A stretch of 64,000 bases of DNA from positions 1-64,000 of the IMG/VR virus record IMGVR_UViG_3300032224_000970; one strand, 5' to 3'. Made by a program: the position numbers and the translations under genes. The stretch comes from a virus. Of the stretch, positions 1 to 64,000 are shown in pieces. Every line of letters begins with the position of its first letter. Positions within the stretch are counted from its first letter, which is position 1. The notes under the pieces are model-generated. The model saw nothing but the letters and a program-made list of their open reading frames with translations, was not told where the DNA came from and made no database searches.

Positions 1-147
1 AATCTTGTAGTTGATGCCATGAGTATGCAGTATTTTGACAACGCTACTATAGATTTTACTAGTGATAAATTAAAAGGATCTCAATTTGTTATATCAAACC
101 CAAATGCCAAATCAACTTGTGGATGTGGAAGTAGTTTCTCAGTCTAA
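1..147 (+). CDS. A-type iron-sulfur cluster carrier (HesB/IscA family), C-terminal fragment
   Basis: The reading frame enters at base 1 and stops with TAA at 145-147, giving the last 48 residues of a protein. It ends in [16 protein letters not shown]. The C-G-C-G-x-S-F ending is the diagnostic C-terminal signature of A-type Fe-S carriers (IscA, SufA, ErpA, HesB), where the two cysteines help hold the cluster. The usual family length is about 105-120 residues, so less than half is visible, and the first conserved cysteine lies outside the window. The stop is followed one base later by the exonuclease start, suggesting co-transcription. Family assignment is firm from the motif. The role in infection, for example supplying clusters to phage or host enzymes, is inference. 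Confidence 0.85.
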
Positions 148-148
148 A

Positions 149-802
149 GTGAAAACATTTATACATCATGATATCCCCAAACTTGAACGTATCACCTCTC
201 CCGATGGATCAAGATTATACAACACACCATCGGGTAGAGCCTATCCCAGCGTTACAACAGTTACAGGATCACAATCAAAAGAGGGAATCCTTGCATGGCG
301 AAAAAGAGTTGGAGCCGAAGAAGCAAATAGAATCACAACCAGAGCAGCAAACCGAGGAACAAGAATCCACTCTCTCTGCGAAGCATATCTCCGCAATGAG
401 AGATGTGAACCTGATATCTTCGATAAAGAGATATTTGGAAGTATATCACCCTTCCTCGAAAGAATAGATAATATACATGCGTTGGAGACACCACTGTATT
501 CTGACCATCTTGAAGTTGCAGGAACTGTTGATTGTGTTGCAGAGTTTGAAGGTAAGATGTCCGTAATTGATTTTAAGACATCTGCAAAAATTAAAACACG
601 AGACAATATTCATGGGTACTTTATGCAGTGCTCTGCATATGCAGTTGCCTTTGAAGAAAGAACAGGAATTCCTATTGGTCGTTTAGTTGTTATAATGGGT
701 GTTGATAACGAAGATCCTTTATTGTTCATCGAGAAGAGAGATACTTGGATCGGTGAGTTTCGTAAACTGAGATTAGAATATAAAAATATGAAAGGTGTAT
801 AA
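149..802 (+). CDS. PD-(D/E)XK exonuclease (RecB/Cas4-like)
   Basis: This is a probable DNA exonuclease of the RecB/Cas4-like PD-(D/E)XK superfamily, of the type T4-like aquatic phages carry among their replication and recombination genes. Counting from the GTG at 149, His74 lies in RGTRIHSLCE, the first metal-binding Asp128 in GTVD, and Asp141-x-Lys143 in VIDFKTS. A later Gln in the MQCSAYA segment fits the QxxxY motif of RecB-type nucleases. The GTG start one base after the preceding stop gives an N-terminus VKTF..DIPKLER and is my preferred start. In-frame TTG at 86 and ATG at 104 would overlap the Fe-S gene. The product is 217 residues. The next gene starts immediately after the stop. Substrate polarity cannot be read from the sequence. 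Confidence 0.85.
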   Translation: MKTFIHHDIPKLERITSPDGSRLYNTPSGRAYPSVTTVTGSQSKEGILAWRKRVGAEEANRITTRAANRGTRIHSLCEAYLRNERCEPDIFDKEIFGSISPFLERIDNIHALETPLYSDHLEVAGTVDCVAEFEGKMSVIDFKTSAKIKTRDNIHGYFMQCSAYAVAFEERTGIPIGRLVVIMGVDNEDPLLFIEKRDTWIGEFRKLRLEYKNMKGV

Positions 803-1123
803 ATGATTCCAATGTTTGACTATGGATCTATCAATGAAGATCATAAAGCTGCAGCAGAAGAATGCGCTAAACTGATTGAATCGCATGTTCCACAAATAGC
901 TGAACAAATTCGTGAGAGATTCAAAATTGTGGAGCCAGTAAGAATGGATCCTGAGACTAGCGAATTCTATAGAACTGCAAGAGAGTTTGGGTTATTTCCA
1001 GCGCAACAGGGTTATATGGTTGGACCAGATGGAGTGCAAATTCCACTTGTTAATGTTTGTGCAGAACTACCGAAGTTTGACCAATTTTTACAACATTATA
1101 AAAATTTGATCTGCAACGAATAA
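803..1123 (+). CDS. hypothetical protein, 106 aa
   Basis: I do not recognise a family. The protein is soluble and mixed alpha/beta in composition, with no signal peptide or membrane segment. It has an amphipathic N-terminal helix-like stretch (about residues 10-45) rich in Glu, Lys and Ala, then a Gly/Pro-containing segment (GYMVGPDGVQIPLV) and a C-terminal helix. The ATG directly abuts the exonuclease stop, so translation is probably coupled and a DNA-metabolism role is possible. Only this context supports a function. It is followed by a promoter-like region and the tmRNA. Confidence 0.75.
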   Translation: MIPMFDYGSINEDHKAAAEECAKLIESHVPQIAEQIRERFKIVEPVRMDPETSEFYRTAREFGLFPAQQGYMVGPDGVQIPLVNVCAELPKFDQFLQHYKNLICNE

Positions 1124-1134
1124 ATAGGTATAAT
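1106..1134 (+). promoter_or_regulatory. sigma70-type promoter before the tmRNA
   Basis: TTGATC at 1106-1111 and a perfect TATAAT at 1129-1134 are separated by exactly 17 bases, placing transcription start near 1141, just before the tmRNA acceptor piece. An AATAAATA late-type motif overlaps at 1119-1126. The -35 box lies inside the end of the upstream gene. Read from sequence only. Confidence 0.6.
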
Positions 1135-1320
1135 TATGTTTAAGTGATATTGCTGTATGAAGCAAAGAGAAAAGTGTTCTGGACGGGAGTTCGATTCTCC
1201 CCACCTCCACCAAAAGTATAATCGATATGCACATAGCATATAGAGACATAAGAAACGTGATTATGCTTCTGATGGGGGTGACTAGGTTTCGACAGGGCAA
1301 AGAGTAACAGAGTGGACAGC

Positions 1321-1338
1321 ACGGTAGGCGATGACCGT
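1321..1338 (+). other. candidate tmRNA pseudoknot 1 stem
   Basis: ACGGT (1321-1325) and ACCGT (1334-1338) form a 5-bp stem upstream of the tag, where tmRNAs carry PK1. The second PK1 stem is not clear to me (only GAT/ATC is evident), so this is a partial assignment. Confidence 0.45.
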
Positions 1339-1359
1339 AAATCAAGCAAAAACGTAAAT

Positions 1360-1404
1360 GCAAACGATAGCGCATATTATCAGGATCTACGCCTAGCAGC
1401 GTAA
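1360..1404 (+). other. tmRNA tag-peptide reading frame
   Basis: From the GCA resume codon at 1360 the frame reads ANDSAYYQDLRLAA and stops with TAA at 1402-1404. AND at the start and LAA-type hydrophobic residues at the end match bacterial proteolysis tags; the E. coli tag is ANDENYALAA. At 14 residues it is longer than the 10-residue E. coli tag. ClpXP-type proteases normally read the C-terminal LAA. Confidence 0.88.
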
Positions 1405-1406
1405 AC

Positions 1407-1450
1407 TGATTGGGGTTTCGTCAGCTGTCCTTATTAACCAATCAGCTGAC
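1407..1450 (+). other. H-type pseudoknot downstream of the tag stop
   Basis: TGATTGG (1407-1413) pairs with CCAATCA (1438-1444). GTCAGCTG (1420-1427) pairs with CAGCTGAC (1443-1450). The stems are interleaved in pseudoknot order and share bases 1443-1444. Three bases after the tag stop is where tmRNAs carry PK2. The second stem is followed by ATTTTTAATTTTAT and could also act as an intrinsic terminator for the tmRNA. Confidence 0.6.
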
Positions 1451-1477
1451 ATTTTTAATTTTATAAAGGTATTGAAT

Positions 1478-1933
1478 ATGAAAAAGGGAATTTTAATTGT
1501 AGCACTTATGGCAGCATTTGGTGCCAACGCTGCTGATCTAAAGACTGAGATTGGTGTTACTGGTAGTCGTGACACTGCTGGTTCAGATCGTTCTGGCTAT
1601 GGTATTACTATCGGACAGAAGTATGACAAAATTGGTTTAACTGCTGGTTTTGATCGTTACACTTCTGGTACTGATCTTAATAAATATAGTGTAGTTGGTT
1701 CTTATGATGTAGCAAACATTGGCAAAGCAACTATTGCAGTTAAAGCTGGTTTTGCTTACTTAGATCAAAAGGGTTCTACTGATGGGTATGCTGGTTTGAT
1801 GGGTGCTGGTGTTTCTATGCCAATCAACTCTAATCTAGCAGCAACTATTGATTATCGTTATCAGGCAGGTCAGAGTCGTGTTAGTTCTTTAGATGGCAGT
1901 ACTATTTCTGCTGGTCTTAAGTACTCGTTCTAA
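1478..1933 (+). CDS. outer-membrane beta-barrel protein
   Basis: This is a 151-residue exported protein. Residues 1-19 form a classic Sec signal peptide (Lys-Lys, hydrophobic core, cleavage around ANA-AD). The rest is made of alternating hydrophobic/polar strands with aromatic ends and Gly-rich turns (GVTGSR, GYGITIGQKYDKIGL, AAVKAGFAYL-like segments). It ends in KYSF; a terminal Phe is the outer-membrane beta-signal recognised by the BAM machinery. The size fits a small barrel like OmpX/OmpA-type or phage Lom proteins. The start is ATG 1478 with AAAGG eight bases upstream; an upstream TTG at 1472 is less likely. The gene follows the tmRNA directly and may share its transcript. Altering the host surface, for example superinfection exclusion, is inference. 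Confidence 0.8.
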   Translation: MKKGILIVALMAAFGANAADLKTEIGVTGSRDTAGSDRSGYGITIGQKYDKIGLTAGFDRYTSGTDLNKYSVVGSYDVANIGKATIAVKAGFAYLDQKGSTDGYAGLMGAGVSMPINSNLAATIDYRYQAGQSRVSSLDGSTISAGLKYSF

Positions 1934-1951
1934 AATTTCTTGGAGAGAAGT

Positions 1952-2152
1952 ATGAATAAACTTATCGCTTTAATTATGCTTACACTTGCTATGTCAGTAT
2001 CAGCTGCAGATGCACCTAAAAAAGCAACAGCTGATAAGAAGGCTCCAGTGAAGAAAGAAAAATGTGTGCCTTCAAAAGAAGTAGTATGTCAAGATTCTTT
2101 AAAGGGTAAGACTCGTCCTACTCCAAAGAAAAAATCAGAAGACACTAAATAA
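1952..2152 (+). CDS. small exported Lys-rich protein
   Basis: This is a 66-residue protein with a Sec signal peptide (residues 1-18, cleavage near VSA-AD). A very basic mature region follows, rich in Lys, Pro and Ala, with two cysteines (KCVPSKEVVCQDS) that could form a disulfide in the periplasm. The ATG at 1952 has GGAGAG just upstream and is preferred to an in-frame codon at 1940. It probably shares a transcript with the beta-barrel gene 18 bases upstream, and a terminator follows. I recognise no family. A periplasmic role is inferred from the signal peptide only. Confidence 0.7.
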   Translation: MNKLIALIMLTLAMSVSAADAPKKATADKKAPVKKEKCVPSKEVVCQDSLKGKTRPTPKKKSEDTK

Positions 2153-2167
2153 TATACACAGTGGGTT

Positions 2168-2197
2168 TGGTAGTCCCAATAAAACTACCGTTTTTTT
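2168..2197 (+). terminator. rho-independent terminator
   Basis: GGTAGT (2169-2174) pairs with ACTACC (2184-2189) around a 9-base loop and is followed by seven T at 2191-2197. It ends the tmRNA/outer-membrane module. Confidence 0.8.
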
Positions 2198-2222
2198 ACA
2201 CATTACACACAAGGAGTAAACT

Positions 2223-2498
2223 ATGTCAAATATGACACCTTTCGAGATTCGCCTAGAACTTTTAAAAATGGCGAAAGACATGCTTAACGATGAATACTAC
2301 GGTAAGCGTGAACAAATTAGCAACGACTGGCACATGAAAGTCGAATCTGCTAAACTAAATGGTGGAACGATTCCTGATCATCCAGGATTCCCTTCTATCC
2401 CATCCGAAAATGATATCATTGCAAAGGCATCTGCCTTGAATGGTTTCGTTTCAAACCTCCCTCTAGATACAAAGACTACTACCAAGAAGTCCACCTGA
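2223..2498 (+). CDS. conserved phage hypothetical protein, 91 aa
   Basis: The ATG follows AAGGAG with good spacing, so the start is secure. The sequence is soluble and helical at the N-terminus (FEIRLELLKMAKDMLNDEYY), with a middle Pro/Gly-rich segment (PDHPGFPSIPSENDII) and a Thr/Lys-rich tail. Its N-terminus looks like small proteins found in many aquatic T4-like phages, but I know no function. It stands alone between two terminators, so it is probably a monocistronic unit. Confidence 0.75.
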   Translation: MSNMTPFEIRLELLKMAKDMLNDEYYGKREQISNDWHMKVESAKLNGGTIPDHPGFPSIPSENDIIAKASALNGFVSNLPLDTKTTTKKST

Positions 2499-2508
2499 TA
2501 TGGGATTG

Positions 2509-2535
2509 GAAAGGTGTGTTCGCACACCTTTCTTT
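2509..2535 (+). terminator. strong rho-independent terminator
   Basis: A perfect 10-bp stem, 2509-2518 with 2523-2532, closes a TTCG tetraloop (2519-2522), an unusually stable loop, and is followed by TTT. Confidence 0.85.
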
Positions 2536-2554
2536 AACTAATTAAGGAGATTAG

Positions 2555-3157
2555 ATGCGAGTATATTTAAAAATACTTTTAATTATAACTGCAATGATTG
2601 TGATGACTGGTGTGGCTACTGCATTGCACACACATGAATTAAAACTACTTGATGTTAAATACAACCAATTAACAAAAGAAGCAAAAAGTCAAGTAGATTG
2701 CCTTGCTGAAAACATTTATCACGAAGCAGGGTATGAACCAGAAGAAGGAAAAATCGCAGTTGCGATGGTGACCTTAAATAGATTGAATGACCCAAGATAC
2801 CCAAAAGACATTTGCTCTGTAGTCAAACAAAAGACACATAGCACTTGTCAGTTCTCTTGGTTCTGCATGCCTGTTCATTTAAACAAAGAGAACAAAGTTT
2901 ATGAACAGGCAATGGATGTTGCTTTACATGTTTATGTAAACTATGAAAAGATGACTGATGTAACACTGGGTGCTCTATATTATCATGCTGACTATGTTAA
3001 TCCAAGATGGAAGTTAATAAAGACGACCACGATCGGACGACATATTTTTTATAAAGAAGGTGTAAAATTTAATGATGACAAAACTAAATCTGCAGTTGAA
3101 AGAAGAAAGCAACTCGAAGCACTCGTTCTTCCTACTGATGGAGGAGATAACACTTAA
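2555..3157 (+). CDS. SleB/CwlJ-type cell-wall hydrolase (Hydrolase_2)
   Basis: This is a probable peptidoglycan hydrolase of 200 residues. Residues 5-24 form one hydrophobic segment (signal anchor or signal peptide). The SleB-like domain follows from about residue 45: CLAENIYHEAGYEPEEGKIAVA matches the family core A-x-x-I-x-x-E-A..G..GxxAVAxVxLNR, with Glu57 as the likely catalytic acid. NRLNDPRYPKDICSVV and the CQFSWFC motif are also typical. An AAGGAG site precedes the ATG. A hydrolase carrying its own export signal fits a SAR-like endolysin or a periplasmic lysis enzyme. A holin-like gene lies on the other strand at 11738-12202. The 3' end overlaps the ClpP-like gene by 86 bases. Confidence 0.85.
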   Translation: MRVYLKILLIITAMIVMTGVATALHTHELKLLDVKYNQLTKEAKSQVDCLAENIYHEAGYEPEEGKIAVAMVTLNRLNDPRYPKDICSVVKQKTHSTCQFSWFCMPVHLNKENKVYEQAMDVALHVYVNYEKMTDVTLGALYYHADYVNPRWKLIKTTTIGRHIFYKEGVKFNDDKTKSAVERRKQLEALVLPTDGGDNT

Positions 3158-3632
3158 CAGTGCTAAACAGGCTGTTGAGTGGATAATGGAAGCAAACTTT
3201 TCTGAGGAACCACCTCAACTAATGAATCTAATCATTACATCTCCAGGTGGTGACTTAAATGCTGCATTTGCTTTAGTTGATACGATGAGAGGATCATCGA
3301 TACCAATTAGAACTGTTGGGCTAGGACAGATTGCTTCCGCTGGTCTTATGATCTTTATTAGTGGTACACATGGTCATCGTATTCTTACACCGAATACTTC
3401 GATTCTGTCTCACCAATATTCATGGGGTGTGTTCGGTAAAGAGCATGAACTTATTGCACAGGTTAAAGAGTTTGACCTTACAACTAAACGAATGATTGCG
3501 CACTATAAAAAGTGTACTGGATTGAATGATACTAAAATTCGAGAAGTACTACTTCCACCGCAAGATGTTTGGCTTAGTGCACTAGAAGCAAAAAAGTTAG
3601 GTATATGCGACGATGTTAAAGATCTTAAGTAA
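3072..3632 (+). CDS. ClpP-like serine protease
   Basis: This is a 186-residue ClpP/crotonase-fold protease. The catalytic triad is visible: Ser89 in GLGQIASAGLM (ClpP GQAAS.G), His114 in SILSHQ (ClpP MIHQP) and Asp165 in QDVWLSALEAKKLGICDD (ClpP ERDRFLSAxEAxxYGLVD). The SPGG turn at residues 57-60 is also conserved. The N-terminus is short and lacks the long propeptide of host ClpP. ATG 3072 has AAGG about ten bases upstream and retains the first beta-strand (HSFFLL), so I choose it although it overlaps the hydrolase gene. A start at 3138 would remove that strand. Known phage relatives act as head maturation proteases or host-like ClpP; no prohead gene is adjacent here, so its substrate is open. 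Confidence 0.82.
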   Translation: MMTKLNLQLKEESNSKHSFFLLMEEITLNSAKQAVEWIMEANFSEEPPQLMNLIITSPGGDLNAAFALVDTMRGSSIPIRTVGLGQIASAGLMIFISGTHGHRILTPNTSILSHQYSWGVFGKEHELIAQVKEFDLTTKRMIAHYKKCTGLNDTKIREVLLPPQDVWLSALEAKKLGICDDVKDLK

Positions 3633-3801
3633 CTACTTAAAATACTCTGGGCTATGGATTGGTGTAGTTTTTAATCCACTACAATGGGAGTTTCGTTTTA
3701 CAACAATCCAACCAGATGAATTAAATCCACATGCCCATGGATTTTTTTTAACAGTTGGTCCAGTATGGATCAGGGGAGTAATAGATGATGGCTCTTGGTA
3801 A
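3613..3801 (+). CDS. conserved small hypothetical protein, 62 aa
   Basis: It begins inside the last codons of the ClpP-like gene and is aromatic-rich (YSGLWIGVVFNPLQW, GFFLTVGPVWIRGVIDDGSW). The pattern of two hydrophobic aromatic strands around a polar N-H-x-H stretch suggests a small beta-rich or membrane-associated protein. Similar short W/F-rich proteins ending in IDDGSW occur in other aquatic myoviruses as I recall, but no function is known to me. Tight overlaps on both sides support translation as part of an operon. Confidence 0.7.
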   Translation: MLKILSNYLKYSGLWIGVVFNPLQWEFRFTTIQPDELNPHAHGFFLTVGPVWIRGVIDDGSW

Positions 3802-3817
3802 ACTTAAAGGAACTACA

Positions 3818-4057
3818 ATGACAGAAAAAACTTCATTGCACATTGGTATGTGCTTGGTCATTATGACTGCACTTGCATGTATCACTTACTACTACGACAA
3901 TCAAAACAAAGCAATCAAGTCTAACATTGAATCTGCAATCGTAAAGGGTATCGATCCTATTGCAGTTCGCTGTTCGTATTCAGGTGAAAGAGACAATATT
4001 TGTCTAGCCTATGCGATGACCCATGGCAAGGTTGACGCACCTGCGGTTAAAAAATAA
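3818..4057 (+). CDS. small single-pass membrane protein
   Basis: This is a 79-residue protein. The ATG at 3818 has AAAGGAAC just upstream; an in-frame ATG at 3785 would overlap the previous gene and lacks a site. Residues about 6-26 (LHIGMCLVIMTALACITYYY) form one hydrophobic helix, followed by a polar, probably periplasmic domain with two cysteines (VRCSYSGERDNICLAYA) that could pair. The family is unknown to me. The topology is compatible with an accessory lysis or host-interaction protein, but nothing in the sequence proves it. Confidence 0.7.
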   Translation: MTEKTSLHIGMCLVIMTALACITYYYDNQNKAIKSNIESAIVKGIDPIAVRCSYSGERDNICLAYAMTHGKVDAPAVKK

Positions 4058-4124
4058 CCCTACAGAGGGTAGGGGATTCGCTAAGTCGTTGATTTTAAAG
4101 GGAAAATTTAGTCGTTTTTACCCC

Positions 4125-4153
4125 TTTACTTTTATTCAGGTTTCCTGTATAAT
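4125..4153 (+). promoter_or_regulatory. sigma70-type promoter
   Basis: TTTACT (4125-4130) and perfect TATAAT (4148-4153) with a 17-base spacer lie in a 126-base gap before the small-gene cluster, giving a start near 4160. The -35 lies inside an inverted repeat, TAAAGGG 4096-4102 with CCCTTTA 4122-4128, and a second hairpin (4058-4063 with 4069-4074) lies upstream. These could bind a regulator, which is inference. Confidence 0.65.
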
Positions 4154-4183
4154 TATATTATGTTGATTGAGAAAGGACTTGTT

Positions 4184-4453
4184 ATGAAAAACCTGAATGC
4201 TTACGTTGCAAAAGCCAACCAGTGGACCGCTATCTTCAAAGGTGAGCAGTACACTACTCAAACTTCTGAGGGTCGTCGTCGCATCGCTGAACGAATCGAT
4301 GCTGACCTCAGCCCAGAAAACCTTACCTGCGATGGTGAACTTCCACGCAGTGTCGTGCAAGCCAAGTATCGTGAATTGAATGCAGCTGCAAAAGAGTTGA
4401 TTCAGTTGGACCCTAGCGTTGCCAAATTTATGTATGAATTTTCTGGAGAATAA
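4184..4453 (+). CDS. hypothetical protein, 89 aa
   Basis: This is the first gene after the promoter. ATG 4184 has GAAAGGA seven bases upstream. A further in-frame ATG at 4160 sits at the predicted transcript start and is not credible. The protein is soluble and helical, rich in Ala, Arg and Glu (SEGRRRIAERIDADLSPENL), with one cysteine and no signal peptide. It is followed by a chain of closely packed small genes. I do not recognise a family; a small host-takeover or DNA-metabolism protein is possible but unproven. Confidence 0.7.
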   Translation: MKNLNAYVAKANQWTAIFKGEQYTTQTSEGRRRIAERIDADLSPENLTCDGELPRSVVQAKYRELNAAAKELIQLDPSVAKFMYEFSGE

Positions 4454-4455
4454 TT

Positions 4456-4803
4456 ATGCAGATGTTGCATACGAATCTTGGTAAGTCTAAGAAGCGTAAG
4501 CCCAACGCTAAGCAACGTGAGTTGCAAAAGTCTTGGGAAGACATGTTGAAGAAGTATGCCACAAAGAAGGTTGCCCCTAAACAGCAATCACTCAGTGATG
4601 TATACTCACTTGGTACACCTGCTTGTCGTGAGACACCTAAGATACCGAGTTTACCTTTTACTGGTGGCGTATGTGCCAAAGCACCAGATAAAGTTTACAC
4701 AGGCACTTTGATTAAAGGTATCGCAACGATGCACAAGTCAAATGCAGTACCAGTGTTTTCCGATGAACAGGCAGTTGAAATTTCAAAAATGCGAAGAGGT
4801 TAA
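4456..4803 (+). CDS. conserved phage hypothetical protein, 115 aa
   Basis: The N-terminal 40 residues are very basic (Lys/Arg-rich, helical: GKSKKRKPNAKQRELQKSW). A Pro/Gly-rich middle with two cysteines follows (TPACRETPKIPSLPFTGGVCAK), then a C-terminal block KGIATMHKSNAVPVFSDEQAVEISKMRR. That last block, with the HKSNAVPV core, is one I associate with a small protein family shared by many unrelated tailed phages. Its function is unknown to me. A basic N-terminus suggests nucleic-acid contact. Only two bases separate it from each neighbour. Confidence 0.8.
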   Translation: MQMLHTNLGKSKKRKPNAKQRELQKSWEDMLKKYATKKVAPKQQSLSDVYSLGTPACRETPKIPSLPFTGGVCAKAPDKVYTGTLIKGIATMHKSNAVPVFSDEQAVEISKMRRG

Positions 4804-4805
4804 TT

Positions 4806-5072
4806 ATGAATCCGAAATACAACAAAATTGTTTCCCTTGCTACTGAGGGTAAATACGAGGACATTAAAGATGTTCGCCATGAGTTACTTATTGAACGAAT
4901 GAAGATGGACAAATTCTTTTCAAAGTATCTCGATAAGGTTGGTGGTAAAATGGATCCCAACACACCAAACACTCCAATCTGGAAACTCTATCGTTCCAAG
5001 ATGCGTGAGTATGGTGAATTAGAACAAACAATCAAAGCAGCTGATTACTACATAAAGAAGAGCTATGTTTAA
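4806..5072 (+). CDS. hypothetical protein, 88 aa
   Basis: This is an all-alpha, charged, soluble protein with no cysteine, signal peptide or membrane segment. Two helical stretches (VRHELLIERMKMDKFFSKYL and REYGELEQTIKAADYYIKK) flank a Pro/Asn-rich turn (MDPNTPNTPIW). The end overlaps the gp33-like gene by eight bases, implying coupled translation. The family and role are unknown; the context links it to the replication and transcription gene cluster. Confidence 0.7.
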   Translation: MNPKYNKIVSLATEGKYEDIKDVRHELLIERMKMDKFFSKYLDKVGGKMDPNTPNTPIWKLYRSKMREYGELEQTIKAADYYIKKSYV

Positions 5073-5280
5073 AAACTCAAACGAATTTTCTTTATACATA
5101 GAACAGTTAGTCCAAGAAAAGAGAATGTCTCATATGGACGCTGTTCTTGAATATTGCAAAGAAAACTTTCTTGAACCTCAGGATGTTTCACGTCTTATCA
5201 ATAAGTCTCTGAAGGATAAGATTGAAATGAATTTTCGTGATTTAAATTACTTACCCAAGCAGGCACAACTAGATGTCTAA
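5065..5280 (+). CDS. 33: late-transcription coactivator, gp33-like
   Basis: This small all-helical protein (71 residues) resembles the gp33 coactivators of T4-like phages (Trans_coact family). The pattern EFSLYIEQLVQEKRMSHMDAV followed by LEYCKE and a K-DKI-..-NYLPK tail matches my memory of marine myovirus gp33. In T4, gp33 binds the host RNA polymerase beta flap and bridges it to the sliding clamp so that late promoters fire. The T4 protein is longer (112 residues), so this would be a minimal version. The TAAATA late-type motifs elsewhere in the window fit such a system; the matching gp55 is not in this window. Assigned from pattern, not by search. Confidence 0.6.
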   Translation: MFKNSNEFSLYIEQLVQEKRMSHMDAVLEYCKENFLEPQDVSRLINKSLKDKIEMNFRDLNYLPKQAQLDV

Positions 5281-5455
5281 TTTTCGGTTTACATTTGTAG
5301 CGATCATAGTATTTTTATTAGTACTTGGTGGTTTACTTGAATTTATTCCACGCCATGGCAGAATAGTATATGATTGTAGGATGGCAGAGATCTCGCCAGA
5401 CTTCCCTGTTGAAGTACGTAATGAATGTAGGAAGCGTTATAGTGGACGGATTTAA
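5273..5455 (+). CDS. small membrane-anchored hypothetical protein
   Basis: This is a 60-residue protein with one strongly hydrophobic helix at residues 6-25 (FTFVAIIVFLLVLGGLLEFI) followed by a 35-residue polar tail with two cysteines (YDCRMAEISPDFPVEVRNECRKR). It overlaps the gp33-like gene by eight bases and the gp59 gene by 35 bases. The tail resembles a recurrent short phage protein of unknown function. Topology suggests N-in with an exported tail, or a signal anchor; a disulfide is possible if exported. Confidence 0.65.
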   Translation: MSNFRFTFVAIIVFLLVLGGLLEFIPRHGRIVYDCRMAEISPDFPVEVRNECRKRYSGRI

Positions 5456-6056
5456 AGCATACAAATATTATATTGCAATCAAATTACATTTCACAAAGGA
5501 TTCATTCGATGTTTTCACAAATCGGGGCAGTGTTAAAGGAACACGTGAAGCGTTCAATGCACGTAATGATAGATATATCTTCGAAAAGCTGGCACGTAAA
5601 TTCCCAGTTGATCGAGATATCATACAATATTATGTATCAAACTTTGCATATGGAAACGAAAGCGTTGTCTACGATCTTGCAGAAGCTGAAGAAAACTACG
5701 CAGAGTGGAACAAGCGTAAACAGTCTATAACAAAAATCTTTGCAGATGACCTCAGCAAGATTTTGATGGATGCTTACAAACGCAAGATTAAAGAATCATC
5801 AATAATAAACTTTACTTTAAATCAATATCCGAGTATACTTAACCTATATCTTGGAAAACAAATTGGGATTGAAACCCTTAGGATCATAGATGACTTCGAG
5901 AATTTACTTGGTACGTGGAAACAACACAGTTCTATGTTATTACTGTGGGAAAACGAGATACGTAAAGTTGAGAAAATTAGAGGATTTGTTAATTACGATA
6001 AAGACAAAGTCTTAACAGTGTTTAATCAATTTAAAGAAGAGATCAAAGAGTTGTGA
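5421..6056 (+). CDS. 59: DNA helicase loader, gp59-like
   Basis: gp59 loads the replicative helicase gp41 onto gp32-covered forked DNA. The alignment with T4 gp59 is visible by eye: VDGFKAYKYYIAIKLHF corresponds to T4 IDGKSVYKLYLMIKQHM, then KxRxDRYxFEKLARKF and YYVSNF match the HMG-like N-domain. A helical C-domain follows (WENEIRKVEKIR, corresponding to the T4 WNNYSIKLKAYRKI region). The length with ATG 5421 is 211 residues against 217 in T4. Further upstream in-frame codons would overlap the membrane-protein gene more and have no T4 counterpart. It lies two genes before gp32, its partner. Confidence 0.85.
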   Translation: MNVGSVIVDGFKAYKYYIAIKLHFTKDSFDVFTNRGSVKGTREAFNARNDRYIFEKLARKFPVDRDIIQYYVSNFAYGNESVVYDLAEAEENYAEWNKRKQSITKIFADDLSKILMDAYKRKIKESSIINFTLNQYPSILNLYLGKQIGIETLRIIDDFENLLGTWKQHSSMLLLWENEIRKVEKIRGFVNYDKDKVLTVFNQFKEEIKEL

Positions 6057-6058
6057 TC

Positions 6059-6271
6059 ATGGGTAAAACTTACAAGAAACATTCTAACGATGATGAATTT
6101 TCCAGTCAGCGTTCTGGGAAACACGCCAAGCATGCCAATGGCAAAAAAACTGGCGGTATGAAAACGCTAAATAGTTATGTTGAAGAAGATTATGATGAAG
6201 ATCCATTTCACGATGAGATCGATGGCATTCATGATGAGATTTTTATAACACATACTAAAGATACTAATTAA
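6059..6271 (+). CDS. small hypothetical protein with basic head and acidic tail
   Basis: This is a 70-residue protein starting at ATG 6059, just after the gp59 stop. Residues 1-40 are rich in Lys, His, Ser and Gly (KTYKKHSNDDEFSSQRSGKH); residues 45-65 are strongly acidic (EEDYDEDPFHDEIDGIHDE). It is probably disordered. Short proteins of this charge pattern sit beside gp32/gp59 in related phages as far as I remember, but no role is established. A nucleic-acid or protein-binding linker is a guess. Confidence 0.65.
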   Translation: MGKTYKKHSNDDEFSSQRSGKHAKHANGKKTGGMKTLNSYVEEDYDEDPFHDEIDGIHDEIFITHTKDTN

Positions 6272-6295
6272 TACTTTTATACAAAGGAAAATACG

Positions 6296-7216
6296 ATGGA
6301 TATTCAAACACTCCGCAAAATGCGCAATCAAGACTTCGGAAAAATCTCTGGAGAATTCGAAAAGATTGCTAATCCCCAATCCGAATCAAAGTCTTTCAAT
6401 GACGATCGCTTCTGGCGTCTTGAAGGAGATAAAGCAGGTAACGGAACTGCTACGATTCGATTCCTCCCACGTGTTGAAGGCGACGAACTCCCATGGGTTC
6501 GAATCTTCTCTCATGGTTTCCAAGGTCCAACTGGTAAGTGGTATATCGAGAATAGTTTGACTACTCTTGGTGAGAACGATCCTGTTGGTGAGTTGAATAC
6601 TCAACTATGGAACAGTGGTTCTGAAGCCAATAAAGAAATTGCACGTAAACAAAAGCGTAAGCTGAGTTTCACTGCTAATGTCTATATCGTTTCTGATCCA
6701 AAGCATCCTGAGAACGAAGGGAAAGTGTTCCTCTTCAAATTTGGTAAGAAAATCTTTGACAAGATTATGGACAAAGCACGTCCTACCTATGAAGATGAAA
6801 AGCCAGTCAACGTATTTGATCTTTGGGAAGGCGCAAACTTCAAACTACGTATGCGTAAGAAAGATGGATACACCAATTATGATGAATCCACTTTTATGGA
6901 ACCAGCACCTGTCTCTGAAGATGAGAATGAGTTGCTGAACATCGTTAACTCACAACATAAACTTGCAGAATTTCTTGATCGTAAGAACTTCAAGTCTTAT
7001 GATGAGTTGAAGAAGAAACTCGAGCAAGTCCTTTCAGGAGATAGTTTTGTAGCGAAGTCTGCTGCAGAAATTGCTGAGGAAGATCGTCCTGTTGCAGCAG
7101 CACCTAAAATGGCTTCTGCTCCCGCACCTGCTCCTAAAGTAAGCAAGTCAGCACCTTCACTTAATGAAGATGATGACGTAATGGGTTACTTTGAGAGAAT
7201 TGCGAAGGAAGACTAA
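6296..7216 (+). CDS. 32: single-stranded DNA-binding protein gp32
   Basis: This 306-residue protein (T4 gp32 has 301) covers single-stranded DNA in replication and recombination. Domain order is preserved: a basic N-terminal cooperativity segment (LRKMRNQDFGK), the OB-fold core from TIRFLPRVEG through KWYIENSLTTLG, KRKLSFTANVYIVSDPKHPENEGKV with the FGKKIFDKI signature, then an Ala/Pro linker and an acidic C-tail (NEDDDVMGYFERIAKED) for partner binding. The zinc ligands of T4 (three Cys in CSSTHGDYDSCPVC) are absent; the protein has no cysteine at all, as in cyanophage relatives. An AAAGG site precedes the ATG and a terminator follows the stop. Confidence 0.95.
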   Translation: MDIQTLRKMRNQDFGKISGEFEKIANPQSESKSFNDDRFWRLEGDKAGNGTATIRFLPRVEGDELPWVRIFSHGFQGPTGKWYIENSLTTLGENDPVGELNTQLWNSGSEANKEIARKQKRKLSFTANVYIVSDPKHPENEGKVFLFKFGKKIFDKIMDKARPTYEDEKPVNVFDLWEGANFKLRMRKKDGYTNYDESTFMEPAPVSEDENELLNIVNSQHKLAEFLDRKNFKSYDELKKKLEQVLSGDSFVAKSAAEIAEEDRPVAAAPKMASAPAPAPKVSKSAPSLNEDDDVMGYFERIAKED

Positions 7217-7266
7217 ATTTATTTTCAAATCTAGTCAACCGATCTATAGGCTGAAGCGTTAATTAT

Positions 7267-7296
7267 AGTGGAGGGGAATGTCTCTTCTCCACTTTT
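7267..7296 (+). terminator. terminator after gp32
   Basis: AGTGGAG (7267-7273) pairs with CTCCACT (7287-7293) over 7 bp with a 13-base loop and runs into TTTT. Confidence 0.7.
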
Positions 7297-7313
7297 AAAA
7301 AGGAAACTTTAAA

Positions 7314-7502
7314 ATGAAAACTATTGCAACTCTAATCGCTTCAATGTTCGTTGTTTCTGCTTTCGCTGCTGAACCAGCCAAGCCAGCCACTGCTACTGCA
7401 CCAGTTGCAACACCTGCTGTTACTAAGGCAGATGCCAAGCATGCTGACAAAAGCGCAGACGTTAAGAAAGCTGACAAGAAAGCCGAAGCTACTAAGAAGT
7501 AA
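7314..7502 (+). CDS. small exported Ala/Lys-rich protein
   Basis: This is a 62-residue protein with a clear Sec signal peptide (MKTIATLIASMFVVSAFAA, cleavage after AFA-A or FAA-E). The mature part is low-complexity, first Ala/Pro/Thr-rich, then Ala/Lys/Asp-rich (KADKKAEATKK), and probably disordered in the periplasm. It has an AAAGGAAAC site with good spacing. A downstream frame shifted by +1 continues without its own nearby start (see the next entry). It resembles, in composition only, the Lys-rich exported protein at 1952-2152. Confidence 0.7.
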   Translation: MKTIATLIASMFVVSAFAAEPAKPATATAPVATPAVTKADAKHADKSADVKKADKKAEATKK

Positions 7503-7710
7503 TCCTTACCAAGTACCATCATCGTTAGATGATAACGATGATGATCTCGGTCTTGACGATGATAGTCTACAAACTGGTTATCGTCGTCCACAAATAGTTA
7601 AGGATAAAGTCCCCGATAAGGATGACGATATCAGTGATGAAATAAAGTGGAGATTATTCTTAGCCAGACAACTGGCTTTGTTAAAGTACCAAGAGAAATG
7701 GGGATCGTAA
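7432..7710 (+). CDS. acidic-linker protein with conserved helical C-terminus; start uncertain
   Basis: The convincing part begins around 7501 (N-P-Y-Q-V-P) and contains an Asp-rich stretch (SLDDNDDDLGLDDDS), a linker, and a well-formed helix DEIKWRLFLARQLALLKYQE at the C-terminus. No ATG, GTG or TTG occurs between the upstream stop (7500-7502) and this part. Translation must therefore start inside the preceding gene (ATG 7432 with AAGG close upstream, or ATG 7441), or arise by a +1 shift at the end of the preceding gene, which would place a signal peptide on it. The overlap region reads as Leu/Lys-rich filler. The stop codon lies in the loop of a terminator hairpin. I know no function. Confidence 0.55.
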   Translation: MPSMLTKAQTLRKLTRKPKLLRSNPYQVPSSLDDNDDDLGLDDDSLQTGYRRPQIVKDKVPDKDDDISDEIKWRLFLARQLALLKYQEKWGS

Positions 7711-7725
7711 GATCCCCATTTTTTT
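7697..7725. terminator. intergenic terminator between convergent genes
   Basis: A 10-bp stem, 7697-7706 with 7711-7720, closes a GTAA (GNRA-type) loop and is followed by TTTTT on the plus strand. The loop contains the stop codon of the plus-strand gene, and the minus-strand tape-measure gene stops at 7724. The T tract is best for plus-strand transcripts; minus-strand use is less certain. Confidence 0.8.
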
Positions 7726-10378
7726 ATGCCTGAACACCATACCTACTATCGAGATATCGATTAACAGATGGTTCAGGATTGCGTATCGGCATGCGATACT
7801 CGAGACTTTGTGTAGATTTATTAATACTTGTTGGTGCGTTAACGATACTAGTAGTACCACCACCGCCACTAGAAGCCATTTCTCTTTGTGTATCTTGATT
7901 CTCTGCAGACTGTCTTCCGATCATTACAGTTTGTTGACCAGTTTCAACTTTCATTACACCACCAGATGCAGCAAATACACTTGCCTTCTGCCATGGGAAT
8001 GCGTCAACAGCTTTGATTGTTTCAGGTTTTATATTTGAGAATGCAGCGATACCATCAGAAATACTCTTGATACCAACACCTGCCTTTTCAAGACCAACTC
8101 CATATTGAGAAATTTGTTCCATCTGCTCAACTGGAGATTTTTGTCCACTAACTGCAGTTAAGAATCCACCAACCAAACTTCCAAGACCAGCTACTGCCTG
8201 AGCAGCACCGAATGCTGCCATACCTGCACCAACAGCAACAAGACCAGCACCTACCTTAACAAGATTATCACCATCGATCTTCGATAGTTTATCCATTGCT
8301 GCAGCGAATGCATCAAATGCAGGTGCAGCTATTTCCATTGCTGCAGCGAAAGGAATCAATGCTAAACTAATTGCAGAGATACCTACTGCACCAAGAAGTA
8401 GAAGTGGAGATAGAACACCAGCAAGAGCACCAACTCCAACCATTGCTCCTATAGCAGTAATTCCGCTAGATACTGATTCCCAATCTAAATCTTTCATAGA
8501 TTGGAAACCTTCGCCTACTGACATTAAACCCAAACCTAATGCTGCTAGTCCAGCACCTGCAAGAATCATCACTGGTGCTAATAAACCGATTGCACCAGCC
8601 ACAACTCCAAGAACACCTATCGTTACTGCTGCTTGTGCTATGGTTTCCCACTTTAAGTCAGCCATTGCTTGAAGACCAGTTCCTATTGACATCAGACCAA
8701 CACCAAGTGCAGTTAGTCCAACTGCAGCTAGTAACATTACTGGAGCCAATAAACCAATTCCAGCTGAAACTACACCTAATGCGCCAATAGTAACAGCAGC
8801 CTGAGCAATGGTTTCCCACTTTAAGTCAGCCATTGCTTGAAGACCAGTTCCTACTGAGATTAAACCTAAACCTAATGCTGCTAAACCTACGCCAGCCAGA
8901 ATCATTACTGGGGCTAGTAAACCTATTCCTGCAGCAACGACACCTAGTGCACCAATAGTAACAGCAGCCTGAGCAATGGTTTCCCATTTCAAGTCAGCCA
9001 TCGTTTCTAAACCAGTTCCTATTGACATCAGACCAACACCAAGTGCAGTTAGTCCAACTGCAGCCAGAATCATTACTGGTGCTAGTAAACCTATTCCTGC
9101 AGCAACGACACCTAGTGCACCAATACTAACTACTGCTTGAGCAATTGTTTCCCACTTAAGATCTGCCATTACATTCAGACCAGTGCCCACAGATATAAGT
9201 CCAACACCAAGAGCAGTTAGTCCTACGCCAGCAATTAGCATTAATGGAGCAACAGTACCTAATCCTGCAGCGATAACTCCAAGAGCACCAATAGCAACAG
9301 CTGCCTTAGCGATAGTGGCTAGATCTAAATCTGCCATAGTTTTTAAACCAAGACCAACAGATATAAGTCCAACACCTAATGCGGTAAGTCCTACACTTGC
9401 TATTAACATTAGTGGCGCAACTAATCCTAGACCAGCTGCTATAACACCAAGTGCTGCGATTGATACACCTGCTTTAGCGATTGTTTCCCAGTCTAGTTCT
9501 GCGAAATTCTTTAGCCCTGTGCTGGCTGAAAGTAAACCAACTCCAAGAGCAAGGATACCAACTGAGCCAAGTATCAACGCTGGTGCAACAGTGCCTAGTA
9601 GAGCAGCCACCGCACCTAGTGCTACTAGCGATACGATTGCTTTACCGATACTTTCCCATTCAACATCTGCGAATGTAGTTAATGCTTCAGCTGTTAACCA
9701 AAGAGCACCACCCATTACAAGTAGTGACGCTGCGCCAGCTAACATTGCTGGACCAGCACTACCAAGTGCAATCGCAGCAACAACTAAACCAGCAAGAACA
9801 ACACCACCCTTTAGTATCGCTTCCCATTCAATCTCACCAAACTTCTCTAATGCAACTGCAGTAATTAAAAGAGCAGCACCAAGTGCGAGTAGTGTTTTAT
9901 GCGCACCACTTTCTTCAATAAACTTGGTAGCAATAACTAAACCACCCATAACGATAAGACCTTTGGCTAAATCAGTCCAAGAAACATCTGCAAATTCTTG
10001 CATTGCTTTTGAAGTGATCCATAGTGCAGCAGCAAGTCCTAGTAAACCTTTAGCAGTATCGCCAAGTGCTTTAATACCACCTGACAATCCACTTAGTATT
10101 CCACCGCCACCACCTCCACTACTAGTAGCTTCGTTCGCTGGTCTAACAGCCTCAGGACGTTTACCACCACCTCCAGTATTATCTGCAATAATACCAAGAA
10201 GTCTGGTTTGTTCATCCATCCTCCTATTCATCTCTTCTTGATTTTCATCGGTAGTAGTACCAGACGCTGATGCTTCTTTCTCCATCAGTTCTCGAATTGT
10301 CTGAATGTGTTCTACCGATGCTTTTTGAAGATCCAAAAGTTTCTGGAAATTACTTGGAGATGCTGTTATGATTGCCAT
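7724..10378 (-). CDS. tail tape measure protein with 56-residue repeats
   Basis: This 884-residue protein is the likely length ruler inside the tail tube. Residues 1-75 are charged and coiled-coil like (Glu/Gln/Arg-rich), followed by a Gly-rich linker. From about residue 105 there are roughly ten tandem hydrophobic modules with a 56-residue period, each with the core M-A-D-L-K-W-E-T-I-A-Q-A then an Ala/Gly/Leu helix hairpin (GALGVVAAGIGLLAP). The C-terminus is polar. The position, directly after the gp26-type chaperone and its small partner, matches gp29 in T4 and tape measures generally. Sequence identity to T4 gp29 is not visible to me; the assignment rests on architecture and context. Membrane-active hydrophobic helices suit DNA passage through the inner membrane. 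Confidence 0.8.
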   Translation of the reverse strand: MAIITASPSNFQKLLDLQKASVEHIQTIRELMEKEASASGTTTDENQEEMNRRMDEQTRLLGIIADNTGGGGKRPEAVRPANEATSSGGGGGGILSGLSGGIKALGDTAKGLLGLAAALWITSKAMQEFADVSWTDLAKGLIVMGGLVIATKFIEESGAHKTLLALGAALLITAVALEKFGEIEWEAILKGGVVLAGLVVAAIALGSAGPAMLAGAASLLVMGGALWLTAEALTTFADVEWESIGKAIVSLVALGAVAALLGTVAPALILGSVGILALGVGLLSASTGLKNFAELDWETIAKAGVSIAALGVIAAGLGLVAPLMLIASVGLTALGVGLISVGLGLKTMADLDLATIAKAAVAIGALGVIAAGLGTVAPLMLIAGVGLTALGVGLISVGTGLNVMADLKWETIAQAVVSIGALGVVAAGIGLLAPVMILAAVGLTALGVGLMSIGTGLETMADLKWETIAQAAVTIGALGVVAAGIGLLAPVMILAGVGLAALGLGLISVGTGLQAMADLKWETIAQAAVTIGALGVVSAGIGLLAPVMLLAAVGLTALGVGLMSIGTGLQAMADLKWETIAQAAVTIGVLGVVAGAIGLLAPVMILAGAGLAALGLGLMSVGEGFQSMKDLDWESVSSGITAIGAMVGVGALAGVLSPLLLLGAVGISAISLALIPFAAAMEIAAPAFDAFAAAMDKLSKIDGDNLVKVGAGLVAVGAGMAAFGAAQAVAGLGSLVGGFLTAVSGQKSPVEQMEQISQYGVGLEKAGVGIKSISDGIAAFSNIKPETIKAVDAFPWQKASVFAASGGVMKVETGQQTVMIGRQSAENQDTQREMASSGGGGTTSIVNAPTSINKSTQSLEYRMPIRNPEPSVNRYLDSRYGVQA
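8140..10060 (-). repeat. 168-bp tandem repeats in the tape-measure gene
   Basis: The coding sequence repeats with a 168-base period (for example the GTTTCCCA word on the plus strand at 8643 and 8811). Four central copies are nearly identical, and outer copies are progressively diverged (FADVSW, FGEIEW, FADVEW, FAELDW, MADLDL, four MADLKW, MKDLDW). Boundaries are approximate. Confidence 0.85.
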
Positions 10379-10382
10379 GTCT

Positions 10383-10589
10383 TTATCTTAAATTCTTTGG
10401 TTGTTTAGCCTTTTGTGCTTCCATACGAGCTTTTTCTTCTTCTAAAAACTTAATCAACATTGTTACGTATACTTCTCTCTCGAACGGTATCATATTATCA
10501 AGTTCCGCAAGCGAGTACTTATGGTACTGCATCAATGAAAAATTCATCTTATAATGATTCATTAAGGTATCATGACAAAGGTTTATCAA
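10383..10589 (-). CDS. tail-assembly chaperone extension (gp51/GpT-like position)
   Basis: This 68-codon frame lies between gp26 and the tape measure. Its only in-frame initiator at the left edge is TTG (10589-10587), which overlaps the gp26 stop. Internal ATG codons (for example before NHYKMNF) have no ribosome site. The likely conserved core is NFSLMQYHKYSLAELDNMIPFEREVYVTML, then a charged Lys/Glu/Gln tail. Related aquatic myoviruses carry a small protein like this before the tape measure. The arrangement and an upstream T-run suggest it is produced as a -1 frameshift extension of gp26, as in the lambda G/GT chaperones. Independent translation from TTG by reinitiation is the alternative. 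Confidence 0.75.
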   Translation of the reverse strand: MINLCHDTLMNHYKMNFSLMQYHKYSLAELDNMIPFEREVYVTMLIKFLEEEKARMEAQKAKQPKNLR

Positions 10590-11308
10590 AAAAAACTTTG
10601 GAGACCCTCTAAAACTTTATGGTGGGCTTTACCGCAAACAGGACATTTATAGTCAACTTCTTTACGTAGCCTTGGCATAGTTTCAAAGAATTTCTGAACA
10701 CTCTTAAATTGCTCAGAAGTAAGGTTGTTTAAAAACTCAAGAATCTCTTCTTTTGATTGATCCTTCGCATGGAAAACTTTATCGCCATCATAAATGTATT
10801 CAACGCAGTTTGCAACTACTTTGAAAATCTCGTCAAGATTTTCTGTCTTGACATTTTGTAATTCTCTCATTGATTTGAAGTTTGGATATGTCATTACAAC
10901 ACCTACTTCATTGAACAATGGTATATTCTTTTGATGATCTGGATTAATATCAATTTCTAATTTACTGATATCAAAACTAATTCTAACTTTGGCTCTTTCA
11001 TTATCTGAGCCATGATCTTCATCGCAAGCAAAAACTAAATCAACAGTTTCACCTACAGACTTTGCACGTAGCTGAGTAAAGATATACTCAAGATCGAACA
11101 ATGCAAGATCTTCTACACGATAATCACCAGTTACGCATGCGCTGATAACAGATTTTAATGTATCAACCATCACCTGAGGATCTTCACTTTGCTGCGCCAT
11201 CAGCAGTGCTTTCTCTTCCTTAACTAAGAACTGTCTGTATTTGACTTCTTTCTTTAGCGAAGGGATTGTTAACGTATACGTTGGCGATGTATTAATTGGT
11301 AATGCCAT
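10586..11308 (-). CDS. 26: baseplate hub/tail assembly protein gp26
   Basis: This is a 240-residue protein of the T4 gp26 (T4_baseplate) type. The N-terminus MALPINTSPTYTLTIPSLKK, then VKYRQFLVKEEKALLMA, is the family signature. The C-terminus has a zinc-ribbon-like pair (YKCPVCGKAHHK). In T4, gp26 acts in hub assembly; in many phages the equivalent protein chaperones the tape measure. The start: AAAGGAG lies too close to ATG 11314 but seven bases from ATG 11308, so I choose the latter. It overlaps or abuts gp16 upstream, and its end carries the T-run slippery site described above. Confidence 0.85.
   Translation of the reverse strand: MALPINTSPTYTLTIPSLKKEVKYRQFLVKEEKALLMAQQSEDPQVMVDTLKSVISACVTGDYRVEDLALFDLEYIFTQLRAKSVGETVDLVFACDEDHGSDNERAKVRISFDISKLEIDINPDHQKNIPLFNEVGVVMTYPNFKSMRELQNVKTENLDEIFKVVANCVEYIYDGDKVFHAKDQSKEEILEFLNNLTSEQFKSVQKFFETMPRLRKEVDYKCPVCGKAHHKVLEGLQSFF
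10589..10610 (-). promoter_or_regulatory. candidate -1 programmed frameshift signal
   Basis: On the minus strand gp26 ends CAA AGT TTT TTT TGA. The heptamer T-TTT-TTT occupies 10595-10589 in the correct phase for a -1 slip, and the zero-frame stop TGA follows at once. An AGAGGG Shine-Dalgarno-like element lies at 10610-10605, nine bases upstream, similar to the stimulatory site of dnaX. After the slip, the ribosome reads directly into the 68-codon frame. Confidence 0.65.
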
Positions 11309-11310
11309 AT

Positions 11311-11736
11311 TCATTCTCCTTTAGTCATATTCTGAATAAGTTTATTCAACTCACTTGTGCTACCTACAAAGATAGCATTATTCGTTACCTTAGCCCCACC
11401 TTCTTTCGCTGATGGTGCATCTAACTTTGCTTTTTGCTGGTGGATATCCATTAATTGTTGGTTAATGTCAGCCAGCTGTTTCATTAAATTACCCACGACC
11501 TCAAAGGCACGTGGGTGTTCAGATTGTTTTGCAACTTCAAGAGCTGCATTTAATGCTTCCTGTCCTTTCACCAATAACTCGTGTAGATTACCACGAGTTT
11601 TATCATAGTCATCTTCAATGCGTTGGACTGGGGTTTGAATAATCTCCCCAGTCTCATTCTCAATCAATTCATGTTCAGTAATCTTTACAATTTTAGGTGT
11701 ATCGAATACTGCAGATAATGTATCATCAATTTTCAT
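11311..11736 (-). CDS. 16: terminase small subunit gp16
   Basis: This 141-residue protein matches the small-terminase pattern of T4-like phages: DYDKTRGNLHELLVKGQEALN, then EHPRAFEVVGNLMKQLADINQQL as the central antiparallel coiled coil, and a C-terminal VTNNAIFVGSTSELNKLIQ. The family oligomerises into a ring that recognises DNA and regulates gp17 (found at 58188). T4 gp16 has 164 residues. Genes 16 and 17 are adjacent in T4, but here they are 46 kb apart and on opposite strands. It is followed immediately by gp26 with a shared AAAGGAG region. Confidence 0.85.
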   Translation of the reverse strand: MKIDDTLSAVFDTPKIVKITEHELIENETGEIIQTPVQRIEDDYDKTRGNLHELLVKGQEALNAALEVAKQSEHPRAFEVVGNLMKQLADINQQLMDIHQQKAKLDAPSAKEGGAKVTNNAIFVGSTSELNKLIQNMTKGE

Positions 11737-11737
11737 T

Positions 11738-12202
11738 TTAATCGTTTCTAGTATTTCTCATTGGTGGATCATCAGGTAACAAATCGTCACTTGGTGGTAA
11801 TGGACGTGCCATTGGTTTTGGTGTAGGACTATTTATTGCTGCTGGCGCACTAACACTGGGACTTGCGAATACTGGCGCAGGTACGCTAGGTGCTGCTGGC
11901 ATGCTTGGTGGTAAGGGTGTAACATTTGTTGCTGCTCCCGCAATTTTCTCTTGTGTACGACCAAACGCTGCAATACCTAAAACTGCACCCATTGCTAAGT
12001 GGAATAGACCAGCACCTTGCAGTGTTAGTGGATTCCATTGTGTAATTGGTGTATGAGTAACTGTTTGTAGTAATGACCATGCAACTGGAAATACTACCAT
12101 GTCCATCATACAGACAACCATGTACATCCAACCCATAGCTGGACGCCACTTCTTCTGCATCCAATCTTCATCTTTCTTTTCTGCTTTAACTTCATCAGCC
12201 AT
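11738..12202 (-). CDS. holin-like membrane protein
   Basis: This is a 154-residue protein from ATG 12202, which has AAAGGATAA upstream; the frame extends further upstream, but that part overlaps gp54. It has a charged N-terminus (KAEKKDEDWMQKKWRP), two hydrophobic helices (about residues 22-47, MGWMYMVVCMMDMVVFPVAW, and 60-82, AGLFHLAMGAVLGIAAFG), and a long Pro/Ala/Ser-rich tail with an acidic end. The KWRP-x(2)-W-x(3)-V start and helix spacing resemble phage 3TM-type holins. It would permeabilise the inner membrane at lysis. The distance from the SleB-like hydrolase (9 kb, opposite strand) makes this an inference; a tail-associated membrane protein is possible. Confidence 0.6.
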   Translation of the reverse strand: MADEVKAEKKDEDWMQKKWRPAMGWMYMVVCMMDMVVFPVAWSLLQTVTHTPITQWNPLTLQGAGLFHLAMGAVLGIAAFGRTQEKIAGAATNVTPLPPSMPAAPSVPAPVFASPSVSAPAAINSPTPKPMARPLPPSDDLLPDDPPMRNTRND

Positions 12203-12218
12203 TTTATTATCCTTTTTA

Positions 12219-13007
12219 TTATGTGCTTTCGAAATCAACAAACCTGCCAAAACTTTGCGTAATTTCAGTACGTCCAGTTGTAGCAGAACCACCACCTATT
12301 TCAGAGAAGATATCATTGAACTTCTGCTGAATATTATAAAATCCAGTTCTATTTACATCAAAGTCTGTTCCAAACTCACCTGCATCTGCAAGTTGCCATC
12401 CTGATGGAAAATATCTTGTTGCTTCTGTCTCACCAACTACTGATGGACTAACACCTCTTGGTTCTGGAATATCTTTTTGAATTTTAATTGTTCCACTCCA
12501 AGATTTAATCATAAATGTAACTTGCATCTTCATTACATCTTTTTGATCATATCCCATTTGAATAGGAGATACTGTTTTAGGAAAGACTTCGTATAACTCT
12601 ACGACATATCTTTCTTTGTTCGCTACATCTTCTACTTTAATTTGCATCTGTTGGCAAACATATTGATCATAGTAGTTGAATGTTCTACGCTTACCTTGCT
12701 GAATACTTTTAATCCATGAGTCAAAGAATGCTTTAACTTCCATTGCCCCATCTACATAGAAAGACATGGTGATAGCGTCATAGTTAAACTCATAAGGTAT
12801 TTCACGCACCTCACCAAATGTTCTAATTGGCGTTGTGTTTACATTCAATCCTGGAAGACTTATCGAGTCGCAGAATAGTAAAATTTTTGGTAAGTCTAAT
12901 TTAAATGCAGTGCGGACAGCAGCTGGCGCATCAAGAACAACAGAATATCTGTTGCTTCTAGCCAATCCACTTGGTCCCATCTGACTGACGAATTTTGAAA
13001 TTTCCAT
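12219..13007 (-). CDS. 54: baseplate-tail tube initiator gp54
   Basis: This 262-residue protein has the tail-tube fold of T4 gp54/gp48/gp19: an N-terminus with SNRYSVVLDAP, then FCDSISLPGLNVNTTPIRTFGE, YEFNYDAITMSFYVDG and a domain ending in VTFMIKSWSGTIK. In T4, gp54 sits on the hub and nucleates tube polymerisation with gp48. The start codon overlaps the upstream stop by one base (TAATGG). gp48 is just across the divergent promoter, so the two tube initiators are transcribed in opposite directions. Confidence 0.8.
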   Translation of the reverse strand: MEISKFVSQMGPSGLARSNRYSVVLDAPAAVRTAFKLDLPKILLFCDSISLPGLNVNTTPIRTFGEVREIPYEFNYDAITMSFYVDGAMEVKAFFDSWIKSIQQGKRRTFNYYDQYVCQQMQIKVEDVANKERYVVELYEVFPKTVSPIQMGYDQKDVMKMQVTFMIKSWSGTIKIQKDIPEPRGVSPSVVGETEATRYFPSGWQLADAGEFGTDFDVNRTGFYNIQQKFNDIFSEIGGGSATTGRTEITQSFGRFVDFEST

Positions 13008-13609
13008 TACCTTGCGATCCTAGTTTGTGAGTCTTTCCAGACTCTTTCTTTTGGTGCCTTAACAAATCGTTCAACTGGAAGTAACATTGCAGTAGTCCAG
13101 TTTGAAGAGTCTACCTTATTATAAGGCGATTTGACATGGTCACTCAGATACCTTTTAATGCAGGGTTCAGCTGCTTTATATTTTGAGACACCTGCAATAA
13201 GTGCCCATGAATATTTAATTCTTGTAGTTCCATCCATTTTGTCATTATTCTTGAATGTCATTAAACGATCAAGCAACTGTATACGCAGTGGATATGGAAG
13301 ATAGTGCATATTCAAACCCATAAAACCATCTGGTGTTGACGCATATGGAAATACTAATGGAAACCTATCATAGTATGGTAGGGTTTCCTTTAACTTTGGG
13401 TCATAGAAAAACATATAAAGATTCCCAGGAATAATTCTCGCTTTAAGAGAACCACCCTGCATCAACTTATTAGGTGTGATTGACTGTCTGCTTAGCAGCA
13501 ATACCTGTTGATTAAACCATGCTCGAGACTTTTTTGCTGATGTTTTGAGGTCGTATTTATTACGTTCAAATGCATCTAGCATGGTTGGAGTTTTATTAGT
13601 TGTAGCCAT
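13007..13609 (-). CDS. conserved structural/DNA-end protein of unknown function
   Basis: This is a 200-residue soluble, basic protein. Its recognisable core is RIIPGNLYMFFYDPKLKETLPYYDRFPLVF followed by GLNMHYLPYPLRIQLLDRLM and KYSWALIAG. I associate this pattern with a conserved T4-like gene of aquatic myoviruses, often near gp4, but I cannot give a T4 gene number with confidence; a role in DNA-end protection (gp2) or head completion is one guess from position. It lies 13 bases after gp4 and shares one base with gp54, so it belongs to the same late operon. Confidence 0.8.
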   Translation of the reverse strand: MATTNKTPTMLDAFERNKYDLKTSAKKSRAWFNQQVLLLSRQSITPNKLMQGGSLKARIIPGNLYMFFYDPKLKETLPYYDRFPLVFPYASTPDGFMGLNMHYLPYPLRIQLLDRLMTFKNNDKMDGTTRIKYSWALIAGVSKYKAAEPCIKRYLSDHVKSPYNKVDSSNWTTAMLLPVERFVKAPKERVWKDSQTRIAR

Positions 13610-13622
13610 ATTACTATTTATC

Positions 13623-14060
13623 TTACTTTAGACCGAGCTCATGCTCTGTTATGATCTTAAATTCCCATCCACGATCTTTTGCATACTCAGTGGCTGCTTT
13701 CCACTTAGCTTGATTCTTAATGTAGGTCAGTGACTCGGTAATATAGCGTTGAGTTTTTCGTCCAGGATATATTGGAGGAATTGTTTGTTTCTCTGGTTTA
13801 ACTTCTATCAGATATGTCTTTAGTTGCCCACTTGTTTGACGAATCTGTATTTGAAAGTCTACAAAATATCGATGTAAACGATCGTCTGTGGGACAACGAT
13901 ACGGTATTACCGTTTCTTCTGAGATCCACTTAATAACTGCAGGATTCTTATCGCACCAACCAGCAAACCTAGTCTCCCAGGAACTGCGCATTATGATGCA
14001 AGTAGGATCCCCAGCATATTTTTCAGGAAATAAAGGTATAAAGCGTCTTTTATGGAACAT
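13623..14060 (-). CDS. 4: head completion nuclease-fold protein gp4
   Basis: This 145-residue protein (T4 gp4 has 150) completes the packaged head before tail joining. It has a TnsA/PD-(D/E)XK-like arrangement: Glu29 in SSWETRFAGWCD, Asp68 in YFVDF, and Glu86-Val-Lys88 in YLIEVKPEKQ. The N-terminus is basic (MFHKRRFIPLFPEKY). It is the first gene of the leftward operon, 31 bases from a CTAAATAAG late-type motif. In T4, gp4 is followed by gp53; here gp53 is on the opposite strand 1.2 kb away. Confidence 0.88.
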   Translation of the reverse strand: MFHKRRFIPLFPEKYAGDPTCIIMRSSWETRFAGWCDKNPAVIKWISEETVIPYRCPTDDRLHRYFVDFQIQIRQTSGQLKTYLIEVKPEKQTIPPIYPGRKTQRYITESLTYIKNQAKWKAATEYAKDRGWEFKIITEHELGLK

Positions 14061-14075
14061 AAATAACTAATGGGA

Positions 14076-14099
14076 ATAAATAACCACCAACTTATTTAG
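14076..14099. promoter_or_regulatory. divergent late-type promoter motifs
   Basis: The 45-base gap between gp4 and gp48 holds CTAAATAAG reading leftward (14099-14091) and ATAAATAA reading rightward (14076-14083; another at 14059-14066 overlaps the gp4 start). They resemble the T4 late promoter TATAAATA. The spacing suits gp4 in one direction and gp48 in the other. Confidence 0.5.
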
Positions 14100-14105
14100 A
14101 AGAAA

Positions 14106-15263
14106 ATGGCAAAGACATCCAAACCACTAATACCAAGCGTTACACCAGAACGAAGCGGACCAAACCTAACACGAGATAGAGGTGGTGCGAGTTCGTTTAG
14201 CACCAAGTATAAAATACAAGAATTGAGTTATCCTGAAGACATCTATAGTCCAGAAGGACCATACGGTGGCAACTTTGTTGTATTCTACATCAACGTAGCT
14301 GAAGATTCTAAAATTTTAAAGGATGAAATTCAATCATCTATCAATGCTGAGTTACCACAAGAATATAGAATGCGTGGTGACAATATTGGTATTGGTGCTT
14401 CTGGTAATGAAGCAGTAGCTGGAGCAGCTGTTGGTGGTGCAGTAGCTGGTGCTGGTGTTAGCGCAATCGGAAAAATTATTTCAGGTGCGGGTAAAGGTGG
14501 TTTTGGTGCTGCTGTTAAAGATGTTGGTGGTGATGCCGCAAAAGCTGGAGCAGCAGCAGGTCTTGCTGCAGGTGTTGTTAATAATATGGCTGGTGGTAAA
14601 ATGGCTCGTCAACAGAAACGACTTGAGAAAGCCATTGCTCTACATATTCCAAACCAGTTAAGTATTCGTTACTCAATGCAGTGGGCAGATGAAGAGACGA
14701 TGCTTTACCAAGCAGCGATTACAGAGAATAGAGAAATTGCTGCAGCGATGGGTAAACAAAAACCAGCAACTAAAGAAGAATCATCAAATGCTAAAGCACT
14801 TGCTACTAGTTTAGCATTGAGTAAAACTCCAGGTATGGGTGGCGCACTTTCTTCTGCGTCTGGTCTTGCAGCTAACCCAAAGAAAGAACAAATTTTCAAG
14901 AACGTAAACCATCGTGAGTTTACGTTCGATTATACTTTTGCACCACGCAGTTCTACTGAAGCACGTAAAGTGTTAAACATCATTGAGACATTTAAACTGC
15001 ATATGCACCCAGAGTATAAAGATACAAACAACTTTATCTTTATCTATCCTTCAGAGTTTGATATTTTCTATTATCAGGGAACGAAGGAAAACCTAAACAT
15101 TCATCGTCATACTTCTTGTGTATTAAAAGATATGACTGTTAACTATACACCGAATGGTATGTTCAACACATTCGATGATGGTATGCCTACCCAGATTAAT
15201 ATTTCGCTTTCTTTCTTGGAACTGGCAATTCTTACAAAACAACAGATAGTGGACAAGTTCTAA
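14106..15263 (+). CDS. 48: tail tube cap/initiator gp48
   Basis: This 385-residue protein has the split tube-fold of T4 gp48. The first half contains ELSYPEDIYSPEGPYGGNFVVFYINVAEDS; the second contains HREFTFDYTFAPRSSTEARKVLNII, YPSEFDIFYYQG and LKDMTVNYTPNGMFNTFDDGMPTQI. Between them lies a Gly/Ala-rich hydrophobic stretch (about residues 98-160, AVAGAAVGGAVAGAG) of the sort that could contact the tape measure. In T4, gp48 sits on the hub and seeds the tail tube. It is the first gene of the rightward baseplate operon; gp53 starts one base after its stop. Confidence 0.85.
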   Translation: MAKTSKPLIPSVTPERSGPNLTRDRGGASSFSTKYKIQELSYPEDIYSPEGPYGGNFVVFYINVAEDSKILKDEIQSSINAELPQEYRMRGDNIGIGASGNEAVAGAAVGGAVAGAGVSAIGKIISGAGKGGFGAAVKDVGGDAAKAGAAAGLAAGVVNNMAGGKMARQQKRLEKAIALHIPNQLSIRYSMQWADEETMLYQAAITENREIAAAMGKQKPATKEESSNAKALATSLALSKTPGMGGALSSASGLAANPKKEQIFKNVNHREFTFDYTFAPRSSTEARKVLNIIETFKLHMHPEYKDTNNFIFIYPSEFDIFYYQGTKENLNIHRHTSCVLKDMTVNYTPNGMFNTFDDGMPTQINISLSFLELAILTKQQIVDKF

Positions 15264-15264
15264 T

Positions 15265-15765
15265 ATGTATTTTGCACAACTACCAGACATACTTTACAAT
15301 TTTCCTATTAAGGAAAACGAGAGAGATACGTATCTTATTGTTAAAGATATTACTGCGAACATGAGATTCATTACGCAGACTTTAAGTAACGTAACACTCT
15401 ATGATCTTTATAATATCGTTGATGGCGAAACACCTGAAATGATATCAGATAAATTTTATGATACGCCAAAGTATCACTGGGCAATTATGCTCGCCAATCT
15501 TAGATTTGATTACATCAATGATTTTCCATTGACTTATGATAGATTGCAGCAATACACTTTAGACAAGTATGGCGATCTTTATGATATTCACCACTATGAA
15601 GATGCCAATGGTTATGTTGTAAATGATGATTATCCTTTGGCAACACCAATAGATAACATTACATATGAGGATAGAATAAACGAATCCAAACGCACAATTA
15701 AAATCTTATCGAAAGATTTATTGAATCAATTGAACACTGAGTTTAACAATATTTTTAGAGTATGA
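15265..15765 (+). CDS. 53: baseplate wedge protein gp53
   Basis: This 166-residue protein has the gp53 fold signature: an N-terminal LPDILYNFPIKENERDTYLIVKDITANMRF, then TLYDLYNIVDGETPEMISDKFYDTPKYHWAIMLAN, where the DG-x-P-E-x-IS segment is the LysM-like part clamping wedges together. The C-terminal half is Tyr/Asp-rich and aquatic-phage specific. It overlaps the hub gene by four bases (ATGA). T4 gp53 has 196 residues. Confidence 0.88.
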   Translation: MYFAQLPDILYNFPIKENERDTYLIVKDITANMRFITQTLSNVTLYDLYNIVDGETPEMISDKFYDTPKYHWAIMLANLRFDYINDFPLTYDRLQQYTLDKYGDLYDIHHYEDANGYVVNDDYPLATPIDNITYEDRINESKRTIKILSKDLLNQLNTEFNNIFRV

Positions 15766-17081
15766 GCGGACCAGAACAAAATATATCTGCAGACATTTTA
15801 AGGTTTGCAGGTGACGTAAAAGTTGAAGATGTTACTATCACATCGATGGTAAGTGGTCTGTCATTCAACGTAACCAATCAGGTTGTTACGATTGAATTCT
15901 TTGAAGATATGTTTTCTCCATTTATGACTGGTGCGTTAATCCTTAGAGAATCTTTTGATTTTGCAAATACGTTACCAATCGTTGGACAAGAATTACTTGA
16001 CATAACTGTATCAACACCAACTCTTGAGGATAGTGGTGGTAGAATCTCTGGCAGATTCTATGTTTACAATATGTCAGATAGAGAAGAGCCATCTGAAAGA
16101 AGTACTATCTTCAGACTTGGTTTTATTACTGGCGAAGCAATGGTTGACCTAAACCAAAAAATCTCCAGATCTTATGATGGTAAAATTTCAGATATTGTAC
16201 AAAGACTAATCACTGAAGAATCTGCACTCTCATCAGAGAAACGATACAATATTGAAGAGACTAAAAATAAAACCAAATATATATCAAATTATTGGTCACC
16301 TATCAGAAACATCAACTTCCTTCTTGACAATGCTGTAACTATCGTTGGCAACCCAACCTTTACTTTCTTTGAAAATAGAAATGGTTTTAATTTCGTTTCA
16401 CTTGATTATCTGAATGCACAGAATACAAAACAAGAATTTATTTACAATAATGCAGAGGATATGATTAATAAGGGTGGTGGATCTAGTCGTGTGCCCGAAC
16501 GTGAGTTTAAAAAGATTACAGAGTTGAGAGTTCCAGTATCAAATGACTTTTTGAAGAATGCTTCGTCAGGTGTTTACAGATCTAGATTAAAATTTAATGA
16601 CTTGACTACTAAGCGTTATTTTGATAAGAAATTTTCATATCTTAAAAACTGGGGTGAAAGTTCTAAAGAAGTGCGACTAAACAAATATCCAATCGCAGCT
16701 AATAATGTTTTTTCTTTATATGACTCTACTATTTTTCACGAAGTTATTGTAACTCAGTTATTCTCTAACTATGGTGATGTTTCAAATGCAAGAGTTATGC
16801 AACAACGTATATCACGTCTTCGTCAGGCGATGGCATACAAAATTGAAATTGTTGTTGCAGGAAGATTAGATTATACAGTTGGTCAGAAGGTAATGGTGAC
16901 AACATTTAAAAACCAGCCTATCGGCAGAGAAGATGATATAAATGCAGAGAAGGATAAAATTATTGGTGGCTACTATCTTATCGCAGCCATAAATCATATT
17001 ATCGATAAAGAAAAACATGAGTGTCATATGGAATTAATTAAAGACTCATTGACAATGGATTTGAATAAGGGTGGCATATGA
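15762..17081 (+). CDS. 27: baseplate hub protein gp27-like
   Basis: This 439-residue protein (T4 gp27 has 391) should form the trimeric torus at the centre of the baseplate that joins the tube to the gp5 spike. Typical segments are the N-terminal barrel (VTIEFFEDMFSPFMTGALIL), KNWGESSKEVRLNKYPIAANNVFSLYDS, and the C-terminal YKIEIVVAGRLDYTVGQKV with GYYLIAAINHIID..HECHMELIKDS. Gene order (27 then 5, with ATGA overlap) supports a direct partnership. Identity to T4 is low by eye; the assignment relies on segment order and context. Confidence 0.78.
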   Translation: MSGPEQNISADILRFAGDVKVEDVTITSMVSGLSFNVTNQVVTIEFFEDMFSPFMTGALILRESFDFANTLPIVGQELLDITVSTPTLEDSGGRISGRFYVYNMSDREEPSERSTIFRLGFITGEAMVDLNQKISRSYDGKISDIVQRLITEESALSSEKRYNIEETKNKTKYISNYWSPIRNINFLLDNAVTIVGNPTFTFFENRNGFNFVSLDYLNAQNTKQEFIYNNAEDMINKGGGSSRVPEREFKKITELRVPVSNDFLKNASSGVYRSRLKFNDLTTKRYFDKKFSYLKNWGESSKEVRLNKYPIAANNVFSLYDSTIFHEVIVTQLFSNYGDVSNARVMQQRISRLRQAMAYKIEIVVAGRLDYTVGQKVMVTTFKNQPIGREDDINAEKDKIIGGYYLIAAINHIIDKEKHECHMELIKDSLTMDLNKGGI

Positions 17082-19912
17082 TAGGTGTTGGATATTATAC
17101 TGGTGTAGTTGAGGATAGAGACGATCCACTAAGACTTGGTCGTTGTCGTGTACGTGTAGTTGGTTTACATACAGAAAATAAAACTGTTCTTCCAACTGAA
17201 GACTTACCATGGGCATACCCACTTCAACCAGTAACTTCAGCAGCAATGAATGGTATTGGATGGACACCTACTGGTCCAGTTCTTGGTACATGGGTTGTTA
17301 TTATCTTCAGAGATGCTGAGCAACAAGAACCAATTATGCTGGGAACTTTTGGTGGTATCCCGCAAACTAAATCTGCGCAGCACATTAATGATGAGAATGC
17401 AGATGTTATTGCAACTGATAGTGGTGTTTTAACAGATTCAAGCGGAGAAGCTGTAAAGACAGCTGATGGTATCCCTGTAACTGTTGGTAGTGTTGAAGCT
17501 GGTAATAATTCACCTGATGCAGAACCAGCTGGTGGAGAACCAGCACTTACTGAACAGAAAACTCCAAATGCTGCATCTGATTCCGCACTCAAAACAGATA
17601 TTCCTACTACACCTCCACCAAATTCTACACCAAACCCAACACAGGCTAAACAAAACATTCAGTATCTTTTAGACGCATGTGAAAAAGTTGGATTAACTAG
17701 CAAATACGCCAAGTGCGCAGTTCTCGCTATCGCTGGTGGAGAAACTGGCTGGCAACCAATCGGTGAATATACATATTATACTGCAAGTACTTTGATGAGA
17801 ATTTTTGGAAGAACATTTCCTCCAGGAAGTGAAGCAGAAGCTGCAGCATACGCTAAGTGGGATTACAAAATTAAAGGAAGAGAAGACTTTTTCCGTAAAA
17901 TTTATTCTCCAAGTGGTAATGGTTCTTTCGTTGGAAATACTCAACCAGATGATGGTGCAAAATATTACGGACGAGGTTTTAATCAATTAACAGGTAGAGC
18001 TGGATATCTACAGGCACAGAATTTTTTAAAGAGCAAGGGTATTGCGATTGATCTTATGAACAATCCTGATTCTGTTTTAACAGATCCCAAAGTAGCTGCT
18101 CTTGCTTGTGCTGCATTCTATATCTTGAATGTCAAACATAATCAAAATGATCCAGGATATTTTATTGCTGCAAGAAAACGAACAGGTGCAGATGCTGGCA
18201 CTGGATATGCGAAGAAGCAGACATACTATGAGTATTTCCTTGGTGCTTCTGTTTCTTCCAGTCCTACGAACAAACCACCTGCCGATGAAAACAAAACATA
18301 TACTAAAGAAGAAGTTGCAGATCTTCCACCATCAAAACAACAGGCACTGTTAGAATCAAGAACAGAAAATGCTACTGTTGGTTTCTGCGACCCAAATGGA
18401 AAATATCCATTACGTAACCTAATGGATGAGCCAGATACCAATCGTCTCGCACGTGGTGTTATTAAAGAAACTGCTATTGAGTATAAAGACTCTGTGAGAA
18501 CTAAACAGATTCCATTGGCAAATACAACTGAAGTATGGGAGCAACCAATTGCTCCATTCGGTGGTAAGTATCCTTACGTCAAAGTTTATGAAACTGAGTC
18601 AGGACATCTACAAGTATTTGACGATACACCTACGCATGAAACAATCAGTCTGTATCATAAGGCTGGAACATTTATTGATGTTGATGCGAATGGAACACAG
18701 GTTAATAAAATTGTAGGGGATGGTTATTATATTATCGATAAGAATGGTTCTATTCATATCGGTGGCGCAGCGAAAGTAACAGTCGGTAACTCTGTAAACA
18801 TTTTAGTGCAAGGACGTGCTGATGTTCAAATTCAAGGACCAACAACTATCAATGTAAATAACAGTGTTGATCTTGGTGTAGCAGGTGACTTTAATGTTGC
18901 TGTTGGTGGTGACTATAATGTAAAGGTTGCTGGAAGTTACAATGTTTCTGCGGATGGTGATGTTAACCAAACTTCACAGGGAAATACTATTATTCAATCA
19001 AGCGGAGATTTGGGTATCATCTCTAGTGGCGATTCAAAGTTCTTTGCAGGTGGCACTCATAATATTAAAGCAAGTGGTAATGTTAATGTTGATGGTTCAG
19101 AGTTCCATGGTCAGGAAGGATCTGCTTCTTCACCAGAAGGTGTTGAGCCAGTTGATTTAACTCCACCAGAGAATATCGGTTTTGTTACAGATCAATTTGG
19201 TGTTCTACAAACACCTGTTCGTCCATCGCCACCTATTGATGTTAAGTTTGCAATTAATGAAGAGAACATTGCACAGACAGAAGATTATATTGCAAACCCA
19301 GATAAATATAATAACCCAACTGCAGCTGATAATGGTGTTAAACAGAATTATGCTGGAACACCAAAATCTGATGGACAAGGTAAATCATTAAAATCTGATG
19401 CTGCTCCAAGTGACATCTATGAATTCTTGAGAAAACAACTTGAATTGACTTCTCAGACTGATTACTGGAGAGAAACTGGACAGAATGGTAATAAGAGCAA
19501 TCCAAACATTACCCGTATTTGGGCAGACTTAGGATACCCAACATCTTCTCCATGGAACACTGACCAAACTGCATGGTGTATGGGATTTGTAAATTATACA
19601 TTGAAACAATGTGGTTATCGTTATGTTCAGGAAGCAGGTTCTCGAGCAATCGCAGCAAATCCATCTAGGTGGAATGCAACTAAAGTTACTGTTGCAGATG
19701 CTCAGCCAGGAGATATTGTTCTTTGGGATTTTGGTCACGTAAACTTTGTTTATACTGCTGAGAGTGGAAAGCTGTCGTTCGTTGGAGGTAATCAGTCTCC
19801 AAAGAATAAGGGTAATAATCCAAATGATGGAGATGTAACTCAATCATGGCCATCTGGATGGACATCGGCACGTGGTGGTATTGTTGGAATCTTTAGACCG
19901 AGCAAGACATGA
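17078..19912 (+). CDS. 5: multidomain baseplate spike gp5 with two lytic domains
   Basis: This 944-residue protein is the cell-puncturing spike. Residues 1-100 form the gp5 OB domain (GVVEDRDDPLRLGRCRVRV, LGTWVVIIF, IMLGTFGG). About 190-400 is a lysozyme/chitinase-like muramidase (GH19-type): Glu222 in IAGGETGW and the motif YYGRGFNQLTGRAGY near 295. About 470-670 includes the gp5 C-terminal segment and a triple-stranded beta-helix of V-x-G-x(n) repeats (VGNSVNILVQGRADVQIQG). Residues 778-944 are a CHAP/NlpC-P60-like peptidase with Cys834 in TAWCMGF and His887 in FGHVNFV. T4 gp5 has only one lysozyme and 575 residues, so this one combines a glycan-cutting and a peptide-cutting domain. ATGA overlap with the hub gene. 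Confidence 0.87.
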   Translation: MIGVGYYTGVVEDRDDPLRLGRCRVRVVGLHTENKTVLPTEDLPWAYPLQPVTSAAMNGIGWTPTGPVLGTWVVIIFRDAEQQEPIMLGTFGGIPQTKSAQHINDENADVIATDSGVLTDSSGEAVKTADGIPVTVGSVEAGNNSPDAEPAGGEPALTEQKTPNAASDSALKTDIPTTPPPNSTPNPTQAKQNIQYLLDACEKVGLTSKYAKCAVLAIAGGETGWQPIGEYTYYTASTLMRIFGRTFPPGSEAEAAAYAKWDYKIKGREDFFRKIYSPSGNGSFVGNTQPDDGAKYYGRGFNQLTGRAGYLQAQNFLKSKGIAIDLMNNPDSVLTDPKVAALACAAFYILNVKHNQNDPGYFIAARKRTGADAGTGYAKKQTYYEYFLGASVSSSPTNKPPADENKTYTKEEVADLPPSKQQALLESRTENATVGFCDPNGKYPLRNLMDEPDTNRLARGVIKETAIEYKDSVRTKQIPLANTTEVWEQPIAPFGGKYPYVKVYETESGHLQVFDDTPTHETISLYHKAGTFIDVDANGTQVNKIVGDGYYIIDKNGSIHIGGAAKVTVGNSVNILVQGRADVQIQGPTTINVNNSVDLGVAGDFNVAVGGDYNVKVAGSYNVSADGDVNQTSQGNTIIQSSGDLGIISSGDSKFFAGGTHNIKASGNVNVDGSEFHGQEGSASSPEGVEPVDLTPPENIGFVTDQFGVLQTPVRPSPPIDVKFAINEENIAQTEDYIANPDKYNNPTAADNGVKQNYAGTPKSDGQGKSLKSDAAPSDIYEFLRKQLELTSQTDYWRETGQNGNKSNPNITRIWADLGYPTSSPWNTDQTAWCMGFVNYTLKQCGYRYVQEAGSRAIAANPSRWNATKVTVADAQPGDIVLWDFGHVNFVYTAESGKLSFVGGNQSPKNKGNNPNDGDVTQSWPSGWTSARGGIVGIFRPSKT

Positions 19913-20397
19913 GTTGGGCACCATCTACAACAGAACTTGGACCACATGCTGAATTTGAAACTTTCAGTCATACAATAACGTATGAGGTTATAGATCCAAT
20001 ACTTGGAACTACTTCTTATAGTGTAAGAATACTTCCTCAGGAAACATTACCAGCTACAGTTAATATAACTGGAGCAACACTTTCTGGTTATTTTAAACAT
20101 GTGTTCAATGATACTTTGAAATATAGAACAGCGTATCAGCAAACTAAAACTGTTGTAACTGATTCTGATAATGGCGCATGGGATAAGTTGAATACCGATG
20201 ATGTTTATGAGTTTACATCATTTAAAGCAGATACATCGAGAAGTAGGGTTTATAATTATGTTGCGGAAGCATACGACCCACTGGTTCCTGGAACTGTGGT
20301 TGCTTCACAAAATTACACGCTAAATGTTCGAGACCTAAATTGGACTCCAGGACTTTTAGCCTTAAAAGAAATAGTAACTTTAACACAGAGTAGATAA
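19909..20397 (+). CDS. hypothetical virion protein, 162 aa
   Basis: This gene sits between spike gp5 and the PAAR tip, overlapping both by a few bases. The protein is soluble and beta-rich, with alternating Thr/Val strands (HTITYEVIDPILGTTSYSVRIL, VNITGATLSGYF) and a later DVYEFTSFKADTSRSRVYNY; it looks like an Ig-like or fibronectin-type domain pair. I do not recognise the family. Position suggests a component or chaperone of the central spike. No cysteine or signal peptide is present. Confidence 0.75.
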   Translation: MSWAPSTTELGPHAEFETFSHTITYEVIDPILGTTSYSVRILPQETLPATVNITGATLSGYFKHVFNDTLKYRTAYQQTKTVVTDSDNGAWDKLNTDDVYEFTSFKADTSRSRVYNYVAEAYDPLVPGTVVASQNYTLNVRDLNWTPGLLALKEIVTLTQSR

Positions 20398-20696
20398 TGC
20401 CAGCTGTCGCACTAGAAGCCAAACAATCAACAGGGCATGGGTGTTTTCCACCTACAGCTGCGGTTGGTCCATATACAACAACTGCGTATTTTAATGGTCT
20501 GAAAATCCAACTAAAGGGAGTGACTAAGTATGCTCCCCATACTTGCGGATTAACTACTCATCCTTCTGAGGCTAGATTGGTCTCAAGCGCATCTTCCACC
20601 TTCTATTTTGAGGGTAAACAGGTTGCAAGAATATCTGATGATATTGCCTGTGGAGATTGTATCGCAGAGGGTTCAGAAACTGCATTCATTGGATAA
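20397..20696 (+). CDS. 5.4: PAAR-type spike tip protein (gp5.4-like)
   Basis: This 99-residue protein has PAAR features: an N-terminal MPAVALEAKQSTGHGCFPP, two GLKIQLKG/GKQVARISDDIACGDCIAEGSETAFIG repeats, and metal-ligand candidates His14, Cys16, His48, Cys50 and Cys85/Cys88. PAAR proteins form the zinc-bound cone capping gp5-type spikes in contractile tails. It lies three genes after the hub, as in related phages. The start overlaps the upstream stop (TAATG). Confidence 0.88.
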   Translation: MPAVALEAKQSTGHGCFPPTAAVGPYTTTAYFNGLKIQLKGVTKYAPHTCGLTTHPSEARLVSSASSTFYFEGKQVARISDDIACGDCIAEGSETAFIG

Positions 20697-20701
20697 AATA
20701 G

Positions 20702-20709
20702 CTAAATAA
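20702..20709 (+). promoter_or_regulatory. late-type promoter motif before gp25
   Basis: CTAAATAA lies in the 18-base gap before gp25. The predicted start would fall at or next to the ATG, so a leaderless transcript or no activity are both possible. Confidence 0.3.
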
Positions 20710-20714
20710 TACAA

Positions 20715-21107
20715 ATGGCACAAACTTCAAGACTATTTACAGATTTAGACCTTAATTTCCTCGCTCATCCAGCTACCAAGGACGTAACTACGGTAATTGA
20801 TGAACAGGCGATTAAGGCATCGGTGCGCAATTTAATCCTAACATCAAATTACGAGAGACCATTTCACCCAGAGATTGGTTCTCCAATTAAGTCTTTGATG
20901 TTTGAGAATGCTTCTCCTATTACGGCACTTCTTATTGAAAGAGCAATTCATCAGACCATAGACAACTTTGAACCAAGAGTGGCTTTGACCAGCGTAAAGG
21001 CAAACTTTAGTCCTGATAACAATGCGGTCTATGTAACAATAGAATTTACAATACTGAATATCGCTACAGTACAAAGCGTTAGTCTAATACTTAACAGAAC
21101 GAGATAA
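20715..21107 (+). CDS. 25: baseplate wedge protein gp25
   Basis: This 130-residue protein (T4 gp25 has 132) has a lysozyme-like fold and is the most conserved baseplate component, linking wedges to the inner baseplate and sheath. The family EPR motif is at residues 86-88 (NFEPRVALT). The YERPFHPEIGSP segment and hydrophobic core LLIERAIHQTI are also typical. The start is two bases upstream of gp6 in an operon. Confidence 0.93.
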   Translation: MAQTSRLFTDLDLNFLAHPATKDVTTVIDEQAIKASVRNLILTSNYERPFHPEIGSPIKSLMFENASPITALLIERAIHQTIDNFEPRVALTSVKANFSPDNNAVYVTIEFTILNIATVQSVSLILNRTR

Positions 21108-21109
21108 AG

Positions 21110-22978
21110 ATGGCAATCGAAAGCAAACGAATTAGAGTTAGCGAATTAGACTTTGACCAGATCAAAACTAATTTAAAGAATTTTCTAAGAGGGCAAGACA
21201 AGTTCTCAGATTATGATTTTGAAGGATCAGGTCTTTCTGTTCTTTTAGATGTTCTTGCTTATAATACTCACTACAATGCTCTTTACACAAACCTAGCTGT
21301 AAACGAGATGTTCCTTGATTCTGCAAGTAAAAGATCTAGCGTTGTTTCGATTGCAAAACAACTTGGATATACTCCGCAGTCTGCAACTTCCGCTAGAGCC
21401 AGCGTTCGTGTTACTGTTAATAATCCTACTTCATTCCCTTCCACGCTAACTCTTCCAAAGTATAGTCCATTCAGTGCTAAGGTTAACGATACTGATTATA
21501 CATTTTATTCAGCTGAACAGGTAACTTTAGTTTCGTCAGTATCAACTGCAACTTATGACGCACCTTATGTATTTGGTGAAGTAGAGTTAATCGAAGGTAC
21601 TCCGCTATCATTTAAATATACAGTTGCTGCGGGACAGAAATATATTATTCCAAACCAGTATGCAGATTTAAGCACTCTAACTGTTCAGGTTCAGGAATCT
21701 GCTTCTTCAGATATGTTTACTACATTTACAGCTGCTAGTTCTCTAGTAGAGTTGGCTTATGATAGTAAAGTATACTACACTAAAGAAATTGATGGTGGTT
21801 TATTTGAAATTGTATTTGGTGATGATATCGTCTCAGCTGGATTGACTAACGGTAATGTCGTTCACTTGAATTACTTCGTTAGCAATAGAGCAGATGCCAA
21901 TGGCGCAAGATCTTTTGGTTTCGATGGAACACAACTTATTGGTGGAACTATCTCTGTTACAACTTTATCTGCAGCTGCAGGTGGTACTGATCCAGAAGAT
22001 ATTGATAGTATCAAATACAATGCACCAAGACTTTATACTGCGCAGAATCGTGCAGTAACTCCCGAAGATTATAAAGCATTAATTTATTCTAAGTTTCCAG
22101 TTGCAAAATCAGTTTCTGTTTGGGGTGGTGAAGATAACAATCCACCTGTTTATGGTAAAACCTATATTTGTGTTAAGCCAGAGAATGTTACCAAACTTAC
22201 TAATCAGCAAAAGTCAGATATTTTAACAACGATCCTTTCTTCAAGACAGGTAGTTTCAATTACACCTGTTATCGTTGATCCAGAGTATTTAAATATTGCA
22301 CTTACAACTACTGTCTATTTCAATGATAGAAAGACAACTAAGACTGCTTCTGAAATTGCACAAATTGCACGTGCGACTATTTTAAACTATGACGATACTT
22401 ATCTACAAAGATTTGATGGAGTTTATCGTCACTCTCAACTAAGTCGTTTGATTGATACATCAGATCCTGCTATTATTAGTAATGTGACTACTGTATTAAT
22501 TAGAAGAAACATTTCCCCACGTTATAATGTTTCTGCAGAATATACACTTAATGTAATCAACCCTATCTTTACTACAGGTGTTCCTGAAGGTGCTGTAACT
22601 TCAACATCATTCTTTGTTTCTGGCAGTGATATTGCTCATTATATTCAGGATGATGGTGTTGGTAATATTCAGTTGTACTACTTCTCTGAATCTTCTTTAA
22701 CTACTTCAGAGACAACAAAGGTTATCGTTAATCCAACAATTGGAACTGTTGACTATGCAGCTGGTATTATCAACATTAAAAACTTAACTATTACTGCTCT
22801 TGGTGATGTTGATTGGGAAATTACAATTAAGCCACAGTCAAACGATATCGTTTCTGCATATACTCAAATTGCTCAAATTGCAAGTGATCATTTGATTGTT
22901 ACTGCTATTGCCGATAAGACTGCAAATGGCGACATGCGTGCAGGAACTAATTACGTATTTACTTCTAGTCGTTCATAA
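21110..22978 (+). CDS. 6: baseplate wedge protein gp6
   Basis: This 622-residue protein (T4 gp6 has 660) has the gp6/J-like wedge signature. The N-terminus RIRVSELDFDQIKTNLKNFL, then FSDYDFEGSGLSVLLDVLAYNTHYNALYTNLAVNEMFLDSA and VVSIAKQLGYTPQSATSARA, is diagnostic. The middle holds GTDPEDIDSIKYNAPRLYTAQNRAVTPEDYKALI, also shared. It forms the wedge backbone with gp7 and gp25. Ends with TAATG overlap to the gp7-like gene. Confidence 0.93.
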   Translation: MAIESKRIRVSELDFDQIKTNLKNFLRGQDKFSDYDFEGSGLSVLLDVLAYNTHYNALYTNLAVNEMFLDSASKRSSVVSIAKQLGYTPQSATSARASVRVTVNNPTSFPSTLTLPKYSPFSAKVNDTDYTFYSAEQVTLVSSVSTATYDAPYVFGEVELIEGTPLSFKYTVAAGQKYIIPNQYADLSTLTVQVQESASSDMFTTFTAASSLVELAYDSKVYYTKEIDGGLFEIVFGDDIVSAGLTNGNVVHLNYFVSNRADANGARSFGFDGTQLIGGTISVTTLSAAAGGTDPEDIDSIKYNAPRLYTAQNRAVTPEDYKALIYSKFPVAKSVSVWGGEDNNPPVYGKTYICVKPENVTKLTNQQKSDILTTILSSRQVVSITPVIVDPEYLNIALTTTVYFNDRKTTKTASEIAQIARATILNYDDTYLQRFDGVYRHSQLSRLIDTSDPAIISNVTTVLIRRNISPRYNVSAEYTLNVINPIFTTGVPEGAVTSTSFFVSGSDIAHYIQDDGVGNIQLYYFSESSLTTSETTKVIVNPTIGTVDYAAGIINIKNLTITALGDVDWEITIKPQSNDIVSAYTQIAQIASDHLIVTAIADKTANGDMRAGTNYVFTSSRS

Positions 22979-25092
22979 TGATTAACAGACCTAAAGTATC
23001 TTCGATACTACCTTCTCAGGTTCCTGAGTTTATCAGGGAAGACTACACCACATTTGTAGAATTTTTACAAGCATACTATGAGTTTCTAGATGAAAATTAT
23101 GGTTCTGATTTTGGAACTTTAAGAGATTTAGATAAAACTCTTGATTCATTTGTTGAGCATTTCAAAAATGAGTTATCAGTAAATATTCCATTTACTGTTG
23201 TTAATGAACGATTCTTGCTAGAGAAGATTAAAGACCAGTATCTTGCAAAAGGTTCAGAAGCATCTTTTAAACTTCTATTCAAACTTCTATTCAATAAGCA
23301 AGTTACACTTGATTATCCATCACGTCAAATTCTTCGTGCATCAGATGGTAAGTGGAATCAGGATGTATCGTTATTCGTTTATGTAAATGCTGGTGACCCA
23401 GATATGGTTATCGGTAAGATGGTTGATGTTGTTCAGCCAACTAGAATCTTACGTGTTCAAGTAGATAAGCGTCAATATGTTGAAGTGGAAGTAGACAATG
23501 TAGTACAAATTTCTGAAAACATTTATGAGTTATTCATAGATCGTAGATTCTTTGGTGATATTGCTATTGGAGATAAACTTCGTTACTCTGATATATTTGA
23601 CGCAACAATTTTAGCAACCACATCAAAGGTTACAATCCAACAAGCAGGTAAGAAGTTTAAACTTGGTGAATTGTATGAAATTAAAAATGGTGAAGGTAAG
23701 GGTTCTATATTAAAAGTAGCTGCAATTGATGATAATGGTGGAGTTACTTCACTAGAATTTGTTAAGTATGGTATTGGTTATGCAACAGATTTTACTGCAA
23801 CTCTATTACCGTATGGTGGTGTTTCAGCAACCACAGCAGGTGCAACTGCTCTTACGATTGTTGGATCTTCGCCAAGCACTTCAGTTTATTTAAATGAAAC
23901 ATCAAATGGTTTCTATGAACAGGGTACAGTTAATACCAGTGATTATAACGTAACAGGTTATTGGTCTGGTGCTTACGTAGGTGATGTTGTTCGTGAATTC
24001 TATGAAGACAATAAGTATGCTATTCTTGATGCTGATGAACCAGCTATTATTAAAGTAACACTTGGACCATTAACAAAATATCCAGGATACTATACAACTA
24101 ATGATGGTTTCTTGGATGATGCAATTTTTATTCAAGATAGTCGTTACTATCAAGCATTCGCTTATGTGGTTAGAATTGATGAACGTCTAGACAAATATCG
24201 CTCTGCTGTAAAAACAATGTTACACCCAGCTGGTATGGCATTGTTTGGTGAGTTTGATATTCGTAATGAATTTGATACAGGCACTTCTCTTGAGTTTGCT
24301 CTCAAGTATCTGTTCTTGGCTTTCCAAGACGAAGCATTTACATCAGATGTTTCTGCTGGCGCTAACACAACATTCGCACTGCGAAAGATTTTTGATAACC
24401 TTTATCCACATTTATTGCATGATAATGCTACAACTGATACAGATATAGCAACACCATCTGATTCTACTCCAACTTTTGAAGTTAGAAAACCACTGAGTAC
24501 TCATTATCTTTATGGTGGAGTAACAGCAGATACTAATGCAGTAACACCATCTGATTCTACTCCAACTCTAATAACAACAAAGGGTCTTCAGAATCATTAT
24601 CTGTATGGTGGAGTAACAGCAGATACTAATGCAGTAACAGCATCTGATACTGGTGTTAGTACTATTAATACTGTAAAAACACTAAACTCGTTGTTGTATA
24701 ATCACTACCTATTTGATGGTACAACTCTTGATACAGATACAGTATTAACAACTGATACTACATATACTTTTGTAGTCAATAAGAGTTTAGATAATACAAC
24801 ACCAAGATACCTATTTGATGGTACAACTCTTGATACAGATACAGTAACACCGAGTGATGAAATAGGTGCAAATGGTACTAGAACTGTTCCTTATTTTACC
24901 ATAAATAAACCATTGGGCACTCATTATTTGTATGATGGGGTGACAGCAGATACAAATTCAGCTACAGCAGATGGTAGCGGTGGAGGAATCTGGTTAAATT
25001 CTTATACAGATTTTCCATATCCATCCAGCAGTGCATATTTTGCAAACGATAGTGGAAACTATACAACAGGGGAATCCACCTTTACAGGATAA
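22978..25092 (+). CDS. 7: baseplate wedge protein gp7-like
   Basis: This 704-residue protein aligns by eye with the C-terminal third of T4 gp7: FVEFLQAYYEFLDENYGSDFGTLRDL..LAKGSEASFKLLFKLLFNKQV matches T4 FCEAYIQYLSDGYGTQYNNLRNL..YSTKGIEASYKFLFKVLYNEEV. A later segment (ESTxDxR, VVRIDERLDKYRSAVKTMLHPAGMALFGEF) corresponds to the T4 HPVGFGFIAI region. T4 gp7 is 1032 residues, so the N-terminal part is missing here. Residues about 480-660 are tandem repeats of HYLYGGVTADTNAVTPSD type, absent from T4. Fits the operon order gp25-gp6-gp7. Confidence 0.8.
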   Translation: MINRPKVSSILPSQVPEFIREDYTTFVEFLQAYYEFLDENYGSDFGTLRDLDKTLDSFVEHFKNELSVNIPFTVVNERFLLEKIKDQYLAKGSEASFKLLFKLLFNKQVTLDYPSRQILRASDGKWNQDVSLFVYVNAGDPDMVIGKMVDVVQPTRILRVQVDKRQYVEVEVDNVVQISENIYELFIDRRFFGDIAIGDKLRYSDIFDATILATTSKVTIQQAGKKFKLGELYEIKNGEGKGSILKVAAIDDNGGVTSLEFVKYGIGYATDFTATLLPYGGVSATTAGATALTIVGSSPSTSVYLNETSNGFYEQGTVNTSDYNVTGYWSGAYVGDVVREFYEDNKYAILDADEPAIIKVTLGPLTKYPGYYTTNDGFLDDAIFIQDSRYYQAFAYVVRIDERLDKYRSAVKTMLHPAGMALFGEFDIRNEFDTGTSLEFALKYLFLAFQDEAFTSDVSAGANTTFALRKIFDNLYPHLLHDNATTDTDIATPSDSTPTFEVRKPLSTHYLYGGVTADTNAVTPSDSTPTLITTKGLQNHYLYGGVTADTNAVTASDTGVSTINTVKTLNSLLYNHYLFDGTTLDTDTVLTTDTTYTFVVNKSLDNTTPRYLFDGTTLDTDTVTPSDEIGANGTRTVPYFTINKPLGTHYLYDGVTADTNSATADGSGGGIWLNSYTDFPYPSSSAYFANDSGNYTTGESTFTG
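24420..24985 (+). repeat. tandem coding repeats in the gp7-like gene
   Basis: About six copies of a 25-35-residue unit with the core H-Y-L-(Y/F)-(G/D)-G-x-T-x-D-T-(N/D)-x-x-T follow each other. DNA identity between neighbours is high: GTAACAGCAGATACTAATGC recurs at 24522 and 24615. Confidence 0.8.
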
Positions 25093-25111
25093 TTAATACA
25101 AGGAGAAATTT

Positions 25112-25591
25112 ATGAATTTACAAGAAACATTTAAAGCAACAGGCGATGTTTACATTAAAGTTTATGATCAAACTGGTAAACTTAAAGAAGCCCATGCTTT
25201 TAAAAACAGAGTAGTTACTACTGGTAAATATTACATCGCCAATCGTTTGGCAGGTGTTGCTACTGGAACTGTACCTATTATGGGATGGATGAGTATCGGT
25301 ACTGGTACTGGAACTCCTGCTGATGGCGATACAAACTTGGGTACCCATGCTTATCGTGCTGTGTTGGATTCTTTAACTGCAACAACTACTAGCAATACAG
25401 TTACTGCAGTTGCAACTTTCTCAGCTGGTAATGGTACTGGTGCTATTACTGAAGCAGGTATTTTTAATTACTCTACATATACAGCATCTCCATCTGCAAC
25501 ACAGATGATGCTTTGCCGTACAACTTTCCCAGCAGTTAATAAAGCAGCTGGCGACCAAATTGCTATTACATGGCAGATCACAATCAGCTAA
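25112..25591 (+). CDS. virion structural protein, 159 aa
   Basis: This small structural protein sits between gp7 and gp8. The N-terminus reads as two strands (GDVYIKVYDQTGKLKEAHAFKNRVVTTGKYYIANRLAG), followed by a Gly/Thr-rich middle (MSIGTGTGTPADGDTNLGT) and the motif ITEAGIFN, which recurs in phage tail proteins of this kind. It has an AAGGAG site. I know no exact T4 equivalent; a wedge or fibre-attachment role is inferred from position. Confidence 0.75.
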   Translation: MNLQETFKATGDVYIKVYDQTGKLKEAHAFKNRVVTTGKYYIANRLAGVATGTVPIMGWMSIGTGTGTPADGDTNLGTHAYRAVLDSLTATTTSNTVTAVATFSAGNGTGAITEAGIFNYSTYTASPSATQMMLCRTTFPAVNKAAGDQIAITWQITIS

Positions 25592-25606
25592 TTAAAGACT
25601 AGAAAA

Positions 25607-28558
25607 ATGGCGACATCATCTTCCCTAATGAAATCTTTTCTGCATAATTCTATTGCAGATGGATTATATAATGAAGTAATATCAAGATACTCAAGATATT
25701 ACTATTTCCTTGGTAGAACACTATCATGGGAAGATGAATTATCACCACCAACACCTATCAATAGTTATGCTTATGACCTTCAAACTCGTAATGAAATTAT
25801 TACGATGAAAGAGATTAAGCCAACTGATATCGCATATGTTGTATATCGATATGATTGGGTGACTGGTACTGTGTACGATCAATTTGACGATCAGTATTCT
25901 ACTGAGGTTCAAGGTATAGATTTACAACAGGGTGGTTATAGTTATGCGACTGCGCCAAATGTTTACATTGGTTCTTATGGTGCTTCTACTTGGGTTGCAA
26001 ATACATCATATACCACAGGTACTATGATTAAAGTAGTTGTATCATCAAATGTTCAAAGAACATACATTGTAACTAATACTGGTGTTTCTGGTACTACTGC
26101 TCCAACACATACTACTGGAACTGTTTTAAATGGTACTGGTACTTTAATGCTGCAATACTTTGCACATAATGATGGTAATGGTACTGGCGCAACTGCTGCT
26201 GCTACAGTTCTTGATGGTCAGGTTATTGATATTGAAATGACACATCGTGGTTCTGGTTATGAAAGTGCACCAACAGTAGCTATCTGTGGTGGTGGTGGCG
26301 CTGCTGCTGTCGGTGTTGCTAAGGTTAATATATCTACACTTGGTTATCAAACACTCGAGGAATCACGTTATTATGTTATTACCGATGAATATAATGTGTA
26401 TATGTGTTTGGACAATAACAATGGAGCAGCTTCTGTTATTAAACCAACTGGTACCTCATCAGATGTAGTAAGTACTTCAGATGGTTACCTATGGAAATTT
26501 ATTTACACAGTTCCAATCGCACTGAGAAATAAATTTTTAACAGATCAATATATGCCAGTTGTAACTGCATTGAGAAATCAATTTTATTCATCTGGTAATT
26601 TGCAAACTATTAGAATTGATTCTGCTGGTTCTGGATATTCAAGCGGAACTATTACTGTGCAGGGCGATGGTTCTGCAACAGGTGAACAAGTTCATTTAAC
26701 TACAGCAGTTATTTCAGGTGCTGGTTCTGGTTATGTTAGTCCAACAATTACTATTGATCCACCATATACTGGTGCTGTAACATGGCAAGCCAGCTCAACT
26801 GTTTTAGTTGGACAAATATTAACTTATCAGAATAACATTTATGAAGTTGCAATTTCTGGTGTTACTGGTTCCACAGGTCCAGTGCATCGTTTTAATACTG
26901 TTGCCAATGGTACTGCTTCTTTACATTATAAAGGAACTACTGCAACAGGTGTTGTAACTGTGAATGGTAGTGGTGGCATTAATAGTTTAACTATGTATGG
27001 TATGCTACGTGATATAGTTATTTCAATTAATGGATCTGGATATACTTCTCCACCAGCAATTACATTCAGTGGTGGAAGTGGTACTGGAGCAACTGCGGTA
27101 GCTGTATTGCAAAATGGTTGTATTAATCAAATTAAAATTACAGGTCCTGGCAGTAGTTTTACCAGTGCTCCTTCTGTTATTATTGGAACACAGTGGACTG
27201 CAAATACTGCAGTAACCACTGGTCAACAGATTTATTACTCTAATCGTTTATATACAGTAACTGTTTCTGGAACAACGCATGCTTCTACTGCTCCAACCCA
27301 TTTAAGTGGTTCTGCAAGTAATGGTACTGCAACTCTTGCCTATGCAGGTGTTCAGGCAACTGCAACTGCATCATTGAAGTATGGTTCTGGATATAATTCT
27401 TATCCATCAGTAACAATTACTGGTGCTCCTGGAACTGGTGGTGTTATTTCTATTAGTGGTGTAAAAACAGAAGCCAAGTTACTTCCTATCTTCGCAGGTG
27501 ATACATTAGGACAACAGTGGACATCATCAACATCATTTGGCGCTGGTCTAAAAGTTTGGTACTCTACTAGGTTATATACAGTAACATCTGCTGGAACAAC
27601 TAGTGGTACTGCTCCAACTCATACTTCTGGCACTTTACCAAATGGAACTGCAACATTAAAATTTGAAGGATATTTTGGACAACTGATTGGTGTTCAAATT
27701 GATGATGCTGGTGAAGGATACACTTACGCCAACTTGAATGTAACAGGAACTGGAACTGGAGCAAGCGTCTCTGCTGATTTATCTCCTGGAGATGTTAATA
27801 CTTTACAAGCAAATATTGAATTGCTTACTGTAGATGGACGTATTATGAATTGCCCAGTTATCTCTGGTGGTTACGGTTATGGAGATGCGCAAGTAACTAT
27901 TGTTGGTGATGGCTCAGGAGCAACAGCTACAGCTTCTATCAGTCAAGGTGTTATTACAAAAATCAACATGACCAGTTATGGTTCTGGTTATCGTTGGGCA
28001 TCTGTTATAATTAGTGGTTCTGGTGATGGCGCAAGAGCACGTGTAATTATTGGTCCATATGGTGGTTATGGAAAAGAAGCACTTAACAATTTGTTTGCAA
28101 GAACACTAATGTTCTATAGTAATATTAGTCAAGATAAAAATCAAGGATTTGATGTAAATAACGACTATCGTCAACTTGGTATCATCAAAGGTCCAAGACA
28201 ATATGGAAATACCAATCCTTTGACATCAATTTTAGCATCAGCATGCTGGGTTATTTCAGGATCAATTAGCACGTCTTTATTCCCAGCTGATACGCTTATT
28301 ACAAATGTAGCAACAGGTGCAAGGTTTAGAATTGTAACTAATACAGGTTCTTCAGCATTGGTTCAATCATTGGATAATGCTCAAATTGCAATTGGAAATA
28401 CATTTACAAATAGTAGTGCTAACGTATTTGTATGCTCAACAGTAACACCACCTACAGTCGATAAATACTCAGGTGACTTGTTGTTCATTGATAATAAAGA
28501 AGCATTTACACCAACAACTGATGAAACAGTTACGCTAAGAACTGTTATTAGATTCTAA
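25607..28558 (+). CDS. 8: baseplate wedge protein gp8 with large inserted modules
   Basis: The two ends match T4 gp8: YYYFLGRTLSWEDELSPPTP (T4 FGRSEPWSSNENEVGFAPPYP), DGYLWKFIYTVP (T4 DGYVWEYLFEIP) and the last residues SGDLLFIDNKEAFTPTTDETVTLRTVIRF (T4 SGEMIYMENRPPI..). T4 gp8 has 334 residues; this has 983. The extra ~600 residues are alternating modules: four W-x-A-x-T-x-x-x-G-x-x-x-x-Y-x-x-x-x-Y-x-V carbohydrate-binding-like units (near nt 25985, 26780, 27190, 27512) and several G-S-G-Y-x-S-A-P-T-V/GATA beta repeats. These are probably exposed on the baseplate rim. Confidence 0.82.
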   Translation: MATSSSLMKSFLHNSIADGLYNEVISRYSRYYYFLGRTLSWEDELSPPTPINSYAYDLQTRNEIITMKEIKPTDIAYVVYRYDWVTGTVYDQFDDQYSTEVQGIDLQQGGYSYATAPNVYIGSYGASTWVANTSYTTGTMIKVVVSSNVQRTYIVTNTGVSGTTAPTHTTGTVLNGTGTLMLQYFAHNDGNGTGATAAATVLDGQVIDIEMTHRGSGYESAPTVAICGGGGAAAVGVAKVNISTLGYQTLEESRYYVITDEYNVYMCLDNNNGAASVIKPTGTSSDVVSTSDGYLWKFIYTVPIALRNKFLTDQYMPVVTALRNQFYSSGNLQTIRIDSAGSGYSSGTITVQGDGSATGEQVHLTTAVISGAGSGYVSPTITIDPPYTGAVTWQASSTVLVGQILTYQNNIYEVAISGVTGSTGPVHRFNTVANGTASLHYKGTTATGVVTVNGSGGINSLTMYGMLRDIVISINGSGYTSPPAITFSGGSGTGATAVAVLQNGCINQIKITGPGSSFTSAPSVIIGTQWTANTAVTTGQQIYYSNRLYTVTVSGTTHASTAPTHLSGSASNGTATLAYAGVQATATASLKYGSGYNSYPSVTITGAPGTGGVISISGVKTEAKLLPIFAGDTLGQQWTSSTSFGAGLKVWYSTRLYTVTSAGTTSGTAPTHTSGTLPNGTATLKFEGYFGQLIGVQIDDAGEGYTYANLNVTGTGTGASVSADLSPGDVNTLQANIELLTVDGRIMNCPVISGGYGYGDAQVTIVGDGSGATATASISQGVITKINMTSYGSGYRWASVIISGSGDGARARVIIGPYGGYGKEALNNLFARTLMFYSNISQDKNQGFDVNNDYRQLGIIKGPRQYGNTNPLTSILASACWVISGSISTSLFPADTLITNVATGARFRIVTNTGSSALVQSLDNAQIAIGNTFTNSSANVFVCSTVTPPTVDKYSGDLLFIDNKEAFTPTTDETVTLRTVIRF

Positions 28559-28565
28559 TAAATAA
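28558..28565 (+). promoter_or_regulatory. late-type promoter motif
   Basis: ATAAATAA lies in the gap after gp8; a start would be about 20 bases before the 2297-residue protein gene. Confidence 0.5.
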
Positions 28566-28596
28566 TAAAGATTACCTTACAGGATAGAGTTCAACA

Positions 28597-31500
28597 ATGT
28601 TAGATTTCAATACCGAACCGTATAATGATGATTTCGATGAGAATAACAAATTCTATCGAATTTTATTTCGCCCAAGTTACGCTGTTCAGGCTAGAGAACT
28701 TACTCAGCTACAATCAATCTTACAGCAACAAATTAAATACCATGGTTCACATGTGTTTAAACAGGGTGCTATGGTTATTCCTGGGCAGATCTCGCTTGAC
28801 ACAAAATACAATTATGTTAAACTACAAGCAACCTATGCTGGTAATACTGTAGAAACATATATCGATAATCTTGCAGGTGCTACTTTAACTGGCACTTCAG
28901 GTGTTACTGCACAGGTTCTTCATATCGAAAATGCAGTTGGCTCTGATCCTACAACAATTTATGTTCGTTATACAACATCTGGCACTGATAATACTACAAA
29001 AACATTCTCTGCTGGTGAAGTTTTAACTACATCAGACCTTGCATATTCTGTGCAAGCAGCAGCATCTTCTGCAATAGGTGTTGGTTCGGCTGCAGTTATT
29101 GAACGTGGTGTATATTACATCAATGGCTTCTTTGTTCTATGTGATGCACAAACTATTGTATTAGACAAATATACAAATACACCAACATATAGAATTGGTC
29201 TTACAGTTGTAGAATCTAAAACAACACCTGAATTAAACGAAACTCTTCTTGACAATGCACAGAATAGTTATAACTATGCTGCTCCTGGAGCACATCGTTA
29301 TTTCATTGATCTAACTCTTACTGCACTTGCAGTAGATAGTACTAATGATGAAGGTTTTATTGAGTTACTACAATGTTCAAATGGTCAAGTAAAACGTGAA
29401 GTAACTAAAACATCTTATGCTGAAATTGAAAAAACATTGGCTCGTCGTACTTATGATGAGTCTGGTAACTATACAACTAGCCCATTTAAAATTGATGTTC
29501 GTGAACATAGAAATAATAATCGTGGAGCATTTGCTGCATCAAGAGCATATCTGGTCGGTGATGTAGTTACTAATGCTGGTAATACCTATGTTGCTAAAAA
29601 AGCAGGTACATCATTAAATACTCTACCGCCAGTACACACTAGCGGAATTGTTTATGATGGTGGTGTTTCTACTACATCAGGTGTTCCATGGGAATATAAT
29701 GAAACTCCATATTACAATCGTGGTATTTACGATGCTTTAGATGCGGTTGAGCCAGGAAATACAACTAAACTTGCAATCGGTTTAGAGCCAGGAAAAGCAT
29801 ATGTACAAGGTTATGAAATTGAAAAAATTTCAACTTCATATCTTACAGTAAATAAACCAAGAACATCTTTACAGACAACTAACAGTTATTTGTCTACACC
29901 TTTGGGTAACTTTGTTACTGTTACAAATATAAATGCACTTCCACCATTTGATTCTGCAAGTGGTTTCCCAACAGTAACTATCTACAATAAATTTACATCA
30001 AGCGTTGGTGTTGCTGCAGGTGGTACTGCTATTGGTACTGCTCGTGTTCGTGGTCTTGAGTGGGACAATGGAAACATTGGATCACAAACTGCAGTTTACA
30101 AATTATATCTGTTTGATATAAAGATTAACTCTGGTTATGATTTTACTCGTGATGCAAAATCATTCTATTATTCTCGTGGATCTGCTCCATTATCATTCAC
30201 TGCAGATATTAATCCACAGACTACAACCTTAACTGGTTTCGCAACAACTTATACATCTTACCCAGGAACACGTGGTTCATCAGCTACAATTTACGGTAGT
30301 GGAACTTCATTCCAAGGTGGTACTACTAACCCATTTAGCCCTGCTTTAAAAGTTGGTGATTATATCTACGTTGGTACTAACATATGTAGAGTTGCTACTG
30401 TTGTAAGCAATCAGCGAATTACAGTTGATTCTGCTATTACTGTAGATGGAGAGATTATTAAACTAATTACTACTTCTGTTGTTGAACCACAGAATAGCAA
30501 ATTAGTATACCAGTTACCAAACTACGCTATCAAATCTGTTACAAGTTCAAGCAATACTGAACAGATCATTTACTACACAATGAAATATATTGATGGTCTA
30601 TCTGCAACTAGCGGTGGTGCCATAACACTTAATACTGGTGGTGGTGTTTTTGCAGATCCTGCCGAAACAGATAACTTTATCTTAGTTTGCACAGACGCAA
30701 CAATCGGTGGAGTTATTGTACAGCCAACATCATATACATCTGGTGGTAGCAGTTCTATTACATTTAATGTTGGATCTACATACTACAGCAAGAACTTTGC
30801 TGTAATGGCAACTATCAAGAAAACTGCTGGTAGAAAGACTAAGACATTCTTGTCTAATGATGCATCTCCACAGACATTTACTACAGCAGCTACATCTACT
30901 AAAACTATTCTCCAATTAAATAAGGCAGATATATTCCGTATCAAATCTGTAATGATGGATACTGGAACTTTTGCTTCTCCATCAACAAGTTATACAATCG
31001 ATATTACTGATCGTTATGACTTTGATAATGGTCAAAGAGATACTCATTATGATGTTGGTCGTTTGATTTTAAAAACATCTTATACACCACCTACTGCTCC
31101 AATTAAAGTTTTCTTTGAATACTTCTCTCATTCATCGGGGGATTACTTTGCTGTAGATTCATATCCATTCCCAACTGATATGAGATATGAGGATATTCCT
31201 GGATATAATGGCGTATCCCTAAGAGATTGTATTGACTTCCGTCCACGTATTAATGATGCTGGAACATTGTTCTCTAGCACAGGTTCTTCATTCGCTTTAA
31301 CACCAAAACGTGGTCAAGATGTTACTGTTGATTACTCTTACTATCTTGGACGTAAAGATAAAATTGTAATTGATACACAAGGTAATTTCTCTGACATTAC
31401 AGGGGTTCCTGCTCTTGTTCCTACTCAGCCAGGAGATCCTGCTCTGGGTATGACTCTGTATAATCTTACACTTGAGCCATATACCTTCGGTACATCAAAC

Positions 31501-34500
31501 GCTAATATCGTTATCGACCAAGTTGATAACAAGCGTTATACTATGCGTGATATCGGTAAACTTGAAAAGCGTATTGACAATCTTGAGTATTATACATCAC
31601 TATCATTGTTAGAGCAAGAAACTACAAGTCTTTCTGTTACAGACTCTAATGGTCTTGACAGATTTAAAAATGGTTTTATTGTAGATGGATTTAAAGGACA
31701 TAACGTAGGTAATGTTCTATCTCCTGATTATAAGTGTTCTGTTGATATGAACAATGGAGAACTTCGTCCATTCTATACAATGACCAACGTAAACTTGATT
31801 GAAAATATTGTATCTTCAACAAGTGCAGATACTGATAGAGATACTGCTGGTTACAAGTTATATGGTGATGTTATTACTCTACCATTAAATGCAACAACAC
31901 CACACGTAGAACTTGTAAAACAGAAATATGCTTCTCGTCTTGAAAATATTAACCCATTCGCTATCTTTACATTCCTCGGTGATATCAAACTAAATCCATC
32001 ATCAGATGACTGGTTTGAAACCAAGTATGACAGTAAATATGACATTATTCGAAATGTAGAAGGTAGCTTTAATACTGTCGCTGCTCTTGCAACACAGGCT
32101 GGCATCCTTGGAACTATCTGGGGCGCATGGCAAATTAACTGGTATGGTGAACCTGTAATTCAAAATGGCGGTTCATTGATTCAGTATACTACTGGATCAA
32201 ACTGGGCGAATGAGCGAGCACTAAGCGAAGGTGCAACATATATTAACGTACAAGATTTTAATAATCGTTTCGGTACTGGTGGCGGTGGTGGTCCAGCACG
32301 TCAGGTTTTTGTTGAAGCACGTGCACAAAAAGGTATTGGACATAGAGAGGGTGTTAAGTCTACTCTTGCCGTACAGTGGGAAAGACAAGTAATTGATGAT
32401 CGCATTATTTCTACTGCTGTTATTCCATATATGCGTTCACGCAATATTTTAGTTCAGGTTAAGAAACTAAAAGCAAATACAAAGTTCTATGCATTCTTTG
32501 ATGATGTAAATGTTTCTACACAATGCACACCTTCTTCATCAATCACTTATACTCTACCAACTGCTACTTCTGTTGACTTTGATATTACATCAAATGCAGG
32601 TGGTGGTGCAGCAGATGCTGGTCGTGTGATTAATACAATTACTGATAAATTAAATTCAGATAACGTGGGTAATATGTGTCTGAATGTTGGAGATATGATT
32701 CTAGGTGGTACTTCAGCTGCTACTGCAGTTGTTGTAGGTAAGGAATATAATCCTGATACTACTATTAGAAAATTGCATGTAATGAACATCAAGGGTACTT
32801 TCCAGAATGGTGAAACTATCACTGGTTCTATTTCTGGTGCTATTGGTACAATCAGTGCAGTTCCAGAAACTAACAAGTCTCTTGGTGGAGATCTAGTAAC
32901 AAACTTCCGTGGAGATTTGAATTTTATTTTCAATCTTCCAAATAACGATGCTCTAAAATTTAGAACAGGTACTCGTGAATTTAAACTGCTAGATGTTTCA
33001 AGCGCAAATGGACAATGGACATCTTCAGCTAAAACACAGTTCGAGGCGTCTGGTGTTTTACAAACTCGTGCTCAAACAATTAACAATGTACGTAATGGTC
33101 ACATTATTCAAGAAATTGTTGCAGAGGACGATAAAGTTACAAGAACTATTGAACGTGTTGCAGCAGATACTGGTTGGTATGACCCACTGGCACAAACATT
33201 CTTGGTTCAAAGTAAGGGTGGTGCATTCTTAAGTAAGGTAGATATCTTCTTCGCTTCTAAAGATAGCAAGTATCCTGTTACTTTACAAATTCGTGAAGTT
33301 GTAAATGGTTATCCAGGTAAAGTTATTCTTCCATTCTCTGAGGTTACATTAAATCCAGAACAGGTTAATCTGTCTGTTAATACTGTAACTTTAACTGATG
33401 GTTCAGAAGCCAACTATCCAAAGTATGATACAGCAACTACATTTACATTCCCAAGTCCAATCTATGTAGAAGATAATACTGAATATTGTATTGTTCTTGC
33501 ATCAGATTGCAGCAACTATAAAGTTTGGATTAGTCAGATGGGAGATCAGATTCCTGATTCCTCAAGCACTATTTCTGAACAGCCTTATGCTGGTGTTCTA
33601 TTCAAATCACAGAACGCATCTACTTGGACTGCAAATCAAGACCAAGACTTGAAGTTTACTTTATGGCGTGCAAATTTTGAAACTAACTCAGTAGGAAATG
33701 TAACATTCGTCAATGATGTATTGACACCTGAGTTAATTGAATCTGATCCATTCGAAGCTGTATCTGGTCAAAGTAAAATTCGTGTATGGCATCCAAACCA
33801 TGGTATGTTCCCAGGATCATATGTTCAGTTTACAAACACTGATGATACAGTAATTAATGGTACTGCTTTAAGCGGAACGATGACTGTCTCTGCAGGTAAT
33901 ACTACAGTTACAGGTGGAACATCTGGTACAGCACAAACATACTTTGTAGCTGAATTAAATTCTTCACGTTATGTTCTTCGCAGAGCATCTGATAATGCTT
34001 TCGTTGGTGTTATCTCTGGTGTAACTGATAATAACCATTTAGTGTTGTTATCTGGTGCAGCTGTTCCTCTTGCTGGTGTTGCTTGTAAAGTTTGCAAACC
34101 AATCGCTGGTAGTGATACTGGTGGTATTCCAACTACAGAGATCTACAAGAACTCAGGTGGAACACAAATAACTCATACTATTTCTGACGTAGATCTAGAC
34201 TCTTATTGCATTACAGTTTCAAGTACTGCAGGTAGAACTGGATATAGCGGTGGACAAACTGTAAATGCTACATACAATGTGATGTATGATATGGTTCAGC
34301 CAGCCCTACAAATTCAGAATTTCTCTGAAACACAATGTGATGTTTCTATGGCGAATGCTACTGGAAAATCTGTTGATGGAACTGAAACACCATATACTAT
34401 TAGTAGCCCACCAACTTATTACGCTGTATCACCAAATGATACAAATATTCTTTATTCACCAGCTGTTATTGCTTCTAGCATTAACCAGTCCTTCGTTGGT

Positions 34501-35490
34501 TCTAAATCAGTATTCTTGAAAGCAGCGATCTCTTCTGATAATTCTGCTCTTTCACCCATCATTGACACTCACAGAACTTCTCTGTTGGCTATTTCGAATA
34601 AAGTCAATACACCATCTCCTGATAATATCAACGTAGATGTTATTGATACAAGAACTGTATTTGAACATACAGCATATGGACCATTTAGTTTTGCCAATAC
34701 AGGAACTTTATGGTCAGCAACTGCAACTGTTGCTTTGAATGCTCAGTTATATTGGCTGGGTAACCTGTATACTGTAACTCAGGCTGGTACAACAGGTGCG
34801 GTTGCTCCAACTCATACAGCTGGTTACGCTACAAATGGAACTGCAATTTTGACTTATGCAGGTTACTCTACAGTAATCACTACGTCAGATTCAGTGATTG
34901 CTGGATTGATACCAACCATTGCAGTGGGTAAATACATTACTGTTACTGGCGCAACTACTTCTGGCAACAATAATAGCACTACTGGTTATCTGGTGACTAA
35001 GATTGCTGGCGATGGTTCTACCACTGGAACAATTACTGTGGCTAGAGGTTCAAACTGGTCTGCTGCGGAAAACTCTGTTTCTGGAACTACAGTCAAGTTG
35101 AAAAACCTTTTTGTAGACGAGATTTCTCCAAAGGGAAGTTCTTCGGTTAATAAATATATTTCTAAGAACATCAAACTGGATAACCCTTCTACGTTCTTTA
35201 GAATTCGCCTAGCAGCGAACTGCCCAACTGAAGCAAACATCTTAGTTTATTACAAGATTTCACCTATCGGTTCTACTGTTGATTTTGATACTGTAAATTG
35301 GACTCAGTCTTACCCAGATGTTGATATGAAGAAAGTACAAAGAGGCGACTTTACTACATTCTATGATGTAGATTATTCTGAAGAAAAGCTGTCACCTTTT
35401 GATACTATTGCAGTCAAGATTGTCCTTCAGTCTACAAACAGTTCTGCCGTACCAAAGGTTAAAGACCTAAGAATTATTGCCTGTGCTTAA
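28597..35490 (+). CDS. giant DUF4815-type baseplate/fibre structural protein, 2297 aa
   Basis: The N-terminus (PYNDDFDENNKFYRILFRPSYAVQARELTQLQ, then SILQQQIKYHGSHVFKQGAMVIPG) is the DUF4815 signature of very large virion proteins in aquatic T4-like phages. The middle has a conserved stretch VSLRDCIDFRPRIND and a coiled KLEKRIDNLEYYTSLSLLEQET. Inserted modules include two W/Y carbohydrate-binding-like units (nt about 29530-29660 and 34705-34865) and two GTSGxTA..GETITGSxSGA units (nt about 28840-29060 and 32680-32880). T4 has gp9-gp12 at this position; I see no clear homology to them. A role in anchoring fibres to the baseplate is inferred from position and size. Confidence 0.8.
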   Translation: MLDFNTEPYNDDFDENNKFYRILFRPSYAVQARELTQLQSILQQQIKYHGSHVFKQGAMVIPGQISLDTKYNYVKLQATYAGNTVETYIDNLAGATLTGTSGVTAQVLHIENAVGSDPTTIYVRYTTSGTDNTTKTFSAGEVLTTSDLAYSVQAAASSAIGVGSAAVIERGVYYINGFFVLCDAQTIVLDKYTNTPTYRIGLTVVESKTTPELNETLLDNAQNSYNYAAPGAHRYFIDLTLTALAVDSTNDEGFIELLQCSNGQVKREVTKTSYAEIEKTLARRTYDESGNYTTSPFKIDVREHRNNNRGAFAASRAYLVGDVVTNAGNTYVAKKAGTSLNTLPPVHTSGIVYDGGVSTTSGVPWEYNETPYYNRGIYDALDAVEPGNTTKLAIGLEPGKAYVQGYEIEKISTSYLTVNKPRTSLQTTNSYLSTPLGNFVTVTNINALPPFDSASGFPTVTIYNKFTSSVGVAAGGTAIGTARVRGLEWDNGNIGSQTAVYKLYLFDIKINSGYDFTRDAKSFYYSRGSAPLSFTADINPQTTTLTGFATTYTSYPGTRGSSATIYGSGTSFQGGTTNPFSPALKVGDYIYVGTNICRVATVVSNQRITVDSAITVDGEIIKLITTSVVEPQNSKLVYQLPNYAIKSVTSSSNTEQIIYYTMKYIDGLSATSGGAITLNTGGGVFADPAETDNFILVCTDATIGGVIVQPTSYTSGGSSSITFNVGSTYYSKNFAVMATIKKTAGRKTKTFLSNDASPQTFTTAATSTKTILQLNKADIFRIKSVMMDTGTFASPSTSYTIDITDRYDFDNGQRDTHYDVGRLILKTSYTPPTAPIKVFFEYFSHSSGDYFAVDSYPFPTDMRYEDIPGYNGVSLRDCIDFRPRINDAGTLFSSTGSSFALTPKRGQDVTVDYSYYLGRKDKIVIDTQGNFSDITGVPALVPTQPGDPALGMTLYNLTLEPYTFGTSNANIVIDQVDNKRYTMRDIGKLEKRIDNLEYYTSLSLLEQETTSLSVTDSNGLDRFKNGFIVDGFKGHNVGNVLSPDYKCSVDMNNGELRPFYTMTNVNLIENIVSSTSADTDRDTAGYKLYGDVITLPLNATTPHVELVKQKYASRLENINPFAIFTFLGDIKLNPSSDDWFETKYDSKYDIIRNVEGSFNTVAALATQAGILGTIWGAWQINWYGEPVIQNGGSLIQYTTGSNWANERALSEGATYINVQDFNNRFGTGGGGGPARQVFVEARAQKGIGHREGVKSTLAVQWERQVIDDRIISTAVIPYMRSRNILVQVKKLKANTKFYAFFDDVNVSTQCTPSSSITYTLPTATSVDFDITSNAGGGAADAGRVINTITDKLNSDNVGNMCLNVGDMILGGTSAATAVVVGKEYNPDTTIRKLHVMNIKGTFQNGETITGSISGAIGTISAVPETNKSLGGDLVTNFRGDLNFIFNLPNNDALKFRTGTREFKLLDVSSANGQWTSSAKTQFEASGVLQTRAQTINNVRNGHIIQEIVAEDDKVTRTIERVAADTGWYDPLAQTFLVQSKGGAFLSKVDIFFASKDSKYPVTLQIREVVNGYPGKVILPFSEVTLNPEQVNLSVNTVTLTDGSEANYPKYDTATTFTFPSPIYVEDNTEYCIVLASDCSNYKVWISQMGDQIPDSSSTISEQPYAGVLFKSQNASTWTANQDQDLKFTLWRANFETNSVGNVTFVNDVLTPELIESDPFEAVSGQSKIRVWHPNHGMFPGSYVQFTNTDDTVINGTALSGTMTVSAGNTTVTGGTSGTAQTYFVAELNSSRYVLRRASDNAFVGVISGVTDNNHLVLLSGAAVPLAGVACKVCKPIAGSDTGGIPTTEIYKNSGGTQITHTISDVDLDSYCITVSSTAGRTGYSGGQTVNATYNVMYDMVQPALQIQNFSETQCDVSMANATGKSVDGTETPYTISSPPTYYAVSPNDTNILYSPAVIASSINQSFVGSKSVFLKAAISSDNSALSPIIDTHRTSLLAISNKVNTPSPDNINVDVIDTRTVFEHTAYGPFSFANTGTLWSATATVALNAQLYWLGNLYTVTQAGTTGAVAPTHTAGYATNGTAILTYAGYSTVITTSDSVIAGLIPTIAVGKYITVTGATTSGNNNSTTGYLVTKIAGDGSTTGTITVARGSNWSAAENSVSGTTVKLKNLFVDEISPKGSSSVNKYISKNIKLDNPSTFFRIRLAANCPTEANILVYYKISPIGSTVDFDTVNWTQSYPDVDMKKVQRGDFTTFYDVDYSEEKLSPFDTIAVKIVLQSTNSSAVPKVKDLRIIACA

Positions 35491-35491
35491 T

Positions 35492-35728
35492 ATGACAAGA
35501 TACTTAAAAGTCGAAGGAAATTCTTCTTTGGTCAGAGATGTCGAGACCATGGCTATCCTAAATACTAATAGAACAGAATATGAAAATTATCTGCGCAAGA
35601 AGGAAGCCATGGAAACTTCTAAAGAAGCTATTGAACGACACTCGCAGGAAATAAATACCATCAAAGAAGATTTAAGTGAAATTAAACAAATGATTTATGC
35701 GTTATTACAAGATCGTACAAAGGGATAA
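35492..35728 (+). CDS. small coiled-coil protein, 78 aa
   Basis: ATG 35492 is one base after the previous stop and is preferred to an in-frame upstream codon at 35477. The protein is charged and almost entirely helical, with a coiled-coil heptad pattern in residues 28-75 (YENYLRKKEAMETSKEAIERHSQEINTIKEDLSEIKQMIYALLQ). Proteins like this often act as trimerisation or assembly factors for fibres. No family is known to me; the position between two large structural genes suits such a role. Confidence 0.75.
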   Translation: MTRYLKVEGNSSLVRDVETMAILNTNRTEYENYLRKKEAMETSKEAIERHSQEINTIKEDLSEIKQMIYALLQDRTKG

Positions 35729-35731
35729 TAA

Positions 35732-36724
35732 ATGTCAACGATAGTCACAAGAGCAGGTAAAGGCTCTCCTTTAACTAATACCGAAGTTGATTCCAACTTT
35801 ACTAATTTAAACACAGATAAACTAGAGTCCACTTATTCAGGTGCGATGAATAGTTTAACTGGCGGTACTTCTATCGCTACTGTTGGTACAGTCACTACTG
35901 GTACTTGGTCTGCTACTGCAATAGGTGCTACCAAAGGTGGTACTGGGCAAACAACTTATGCAACTGGCGATACACTTTATGCAAGTGCCTCAAACACTTT
36001 AAGTAAACTGTCAAAGCCAGCCAGCGCAACATCTATTCTACAGATGGATTCCGCAGGTGCTCCCAGCTGGTTAGATAAAGGTGCAACAGGTATTACTGGT
36101 GTTGGCACTGTCACTACTGGTACTTGGAATGGTACTGCAGTCGGTGCTGCATATGGTGGTACTGGTGTTGCAAATAATGCTGCCAATACTATTACCTTTA
36201 CAGGTGCGTATTCTCTTGGTTTGACTTTAACTGCATCAACTACTTTGACTTTGCCAACTAGTGGAACTTTAGCTACTCGTGCAGGATCTGAAGCACTGAC
36301 AAATAAAACGATTAATGGTATGACCATTACATCTAGCACTGGTACATTCACTCTTACTAATGCCAAAACATTATCTGTTTCAAATACTCTAACATTTACT
36401 GGTACTGATTCTTCATCGGTTGATTTTGGTGCTGGTGGTACTGTTCTTTATACAGGTGGTACTACTTCGATTACTAGTGTTGGTACTATTACTACTGGTA
36501 CTTGGTCAGCAACTGCGATTGCAGCTACTAAAGGTGGTACTGGTTTAACCACTTATACTACTGGCGATATCATCTATGCATCTGCTACAAATACCCTAAG
36601 TAAATTAGCAGCAGGTACAGATGGACAAATTTTAACATTGGCAAGTGGAGTTCCATCATGGACAACTTCCAATTCAGCAACAACAGGTAAAGCAATCGCC
36701 ATGGCAATGGTTTTTGGCGGATAA
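35732..36724 (+). CDS. tail fibre protein with GTWxxTxI repeats
   Basis: This 330-residue fibre begins with SPLTNTEVDSNFTNLNTDKLE, a common fibre attachment sequence, and continues with G-T-V-T-T-G-T-W-x-x-T-x-I/V-x-x-x-K/Y-G-G-T-G repeats and a shared L-P-T-S-G-T-L-A-T-x-x-G-x-E-A-L-T-N-K-T-I unit. It ends GKAIAMAMVFGG, the same ending as the 162-residue fibre at 55060-55548, with 26 identical bases at the 3' end (36686-36711 and 55510-55535). The repeats form beta-rich trimeric shafts in such proteins. Confidence 0.8.
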   Translation: MSTIVTRAGKGSPLTNTEVDSNFTNLNTDKLESTYSGAMNSLTGGTSIATVGTVTTGTWSATAIGATKGGTGQTTYATGDTLYASASNTLSKLSKPASATSILQMDSAGAPSWLDKGATGITGVGTVTTGTWNGTAVGAAYGGTGVANNAANTITFTGAYSLGLTLTASTTLTLPTSGTLATRAGSEALTNKTINGMTITSSTGTFTLTNAKTLSVSNTLTFTGTDSSSVDFGAGGTVLYTGGTTSITSVGTITTGTWSATAIAATKGGTGLTTYTTGDIIYASATNTLSKLAAGTDGQILTLASGVPSWTTSNSATTGKAIAMAMVFGG

Positions 36725-36746
36725 TTTTTAAAGAGGATAAAATAAA

Positions 36747-37151
36747 ATGGCAGCTCCAAATATTGTAAACGTAGCAACTATCACTGGTTCTACAGCATAT
36801 CAAACATTAACTAATACCAACGATAACGCATTAATTAGCAATGCAGCTTCTTCTGGTAAAGTTTTAAAAGTAAACAACATCTTCGTGTCTAACGTAAATG
36901 GTGTTGCAGCAGCGACTGTTACTCTATCATATCGTTCAGCTGCAAATGCTGTTACTGATGGTACTTTGTCAACAGCTTCTTCTGGTACTGCATATCGTAT
37001 GGCATATCAGATCTCTGTTCCTGCAAACACTACATTAATGTTGTTGGACAAGTCTGGTTCAATCTACTTGCCAGAAAATGCATCATTATCAATTCAGGCT
37101 GGTACTGCATCTTACTTAGAAGTAGTAGCGTCATACGATCAGATTTCTTAA
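36747..37151 (+). CDS. small virion structural protein, 134 aa
   Basis: This short beta-rich protein is of the type that follows fibre genes in aquatic myoviruses. Residues 1-30 (NIVNVATITGSTAYQTLTNT) and the core VLKVNNIFVSNVNGVAAATVTLSYRSA form a jelly-roll-like pattern, with a final LPENASLSIQAGTASYLEVVASYDQIS. A good AAGAGGA site precedes the ATG. Function is not known to me; a fibre tip or decoration protein is possible. Confidence 0.7.
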   Translation: MAAPNIVNVATITGSTAYQTLTNTNDNALISNAASSGKVLKVNNIFVSNVNGVAAATVTLSYRSAANAVTDGTLSTASSGTAYRMAYQISVPANTTLMLLDKSGSIYLPENASLSIQAGTASYLEVVASYDQIS

Positions 37152-37186
37152 TTAAGTAGGTTGTTTTGAACACGAGATAGGACATC

Positions 37187-40100
37187 ATGTCTAAAAGATA
37201 TACAGGTAATTTTATTAGTGGAACTCCGCAAGTTCCTACGTTATCGTCAAATAATGGTATTTTTGATACTAATGATGTCTACACAGCTGTAAGTAATGGT
37301 ACTTGGCAAGAGCCAGATGGTGTTTATGAGATTGGTAAATCACTAAGATTTAGAGCAGCATCAACTACATATTTTAATCGAACTCCTTCAACTGCTTCTA
37401 ATCGTACTACCTGGACATGGAGTGGTTGGGTCAAAAGAGGTTCTGCTGGTGGACCGAATGTATTTACTTTGTTTTTTGCTGAAAGTGGTGGAAATACAAA
37501 CGCTAGAATTGAATATTTGGCGTCTGGTCAATTTAGATGGTTTTATCAGGTTAGTGGTGTAGATACTGCAGGTACAACATCAAATGCTCTCTATCGAGAT
37601 TATTCTGCTTGGTATCATGTTGTTTATGTGTATGACTCAACTCAAGCGAATGCAGGAAACAGGCAAACACTTTATGTAAATGGAGTAATTGCGACAAATG
37701 CATCAGTTATAGCCCCTGCACAAAATACTGCAACTTCAATTAACAACACAGTCACTCATTGGCTTGGAAGAAATAACTCTCCTGAATATTTTGATGGTTA
37801 CATGGCTGAAGTCAACTTTGTTGATGGTCAAGCACTAGATCCTTCATACTTCGGTTACTTCGACCCAGTTACAAATATCTGGCAACCAAAGAAATATACT
37901 GGTGCTTATGGAATTAATGGCTTCTATTTACCATTCAGCGAGAATTTCTCCACAACAAATCTTGGTAGAAATTTTGCTGGATCAAATCATTTCACATATT
38001 CTCAAGCTGGTACTGATGCTAGTTATGTCTATAATAATGCAAGTGGAACTGCAAACTTTACAACTGCGCCAGATGGTACATCTACAGCAACTAAACTAAC
38101 AATTGATAGTTCTAATACATCTCATCGTTTTTATAAACAATATACAGTATTAACAAGTGGTGCAGTTGCGGTAGTTTCAGCATATGTTAAAGCACTTCCA
38201 GGAAGTGCATATAATGTTGTTGCACTTGAAAACTGGACTGGATCTGCTGGTGGACAAGCATATTTTAACTTGACTACTGGACAACCACAGTATGCTGCTG
38301 CGTGGCCAGCAGGATCTGGATTCCAATATGTTGGTGATGGATGGTATAGAATTTGGACAACTTTTGCAAATGCAACAAGTAATGGTAGTGGTACTCCATC
38401 TATTGGTATTTACATGGTAGATAATTCCAATGGTCTAACATATACAGGTAATGGTACTGCAGGATTTTATTTCTGGGGTGTTCAAGTAAATCTTGGAACA
38501 ACACCAGACAATTATATCGCAACAACTTCAACAGCATCAATTAATAATTTTACTCCAAATAACTTCTCTGTAACTGCTGGTACAACATATGACTCAGTAA
38601 CAGACTCTCCAACCAACGTATTTCTCGGAAATGTAACAGATACTGGTGGTGTGATTCCAGGAAACTATCCAACATTTAATCCTTTAGATATAGATTATGG
38701 TGGTGGTACTGCTCCATCATTTTCAAATGGTAACTTAACAACATCGTTTGCTAGTAGTGGTTATACTTACGTACAAACAACATTCTCAAAGGCTAACGTA
38801 GCATTTGCTAGTAATTATCTTATTGATAATATTGGTTTTGAATTTTATGTAAATGCAATCGGTGCATACAGTTATGGTGTTTCGGTACAGCTTTGTGGAA
38901 AAGAAGTTAGAACTGATGGCTTTCCATACACCACAACAACTTTTACAACAGGAGACTATATTCAGTGTACGTATAGTGCCGCAAGTAATGGTACAGTAAG
39001 ATTTTATAAAAATGGCACATTAATGACCAATGGAACATTTACTAGCTGTGGTGATTTTCTAATGCCTAGAATTGTAATGCAGGGTAGTGGTGCTTCTGTT
39101 TCTATGAATGCTGGTCAACAGCCATGGAAATATCCAACTCCATTTGTTGGATTTAGAGGAATATGTACTACAACTTTACAGGCATATGGAACATCGCTTG
39201 TTGGTAAACCCGCAATTCAACCAAATAAATGGTTTGATACTGTTCTTTATGGTGGTACTGGACAAGCAAGAACAATTACAAATCCTGGAGGTTTTGTTCC
39301 AGATTTAGTTTGGACAAAATCAAGAAGTAATACTTACAGTTATAACATAACAGACTCTGTTCGTGGTGCTGGTATCAGATCTTATTCTGATGGTACTGCT
39401 GTAGAAGCAGCTATTCCTAATGGTGGTGTTACTTCCTTTAATACAATATCTAATAATGGATATGACATTAATGGTGGTGTTGAGGTTAATGAACTTGGTA
39501 AAACTTATGTTTCATGGCAGTGGAAACAATCACCAACAGCTGGATTTAATATTATCACTTATACTGGTGATGGTACTTCTAATAGAGCAATTTCTCATAA
39601 CCTTGGAGTAACTCCAGGTTTTCAAATAGTTAAGGCTAGATCTGGTGGTAATGCTGGTTCTTCGCAATGGATAATTCATCATCAGAGTCAGGCTACTGGA
39701 TATACACATTATTTTAATTCTGGTCTTCCTGCTGACAGTGGAACATATCAATGGGGAACAAGTGCTGCAACCAGTTCTAACTTTTATGTTGGGTGGTACG
39801 CTGGCGCAACAGGTTCAAATGAAAATGGTACTTTATATGTAGCTTACTTGTGGGCAGAAGTTCCAGGATTCAGTAGGTTTGGTTCTTATGCTGGAAATAC
39901 TTCTGCAGATGGTCCATTTATGTATTGTGGATTTAGACCAAGATGGATTACTATACGATCAACTACTGCGGCAAGAGAATGGAATGTATGGGATACAGCT
40001 AGAGGACCATATAATATTAATAATGCTGGACAACTTAATCTTGGTGATGCTCATGCTGAATATACTACTACTGGTTATAACGATGTTGTTGACTTCCTGT

Positions 40101-40213
40101 CAAATGGGTTTAAATTGAGAAGTGCAGGATCCCCAAACTATAATCAGGGTGAAACATATCTTTGGGCTGCATTTGCCGAGTCACCATTCGTCCTAAATAA
40201 TAGAGCAAGATAA
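37187..40213 (+). CDS. adhesin with LamG and C-terminal host-recognition domains
   Basis: This 1008-residue secreted-type structural protein has an N-terminal attachment segment (RYTGNFISGTPQVPTLSS), a concanavalin-like LamG domain at about 50-220 (NRTTWTWSGWVKRG, YHVVYVYDSTQANAGNRQTLYVNGV, WLGRNNSPEYFDGYMAEVNFVDGQAL), a second jelly-roll domain (260-450), an SPRY-like segment near 520-620 (TVRFYKNGTLM) and a C-terminal domain (about 690-1000: DLVWTKSRSN..DSVRGAG.., ISHNLGVTPGFQIVKARS, YVAYLWAEVPGFSRFGSYAGN). The last domain also ends the 1295-residue adhesin at 42740. Probable receptor binding to surface glycans, by inference. Confidence 0.8.
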   Translation: MSKRYTGNFISGTPQVPTLSSNNGIFDTNDVYTAVSNGTWQEPDGVYEIGKSLRFRAASTTYFNRTPSTASNRTTWTWSGWVKRGSAGGPNVFTLFFAESGGNTNARIEYLASGQFRWFYQVSGVDTAGTTSNALYRDYSAWYHVVYVYDSTQANAGNRQTLYVNGVIATNASVIAPAQNTATSINNTVTHWLGRNNSPEYFDGYMAEVNFVDGQALDPSYFGYFDPVTNIWQPKKYTGAYGINGFYLPFSENFSTTNLGRNFAGSNHFTYSQAGTDASYVYNNASGTANFTTAPDGTSTATKLTIDSSNTSHRFYKQYTVLTSGAVAVVSAYVKALPGSAYNVVALENWTGSAGGQAYFNLTTGQPQYAAAWPAGSGFQYVGDGWYRIWTTFANATSNGSGTPSIGIYMVDNSNGLTYTGNGTAGFYFWGVQVNLGTTPDNYIATTSTASINNFTPNNFSVTAGTTYDSVTDSPTNVFLGNVTDTGGVIPGNYPTFNPLDIDYGGGTAPSFSNGNLTTSFASSGYTYVQTTFSKANVAFASNYLIDNIGFEFYVNAIGAYSYGVSVQLCGKEVRTDGFPYTTTTFTTGDYIQCTYSAASNGTVRFYKNGTLMTNGTFTSCGDFLMPRIVMQGSGASVSMNAGQQPWKYPTPFVGFRGICTTTLQAYGTSLVGKPAIQPNKWFDTVLYGGTGQARTITNPGGFVPDLVWTKSRSNTYSYNITDSVRGAGIRSYSDGTAVEAAIPNGGVTSFNTISNNGYDINGGVEVNELGKTYVSWQWKQSPTAGFNIITYTGDGTSNRAISHNLGVTPGFQIVKARSGGNAGSSQWIIHHQSQATGYTHYFNSGLPADSGTYQWGTSAATSSNFYVGWYAGATGSNENGTLYVAYLWAEVPGFSRFGSYAGNTSADGPFMYCGFRPRWITIRSTTAAREWNVWDTARGPYNINNAGQLNLGDAHAEYTTTGYNDVVDFLSNGFKLRSAGSPNYNQGETYLWAAFAESPFVLNNRAR

Positions 40214-40224
40214 AGAGAAAAGAA

Positions 40225-40770
40225 ATGACAACTTACTACTTAAATGGAACTGCACTTCAAGAAGGTGCTAACTTTATAATGAATGGGATGAGTTATCCAT
40301 ACTCATGGTTGGAAAACACTTCACCATCTGTTCGTGCTTCTCTTGGTATTGAAAAAGATGGCGATGTTAATTTTGACCCTAAGTATTACTGGGGTGTGAA
40401 TAATCCAAAATCTCTTGAAGATGTAGAAGAAGTAGATGCGGATGGTAATCCAGCATATGTAAAGGTATTTGATGCATCTGTCGGTGAATTTGGTTCTATG
40501 ATTGATTCTGATAAACGTATGGTTACAAAAGGTCTAAAGACTGCATGCACTTCTGAAGTTAAATCAACCGTAAACAACCTACTATCTCCAACTGACTATT
40601 ATGTTGTTCGCAACAGTGTTGAAGATTTAAAAATCCCAGAAAGTATTTCAGAATATCGTGCTGCAGTTATTGCAGAACAAAATAGAGTAGTTCCTGCGAT
40701 TGCTGCAACTACTACCGTAGAAGAACTAATTGAAGTTATGAATTCTATTACATGGCCAAGAGCAGAATAA
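40225..40770 (+). CDS. tail-fibre assembly-type protein, 181 aa (paralogue A)
   Basis: This is a soluble protein with an N-terminal Tyr/Asn-rich segment (TTYYLNGTALQEGANFIMNGMSYPYSWLENTSPSVRASLGIE) typical of fibre-associated chaperones (DUF4376/tail fibre assembly-like), and a helical C-half LLSPTDYYVVRNSVEDLKIPESISEYRAAVIAEQNRVV. The C-half is clearly related to the protein at 46662-47207. It directly follows the LamG adhesin, so it may chaperone that adhesin's folding. The role is inferred from position and family resemblance. Confidence 0.75.
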   Translation: MTTYYLNGTALQEGANFIMNGMSYPYSWLENTSPSVRASLGIEKDGDVNFDPKYYWGVNNPKSLEDVEEVDADGNPAYVKVFDASVGEFGSMIDSDKRMVTKGLKTACTSEVKSTVNNLLSPTDYYVVRNSVEDLKIPESISEYRAAVIAEQNRVVPAIAATTTVEELIEVMNSITWPRAE

Positions 40771-40781
40771 AAGGTAAATAA

Positions 40782-42386
40782 ATGACTCGTCGTTATACTG
40801 GTGGATTTTTATCCTCAACAGAACAAGCAACTGATGCTAACTCAGCGAATGGTATTTTTACTCTGTCAGAAGCAGCAGAGAAAACTGCACTCGGTAGTTT
40901 TCCAACAGGTCGTTACAGTACAGGAAGATCTCTAAGATTTAGACGTAGTGCTGGTGGTTATCTAAGTCGCACACCAACAACTAATGGAAGTGGATCTACA
41001 CTTACTTGGGCTGGTTGGGTTAAAAGAGGTATTATTGGCGGTAGCGATTATAATGTTTTATATTCAGCTGGTTCTGGAGACGGTACTCTTAGTGCTTTGT
41101 ATTTTGGAACAGATGATAAATTAAATTGGTTAAGTTATAATGGTAGTTATCAATGGCAATTAATTTCAACTGCAGTTTTTAGAGATCCCTCTGCTTGGTA
41201 TCATATTGTTGCAGTACTTGATACTACACAAGCATCATCAACCAATAGAATTAAGATATATGTAAATAATGTTCAAATAACTTCTTTTGGAACATCTACA
41301 TATCCATCACAAAGTTATGCAAGCCCATTCTATAACCAAACATCTTATGCTCAATTTATAGGTCGTTGGGGTACTTGGAATGGTTCGCACATATATGATG
41401 GTTATCTCTCTGATGTTTATCTTATTGATGGACAGGCATTAACTCCTTCTTCGTTCGGACAAACTGATGCTGCAACAAACGTATGGATTCCAAAACGCTA
41501 CACTGGTACATATGGAACCAATGGTTTTAATCTACCATTCACTGTAGATACAACTTTTAGTGCAGACTTTTTAGTAGTTGCTGGTGGTGGCGGTGGTGGT
41601 TCTAATCGAGGTGGTGGTGGCGGTGCAGGTGGTTTCAGGACTTCCGCTGGAACAAGTGGAGCTAATTCTTCTGCTGAAACTGCTTTAACTTTATCTACAG
41701 GAACTACTTATACTGTAACTGTTGGTGGTGGCGGTGGATCAGCAACCAATGGTAGCAACTCTGTACTTGGAAGTATTACTTCTACTGGTGGTGGTCGAGG
41801 TGAAGGTGCTTCTTCTGGTTCTGGCTCTACTGGTGGTTCTGGTGGTGGTGGATCTGGTGATGCTGGAATTGGCTCGGCAGGAACTTCTGCTCAAGGTTTT
41901 AGTGGTGGTACTGGTGCCGACACTGGTTCAGGTCGTGCAGCTGGTGGTGGCGGTGGAGCTAGTGCTGTTGGTAGTAATGCAGTAGGAACAGTAGCAGGTA
42001 ATGGTGGTAATGGTCTTGCTACAACAATTACAGGTTCCTCAGTAACATACTCTGCTGGTGGCGGTGGTGGTTATTTAAACAACGGAACTGCTGGTACTGC
42101 AGGATCTGGTGGATCATCTGGTCTTGGAGGTGCAGGTGCTTCAGGTGGATCTGGAGGTACAGGTGGATCTGCTTCATCAAATACTGGTAGCGGTGGTGGT
42201 GGGGCTGCTGCAGTTGCTTCAGGTGGATCTGGAGGTTCTGGTATTGTTATTATTAAAATTCCATCATCAAGAAATGCATATTTTAGTTCTGGTGTAACCT
42301 CTACATTATCAACATCAGTTGCTGGATATAAAATCTATACTGTAACTGCTACATCTACAACATCTGAAACGGTAACATTCGCATGA
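40782..42386 (+). CDS. LamG plus glycine-rich adhesin, 534 aa
   Basis: This has an N-terminus (RYTGGFLSSTEQATDANSANGIF), a LamG domain (about 45-230: TLTWAGWVKRG, WYHIVAVLDTTQASSTNRIKIYVNN, YDGYLSDVYLIDGQALTPSSFG) and then a glycine-rich domain (about 265-500: VVAGGGGGGSNRGGGGGAGGF and many GGGG runs), followed by a short Thr-rich end. Glycine-rich tip domains of this kind (polyglycine helix sandwich, as in T4-like gp38 adhesins) carry variable receptor loops. It shares its first ~230 residues with the other LamG adhesins here. It overlaps the next gene by four bases. Confidence 0.8.
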   Translation: MTRRYTGGFLSSTEQATDANSANGIFTLSEAAEKTALGSFPTGRYSTGRSLRFRRSAGGYLSRTPTTNGSGSTLTWAGWVKRGIIGGSDYNVLYSAGSGDGTLSALYFGTDDKLNWLSYNGSYQWQLISTAVFRDPSAWYHIVAVLDTTQASSTNRIKIYVNNVQITSFGTSTYPSQSYASPFYNQTSYAQFIGRWGTWNGSHIYDGYLSDVYLIDGQALTPSSFGQTDAATNVWIPKRYTGTYGTNGFNLPFTVDTTFSADFLVVAGGGGGGSNRGGGGGAGGFRTSAGTSGANSSAETALTLSTGTTYTVTVGGGGGSATNGSNSVLGSITSTGGGRGEGASSGSGSTGGSGGGGSGDAGIGSAGTSAQGFSGGTGADTGSGRAAGGGGGASAVGSNAVGTVAGNGGNGLATTITGSSVTYSAGGGGGYLNNGTAGTAGSGGSSGLGGAGASGGSGGTGGSASSNTGSGGGGAAAVASGGSGGSGIVIIKIPSSRNAYFSSGVTSTLSTSVAGYKIYTVTATSTTSETVTFA

Positions 42387-42739
42387 GTCACTTTGCTAAA
42401 TTAGATAAAAATAATATTGTTGTCTTTGTAACTGTTGGTAGACAGGAAGACGATGGTAAGGAAGCAGAATTAACTGCTCGTACAGGAGATGTTTACAAAC
42501 AAACATCTTACAATACACAGGGTGGTGTTCATCTATTAGGTGGAACACCATTTAGAAAAAATTACGCAGGAATTGGATACACTTACGACGAAGAACGTGA
42601 TGCATTCATACCATCGAAAGAATTTAACTCTTGGGTTTTAAATGAAGAAACCTGCTTATGGGAAGCACCAACTGCCATGCCACTAGACGGAAAATTATAT
42701 GATTGGGATGAATCTCAACAGAAATGGGTGGAGGCTTAA
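42383..42739 (+). CDS. conserved small fibre-region protein, 118 aa
   Basis: This protein is of a kind I recognise from many aquatic phages: FAKLDKNNIVVFVTVGRQ, a middle TSYNTQGGVHLLGGTPFRKNYAGIGYTYDEERDAFIP and a C-terminal PKFNSWVLNEETCLWEAP-like segment with final YDWDESQQKWVEA. Its function is unknown; it is always found near tail-fibre genes in my memory. It overlaps the upstream adhesin (ATGA) and abuts the next. A virion tip or chaperone role is inferred. Confidence 0.8.
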   Translation: MSHFAKLDKNNIVVFVTVGRQEDDGKEAELTARTGDVYKQTSYNTQGGVHLLGGTPFRKNYAGIGYTYDEERDAFIPSKEFNSWVLNEETCLWEAPTAMPLDGKLYDWDESQQKWVEA

Positions 42740-45700
42740 ATGGCAATTTATGTTGGCTCAGACGCATCAAGTAGCGGAAACAATTGGCTTGCAACTAATA
42801 TTAGCACAACAGCAGGAATTACTAATGACTTGTTAGTTGACGTTCCTGGTATTGCATCAGTAACATCACAACCAGATGTTGGTGGTGTACAGCGTGGTAA
42901 CTACTGCACTCTTAGTGTGGTTGATTTTGATACTGCTGCTCCAACTGGTGGAGGTCTAATTTTAACCAATGGTTTTTCCAGAGGAACAATGGCTATTCCT
43001 TCTACTGGTAAATGGTATTGGGAAGTATATTTTTCAGCAGTAAGTAATGCAGGTTTAGGTCTTTCCCCATCAACATCTAGAGTTAGTGATGCTAACGGTA
43101 GTGGCGGATTCTGGGGATATATTTATACTGGTAACAAATATGAAGCAGGAAGTGCTAGTGGATATGGATCTACTTTTACTGCTGGTGATACCATTGCGGT
43201 TGCAGTAGATGCTGATGCAGGTACAGTTACTTACTATAAAAATAATGTAAGCCAAGGTATTGCACACCGATTAGATTTTAAAAATATACAGTGGTTACCT
43301 ACTTGCAGACCAATTACTTCTAGTACTGGGTATATAAATTTTGGTCAACGTGCATATACATATACTCCACCAGCTGGATATAAATCTCTTTGCACAACTA
43401 ACTTACCAAACCCAGTTATCAAACTTCCATCAGATCACTTTGATGTAAAGACATATACTGGTAATGGTACACAGTTAATGGTTGGTGTTAACCCAAAACA
43501 GTTACAAACAGCTTCGATTAATAAATCTCTAAGATTTAAATCAAATCTTAAAACATATTTAACCAGAACACCTTCAAGTGCTTCTAATCGTCAGACATGG
43601 ACTTGGAGTGGTTGGGTAAAAAGAGGTCTCTCAAACACTCGTATGACACTCATGGGTGGATATACAGGAACAACAAATGGTAGTTTAAGAACTGAAGTAA
43701 TTATTTTGGATGGCGGTGCTTTCCAAATGTATACAGACCAGATACAAACTGCCACCGACTTCTCTGTAGTTACAAATCAAATTTTCAAAGATACATCTTC
43801 TTGGTATCACTTTGTTGCAGTTCTTGATACTACACAATCATCTTCAGTAAATAGAGTTAAGCTGTATGTAAATGGAGTTCAGATATCTTCGTTTTCTAGT
43901 GCATCATATCCATCACAAAACTATCAGAGTGGTATTAATTACAATAATATTCAATATATTAATAGGTATTATGATACATCTGGTGGCAATTATTATGGCG
44001 ATGGTTATCTTGCTGATGTCAACTTTATTGATGGTCAAGCATTAACACCATCTAGTTTTGGTCAATTTGATGCCAACAATAACTGGGCACCAAAAACATA
44101 TACTGGTACATATGGTACAAATGGATATAAACTAGATTTTAATGATACACGTAGTCCAACTACTGCTGCTTATGATGTTTCTGGTAACAGCAATCATTGG
44201 ACACCATTAATTGAAACAGCACTTGCTTCTGCTGGGTGGAATACTGCTCCAACTGCAGCAAATGCACCTAACGTACTTTACTACGGAACTCCAGGAACTT
44301 ATACTTGGACAGCACCTGCTGGCGTAACATCTGTCACTTACCTAGTTGTAGGTGGTGGCGGTGGCGGTGGTGATGGTGTTCCAACAAGAACAACTGGTGC
44401 AGGTGGCGGTGCAGGTGGTTATTTAACTGGCACATTATCTGTAACACCATCAACTTCGTATACTGTAACTGTTGGTGCAGGTGGTCTTCCAGGCACTTCT
44501 CCTACGAATGGTGGTAACTCTGTATTTGCATCTATTACTGCACTTGGTGGTGGTTATGGTGCGTATGGTGGTAATAATGGTGCAACAGGTGGTACTGGTG
44601 GATCTGGTGGTGGAACTTCTGGTCCATATAGTGGTGGTACAACTAATGGTGGACTAGGAACTGCTGGACAAGGTAATAATGGTGGTGTTGCATCACAATT
44701 TTCTTGCTCTGGTGGCGGTGGTGCTGGGCAGGTTGGAGGTAACTCTTCTCCAGGTGCTTATGGTGGTAATGGTTTAGCAAATACTATCACTGGTGTTTCA
44801 GTATACTATGCTGGCGGTGGTGGTGGATCAATTGGTGGTCTCGGTGGTGGAGGTAGACAAGCAGACAATCCTTCTAGCGGAACTGCAGCACGTCCAGGAA
44901 CTGATGGTCTCGGTGGTGGCGGTGGCGGTGGTTCAAACCCAACTACTGCTGCAGCGAGAGGTGGTTCTGGTGTAGTTATTCTTTCTTACACTAATGCTGG
45001 TTCATATGTTGGTGCTGGTGTAGGTTCTTCTATTAATAATGATAGTTCGATGGATGTTCCTGCGAACAGTGTAGATTCTCTTGGTAACAGTATTGGTAAT
45101 TTTGCTATTTGGTCAACAAGCAACCAAACTGCATCTTACAATACAACTGCAACAATATCTGAGGGAGGATTATTAGCAACTGGTGGTGCAATTAATAATT
45201 CTTGGAATGCTATTGGGAGTTTAACTATCCCAACAACTGGTAAGTGGTATTGGGAAGTTGAATGTTCCCCTACAGCTTATGGTAATGGATATACTGGAAT
45301 TACTGGTAAAAATATTTCAAAGAATACTGGTTGGAGGATTGGTACTGGTGTTCTATTAAATGATGGAACCACAGCATATACATATACATCGTACAATACA
45401 ACTTCAGCGAATAGAGTTGGTATTGCATATGATGCAGATGCAGGCAAGATGTGGTTTACAGATATCTCTGGTGCATGGTTAAACAGTAAGACTCCAGGCG
45501 TAGATACAACTGGTTTAGTTTCTGGTATTATTAAAGATGACTATGTTCCATTCTGGAGTTATAACTCTGGCGCTGAGATTAACTTATATGTACGTGCTAA
45601 TTTTGGCCAGTCACCATTTGCTTATACTCAACCGACTGGATTTAAATCTCTTAACACTAAGAACTTAAATGATGTTGGTGTTTCTAACCTACCAGATAAC

Positions 45701-46627
45701 TACGGTAACTACGTTAATTCTCCAGATTTAGTATGGATTAAGTCTAGATCTGGTGCTTATGATCACCAACTTGCAGATACAATTCGTGGACCAAGATTAG
45801 GATTAAAGGCTAATTCTCAGGCTGTTCAATCAGCTGAAGCCAATGGCGTTCAAACTTTTATGCCTAATGGATTCATTGTTAACTCGGCACAAGATTTCAA
45901 TAACTCTGGTTCAACATATGTTACTTGGAATTGGAATCGTGGTAAGATTCCAGGATTTGATATTGTAAATTACGGTGGTAATATTACAAACTATCTACCA
46001 TTAACTATTCCACATAACTTAGGTGCACCACCTGCATTTATGATGGTTAAAGCCATGACTGATAGTACTGCTGGTAATAGAAACTGGAACTGCTATCATA
46101 AGGGACTTGGTCCAGGATATACAACATATATATCCTTAGTATCTTCAGCAGCAAACACTGACATTTGGGCAAATATTGTACCCGATTCTAAGAATTTTTA
46201 TATCGGTGGGGCTGCTAATGCACAGGAAATTAACTATACTGGTGGTTCTTATATTGCTTATCTGTGGGCAGAGGTTCCAGGATTTAGTAGAATGGGATTA
46301 TATACTGGTAATGGTGGAACAAGTAATTTTATATACTGTGGGTTTAGACCAAGATTTGTTATGGTAAAAGCCACTGGTACTGCAAACTCTACTAATAATA
46401 GTACAGAGTGGACTATTTGGGATACTGCCAGAAATATATTAAATCCAACTTTACAAGAACTATATCCAAATCGCGCATTTGCTGAAGCAACAGATGGTTC
46501 AGGTATTGATATTCTTTCAAATGGATTTAATTTGAAGAGAAACTCTGAATATGCAAACTGGTCTGGTACCAACTATATATTTGTTGCTTTTGCTGAGGCA
46601 CCATTTAAGTATGCCAATGCTCGATAA
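42740..46627 (+). CDS. multidomain adhesin (SPRY-LamG-Gly-rich-SPRY), 1295 aa
   Basis: Domain order, by eye: SPRY-like domain at about 55-215 (GTMAIPSTGKWYWEVYFSAV, AVDADAGTVTYYKNNVS); LamG at about 255-440 (TWTWSGWVKRGLSNTR, KLYVNGVQIS, YLADVNFIDGQALTPSSFGQF); glycine-rich domain at about 530-750 (YLVVGGGGGGGDGVP, repeated GGGG); second SPRY at about 820-980 (TIPTTGKWYWEVECSPTAYG); and a C-terminal domain (about 990-1290: PDLVWIKSRSGAYDHQL, IPHNLGAPPAFMMVK, YLWAEVPGFSRMGLYTGNGG) shared with the 37187 adhesin. It is the most complex likely receptor-binding protein in the window. Confidence 0.8.
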   Translation: MAIYVGSDASSSGNNWLATNISTTAGITNDLLVDVPGIASVTSQPDVGGVQRGNYCTLSVVDFDTAAPTGGGLILTNGFSRGTMAIPSTGKWYWEVYFSAVSNAGLGLSPSTSRVSDANGSGGFWGYIYTGNKYEAGSASGYGSTFTAGDTIAVAVDADAGTVTYYKNNVSQGIAHRLDFKNIQWLPTCRPITSSTGYINFGQRAYTYTPPAGYKSLCTTNLPNPVIKLPSDHFDVKTYTGNGTQLMVGVNPKQLQTASINKSLRFKSNLKTYLTRTPSSASNRQTWTWSGWVKRGLSNTRMTLMGGYTGTTNGSLRTEVIILDGGAFQMYTDQIQTATDFSVVTNQIFKDTSSWYHFVAVLDTTQSSSVNRVKLYVNGVQISSFSSASYPSQNYQSGINYNNIQYINRYYDTSGGNYYGDGYLADVNFIDGQALTPSSFGQFDANNNWAPKTYTGTYGTNGYKLDFNDTRSPTTAAYDVSGNSNHWTPLIETALASAGWNTAPTAANAPNVLYYGTPGTYTWTAPAGVTSVTYLVVGGGGGGGDGVPTRTTGAGGGAGGYLTGTLSVTPSTSYTVTVGAGGLPGTSPTNGGNSVFASITALGGGYGAYGGNNGATGGTGGSGGGTSGPYSGGTTNGGLGTAGQGNNGGVASQFSCSGGGGAGQVGGNSSPGAYGGNGLANTITGVSVYYAGGGGGSIGGLGGGGRQADNPSSGTAARPGTDGLGGGGGGGSNPTTAAARGGSGVVILSYTNAGSYVGAGVGSSINNDSSMDVPANSVDSLGNSIGNFAIWSTSNQTASYNTTATISEGGLLATGGAINNSWNAIGSLTIPTTGKWYWEVECSPTAYGNGYTGITGKNISKNTGWRIGTGVLLNDGTTAYTYTSYNTTSANRVGIAYDADAGKMWFTDISGAWLNSKTPGVDTTGLVSGIIKDDYVPFWSYNSGAEINLYVRANFGQSPFAYTQPTGFKSLNTKNLNDVGVSNLPDNYGNYVNSPDLVWIKSRSGAYDHQLADTIRGPRLGLKANSQAVQSAEANGVQTFMPNGFIVNSAQDFNNSGSTYVTWNWNRGKIPGFDIVNYGGNITNYLPLTIPHNLGAPPAFMMVKAMTDSTAGNRNWNCYHKGLGPGYTTYISLVSSAANTDIWANIVPDSKNFYIGGAANAQEINYTGGSYIAYLWAEVPGFSRMGLYTGNGGTSNFIYCGFRPRFVMVKATGTANSTNNSTEWTIWDTARNILNPTLQELYPNRAFAEATDGSGIDILSNGFNLKRNSEYANWSGTNYIFVAFAEAPFKYANAR

Positions 46628-46635
46628 CTAAATAA
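46628..46635 (+). promoter_or_regulatory. late-type promoter motif
   Basis: CTAAATAA lies 26 bases upstream of the 46662 start, in the expected position for a late transcript of the following small gene. Confidence 0.55.
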
Positions 46636-46661
46636 TAGAATTCTTTAAGAGGAAATAACAA

Positions 46662-47207
46662 ATGTTCGCTTTAGTAAAAACTGTAAAAAATATGAGCAAT
46701 CAAGATACTCAGGTTATTAGCCTGTTTGCTCCATACACAATCTGGGAAGATAAACATGGCGTACAACATAGTCCAGAAACTTTGTTGTCAATGACAGCTG
46801 ACCAGAAACAGGATGCTGGTATCTATGATGTGGCTTATGCTACTCGCCCAGATGATCGTTTCTATAATGTTTCAGAAGAATCTACATCTTTTGATCAAAC
46901 TGAAAAGATTGTCAAAGTAACTTATACATCAGAGCCAAAACAATTGGATGATATTGATGATGTAAAAGGATTGAAGACGCAGTGGACTAATCAAATTAGT
47001 TCTATCGCAAATTTAATGTTGGCTCAAACTGACTGGATGCTAGTCCGTAAAATTGAACGTAATGTAGATGTTCCAGCAGAAACTACTGCTTATCGTGCAG
47101 CTATTGTTGCTGAGTGTAATCGTATAGTTACTGCCATTGGAAAAGTCAAAACTGTTCCAAAACTTATCGAAGCCATCGAATCTGCTAATTGGCCATCTGC
47201 AGAATAA
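46662..47207 (+). CDS. tail-fibre assembly-type protein, 181 aa (paralogue B)
   Basis: This has an AGAGGAAAT site at good spacing and ATG start. The C-half (IANLMLAQTDWMLVRKIERNVDVPAETTAYRAAIVAECNRIV) corresponds to that of the 40225-40770 protein. Its N-half is different: TQVISLFAPYTIWEDKHGVQHSPETLLSMTADQKQDAGIYDVAYA, ADRF-like, as in other fibre-associated DUF4376-type proteins. A strong terminator follows. It is likely the partner of the 1295-residue adhesin, by analogy with paralogue A. Confidence 0.75.
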   Translation: MFALVKTVKNMSNQDTQVISLFAPYTIWEDKHGVQHSPETLLSMTADQKQDAGIYDVAYATRPDDRFYNVSEESTSFDQTEKIVKVTYTSEPKQLDDIDDVKGLKTQWTNQISSIANLMLAQTDWMLVRKIERNVDVPAETTAYRAAIVAECNRIVTAIGKVKTVPKLIEAIESANWPSAE

Positions 47208-47227
47208 TAAATCGTTGCTCGAACGAG

Positions 47228-47256
47228 ACCCCACCGAGCGTGGGGTTTTTGTTTTT
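47228..47256 (+). terminator. strong rho-independent terminator
   Basis: ACCCCAC (47228-47234) pairs with GTGGGGT (47240-47246) over 7 bp with a 5-base loop, followed by T-rich TTTTGTTTTT. It closes the adhesin operon. Confidence 0.85.
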
Positions 47257-47283
47257 ATCTTTGCAATTGCAGTTTAGAAAACG

Positions 47284-47291
47284 ATAAATAA
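47284..47291 (+). promoter_or_regulatory. late-type promoter motif
   Basis: ATAAATAA, about 22 bases before the 47313 GTG start and just after a terminator, is well placed to start a new late operon. Confidence 0.6.
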
Positions 47292-47312
47292 GAAGTAGAA
47301 TGGGAGATTTCA

Positions 47313-47651
47313 GTGGCATCCGTATCGAATTTATACATTGATCAGGGTTCAACCTACAGTAACATTATTACTGTAGCTTCCAGCACAGGCACAGCTTTAA
47401 ATTTAACTGGATATACCGTGGCTTCTCAGATGAGAAAGTCGTATGGTTCTTCCACATTTTATACATTTACTGCAAGCGTTTATGACGCTGTAACAGGTAA
47501 GGTTAGATTACAACTAACATCGACACAAACTTCTGCGATTCCAGCTGGTAGATATCTTTATGATATAGAAATCACAAATACATCTACAACTGCAAAAACA
47601 AGAATCTTGGAAGGTATTGTTGTCGTAACCCCAGAAATAACGCAGACATAA
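47313..47651 (+). CDS. small structural protein, 112 aa, BppU-type fold
   Basis: This starts at GTG 47313 with GGGAG upstream. The sequence resembles the Ig-like N-domain of phage baseplate upper proteins: VSNLYIDQGSTYSNIITVAS and LNLTGYTVASQMRKSYGSS, then GKVRLQLTSTQTSAIPAGRYLYDIEI with ILEGIVVVTP. Such proteins attach fibres. It is part of a short cluster of small genes before the fibre gene at 47942. Exact role inferred. Confidence 0.7.
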   Translation: MASVSNLYIDQGSTYSNIITVASSTGTALNLTGYTVASQMRKSYGSSTFYTFTASVYDAVTGKVRLQLTSTQTSAIPAGRYLYDIEITNTSTTAKTRILEGIVVVTPEITQT

Positions 47652-47654
47652 AAT

Positions 47655-47927
47655 ATGGCAGAAATAATTGCAATCGTAGATGACCCATCTCTTACAGCGA
47701 TAACTGTAACCACAGGTACAGGAAGTACATTGTCTGATGGTGGTATGGCAGTTATAACTGGGAGTACATTATCTAACCCCCAAACTGTTGAATCAATTTC
47801 ATCGATTGGTAATGTAGACACTACTACATTAGAAAATGGTGCGGTTCTAGTTTATAAAACAACAACAAATAAATGGACTTCTACAACTACGCTAGATGCG
47901 CAGAATATGGAAGCTGGCGAATTTTAA
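47655..47927 (+). CDS. small structural protein, 90 aa
   Basis: This begins AEIIAIVDDPSLTAITVTTG and contains NVDTTTLENGAVLVYKTTTNKWTSTTTLDAQNMEAGEF, a sequence type recurrent in aquatic phage structural clusters near tail fibres. It has no signal peptide or cysteine. A GAGAAAT-like site precedes the following gene rather than this one. The function is unknown to me; a fibre-base or collar role is possible. Confidence 0.72.
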   Translation: MAEIIAIVDDPSLTAITVTTGTGSTLSDGGMAVITGSTLSNPQTVESISSIGNVDTTTLENGAVLVYKTTTNKWTSTTTLDAQNMEAGEF

Positions 47928-47941
47928 CGGAGAAATAAAAG

Positions 47942-50737
47942 ATGGCATCTATAATTAGAATTAAAAGATCATCGACTGTCGGTAATCCAACAACCCTTGG
48001 AGCAGGTGAGTTAGCGTATTCAGCTTTAGCCAACACTGGGTTCACTGGAGGAACTGCTACTGGTGGTAACATCCTATACATCGGTATGGGGGCAGAAACT
48101 GCTGGTAACGCTGCAAACCATTATGCAATCGGTGGTTACTACTATACTCAAGCAATCGATAATGCTACCAACTCTAGCACTGCTTCAACACTTGTTAAAC
48201 GTGATGCTTCTGGTAACTTCTCTGCTGGTACAATTACTGCTGCTTTATCAGGTAATGCTTCTACTGCCACTGCTTTAGCAACTGGTCGTACAATTTCTTT
48301 AACTGGTGATGTTACTTATACATCTGGTTCATTTGATGGTACAGGTAACGTAACTGGTACTGCTACTTTAGCAAACACTGCAGTTACTGCTGGTTCATAC
48401 GGTTCTTCTACTGCGATCCCAACATTTACTGTTGACTCAAAAGGTCGTTTAACTGCAGCTGGCACTGCATCAATTAGCACAACATTATCATTGAACGCTG
48501 GTAGTTCTACTTCTGCCACTGTTGCTCTTGGTACTGATAACTTAACATTCACTGGTGGTTCTGGTATTACCACTAGCATAGCAAAAGTAAGCACTACTTC
48601 TACGCTAACTATCGCCATCGATTCTACAGTTGCGACATTAACTGGCACTCAAACTCTTACAAATAAGACTTTAACACTACCAACTATCGGTGGTACTGGT
48701 GCTACATTTAATGGTTCTACTTCTGGCACGACTGTTCTTAAAGCATCTGCTGCTGCAGGTTCTACAACTATCACTCTTCCAGCAACTACAGGTACTGTTG
48801 TTACTACTGGTGATACTGGTACTGTTACTGATACCATGCTGGCTGGTAGTATATCTAATGGTAAACTAACAAACAGTTCAGTTACTATTAACGGAACTTC
48901 TGTTTCTCTTGGTGCTTCTGCAACTGTTACTGCTGCAGCTGGTACATTAACAGGCACAACTCTTAACGCTACTGTTGTTTCTTCTAGTTTAACTAGTGTT
49001 GGAACTATCGCAACTGGTGTCTGGAATGGTACAACAGTTGCTGTTGGTTACGGTGGTACTGGAACTACGAATGGTTCTATCACTGGTACTGGCGCACTAA
49101 CTTTTACTGCTGGTGGTTCAAATACTAACGTAAACCTAGTTCCAAATGGTACTGGTATTGTTGACGTCGGTGGTAAGCGTGTTGGTAATGCTGCAGATCC
49201 TACACAATCTACTGATTTAGCAACTAAAGCATACGTTGATGGTCTATCAAATGGTTTAGATGTTAAGCAATCTGTTGTTGCTGCATCTACAACTGCACTT
49301 ACTGTAACATATTCTAATGGCACTGGTGGTGTTGGTGCTACATTAACCAACGCTGGTACTCAGGCTGCATTTACTCTTGATGGTATTGCACTATCATCTG
49401 GTGATCGTGTTCTTATTAAAGACCAAGCATCTGGTTTACAGAATGGTGTTTACACTGTTACAACAGTTGGTACAATTTCTACAAACTGGGTTCTTACTCG
49501 TGCCACTGACTTTGATAATAGTCCAAGCACTGAAGTTGGTCCAGGCACTTTCTTCTTCGTTGAACAAGGTAATACTCAAGCAGACAATGGTTATGTTGTA
49601 AATACTGATACTGCCATTACTATTGGTACTACTGCTATTTCTTTCAGTCAGTTCTCTGGTGCTGGTCAAATTACTGCTGGTGCTGGTTTAACTAAGTCTG
49701 GTAATACTATTGACGTAGTTGGTACATTAAACCGTATTAGCGTTGCTACTGACTCTATCGACATTTCTGCAAGTTATGTTGGTCAGACTTCTATTACTAC
49801 TCTTGGTACAGTTACTACTGGTACTTGGAATGGTTCAGTAATTGGTTCTACTTACGGTGGTACTGGTGTTAACAACGGATCTGCCACTCTTACAATGGCA
49901 GGTAGCGTTACCCACGCTGGTGCATATACTCAGTCTTTCACTGCCACTGGTAATACTGCTGTTACATTACCAACTACTGGTACTCTAGCGACTTTAGCTG
50001 GAACAGAAACATTTACCAATAAGACTTTAACTAGCCCATCATTAACTACTCCAGCTATTGGCTCTGGTGGTTTTACTATCGCTGGTTCTACTTCTGGCAC
50101 TGTTAGTATTGTTAGCCAAGCGACTGCTTCTGGTACATTAACTCTACCAAATGGTGCAGATACATTAGTTGGTCGTGCCACTACTGACACATTAACTAAC
50201 AAGACTTTAACTTCACCAACTATCAATGGTGGTGCGGCATCTGCTCTTACTACTTTAGCAGTTCGTGATACTTCTGCTGCGTTTGATGTAACAATCGCTG
50301 CAACTTCTTCTACTACTCTTACTGCTGGTAGAACATTGACTATTGATATGGTTAATGCTGCGAGAACTATTAAACTTGCAGGTAACATTGATTTAGCAGC
50401 AAACTTCACTACTTCTGGTGCCAATGCTTTAACATTGACTACCACTGGTGCTACAAACGTAACTCTACCAACTACTGGTACTCTTGTTAACAGTGCAGTA
50501 ACTACTCTATCATCTCTAGCAAGTATCGGTACTATTACTACTGGTACTTGGAATGGTACTGTAATCGGTTCTTCTTATGGTGGTACTGGCTTTAGCACTT
50601 ATGCAACTGGTGACATTATTTACGCATCTGCGTCAAATACACTATCTAAATTAACAGCTGGTACAAGTGGTCAGGTTCTTCAAGTCTCTGCTGGTGGTGT
50701 TCCAACATGGGCAGACGTTGATGGTGGTACGTACTAA
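47942..50737 (+). CDS. long tail fibre, 931 aa
   Basis: This is a repeat-rich fibre. The N-terminus IIRIKRSSTVGNPTTLGAGELAYS is a conserved attachment sequence of phage fibres. It is followed by GRTISLTGDVTYTSGSFDG, DVTYT- and TNKTLT-type units, and GTVTTGTWNGxxIGSxYGGTGxxN repeats (three clear copies); about 350-420 has a segment ATKAYVDGLSNGLDVKQSVVAAST often found near fibre collars. The C-terminus ends VPTWADVDGGTY. It probably forms a trimeric beta-helical shaft. A terminator follows. Confidence 0.82.
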   Translation: MASIIRIKRSSTVGNPTTLGAGELAYSALANTGFTGGTATGGNILYIGMGAETAGNAANHYAIGGYYYTQAIDNATNSSTASTLVKRDASGNFSAGTITAALSGNASTATALATGRTISLTGDVTYTSGSFDGTGNVTGTATLANTAVTAGSYGSSTAIPTFTVDSKGRLTAAGTASISTTLSLNAGSSTSATVALGTDNLTFTGGSGITTSIAKVSTTSTLTIAIDSTVATLTGTQTLTNKTLTLPTIGGTGATFNGSTSGTTVLKASAAAGSTTITLPATTGTVVTTGDTGTVTDTMLAGSISNGKLTNSSVTINGTSVSLGASATVTAAAGTLTGTTLNATVVSSSLTSVGTIATGVWNGTTVAVGYGGTGTTNGSITGTGALTFTAGGSNTNVNLVPNGTGIVDVGGKRVGNAADPTQSTDLATKAYVDGLSNGLDVKQSVVAASTTALTVTYSNGTGGVGATLTNAGTQAAFTLDGIALSSGDRVLIKDQASGLQNGVYTVTTVGTISTNWVLTRATDFDNSPSTEVGPGTFFFVEQGNTQADNGYVVNTDTAITIGTTAISFSQFSGAGQITAGAGLTKSGNTIDVVGTLNRISVATDSIDISASYVGQTSITTLGTVTTGTWNGSVIGSTYGGTGVNNGSATLTMAGSVTHAGAYTQSFTATGNTAVTLPTTGTLATLAGTETFTNKTLTSPSLTTPAIGSGGFTIAGSTSGTVSIVSQATASGTLTLPNGADTLVGRATTDTLTNKTLTSPTINGGAASALTTLAVRDTSAAFDVTIAATSSTTLTAGRTLTIDMVNAARTIKLAGNIDLAANFTTSGANALTLTTTGATNVTLPTTGTLVNSAVTTLSSLASIGTITTGTWNGTVIGSSYGGTGFSTYATGDIIYASASNTLSKLTAGTSGQVLQVSAGGVPTWADVDGGTY

Positions 50738-50747
50738 TTGATTTTCG

Positions 50748-50780
50748 AGGGGAGTTTTTACTCCCCTGTTTTCCTTTTTT
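50748..50780 (+). terminator. rho-independent terminator
   Basis: AGGGGAGT (50748-50755) pairs with ACTCCCCT (50760-50767) with a TTTT loop, followed by a T-rich tract interrupted by CC. Confidence 0.8.
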
Positions 50781-50791
50781 AAGGTTATAGG

Positions 50792-52150
50792 ATGCCAAAC
50801 AAAGTTCTTCTTAAGAAGTCCTCGACAGCTGCTAAAGTTCCGCTAACGAGCGACATCGATTACGGTGAGTTAGCGTTAAACTACGCTGATGGAAAACTGT
50901 ATTATAAAACTTCAAGTAACACCATTAAAAGTTTTACAGATGATACTTCTGTTGTAACTCTTACTGGCTCCCAAACTCTTACAAATAAAACCTTAACATC
51001 ACCGACTATTAATAGCGGTGCATTGTCTGGCACTTTCTCTGGTGCAATTACCCTTTCCGATACAACTGCTTCTTCTTCAACCACTAGTGGTGCACTGAAG
51101 ATTGGTGGTGGTCTCGGTGTAGCTGGTTCTATCTACGCTGATAAAATCTACGCTGTTAATAATGGTGCTGGTACCAATGTCTATGTTGGTGATGATGTTG
51201 TCCTTGGCGATGTTAATCAAGCAAACACTCTAGGTCTTAGAGGACAGCAAGACGCATCTCAGGCTTATATTGTTTTTGGTAATGCTAACAACACTACATA
51301 TATTGGTCGTTCTGGAACAAACCCACTTCAAGTAACTGGTCAGTTCAAAGTTGATTCTGGTACTGTTACTGGTGCAAGTGCAGTTGCTATGCAAATTGCT
51401 GGTTATGCTAATAAAGGTGGTACTGGTTATCACGACTTCCTTAGTGTAACAAATGGTTATGGTTCTGCTACAAACGCATCTAAATGGTTTCGTTTAAACA
51501 GCACTGGTGCACTAGAGATTATCAACAGTGCATATACTGCAAGTATCTTTACATTAACTGATGCTGGTGTATTGGTTGTGCCTCAAATTAGTGCTGGTGG
51601 TTCTACAGGTACTAGTGGACAAGTTCTTCAATCTACTGGTACTGGTATTCAGTGGGCATCAGTTAGTGGTTCTGGAACAGTAACTTCTATTACAGCTGGC
51701 ACTGGTTTAACTGGTGGCACAATCACTAGTAGTGGAACTATTGCAATTGATTCCACTGTCACAACCTTAACAGGTTCTCAAACCCTTACAAATAAAACTC
51801 TTACTAGCCCCACAATAAATAGTGCTACGGTAAACAATTCAACCATCACTGGCACATTAACTGCAAATAGTTCTGCAGGAACTAATGGCTACTTTCTACA
51901 GTCTACTGGATCTGGTGTTCAGTGGGCACAGGCTACTTCTACTTCAGTCTTTACTGCAAATGCACAAAGCGATCTTGGTTATGTTTATGATTCTGCTACA
52001 GTTATAGAAGATTTAGGAACACCTCTTGGTACTACAACGACAAGTTATGACTTGGCAGTTCTACGTGTTGATGGTGTTGTTTCATTAAGCAATCTAGATA
52101 GTTCTGTCAAATCAGATTATCTTGCTCAAGCAATTATTTTTGGATTCTAA
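50792..52150 (+). CDS. tail fibre protein, 452 aa
   Basis: This fibre begins VLLKKSSTAAKVPLTSDIDYGELALNYADGKLYYK, the same type of attachment domain as in many aquatic fibres, followed by TLTGSQTLTNKTLTSPTINSG units (two copies, also found in the fibres at 47942 and 55060) and a GASSVTSITAGTGLTGGTITSSGTIAID-like shaft. The C-terminus (SNLDSSVKSDYLAQAIIFGF) is hydrophobic and compact. AAGG precedes the ATG. Function as a short fibre is inferred. Confidence 0.8.
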   Translation: MPNKVLLKKSSTAAKVPLTSDIDYGELALNYADGKLYYKTSSNTIKSFTDDTSVVTLTGSQTLTNKTLTSPTINSGALSGTFSGAITLSDTTASSSTTSGALKIGGGLGVAGSIYADKIYAVNNGAGTNVYVGDDVVLGDVNQANTLGLRGQQDASQAYIVFGNANNTTYIGRSGTNPLQVTGQFKVDSGTVTGASAVAMQIAGYANKGGTGYHDFLSVTNGYGSATNASKWFRLNSTGALEIINSAYTASIFTLTDAGVLVVPQISAGGSTGTSGQVLQSTGTGIQWASVSGSGTVTSITAGTGLTGGTITSSGTIAIDSTVTTLTGSQTLTNKTLTSPTINSATVNNSTITGTLTANSSAGTNGYFLQSTGSGVQWAQATSTSVFTANAQSDLGYVYDSATVIEDLGTPLGTTTTSYDLAVLRVDGVVSLSNLDSSVKSDYLAQAIIFGF

Positions 52151-52159
52151 GGATATAAA

Positions 52160-55036
52160 ATGGCTCGTCAGTTAGTTGAAAAATATGTTTTTACTCCAGG
52201 AGTTGCGAACGTAGGTACGCTAAAGATTCCTGGTAAAATTGAATTAAATCAGTTATTGATTATTGCGAATAAAACTACACAAGAGAACATTTATGCTCTT
52301 GGTGATTCTACACGTAATGCATATTCGTTGTCTTATGATGCGACTGATACTACTACATTTTATGCACCTGAAGATGGTGTAACAACTATTACATTTGCCA
52401 AAGATACTTCGGCAATGTCAGCTAATGATAAAATTGCTGTTTATACTGATGCTCCAAAGAACGTAGGTAACATTGTTCGTCCATATGCTTTCGGTGTTGA
52501 TGCCATTGAACGTGCACGTGTTGCCACTCCACAAGCATTGATTGATGCTGACTTTGAGTATGGTCTTCAACCAACAAAGTGGCAGAACTATACAGATATT
52601 CGTGGAATCCCAGGTATCTTTGAAAAGCCAGGACTTGACTTAGCAATTACAGCAGTTACTACTGATGGAGCAACCCCATCAGTTATTACAGTAACCACAT
52701 CATCTGCACATGGTTTATCTGCTGGTGATCCTGTTATTATTTACGGTCTTGGAAACGTGAGCACTTATGCTCGAGCCGAAGGCGCATTTATTGCTGCTAC
52801 CATTCCAACCAGCACAACATTCACTTATTATGCAAAAGGTACTATAGGTACCAATGGACAATCTTTATTTACTGGTTCAACTTATGGACGTAAGGCTGGT
52901 TTCTTCGCTGGAGCAAACTTACCAGTTGCTAGTATCGCAAGTGATGCAGCATCTCCATCAGTTATTACAGTGACAACTACAAATAACCATGGTTTAGTTC
53001 CAGGGTCGACTCTAATTTGTGTTGCTACTTCTGTTGGTACAAATCACAGTTTAATGACTGGAACTATCTACGCTGAAACAGTCCCATCAGCAACTACATT
53101 TACATTTACTGCCAGAGCAGGTGGTGCTGTAGCGAACTCTTCTATCACAGCAAACATATACACTCGTTCTGATGCTTTTGTTTTACACAGACCATTTGAT
53201 GGTGGTGTTCAACTTGGTCCATTTAATCCAACACATGGCGCATCTGTTTCACGTCAAACTAAAAAATATATGCGTTACCAATCTGGTAAGGGATTATTAT
53301 GGACGTCAGGTGTATTGTTTAATCCAGTTCTTAACTTAGATCAGATTTCTGCATCAAGCACTTCTGTAGGTGCAACTGTTACAGTAACTACAGAAACCGA
53401 CCATGGTCTACAGGCTGGCGCAAGTATTTTAATTTCAGGTGTTGTTACTTCTGGATATAATGGAACATATACTGTTAATGCAGTAACATCTGAAAATACA
53501 TTTACTTATGTGGCGACAAGTGCTCCAGGATTAACAAATGCTGTTATTACAAACCTTCCACGTGTAACTATTAAAAATTGGCATGGTGCAGCGGTTCGTG
53601 TTGGTCCATTCGATGACCAAAATGGATTATACTGGGAATTTGATGGAGTAGAATTGGCAGTAGGTAAGCGTTCTGCAACATATCAGTTATCTGGTAATGT
53701 AGCAGTAAATGCAGCATCTCAAGCAGTAACTGGAACTTCTACTCGTTTCACGCAACAGTTAAAAGCAGGTGATCGTATTGTTATTCGTGGTATGACATAT
53801 ATGGTCAACTCTATTGCAAGTGATACATCTTTAACAATCAATCCAGAATTCCGTGGTGTCAATAACGTCTCTGGTGTTAAAATATCTTCAGTAATTGAAA
53901 CTCGTGTTCCACAGTCACAATTCAACGTAGACAAAATTGATGGAACTGGTTTCTCGGGTTACAATATTAACCTGAATAAAATGCAGATGTTGGGTATTTC
54001 TTCATCATGGTATGGTGCTGGTTTTATTGACTTTATGTGTCGTGGTGTTGATGGTAATATGGTTCTCGTTCATCGAATGAAACAGAACAACGTAAATGAT
54101 GAAGCATATATGCGTACAGGTAACGCTGCTGTTCGTTATCAGGCTATCAATGAATCTGCACGTGACAGACTTGCTGTTGCAATGACAAATAGTGATACCA
54201 CTATGACTCTTGCAGATGCTACACGTTTTCCAAATCCAGGCGCAACTTATCCAGCAGTAGTAATGTGTGAAGGCGAGCTAATTAGATATACCACTAAAAC
54301 AGGTAACGTGCTTTCTGGTTTAACACGTGGTTCTTCATTAACTCAATTTAGTGGTGGTCAATCTAGAACATTTACTGGAACTGCTGCAGCTGCTCATGCT
54401 TTGGGTAATGGATATAATTCAGTAACTTTGGTTAGTTGTACTGCAGCACCAGTTATTAATCACTGGGGTTCTTCTTATATCATGGATGGTGGATATGATC
54501 AAGATCGTGGTTACTTCTTTAACTATCCAAGAACAAATATTACATTAACAACTGGGCAAGCAGTAACAGCATTCTTTGTTCGTCTTGCACCTTCTGTTAG
54601 TAACTCAGTAGTAGGTACACTTGGTGATCGTGAACTTATTAATCGTTCACAGTTATTGCTACAAAGATTACAAATTCAGTCAGACCAATCATTACAGGTT
54701 TATGGTATTTTAAATCCAGGTAATATTGATGCGTCAGCATTAACATGGAACTCATTAAACCAAACATCATTCGGTTCTCAACCATCGTTTGCTCAGATCT
54801 CTACTAGCAGTGCAACAGTTGCAACTCCAGGAGAGCAGATCTTTTCAACACTGGCACCTCCAGGTGGTTTGAATGAAATTGACTTAACAGCACTTAAAGA
54901 ATTAACAAACTCGGCGATTGGTGGTTATAGTAACTACCCAGATGGTCCAGATAACTTAGCGATTGTAATTTCTAACCTTACAACTAACACAGCACGTGTA
55001 AGTCTTAACTTATTCTGGTCAGAAGCCCAAGCATAA
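52160..55036 (+). CDS. large virion structural protein, 958 aa
   Basis: This is an aquatic-myovirus structural protein. The N-terminal part (ARQLVEKYVFTPGVANVGTLKIPGKIELNQLLIIANK) and FEYGLQPTKWQNYTDIRGIPGIFEKPG are characteristic. Three tandem Ig-like modules follow with the pattern V-I-T-V-T-T-x-x-x-H-G-L-x-x-G-x-x-x-x-I-x-G (near nt 52660, 52960, 53370). Later VRFDDQNGLYWEFDGVELAVGKRS and the final region SLNLFWSEAQA complete it. It sits beside fibres; likely a fibre hinge or collar protein. Confidence 0.8.
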   Translation: MARQLVEKYVFTPGVANVGTLKIPGKIELNQLLIIANKTTQENIYALGDSTRNAYSLSYDATDTTTFYAPEDGVTTITFAKDTSAMSANDKIAVYTDAPKNVGNIVRPYAFGVDAIERARVATPQALIDADFEYGLQPTKWQNYTDIRGIPGIFEKPGLDLAITAVTTDGATPSVITVTTSSAHGLSAGDPVIIYGLGNVSTYARAEGAFIAATIPTSTTFTYYAKGTIGTNGQSLFTGSTYGRKAGFFAGANLPVASIASDAASPSVITVTTTNNHGLVPGSTLICVATSVGTNHSLMTGTIYAETVPSATTFTFTARAGGAVANSSITANIYTRSDAFVLHRPFDGGVQLGPFNPTHGASVSRQTKKYMRYQSGKGLLWTSGVLFNPVLNLDQISASSTSVGATVTVTTETDHGLQAGASILISGVVTSGYNGTYTVNAVTSENTFTYVATSAPGLTNAVITNLPRVTIKNWHGAAVRVGPFDDQNGLYWEFDGVELAVGKRSATYQLSGNVAVNAASQAVTGTSTRFTQQLKAGDRIVIRGMTYMVNSIASDTSLTINPEFRGVNNVSGVKISSVIETRVPQSQFNVDKIDGTGFSGYNINLNKMQMLGISSSWYGAGFIDFMCRGVDGNMVLVHRMKQNNVNDEAYMRTGNAAVRYQAINESARDRLAVAMTNSDTTMTLADATRFPNPGATYPAVVMCEGELIRYTTKTGNVLSGLTRGSSLTQFSGGQSRTFTGTAAAAHALGNGYNSVTLVSCTAAPVINHWGSSYIMDGGYDQDRGYFFNYPRTNITLTTGQAVTAFFVRLAPSVSNSVVGTLGDRELINRSQLLLQRLQIQSDQSLQVYGILNPGNIDASALTWNSLNQTSFGSQPSFAQISTSSATVATPGEQIFSTLAPPGGLNEIDLTALKELTNSAIGGYSNYPDGPDNLAIVISNLTTNTARVSLNLFWSEAQA

Positions 55037-55039
55037 ATA
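55032..55039 (+). promoter_or_regulatory. late-type promoter motif
   Basis: CATAAATA overlaps the stop codon of the previous gene, about 20 bases before ATG 55060. Confidence 0.5.
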
Positions 55040-55059
55040 TACAGGAATAGAGGAAAACT

Positions 55060-55548
55060 ATGGCAACACAAGTACAATTTCGAAGAGGAACTACTCTACA
55101 GAACAATGCGTTTACTGGTGCGTTGGGCGAGATCACAGTTGATACTGATTTAAAAACCTTACGTATCCATGATGGCACAACTGCAGGTGGTGGATCTACT
55201 GTTGTTACACTTGCTGGTTCGCAAACTTTAACCAACAAAACTATTGGCTCTGGTTCTTCTTATACAGGAACTGCAATTGCACTAGCATATGGTGGTACTG
55301 GTTCTTCTCTATCTGCAGTACAAGGTGCAGTTACATACTCTGGTGCTTCTGGTTTAGCGTTATCTCTAGCAGGAACAGCTGGACAAATTTTAGTTTCTGG
55401 TGGTACAGGATCTCCAACATGGACTGCTTCAGGAACATCTGGACAATTATTGCAGTCTAATGGTTCTGGTTCTACTCCAACATGGGTAACAGCAACATAC
55501 GCAAGCACTGGTAAAGCAATCGCCATGGCAATGGTGTTCGGAGGATAA
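55060..55548 (+). CDS. short fibre with Mtd-type N-terminal domain, 162 aa
   Basis: The first 45 residues (TQVQFRRGTTLQNNAFTGALGEITVDTDLKTLRIHDGTTAG) match the N-terminal domain of the Bordetella phage major tropism determinant and relatives. It continues with TLTNKTI, IALAYGGTGSS and LQSNGSGSTPTW fibre units and ends GKAIAMAMVFGG, identical to the 35732 fibre over the last 12 residues. The N-domain mediates trimerisation and attachment. No C-type lectin domain and no reverse transcriptase are nearby, so it is not part of a diversity-generating element. Confidence 0.82.
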   Translation: MATQVQFRRGTTLQNNAFTGALGEITVDTDLKTLRIHDGTTAGGGSTVVTLAGSQTLTNKTIGSGSSYTGTAIALAYGGTGSSLSAVQGAVTYSGASGLALSLAGTAGQILVSGGTGSPTWTASGTSGQLLQSNGSGSTPTWVTATYASTGKAIAMAMVFGG

Positions 55549-55549
55549 T

Positions 55550-56509
55550 ATGGCGATCCCAACAACAAGAGAAACACTAAAGCAATATTGCTTACGTGAC
55601 TTAGGTGCGCCAGTACTAGAGATTAACGTAGATGACGATCAGTTAGAAGATCGTATCGATCAGGCACTTGACTTTTGGCGTCTATATCACTATGATGGTA
55701 TAGAGAAAATGTATATGAAGCATCAAATACGTGCTTCTGAAATTACATTAACAACTTCTACTGCTACATCATTTAATCTTGCTGAAAACATTACAGGTGG
55801 AACTTCTGGTGCAACAGCACAAGTTTGTAAAGAAACACAAAGATCTTCTTCAGGTACATTGTTGTTAGTGAGAGATGTCACTGGAACTTTTGTAGCTGGT
55901 GAAACTATTACAGGTTCTGCAGGACATACTGCAGTAGTATCATCTGTAACTCTGCGTGAGTATGATAACAAATATATTGAGATCAACGATTGGGTTTATG
56001 GAATAACACGTGTTATTCCTTTTGCGAATGCATCTTCATCTAAAAATCTATTCGACTTACAATATCAATTACGTTTGAATGACTTGTATGATTTAACATC
56101 TACATCAATCGTTTACTACAAAACAGTAATGAGTCATTTGGCTATGTTGGATCTAGAACTAAATGGTTATCCAATGTATCGTTTCAATCGTATGCAAGGA
56201 CGTTTGTATCTAGATATTAACTGGGCTACAGATATTCCTCTTGGAGACTACATTGTTGTTGAAGCATATCGTGCACTTGATCCAACAACATGGAGTAAAA
56301 TTTGGAATGAACAGTGGCTAAAGAAATATGTTACTTCATTGTTTAAAAGACAGTGGGGAACTAACTTAAAGAAATTCTCTGGTATTCAACTTCCAGGTGG
56401 TGTAACTTTGGATGGAGATAAACTATTCTCTGAAGCCACTGAAGAAATTGCGCAGTTAGAAGATGAGTTGATGCGTAAATCTGCACCTCTTGAATTTTTC
56501 CTTGGATAA
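55550..56509 (+). CDS. 13: neck protein gp13
   Basis: This 319-residue protein (T4 gp13 has 309) is a neck/head-tail connector component. Signature stretches are TTRETLKQYCLRDLGAPVLEINVDDDQLEDRIDQALDFWRLYHYDG, YIEINDWVYGITRVIPF and YRFNRMQGRLYLDINW, ending FFLG. Residues about 65-135 are an inserted beta-module (NITGGTSGATAQV..GTFVAGETITGSAGHTA) that T4 gp13 does not have. Position after the short fibre and before gp14 matches T4 order. Confidence 0.9.
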   Translation: MAIPTTRETLKQYCLRDLGAPVLEINVDDDQLEDRIDQALDFWRLYHYDGIEKMYMKHQIRASEITLTTSTATSFNLAENITGGTSGATAQVCKETQRSSSGTLLLVRDVTGTFVAGETITGSAGHTAVVSSVTLREYDNKYIEINDWVYGITRVIPFANASSSKNLFDLQYQLRLNDLYDLTSTSIVYYKTVMSHLAMLDLELNGYPMYRFNRMQGRLYLDINWATDIPLGDYIVVEAYRALDPTTWSKIWNEQWLKKYVTSLFKRQWGTNLKKFSGIQLPGGVTLDGDKLFSEATEEIAQLEDELMRKSAPLEFFLG

Positions 56510-56512
56510 TTA

Positions 56513-57442
56513 ATGCCAACAAATGTATACTTCACACAGGGAACTAAGAACGAACAGTACTTAGTTGAAGACCTGATCATAGAATCATTGAGAATCTATG
56601 GACAGGAGATGTTTTACATTCCAAGAACACTGGTTGCAAAAGATGAAATCCTTGGTGAAGATCGTTTAAGTCAATTTACTTCTTCATTTCCAATCGAAAT
56701 GTATTTTGAGAATGTAGATAACTTTGGTGGGCAGGGTGCATTCATTCAGAAGTTTGGTTTGATGATGGAGCAGTCTGCAACTCTTGTAGTTGCTCGCAGA
56801 CGCTGGGAACAATTCATTGGTCGCTATGATAAGACAATTATACCAACTCGTCCATGCGAGGGAGATTTAATTTATTTCCCACTAACTAAAGGTATGTTCG
56901 AAATTAAATTCGTACAACACCAAGACCCATTCTACCAGTTGGGTAAACTATATGTTTACAAACTTCAAGTTGAACTATTCCAGTATTCTTCAGAGCGTAT
57001 CGATACTGGAGTTGCTGCTATCGATGCATTTGAAACACTTAAAACATTCAGTACCAATACTACTCGCAATCCATATGGTGCTGTAACTTCTATCAGTCTA
57101 ACCAATCAAGGATCTGGTTATTCATCAGCACCAACAGTTTCCTTTACAAGTTCTTCTGGTGTTGGCGCAACTGCTACTGCAGTATTAGGTACTGGCGTAA
57201 ATGCAGGTAAGGTTATTCGTGTAGATGTAACAGAGGGTGGTGTTAGTTATGCTACCGCACCTGTTGTTAACTTCACTGGTGGATCCCCATCAGTAGCTGC
57301 TGTTGCAACTGCAAGCATTGATATCGACATAGATCGAAGCGAATCTTTTGGAGATAATAATTCCTTCAAAACACAAGCGCAAGATATTTTATTCAGCTCA
57401 ACAAATCCATTCGGTGAAATAGACGTAGATCATAACCCATAA
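56513..57442 (+). CDS. 14: neck protein gp14
   Basis: This 309-residue protein (T4 gp14 has 256) forms the neck ring with gp13. The first 190 residues are typical (VYFTQGTKNEQYLVEDLIIESLRIYGQEMFYIPR, then YFENVDNFGGQGAFIQKFGLMMEQSATLVV, FEIKFVQHQDPFYQLGKLYVYKL). About residues 190-270 are an inserted beta repeat (SLTNQGSGYSSAPTVSF..GATATA, twice) related to those in gp8 and gp18. The C-terminus (NPFGEIDVDHNP) is conserved. It overlaps gp15 by one base. Confidence 0.9.
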   Translation: MPTNVYFTQGTKNEQYLVEDLIIESLRIYGQEMFYIPRTLVAKDEILGEDRLSQFTSSFPIEMYFENVDNFGGQGAFIQKFGLMMEQSATLVVARRRWEQFIGRYDKTIIPTRPCEGDLIYFPLTKGMFEIKFVQHQDPFYQLGKLYVYKLQVELFQYSSERIDTGVAAIDAFETLKTFSTNTTRNPYGAVTSISLTNQGSGYSSAPTVSFTSSSGVGATATAVLGTGVNAGKVIRVDVTEGGVSYATAPVVNFTGGSPSVAAVATASIDIDIDRSESFGDNNSFKTQAQDILFSSTNPFGEIDVDHNP

Positions 57443-58188
57443 TGTTAAACAATCAAGTTTTCTACCACGGAATAATTCGCAAGTGTATTGTAGGATTTGG
57501 CACGTTATTCAGCGACATCTATATCGATCGTAAATCTGGTGGCTCTGTAGAGGGTACTACTGTTCAACGATTACAGGTTCCTCTTGCATATGCACCAAAA
57601 GAAAAATGGCTAGTTCGTTTGGATTCAGATCCAACCTTAGAGAATCACACTTATATTTCTTTACCACGTATGTCCTTTGAGATTACTGGGTATCAGTATG
57701 ATTCTGCAAGAAAAACTAATCGTATGCAGAAAATTACATGCGGTACAGGTGACACTTCTATGTCATATATGTACTCACCTGTTCCTTACAATATTGATAT
57801 TTCTTTCTATGTGTTAACTAAAACACAAGAAGACGGTATGCAAATTATTGAACAAATTCTTCCAACATTTACACCTGAGTATACTCTATCAATTAATGTA
57901 ATTCCTGATATGAATGTTATTCAAGACATTCCAATCATCCTTAACAGTATATCAGTGCAGGATGATTATGATGGAGACTTTCAAACACGTCGTTTCGTTA
58001 CACATACTTTAAACTTTACACTTAAAACAAATATCTTTGGTGCGATTACTGGACAGGGTGTTATTGCTCAGGTTAATTCTAATATTGGATTGAATGAGAA
58101 CTTCACCAATCCAGTAAGAGCATATGTTGCTGATGGTGATGTAACTACTGCAACTGTTACTAATGAAACATGGACTTCTGATTTCTAA
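57442..58188 (+). CDS. 15: tail sheath stabiliser gp15
   Basis: This 248-residue protein (T4 gp15 has 272) is the tail terminator ring that caps the sheath and binds the neck. Key segments are HGIIRKCIVGFGTLFSDIYIDR, VPLAYAPKEKWLVRLDSDP, LPRMSFEITGYQYDSARKTNRMQK and DIPIILNSISVQDDYDGDFQTRRFVTHTLNFT. Shares one base with gp14 and one with gp17, in the standard 13-14-15-17 order; gp16 has moved elsewhere in this genome. Confidence 0.92.
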   Translation: MLNNQVFYHGIIRKCIVGFGTLFSDIYIDRKSGGSVEGTTVQRLQVPLAYAPKEKWLVRLDSDPTLENHTYISLPRMSFEITGYQYDSARKTNRMQKITCGTGDTSMSYMYSPVPYNIDISFYVLTKTQEDGMQIIEQILPTFTPEYTLSINVIPDMNVIQDIPIILNSISVQDDYDGDFQTRRFVTHTLNFTLKTNIFGAITGQGVIAQVNSNIGLNENFTNPVRAYVADGDVTTATVTNETWTSDF

Positions 58189-59768
58189 TGGCACAAATTT
58201 ATAATGCTAATGTGAATTTGAAAGCAGCTGGGGTAAAGGTTCAATTTACTCCAGAACAAATTCAAGAGTACCTAAAGTGTAAAGCAGATCCTGTTTACTT
58301 TATTGAGAACTATTGTAAGATTGTTTCTCTTGACCATGGTTTGATTCCCTTCAAACTTTATCCATGTCAGGTCAATAAAGTAAATATGATTCACAACAAC
58401 CGTAAGGTTATCCTTATGGAAGGTCGTCAGCAGGGTAAGACGACTACGTCCGCAGCCTATATTCTTTGGTATACAATTTTCCAAGATGAGAAGACTGTAG
58501 CGATCCTTGCAAATAAAGCAACTGCTGCACGTGAGGTTCTTCATCGTTATCAGTTGATGTATGAAAATCTACCCAAGTGGATGCAACAGGGTGTTATTAC
58601 TTGGAACAAAGGTGACATTGAGTTGGAGAATAAGTCGCTAGTGTTTACTGCAGCTACAACTACTTCTGGTATTCGTGGTAAATCTGTTAACTTACTTTAC
58701 GTTGACGAAACTGCAATTATTCCAAACACAGTTGCCGAAGAATTCTTTACTTCAGTTTATCCAACTATTTCTGCTGGTGAAACTACAAAGATTCTATTGT
58801 CTTCAACTCCATTGGGTTACAACCACTTTTGGAAATTCTGGAATGATGCTGAGAACAAGAGAAATGACTTTGTCCCACTTTACATTCCTTACTGGGAAAT
58901 TCCTGGACGTGATGAGAAATGGGCAGAAGCGCAACGTCGTCAGTTGGGTGATCTGAAATATAATCAAGAGGTACTCTGTAAGTTCCTTGGTTCTTCATTG
59001 ACTTTGTTCAATGCAGATGTTATCGCAAGAATGAGTTTGGCTCAGACTGTCTACTCAAAAGATGGTTTAGATATATACGAGAAGCCACAAAGAGCGCATA
59101 CATATGTGATTGTTGCAGATACTGCAAAGGGTGTTGGTGGTGACTACTCTGCCTTTACCATTGTAGATATCACTGAAGTTCCATATAAAATGATTGGTAA
59201 GTACCGCAACAATAATATCAGCCCACTTCTATATCCAAATGTAGTCTATGAGGTGGGTAAGCAATATAATAATGCATATATTTTGGTAGAAATAAATTCT
59301 AGTGAACAGGTTCCGCATATTCTATACCAAGAGTTGGAATATGAGAATATTCTTTTTGTGAATAGAACAACTGGATCTCAGGTAGTTTCTGGTGGATTCG
59401 GTGGAGGTAAAACCCAGTTGGGTGTAAATACGGACAAGAAGGTCAAAAGGATCGGGTGTCATAACTTCAAGTCCCTAGTAGAAGAAAACAAATTATTAAT
59501 AGAGGATGCCGATACTATTTCAGAGATCTCGACTTTCATTGAGAAGAAAGGATCTTATGAGGCAGATGATGGCTACCATGATGACTTAGTTATGAGTTTG
59601 GTTCTGTTTAGTTGGCTTACAACTAACCCTTATTTCAAAGACCTAAATAATATTAATCTGAGAGAAATAATGTATAAGAAACAGATGCAAGCGATCGAGG
59701 ATGAGTTGACACCATTCGGAGTTTATGACGATGGACACATTGAAGAACCAGCCCCTCTAAATTTTTAG
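58188..59768 (+). CDS. 17: terminase large subunit gp17
   Basis: This 526-residue packaging motor (T4 gp17 has 610) has an N-terminal ATPase with Walker A GRQQGKTT at residues 79-86, Walker B VNLLYVDE at about 168-174 with catalytic Glu, and coupling motif STPLG. The C-terminal RNase-H-fold nuclease shows Asp311 in VIVADTAKG, Asp319 and a DGYHDDLVMS segment (residues 461-470) with further acidic ligands. It pumps DNA through the portal and cuts concatemers. The N-terminal extension of T4 is shorter here. Confidence 0.95.
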   Translation: MAQIYNANVNLKAAGVKVQFTPEQIQEYLKCKADPVYFIENYCKIVSLDHGLIPFKLYPCQVNKVNMIHNNRKVILMEGRQQGKTTTSAAYILWYTIFQDEKTVAILANKATAAREVLHRYQLMYENLPKWMQQGVITWNKGDIELENKSLVFTAATTTSGIRGKSVNLLYVDETAIIPNTVAEEFFTSVYPTISAGETTKILLSSTPLGYNHFWKFWNDAENKRNDFVPLYIPYWEIPGRDEKWAEAQRRQLGDLKYNQEVLCKFLGSSLTLFNADVIARMSLAQTVYSKDGLDIYEKPQRAHTYVIVADTAKGVGGDYSAFTIVDITEVPYKMIGKYRNNNISPLLYPNVVYEVGKQYNNAYILVEINSSEQVPHILYQELEYENILFVNRTTGSQVVSGGFGGGKTQLGVNTDKKVKRIGCHNFKSLVEENKLLIEDADTISEISTFIEKKGSYEADDGYHDDLVMSLVLFSWLTTNPYFKDLNNINLREIMYKKQMQAIEDELTPFGVYDDGHIEEPAPLNF

Positions 59769-59782
59769 AAATGTGGCTTTTC

Positions 59783-59790
59783 CTAAATAA
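59783..59790 (+). promoter_or_regulatory. late-type promoter motif (1)
   Basis: CTAAATAA is the first of two TAAATA boxes in the 87-base gap before the sheath gene. Confidence 0.45.
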
Positions 59791-59820
59791 ATTAGTGATA
59801 TCCATGCTTGTCAGAGCACA

Positions 59821-59828
59821 ATAAATAA
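59821..59828 (+). promoter_or_regulatory. late-type promoter motif (2)
   Basis: ATAAATAA, with AAGGAG further downstream, is positioned for a start about 25 bases before the gp18 ATG. Sheath is a highly expressed product, and two motifs fit that need. Confidence 0.55.
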
Positions 59829-59855
59829 CATGTTAATGTAATAAGGAGAATTACA

Positions 59856-62054
59856 ATGCCTTTTCAACTAAGTCCTGGCGTTGCAGTCGTAGAGAAAGAT
59901 TTCTCTTCAATCGTTCCAGCAGTAGCTACCTCAACAGGTGCATTTGCAGGTACTTTCCAATGGGGTCCAGTTCTTGATCCCGTAACAGTGAATTCAGAGA
60001 ATGTTCTGGTTCAGCGTTTTGGTAAGCCAAAAGACGAGAATGCAACCTCATTTTTCACTGCTGCAAATTTTTTATCTTATACCAACAATATGTTGGTTGT
60101 TCGTGCAGATACTGTAAACCATAAGAATGCTGTAACTACCCAAACAGGTGGTATTACATCAGTAACTATTGGTGGTACAAACTCTGGTTATTCTTCAACT
60201 TCTGCTGCTCCTACTATTACTGTTGGTGCTCCACAAATTACTGGTGGAACTCAAGCAGTTCTAACTGCAGTTCTTTCTGGTGGTGCGATTACTGCTGTTG
60301 CAGTTTCTAGTGGTGGTACTGGATATAGTGGAACTCCAACTGTTACTATTACTTCTCCATCTGGTGGTTCTGGTGCTACATTTACAGTAACAACTTCTGG
60401 TGGTGTAATTACTGCTGTTACAGTTGTAACTGGTGGATCTGGTTATAAAGGTACTGTTACTGCTTCTTTCTCTGGTGGCGGTGGTTCTGGTGCTTCTGCT
60501 GGCGCAGTTACTGTAGGAACATCATCTATCTCTAGCGTAACTATTACTACTGCTGGTACTGGTTATACTTCTGCTCCAACTGCTACTCTTAGCGGTACTG
60601 CAACTCTTACACCTACAATCACTGTTGGTGGTGTTAAGATTAATAATGCTAATGATTACCAAGCAACTTATGTTAATGGTGCTGGTGTTATGGGTCAGTG
60701 GGCTGCAAAATTCCCAGGAGAATTAGGTAATGGTCTAAAAGTTTCAATGGCTGACTATGAAACTTATACTGATTGGACTTACGAAAATGAATTCGATGGT
60801 AAGCCAGATACTTCTGATTATGCTACTGGCGTAAGCGGAACTAATGACGAACTGCATGTTATCGTTATTGACGAAACAGGTGTATGGACTGGTGTTCCAG
60901 GAACCATCCTTGAAAAATTTGCATACCTATCAAAAGCATCTGATGCTAAAAAAGGCGATGGTACTAATAACTACTATCGTGATGTAATCAACAGTCGTTC
61001 AGCATATATCTGGTGGATGGATCATCCAACTGCATTGGCTTCTACACACCAAGGAACTGCTGGTGGTACTGCATGGGGTACTGCTGCATCTAGCAAGAAC
61101 TTCAAAGATCTTACTGCTGCAATTACTGTTCAATTGTCAGGTGGTGTTGATGATCTAACTGCAACTGATGGTCAGTTAATGACTGCATGGGATATCTTTG
61201 CTGATGATGGTCAGTATGACATTTCTCTATTGCCAGTAGGTAAAGCATCTACTACTGTTGCTAACTACGTTATTAGCAACATTGCAGAAACTCGTCTTGA
61301 CTGCGTAGCATTTGTTTCACCACAAGATACTACTTCTGGTGATGTTATCATCGGTTCTGGTTCTGATGCAACTGATGCAATCAATGAATACCGTGATGCG
61401 CTACCAAGCACTTCATACGCTGTTATGGATTCTGGTTACAAATATCAGTATGATCGTTACAATGATGTATATCGTTGGATTCCATTGAATGGCGATACTG
61501 CTGGTCTATGTGCTCGTACTGACTACACTAATGACCCATGGTTCTCTCCAGGTGGTCTAAATCGTGGTCAAATCAAGAACGTAGTTAAACTATCACACAA
61601 CCCAACTAAAACAGATCGTGATACTCTGTATAAGAATGGTGTTAACCCAGTTGTTACCTTCCCAGGACAAGGTACTGTTCTATTCGGTGATAAGACATTG
61701 CTTGCTAAGCCAAGTGCATTTGATCGCATTAACGTGCGTCGTCTATTCATCGTTCTTGAGAAAGCAATTGCTACTGCTTCTAAATTCCAGTTGTTCGAAT
61801 TTAATGACAGCTTTACTCGTGCTCAATTCAAGAATCTAGTAGAACCATTCCTACGTGATGTTCAGGGTCGTCGTGGTATCACTGAATTCGTTGTTAAGTG
61901 CGATGCAACTAACAACACTGGTGAAGTTATCGACCGTAACGAGTTCGTTGCAGATATCTTCATTAAGCCAAATCGTTCTATCAACTTTATCACTCTCAAT
62001 TTCATCGCTGCTCGTTCTAGCATTGCCTTTAGCGAAATTGGTGGTGGTCAATAA
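59856..62054 (+). CDS. 18: tail sheath protein gp18
   Basis: This 732-residue contractile sheath subunit (T4 gp18 has 659) has the conserved N-terminus FQLSPGVAVVEKDFSSIVPAVATSTGAFAGTFQWGPV and NVLVQRFGKP, and a C-terminal domain with DRINVRRLFIVLEKAIATASKFQLFEFNDSFTRAQF and IKPNRSINFITLNFIAARSSIAF. About residues 95-265 (nt 60140-60640) are an inserted Gly/Thr/Ser beta module with GTGYSGTPTVTI-type repeats, absent from T4 and related to inserts in gp8 and gp14. AAGGAG precedes the ATG. Confidence 0.94.
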   Translation: MPFQLSPGVAVVEKDFSSIVPAVATSTGAFAGTFQWGPVLDPVTVNSENVLVQRFGKPKDENATSFFTAANFLSYTNNMLVVRADTVNHKNAVTTQTGGITSVTIGGTNSGYSSTSAAPTITVGAPQITGGTQAVLTAVLSGGAITAVAVSSGGTGYSGTPTVTITSPSGGSGATFTVTTSGGVITAVTVVTGGSGYKGTVTASFSGGGGSGASAGAVTVGTSSISSVTITTAGTGYTSAPTATLSGTATLTPTITVGGVKINNANDYQATYVNGAGVMGQWAAKFPGELGNGLKVSMADYETYTDWTYENEFDGKPDTSDYATGVSGTNDELHVIVIDETGVWTGVPGTILEKFAYLSKASDAKKGDGTNNYYRDVINSRSAYIWWMDHPTALASTHQGTAGGTAWGTAASSKNFKDLTAAITVQLSGGVDDLTATDGQLMTAWDIFADDGQYDISLLPVGKASTTVANYVISNIAETRLDCVAFVSPQDTTSGDVIIGSGSDATDAINEYRDALPSTSYAVMDSGYKYQYDRYNDVYRWIPLNGDTAGLCARTDYTNDPWFSPGGLNRGQIKNVVKLSHNPTKTDRDTLYKNGVNPVVTFPGQGTVLFGDKTLLAKPSAFDRINVRRLFIVLEKAIATASKFQLFEFNDSFTRAQFKNLVEPFLRDVQGRRGITEFVVKCDATNNTGEVIDRNEFVADIFIKPNRSINFITLNFIAARSSIAFSEIGGGQ

Positions 62055-62056
62055 TC

Positions 62057-62065
62057 ACGATAAAT
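62057..62065 (+). promoter_or_regulatory. late-type promoter motif
   Basis: GATAAATAG lies between sheath and tube genes, about 20 bases before the gp19 start and its AAAGGAG site. Confidence 0.55.
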
Positions 62066-62084
62066 AGGATAAAGGAGATAACAA

Positions 62085-62684
62085 ATGGCAAATATTGCTG
62101 ACTTTAAAGCCCAGATGATTGGTGGCGGTGCTCGCCCTAATCAATTCCGAGTTGAACTATCATTCCCATCATTTGTTACTGGTGGTATTCTAGCAGGACA
62201 ACAGGCTCAGTTCCTGTGCAAGTCTGCTCAGCTACCAGCTTCCACTTTAGAGAACATCTCTGTTCTTTATCGTGGTCGCCCAGTTAACTTTGCTGGCGAG
62301 CGTACTTTCCAACCATGGACAATTACAATTTACAACGACACTACTTTCTCAATCCGTAATGCGATTGAACAGTGGCAAGCTGGTATTCAGAACTATTCTG
62401 CAACTACTGGTCGTGTAAATCCACGTGATTATCAGGTTGACATGAACGTACACCAACTAGATCGTAATGGTGCATCTGTTAAGATCTACAAATTCGTTGA
62501 TGCTTACCCAACTACTATTGGCGCAATTGCTCTTGACTATGAGCAACAAAACCAAATTGAAACATTTGACGTAGAATTCCAATACAACTTCTTTACTAGC
62601 AATAGCACTGAAGGTAACAGCTTTGGTGTTAACGTCGCTGTTAATACTCCAATCGGTACGTTCCCAATTCCAATTGGTACTTAA
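62085..62684 (+). CDS. 19: tail tube protein gp19
   Basis: This 199-residue tube subunit (T4 gp19 has 163) has the signature FKAQMIGGGARPNQFRVELSFPS, CKSAQLPASTLENISVLYRGRPVNFAGERTF and QNYSATTGRVNPRDYQVDMNVHQLDRNG, then KFVDAYPTTIGAIALDYEQQNQIETFDVEF. It polymerises into the inner tube of the contractile tail. A good AAAGGAG site precedes the ATG. The C-terminal ~30 residues are longer than in T4. Confidence 0.94.
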   Translation: MANIADFKAQMIGGGARPNQFRVELSFPSFVTGGILAGQQAQFLCKSAQLPASTLENISVLYRGRPVNFAGERTFQPWTITIYNDTTFSIRNAIEQWQAGIQNYSATTGRVNPRDYQVDMNVHQLDRNGASVKIYKFVDAYPTTIGAIALDYEQQNQIETFDVEFQYNFFTSNSTEGNSFGVNVAVNTPIGTFPIPIGT

Positions 62685-62709
62685 TCGATAAAAAGGGTTT
62701 AATTTAATT

Positions 62710-64000
62710 ATGCAGATTTTTGGATTTGAGTTAAAGAGAAAAAAAGCTGGGTTGGATGTAGGGAGTGTTGTAACTCCCTCATCCGACGATGGCTCTACAG
62801 TTGTAGCCAGTGCTAGTGCTTATTATGGCATGGTTATGGACGTCGAAGGTGTCGTTAAGAATGAGAATGATTTAATTCGCAGATATCGCGAGGCAGCACA
62901 ATATGCTGACTGTGATGCAGCTATTGAAGATATTGTTAACGAAACGATTGTTACTGATGGTAATGATCAACCAGTAAAAATTAATCTTGATAAACTAAAG
63001 GTTGGCGAACCTATCAAGAAAAAGATACGTGAAGAATTTGATAATGTCTTGAGACTTTATAATTTTGATTACAAAGGTCATGACATTTTCCGCTCATGGT
63101 ATATTGACGGACGTCTCTACTACCAAATTTTGATTGATGACAATAACCCAAAAGCAGGTATTGTCGAGATGCGTTACATTGATCCTCGCAAAATTCGTAG
63201 GATTAAAAATGTAACAAAGGAAAGAACTCCATCAGGTGTGGAGGTTATAAAGGCAATAGAAGAGTATTTCCTTTATAACGATAAAGGTATTATGGAGCAA
63301 ACAACGCAGGGTGTGAAACTACCGATTGATTCTGTAGTATTTTGCAACTCTGGTTTAATGGATGCTAATACTGGAATGACACTTTCTGCATTGCATAAAG
63401 CAATCAAACCAGTTAACCAGTTAAAGATGATTGAGGATGCGGTAGTTATCTATCGTATTTCACGTGCTCCAGAACGTAGAGTGTTCTACGTTGACGTAGG
63501 TAACCTTCCAAAGTTGAAGGCTGAGCAATACGTTAATGATATGATGAACAAGTTTAGAAATAAAATTGTTTATGATGCAGTAACTGGTGAAGTACGTGAC
63601 AATAAGAAGCATCTATCAATGATGGAAGACTTCTGGATGCCACGTCGTGAAGGTGGCAAAGGTACTGAGATTACTACACTTCCAGGTGGACAGAATTTAG
63701 GTGATATTCAAGATATCGAATATTTCCAAAGAAAATTATACATGGCATTAAACGTGCCTATCTCGAGAATGATTCCATCGCAAGGTTTTAGCCTTGGACG
63801 TACTCAAGAGATTACTCGAGATGAAATTAAGTTTAACAAGTTTATTGTAAGACAACGTAAAAAGTTTGCAGCACTGTTTTCACATACGTTGCGTGTTCAG
63901 CTGGCATTGAAAGGTATTATTCGTGCAGATGAGTGGGAAGATATGGAACACTACATCGAGTATGATTATAACCAAGACAATCACTTCACTGAATTAAAAG
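62710..64000 (+). CDS. 20: portal protein gp20, N-terminal part
   Basis: The frame starts at ATG 62710 and runs off the right edge after 430 codons. T4 gp20 has 524 residues. Recognisable segments are LIRRYREAAQYADCDAAIEDIVNE, FDYKGHDIFRSWYIDGRLYYQ, VEMRYIDPRKIRRIK, APERRVFYVDVGNLPK and TTLPGGQNLGDIQDIEYF with LYMALNVPISRM. The portal forms the dodecameric DNA gate on which the head assembles. Expected continuation is the remaining C-terminal ~100 residues followed by prohead genes. Confidence 0.93.
   Translation, partial: MQIFGFELKRKKAGLDVGSVVTPSSDDGSTVVASASAYYGMVMDVEGVVKNENDLIRRYREAAQYADCDAAIEDIVNETIVTDGNDQPVKINLDKLKVGEPIKKKIREEFDNVLRLYNFDYKGHDIFRSWYIDGRLYYQILIDDNNPKAGIVEMRYIDPRKIRRIKNVTKERTPSGVEVIKAIEEYFLYNDKGIMEQTTQGVKLPIDSVVFCNSGLMDANTGMTLSALHKAIKPVNQLKMIEDAVVIYRISRAPERRVFYVDVGNLPKLKAEQYVNDMMNKFRNKIVYDAVTGEVRDNKKHLSMMEDFWMPRREGGKGTEITTLPGGQNLGDIQDIEYFQRKLYMALNVPISRMIPSQGFSLGRTQEITRDEIKFNKFIVRQRKKFAALFSHTLRVQLALKGIIRADEWEDMEHYIEYDYNQDNHFTELK

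Follow-up and report, generated by a model that had tools for sequence, protein, structure and literature searches.

A beta-type two-piece tmRNA gene at a conserved position in uncultured T4-like phages

The window analysed here is a stretch of 64,000 nucleotides (positions 1 to 64,000 of IMG/VR virus record IMGVR_UViG_3300032224_000970), and on its forward strand, at 1145-1450, lies an intact, circularly permuted tmRNA gene of the rare two-piece form. With a probability of about 0.9 this phage gene encodes a functional tmRNA of the beta type, used for ribosome rescue and peptide tagging that depend on the SmpB of the host. Existing knowledge is extended by the finding that uncultured T4-like phages commonly carry the beta-type gene, at one conserved position. 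The initial annotation had presented the gene as a new kind of finding; a 2022 paper had already described phage two-piece tmRNAs, namely that of the Methylophilales phage Melnitz and 53 calls of the two-piece form in isolate phages (PMC9004378). What is new here is that the phage family is large, old and distinct in sequence, and that its neighbourhood is open to test.

The record as a whole (159,683 bp, ~159.7 kb) is that of a T4-like phage, as the initial annotation had it, and contains gp32, gp59, a tape measure protein and the gp17 terminase as markers. The terminase shares ~50% identity with its counterparts in T4-like cyanophages, Melnitz and Mosig. The tape-measure-like protein of the tail (window 7724-10378) has many similar internal repeats. 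A cluster of 26 tRNA genes, serving all 20 amino acids, is located at record 139244-147082, outside the window, and lies ~14 kb from the tmRNA gene if the record is circular.

The tmRNA gene is recognized by two independent programs. ARAGORN places a permuted tmRNA at 1120-1495, and the Rfam search with permuted models that the initial annotation had proposed as a check returns both tmRNA_permuted (RF04321; 141.3 bits, E 9.8e-28, cut-off 47 bits) and beta_tmRNA (RF01850; 100.3 bits, E 2.6e-29, cut-off 84 bits), the latter being top of its clan at the overlap. The signal is far beyond chance. The earlier reading of the locus as a permuted two-piece tmRNA is thereby borne out, and its coordinates for both pieces, the spacer and the tag frame are all exact on the sequence. 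The features are itemized in Table 1.

Table 1. Features of the tmRNA gene and its neighbourhood, in window coordinates
Feature	Position	Strand	Basis or remark
PD-(D/E)XK exonuclease (phrog_298)	86..802	+	Upstream of tmRNA in most relatives
Sigma70-like promoter: TTGATC (1106-1111), 17-nt spacer, TATAAT (1129-1134)	1106..1134	+	10/12 consensus matches
3' (acceptor) piece	1145..1212	+	Sequence, ARAGORN, Rfam, fold, covariation
P2 strand within 3' piece	1175-1181	+	
T stem-loop within 3' piece	1185-1201	+	
Acceptor strand CACCTCC	1202-1208	+	
Discriminator A	1209	+	
Encoded CCA	1210-1212	+	
Intervening transcribed spacer, 61 nt	1213..1273	+	Excision expected from known permuted tmRNAs
5' piece and mRNA-like part	1274..1404	+	Sequence, ARAGORN, Rfam, fold, covariation
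Acceptor strand GGGGGTG	1274-1280	+	
P2 strand within 5' piece	1293-1299	+	
Tag reading frame ANDSAYYQDLRLAA, then TAA (1402-1404)	1360..1404	+	ARAGORN
Terminator-like 8-bp hairpin GTCAGCTG...CAGCTGAC, then T-rich tail ATTTTTAAT	1420..1460	+	Long-loop search
Small outer-membrane beta-barrel-like protein	1472..1933	+	Weak Pfam matches
Cell wall hydrolase (endolysin-like)	2555..3157	+	Partner gene of ClpP-like gene
ClpP-like protease	3072..3632	+	CLP_protease 101.7 bits; PDB ClpP E 7e-17; triad Ser/His/Asp kept
T4 gp59-like helicase loader	5370..6056	+	Clade marker
T4 gp32-like single-strand DNA-binding protein	6296..7216	+	Clade marker

The order of the gene is that of the permuted layout, with the 3' piece ahead of the 5' piece; the CCA ends at 1212 and G1 follows at 1274. 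The 5' piece begins with the acceptor strand and continues through a D-like region with TTTCGAC into its strand of P2, after which come a hairpin and pseudoknot region and the tag frame. The acceptor stem of 7 bp (1274-1280 with 1202-1208) is formed solely between the two pieces, by the pairs G1-C72, G2-C71, G3-U70, G4-C69, G5-C68, U6-A67 and G7-C66. The alanine identity pair G3-U70 is provided by G1276 and U1206, so that the earlier claim of a helix re-formed only between the pieces, with this pair preserved, holds. When 1145-1460 is folded without constraints, both the acceptor stem and the T arm reappear (z = -3.1 relative to dinucleotide-shuffled sequences), and the spacer forms a hairpin that stacks against the acceptor stem (-19.3 kcal/mol, z -2.8). 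The long helix upstream of P2 contains several non-standard pairs in its lower part in the window gene.

The tag frame is intact. It comprises 14 codons, and the resume codon, the stop and a hydrophobic/alanine degron end are all present. Among the viral relatives the tags called by ARAGORN are mostly ANDxx(F/Y)ALAA, with a minority of 13-15 codons (for example ANDSAYYQDLRLAA, ANDNVYSEDLRLAA and ANDAFYNEDLRLAA); the AND...LAA ends are common to nearly all of them, though the tags vary. This bears on the suggestion, made for mycobacteriophage DS6A, that the tRNA-like part of a phage tmRNA serves as a decoy or inhibitor, either by titrating the SmpB of the host or by blocking the host's trans-translation. 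The DS6A tmRNA consists of the tRNA-like domain only and has no tag frame, in contrast to the window gene. A phage tmRNA with little beyond this domain does exist, similar molecules inhibit tmRNA (PMC4131195), and the window phage encodes no SmpB of its own. However, a decoy would not need a tag, and the frame with its stop and LAA end is intact both here and in most relatives, which argues against a pure decoy and makes this role very unlikely.

The gene has candidate signals for its own transcription. Exact TATAAT is found upstream of 60 of the 125 distinct phage tmRNA genes, compared with a mean of 17 and a maximum of 29 in shuffled sequences; most of the matches lie 51-65 nt ahead of the T loop, with a peak of TTGACA-like boxes near -80. 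The terminator-like hairpin is absent from the list of a stricter scan because its loop is 15 nt, and is seen with a long-loop search; similar hairpins are present in 41/125 relatives. With the promoter before it and the hairpin after the tag, the gene looks like an independent transcription unit of the early type.

From the sequence we infer expression, processing, charging, rescue and the proteolysis of tagged peptides, as follows. A precursor would be transcribed from the gene's own host-type (early) promoter as far as the terminator hairpin that follows the tag. The 61-nt spacer would then be excised by tRNA-processing enzymes of the host, with RNase P generating the 5' end at G1274 and 3' processing at CCA1212, and the two mature RNAs would be held together by the acceptor stem and the P2 helix. 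The CCA end would be charged by the host alanyl-tRNA synthetase through the G3-U70 pair, and host SmpB and EF-Tu would bring the tmRNA to ribosomes that have stalled on broken messages, for example on transcripts cut by phage and host nucleases during infection. The ribosome would be freed, and the peptide would gain the tag, with an LAA end expected to target the peptide to proteolysis of the ClpXP type. Rescue on transcripts broken in infection, with tagging for proteolysis, would be the simplest role, and the ribosome rescue proposed in the initial annotation is the one that we judge most likely. The authors of the Melnitz study proposed the upkeep of hijacked machinery or the degradation of host proteins (PMC9004378).

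SmpB is found neither in the window phage nor in 33 other phage records (Melnitz included), so SmpB, AlaRS and EF-Tu of the host must serve. The phage tmRNA would work only if accepted by host SmpB. Having no encoded SmpB, the phage does not carry a self-contained trans-translation system; the membership of the RNA in its family is unaffected.

A set of 84 distinct phage genes was examined for selection on the structure. In P2, the helix that joins the pieces, each position is paired in 94-100% of the genes, whereas shuffled partners, in a calculation that ignores relatedness, give ~70-80% at variable positions. There are compensatory changes at several P2 pairs, including pair 6 (GC 60, AT 15, CG 6) and pair 7 (TA 60, CG 10, AT 6), with ~0.7 expected from shuffling. 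The T stem covaries too, the few variants of the acceptor stem are compensated (GGGGATG/CATCTCC, GGGGGCG/CGCCTCC and GGGCCTG/CAGGTCC), and G3-U70 is kept in 82/84 genes, all within a sample picked in part by exact DNA patterns that fix some letters of the acceptor and T arm; P2 is for this reason the cleaner evidence. Selection on the helix between the pieces is evident from this comparison of sequences, as are the intactness of the gene, its structure and a conserved promoter.

The gene also recurs at one place. The DNA pattern of the 5' piece, GGGGGTGANNNGGTTTCGACAGGGCAA, occurs in 112 viral contig stretches and that from the other piece in at least 120, and in most of the stretches so matched ARAGORN calls a permuted tmRNA. 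A second sample was started from gp32, without selection for tmRNA; of the 26 retrieved loci that extend 7.5 kb or more upstream, 17 have a permuted tmRNA at the same place. This place, between the exonuclease and the cell wall hydrolase, is kept through a diverse T4-like clade, while the outer-membrane beta-barrel-like gene that adjoins the 3' side of the tmRNA is there in only part of the relatives. Integrating elements often use the ssrA gene as their site, and pieces of it are present in prophages (PMC9004378), from which it might be supposed that the window gene is a non-functional remnant of a host ssrA, left by imprecise excision of an integrating element. The gene is complete, with promoter and terminator, its sequence signature is phage-specific, and the covariation and the conserved position extend across the T4-like clade. 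A remnant is already contradicted by the evidence of selection and is extremely unlikely.

The initial annotation had suggested capture from a host with a permuted gene and a comparison with candidate host tmRNAs. No match to the 5'-piece signature GGGGGTGANNNGGTTTCGACAGGGCAA is found in 84,980 bacterial species genomes; a looser signature has matches in Rhodocyclales, Cupriavidus, Herbaspirillum and others. In a tree of 159-167 sequences, built on only 135 columns and so of limited support, as few as 3 changes account for the phage and bacterial labels; the genes from phages are diverse and for the most part lie apart from the bacterial permuted tmRNAs, and the exact place of the window gene is not settled by the tree. 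Two Burkholderiales with small genomes and a permuted tmRNA (GGGGCGT/CGCCTCC, tag ANDESYALAA) lie near phage sequences in it. Recent capture from a sequenced host was rejected as the main story, given the virus-only signature and the 3 label changes, and host capture in general is not favoured. Since the phage set is largely separate and its signature is missing from bacterial genomes, the comparison is better read as pointing to a gene that has long been resident in phages.

An attempt to name the host from the tmRNA fails. Strong permuted tmRNAs are scarce in Burkholderiales (>120 bits in only 17 of 399 sampled genomes), and the type does not track the host. Melnitz has an alpha-type tmRNA and a host that is not alphaproteobacterial, and BUCT-ZZ01, a phage recorded on Synechococcus, has a beta-type one, so that tmRNA type is a poor guide to host.

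Several known systems resemble the window gene. Melnitz (MZ577097) and pelagimyophages such as Mosig are, like the window phage, T4-like and aquatic with a complete permuted tmRNA, and Melnitz likewise has no SmpB that could be found. The Melnitz tmRNA differs in being alpha-type (RF01849, 106.7 bits) and is followed by a glutamine riboswitch, whereas the window gene has a different tag and different neighbours; the window gives no Rfam match to such a riboswitch. The betaproteobacterial permuted tmRNA (RF01850; Rhodocyclales, Cupriavidus, Herbaspirillum) shares the layout of acceptor stem, P2 and TTTCGAC. The bacterial genes mostly have CACCTCCACCCA, with no exact CCA after the discriminator, whereas the phage genes encode CCA; the median spacer is 27 nt in the bacterial genes and 81 nt in the phages, and the bacterial tags are ANDE(R/Q)FA(L/I/V)AA while those of the phages are varied. 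BUCT-ZZ01 (ON615601, Kyanoviridae) carries its permuted tmRNA (94.5 bits) at 116952-117248, with the tag ANDETFSMALAA. A permuted tmRNA with the tag ANDDNFRPALRLAA is present in Xanthomonas phage Rb1 (PQ569993, 16268-16696), where there is no annotated feature. Achromobacter phage JWDelta (KF787094, about 19705-20390) matches tmRNA_permuted with 95.8 bits; the tag called by ARAGORN is abnormal, and was perhaps lost or mispredicted.

The ClpP-like gene lies ~1.6 kb downstream of the tmRNA and overlaps the gene of the cell wall hydrolase, a gene pair that is conserved in the T4-like clade. The PDB matches of its product are bona fide ClpP, and sequence and triad together place it in the ClpP family. 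This neighbour suggests an extension of the functional tmRNA, compatible with it, whereby tmRNA and protease cooperate and phage-tagged peptides go to a phage-modified ClpXP. Among the 95 tmRNA loci whose downstream flank reaches 4.5 kb or more, 77 have ClpP on that side and in the orientation of the tmRNA (median distance 1.8 kb), and conversely the tmRNA is upstream of 33/36 close ClpP relatives with enough upstream sequence. With the exception of a single gap at Asp, the Ser/His/Asp triad is conserved throughout 84 distinct ClpP sequences, and the tags have diverged from those of the sampled bacteria with a permuted tmRNA. However, nine tmRNA loci have the hydrolase and lack ClpP, ClpP is present in 4/9 gp32 loci without a tmRNA, and a tree-aware test of the link has only 2-5 independent contrasts. 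The ClpP of BUCT-ZZ01, the closest to that of the window in the isolate phage collection (52%), has no tmRNA nearby, the two genes being ~41 kb apart. Moreover, the whole record gives no match to a Clp/Hsp100-type AAA_2 unfoldase, the cognate partner that ClpXP would call for, and no SspB adaptor was found in it; the T4-like phage pf16 has an SspB analogue and no tmRNA (PMC5587285). Literature searches on phage tmRNA and Clp protease gave no paper describing both as a unit. The pairing thus suggests that tagging and proteolysis are coupled but is confounded by shared ancestry, and a joint module, though possible, is doubtful.

Still more would be claimed by regarding this widespread uncultured T4-like clade as the owner of a private quality-control module, in which the diverged two-piece tmRNA and the ClpP-like protease redirect rescue and the fate of tagged peptides. 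We consider this distinctly doubtful; if true, such a module could for example recycle amino acids or spare phage proteins during infection. The two-piece tmRNA is a regular and selected gene of phages, found across a large uncultured T4-like group and distinguished there by a sequence type and tags of its own. Its recurrent ClpP neighbour leads to an idea that can be tested directly: phages may steer both ribosome rescue and the breakdown of tagged peptides, a question asked ever since phage tmRNAs came to notice.
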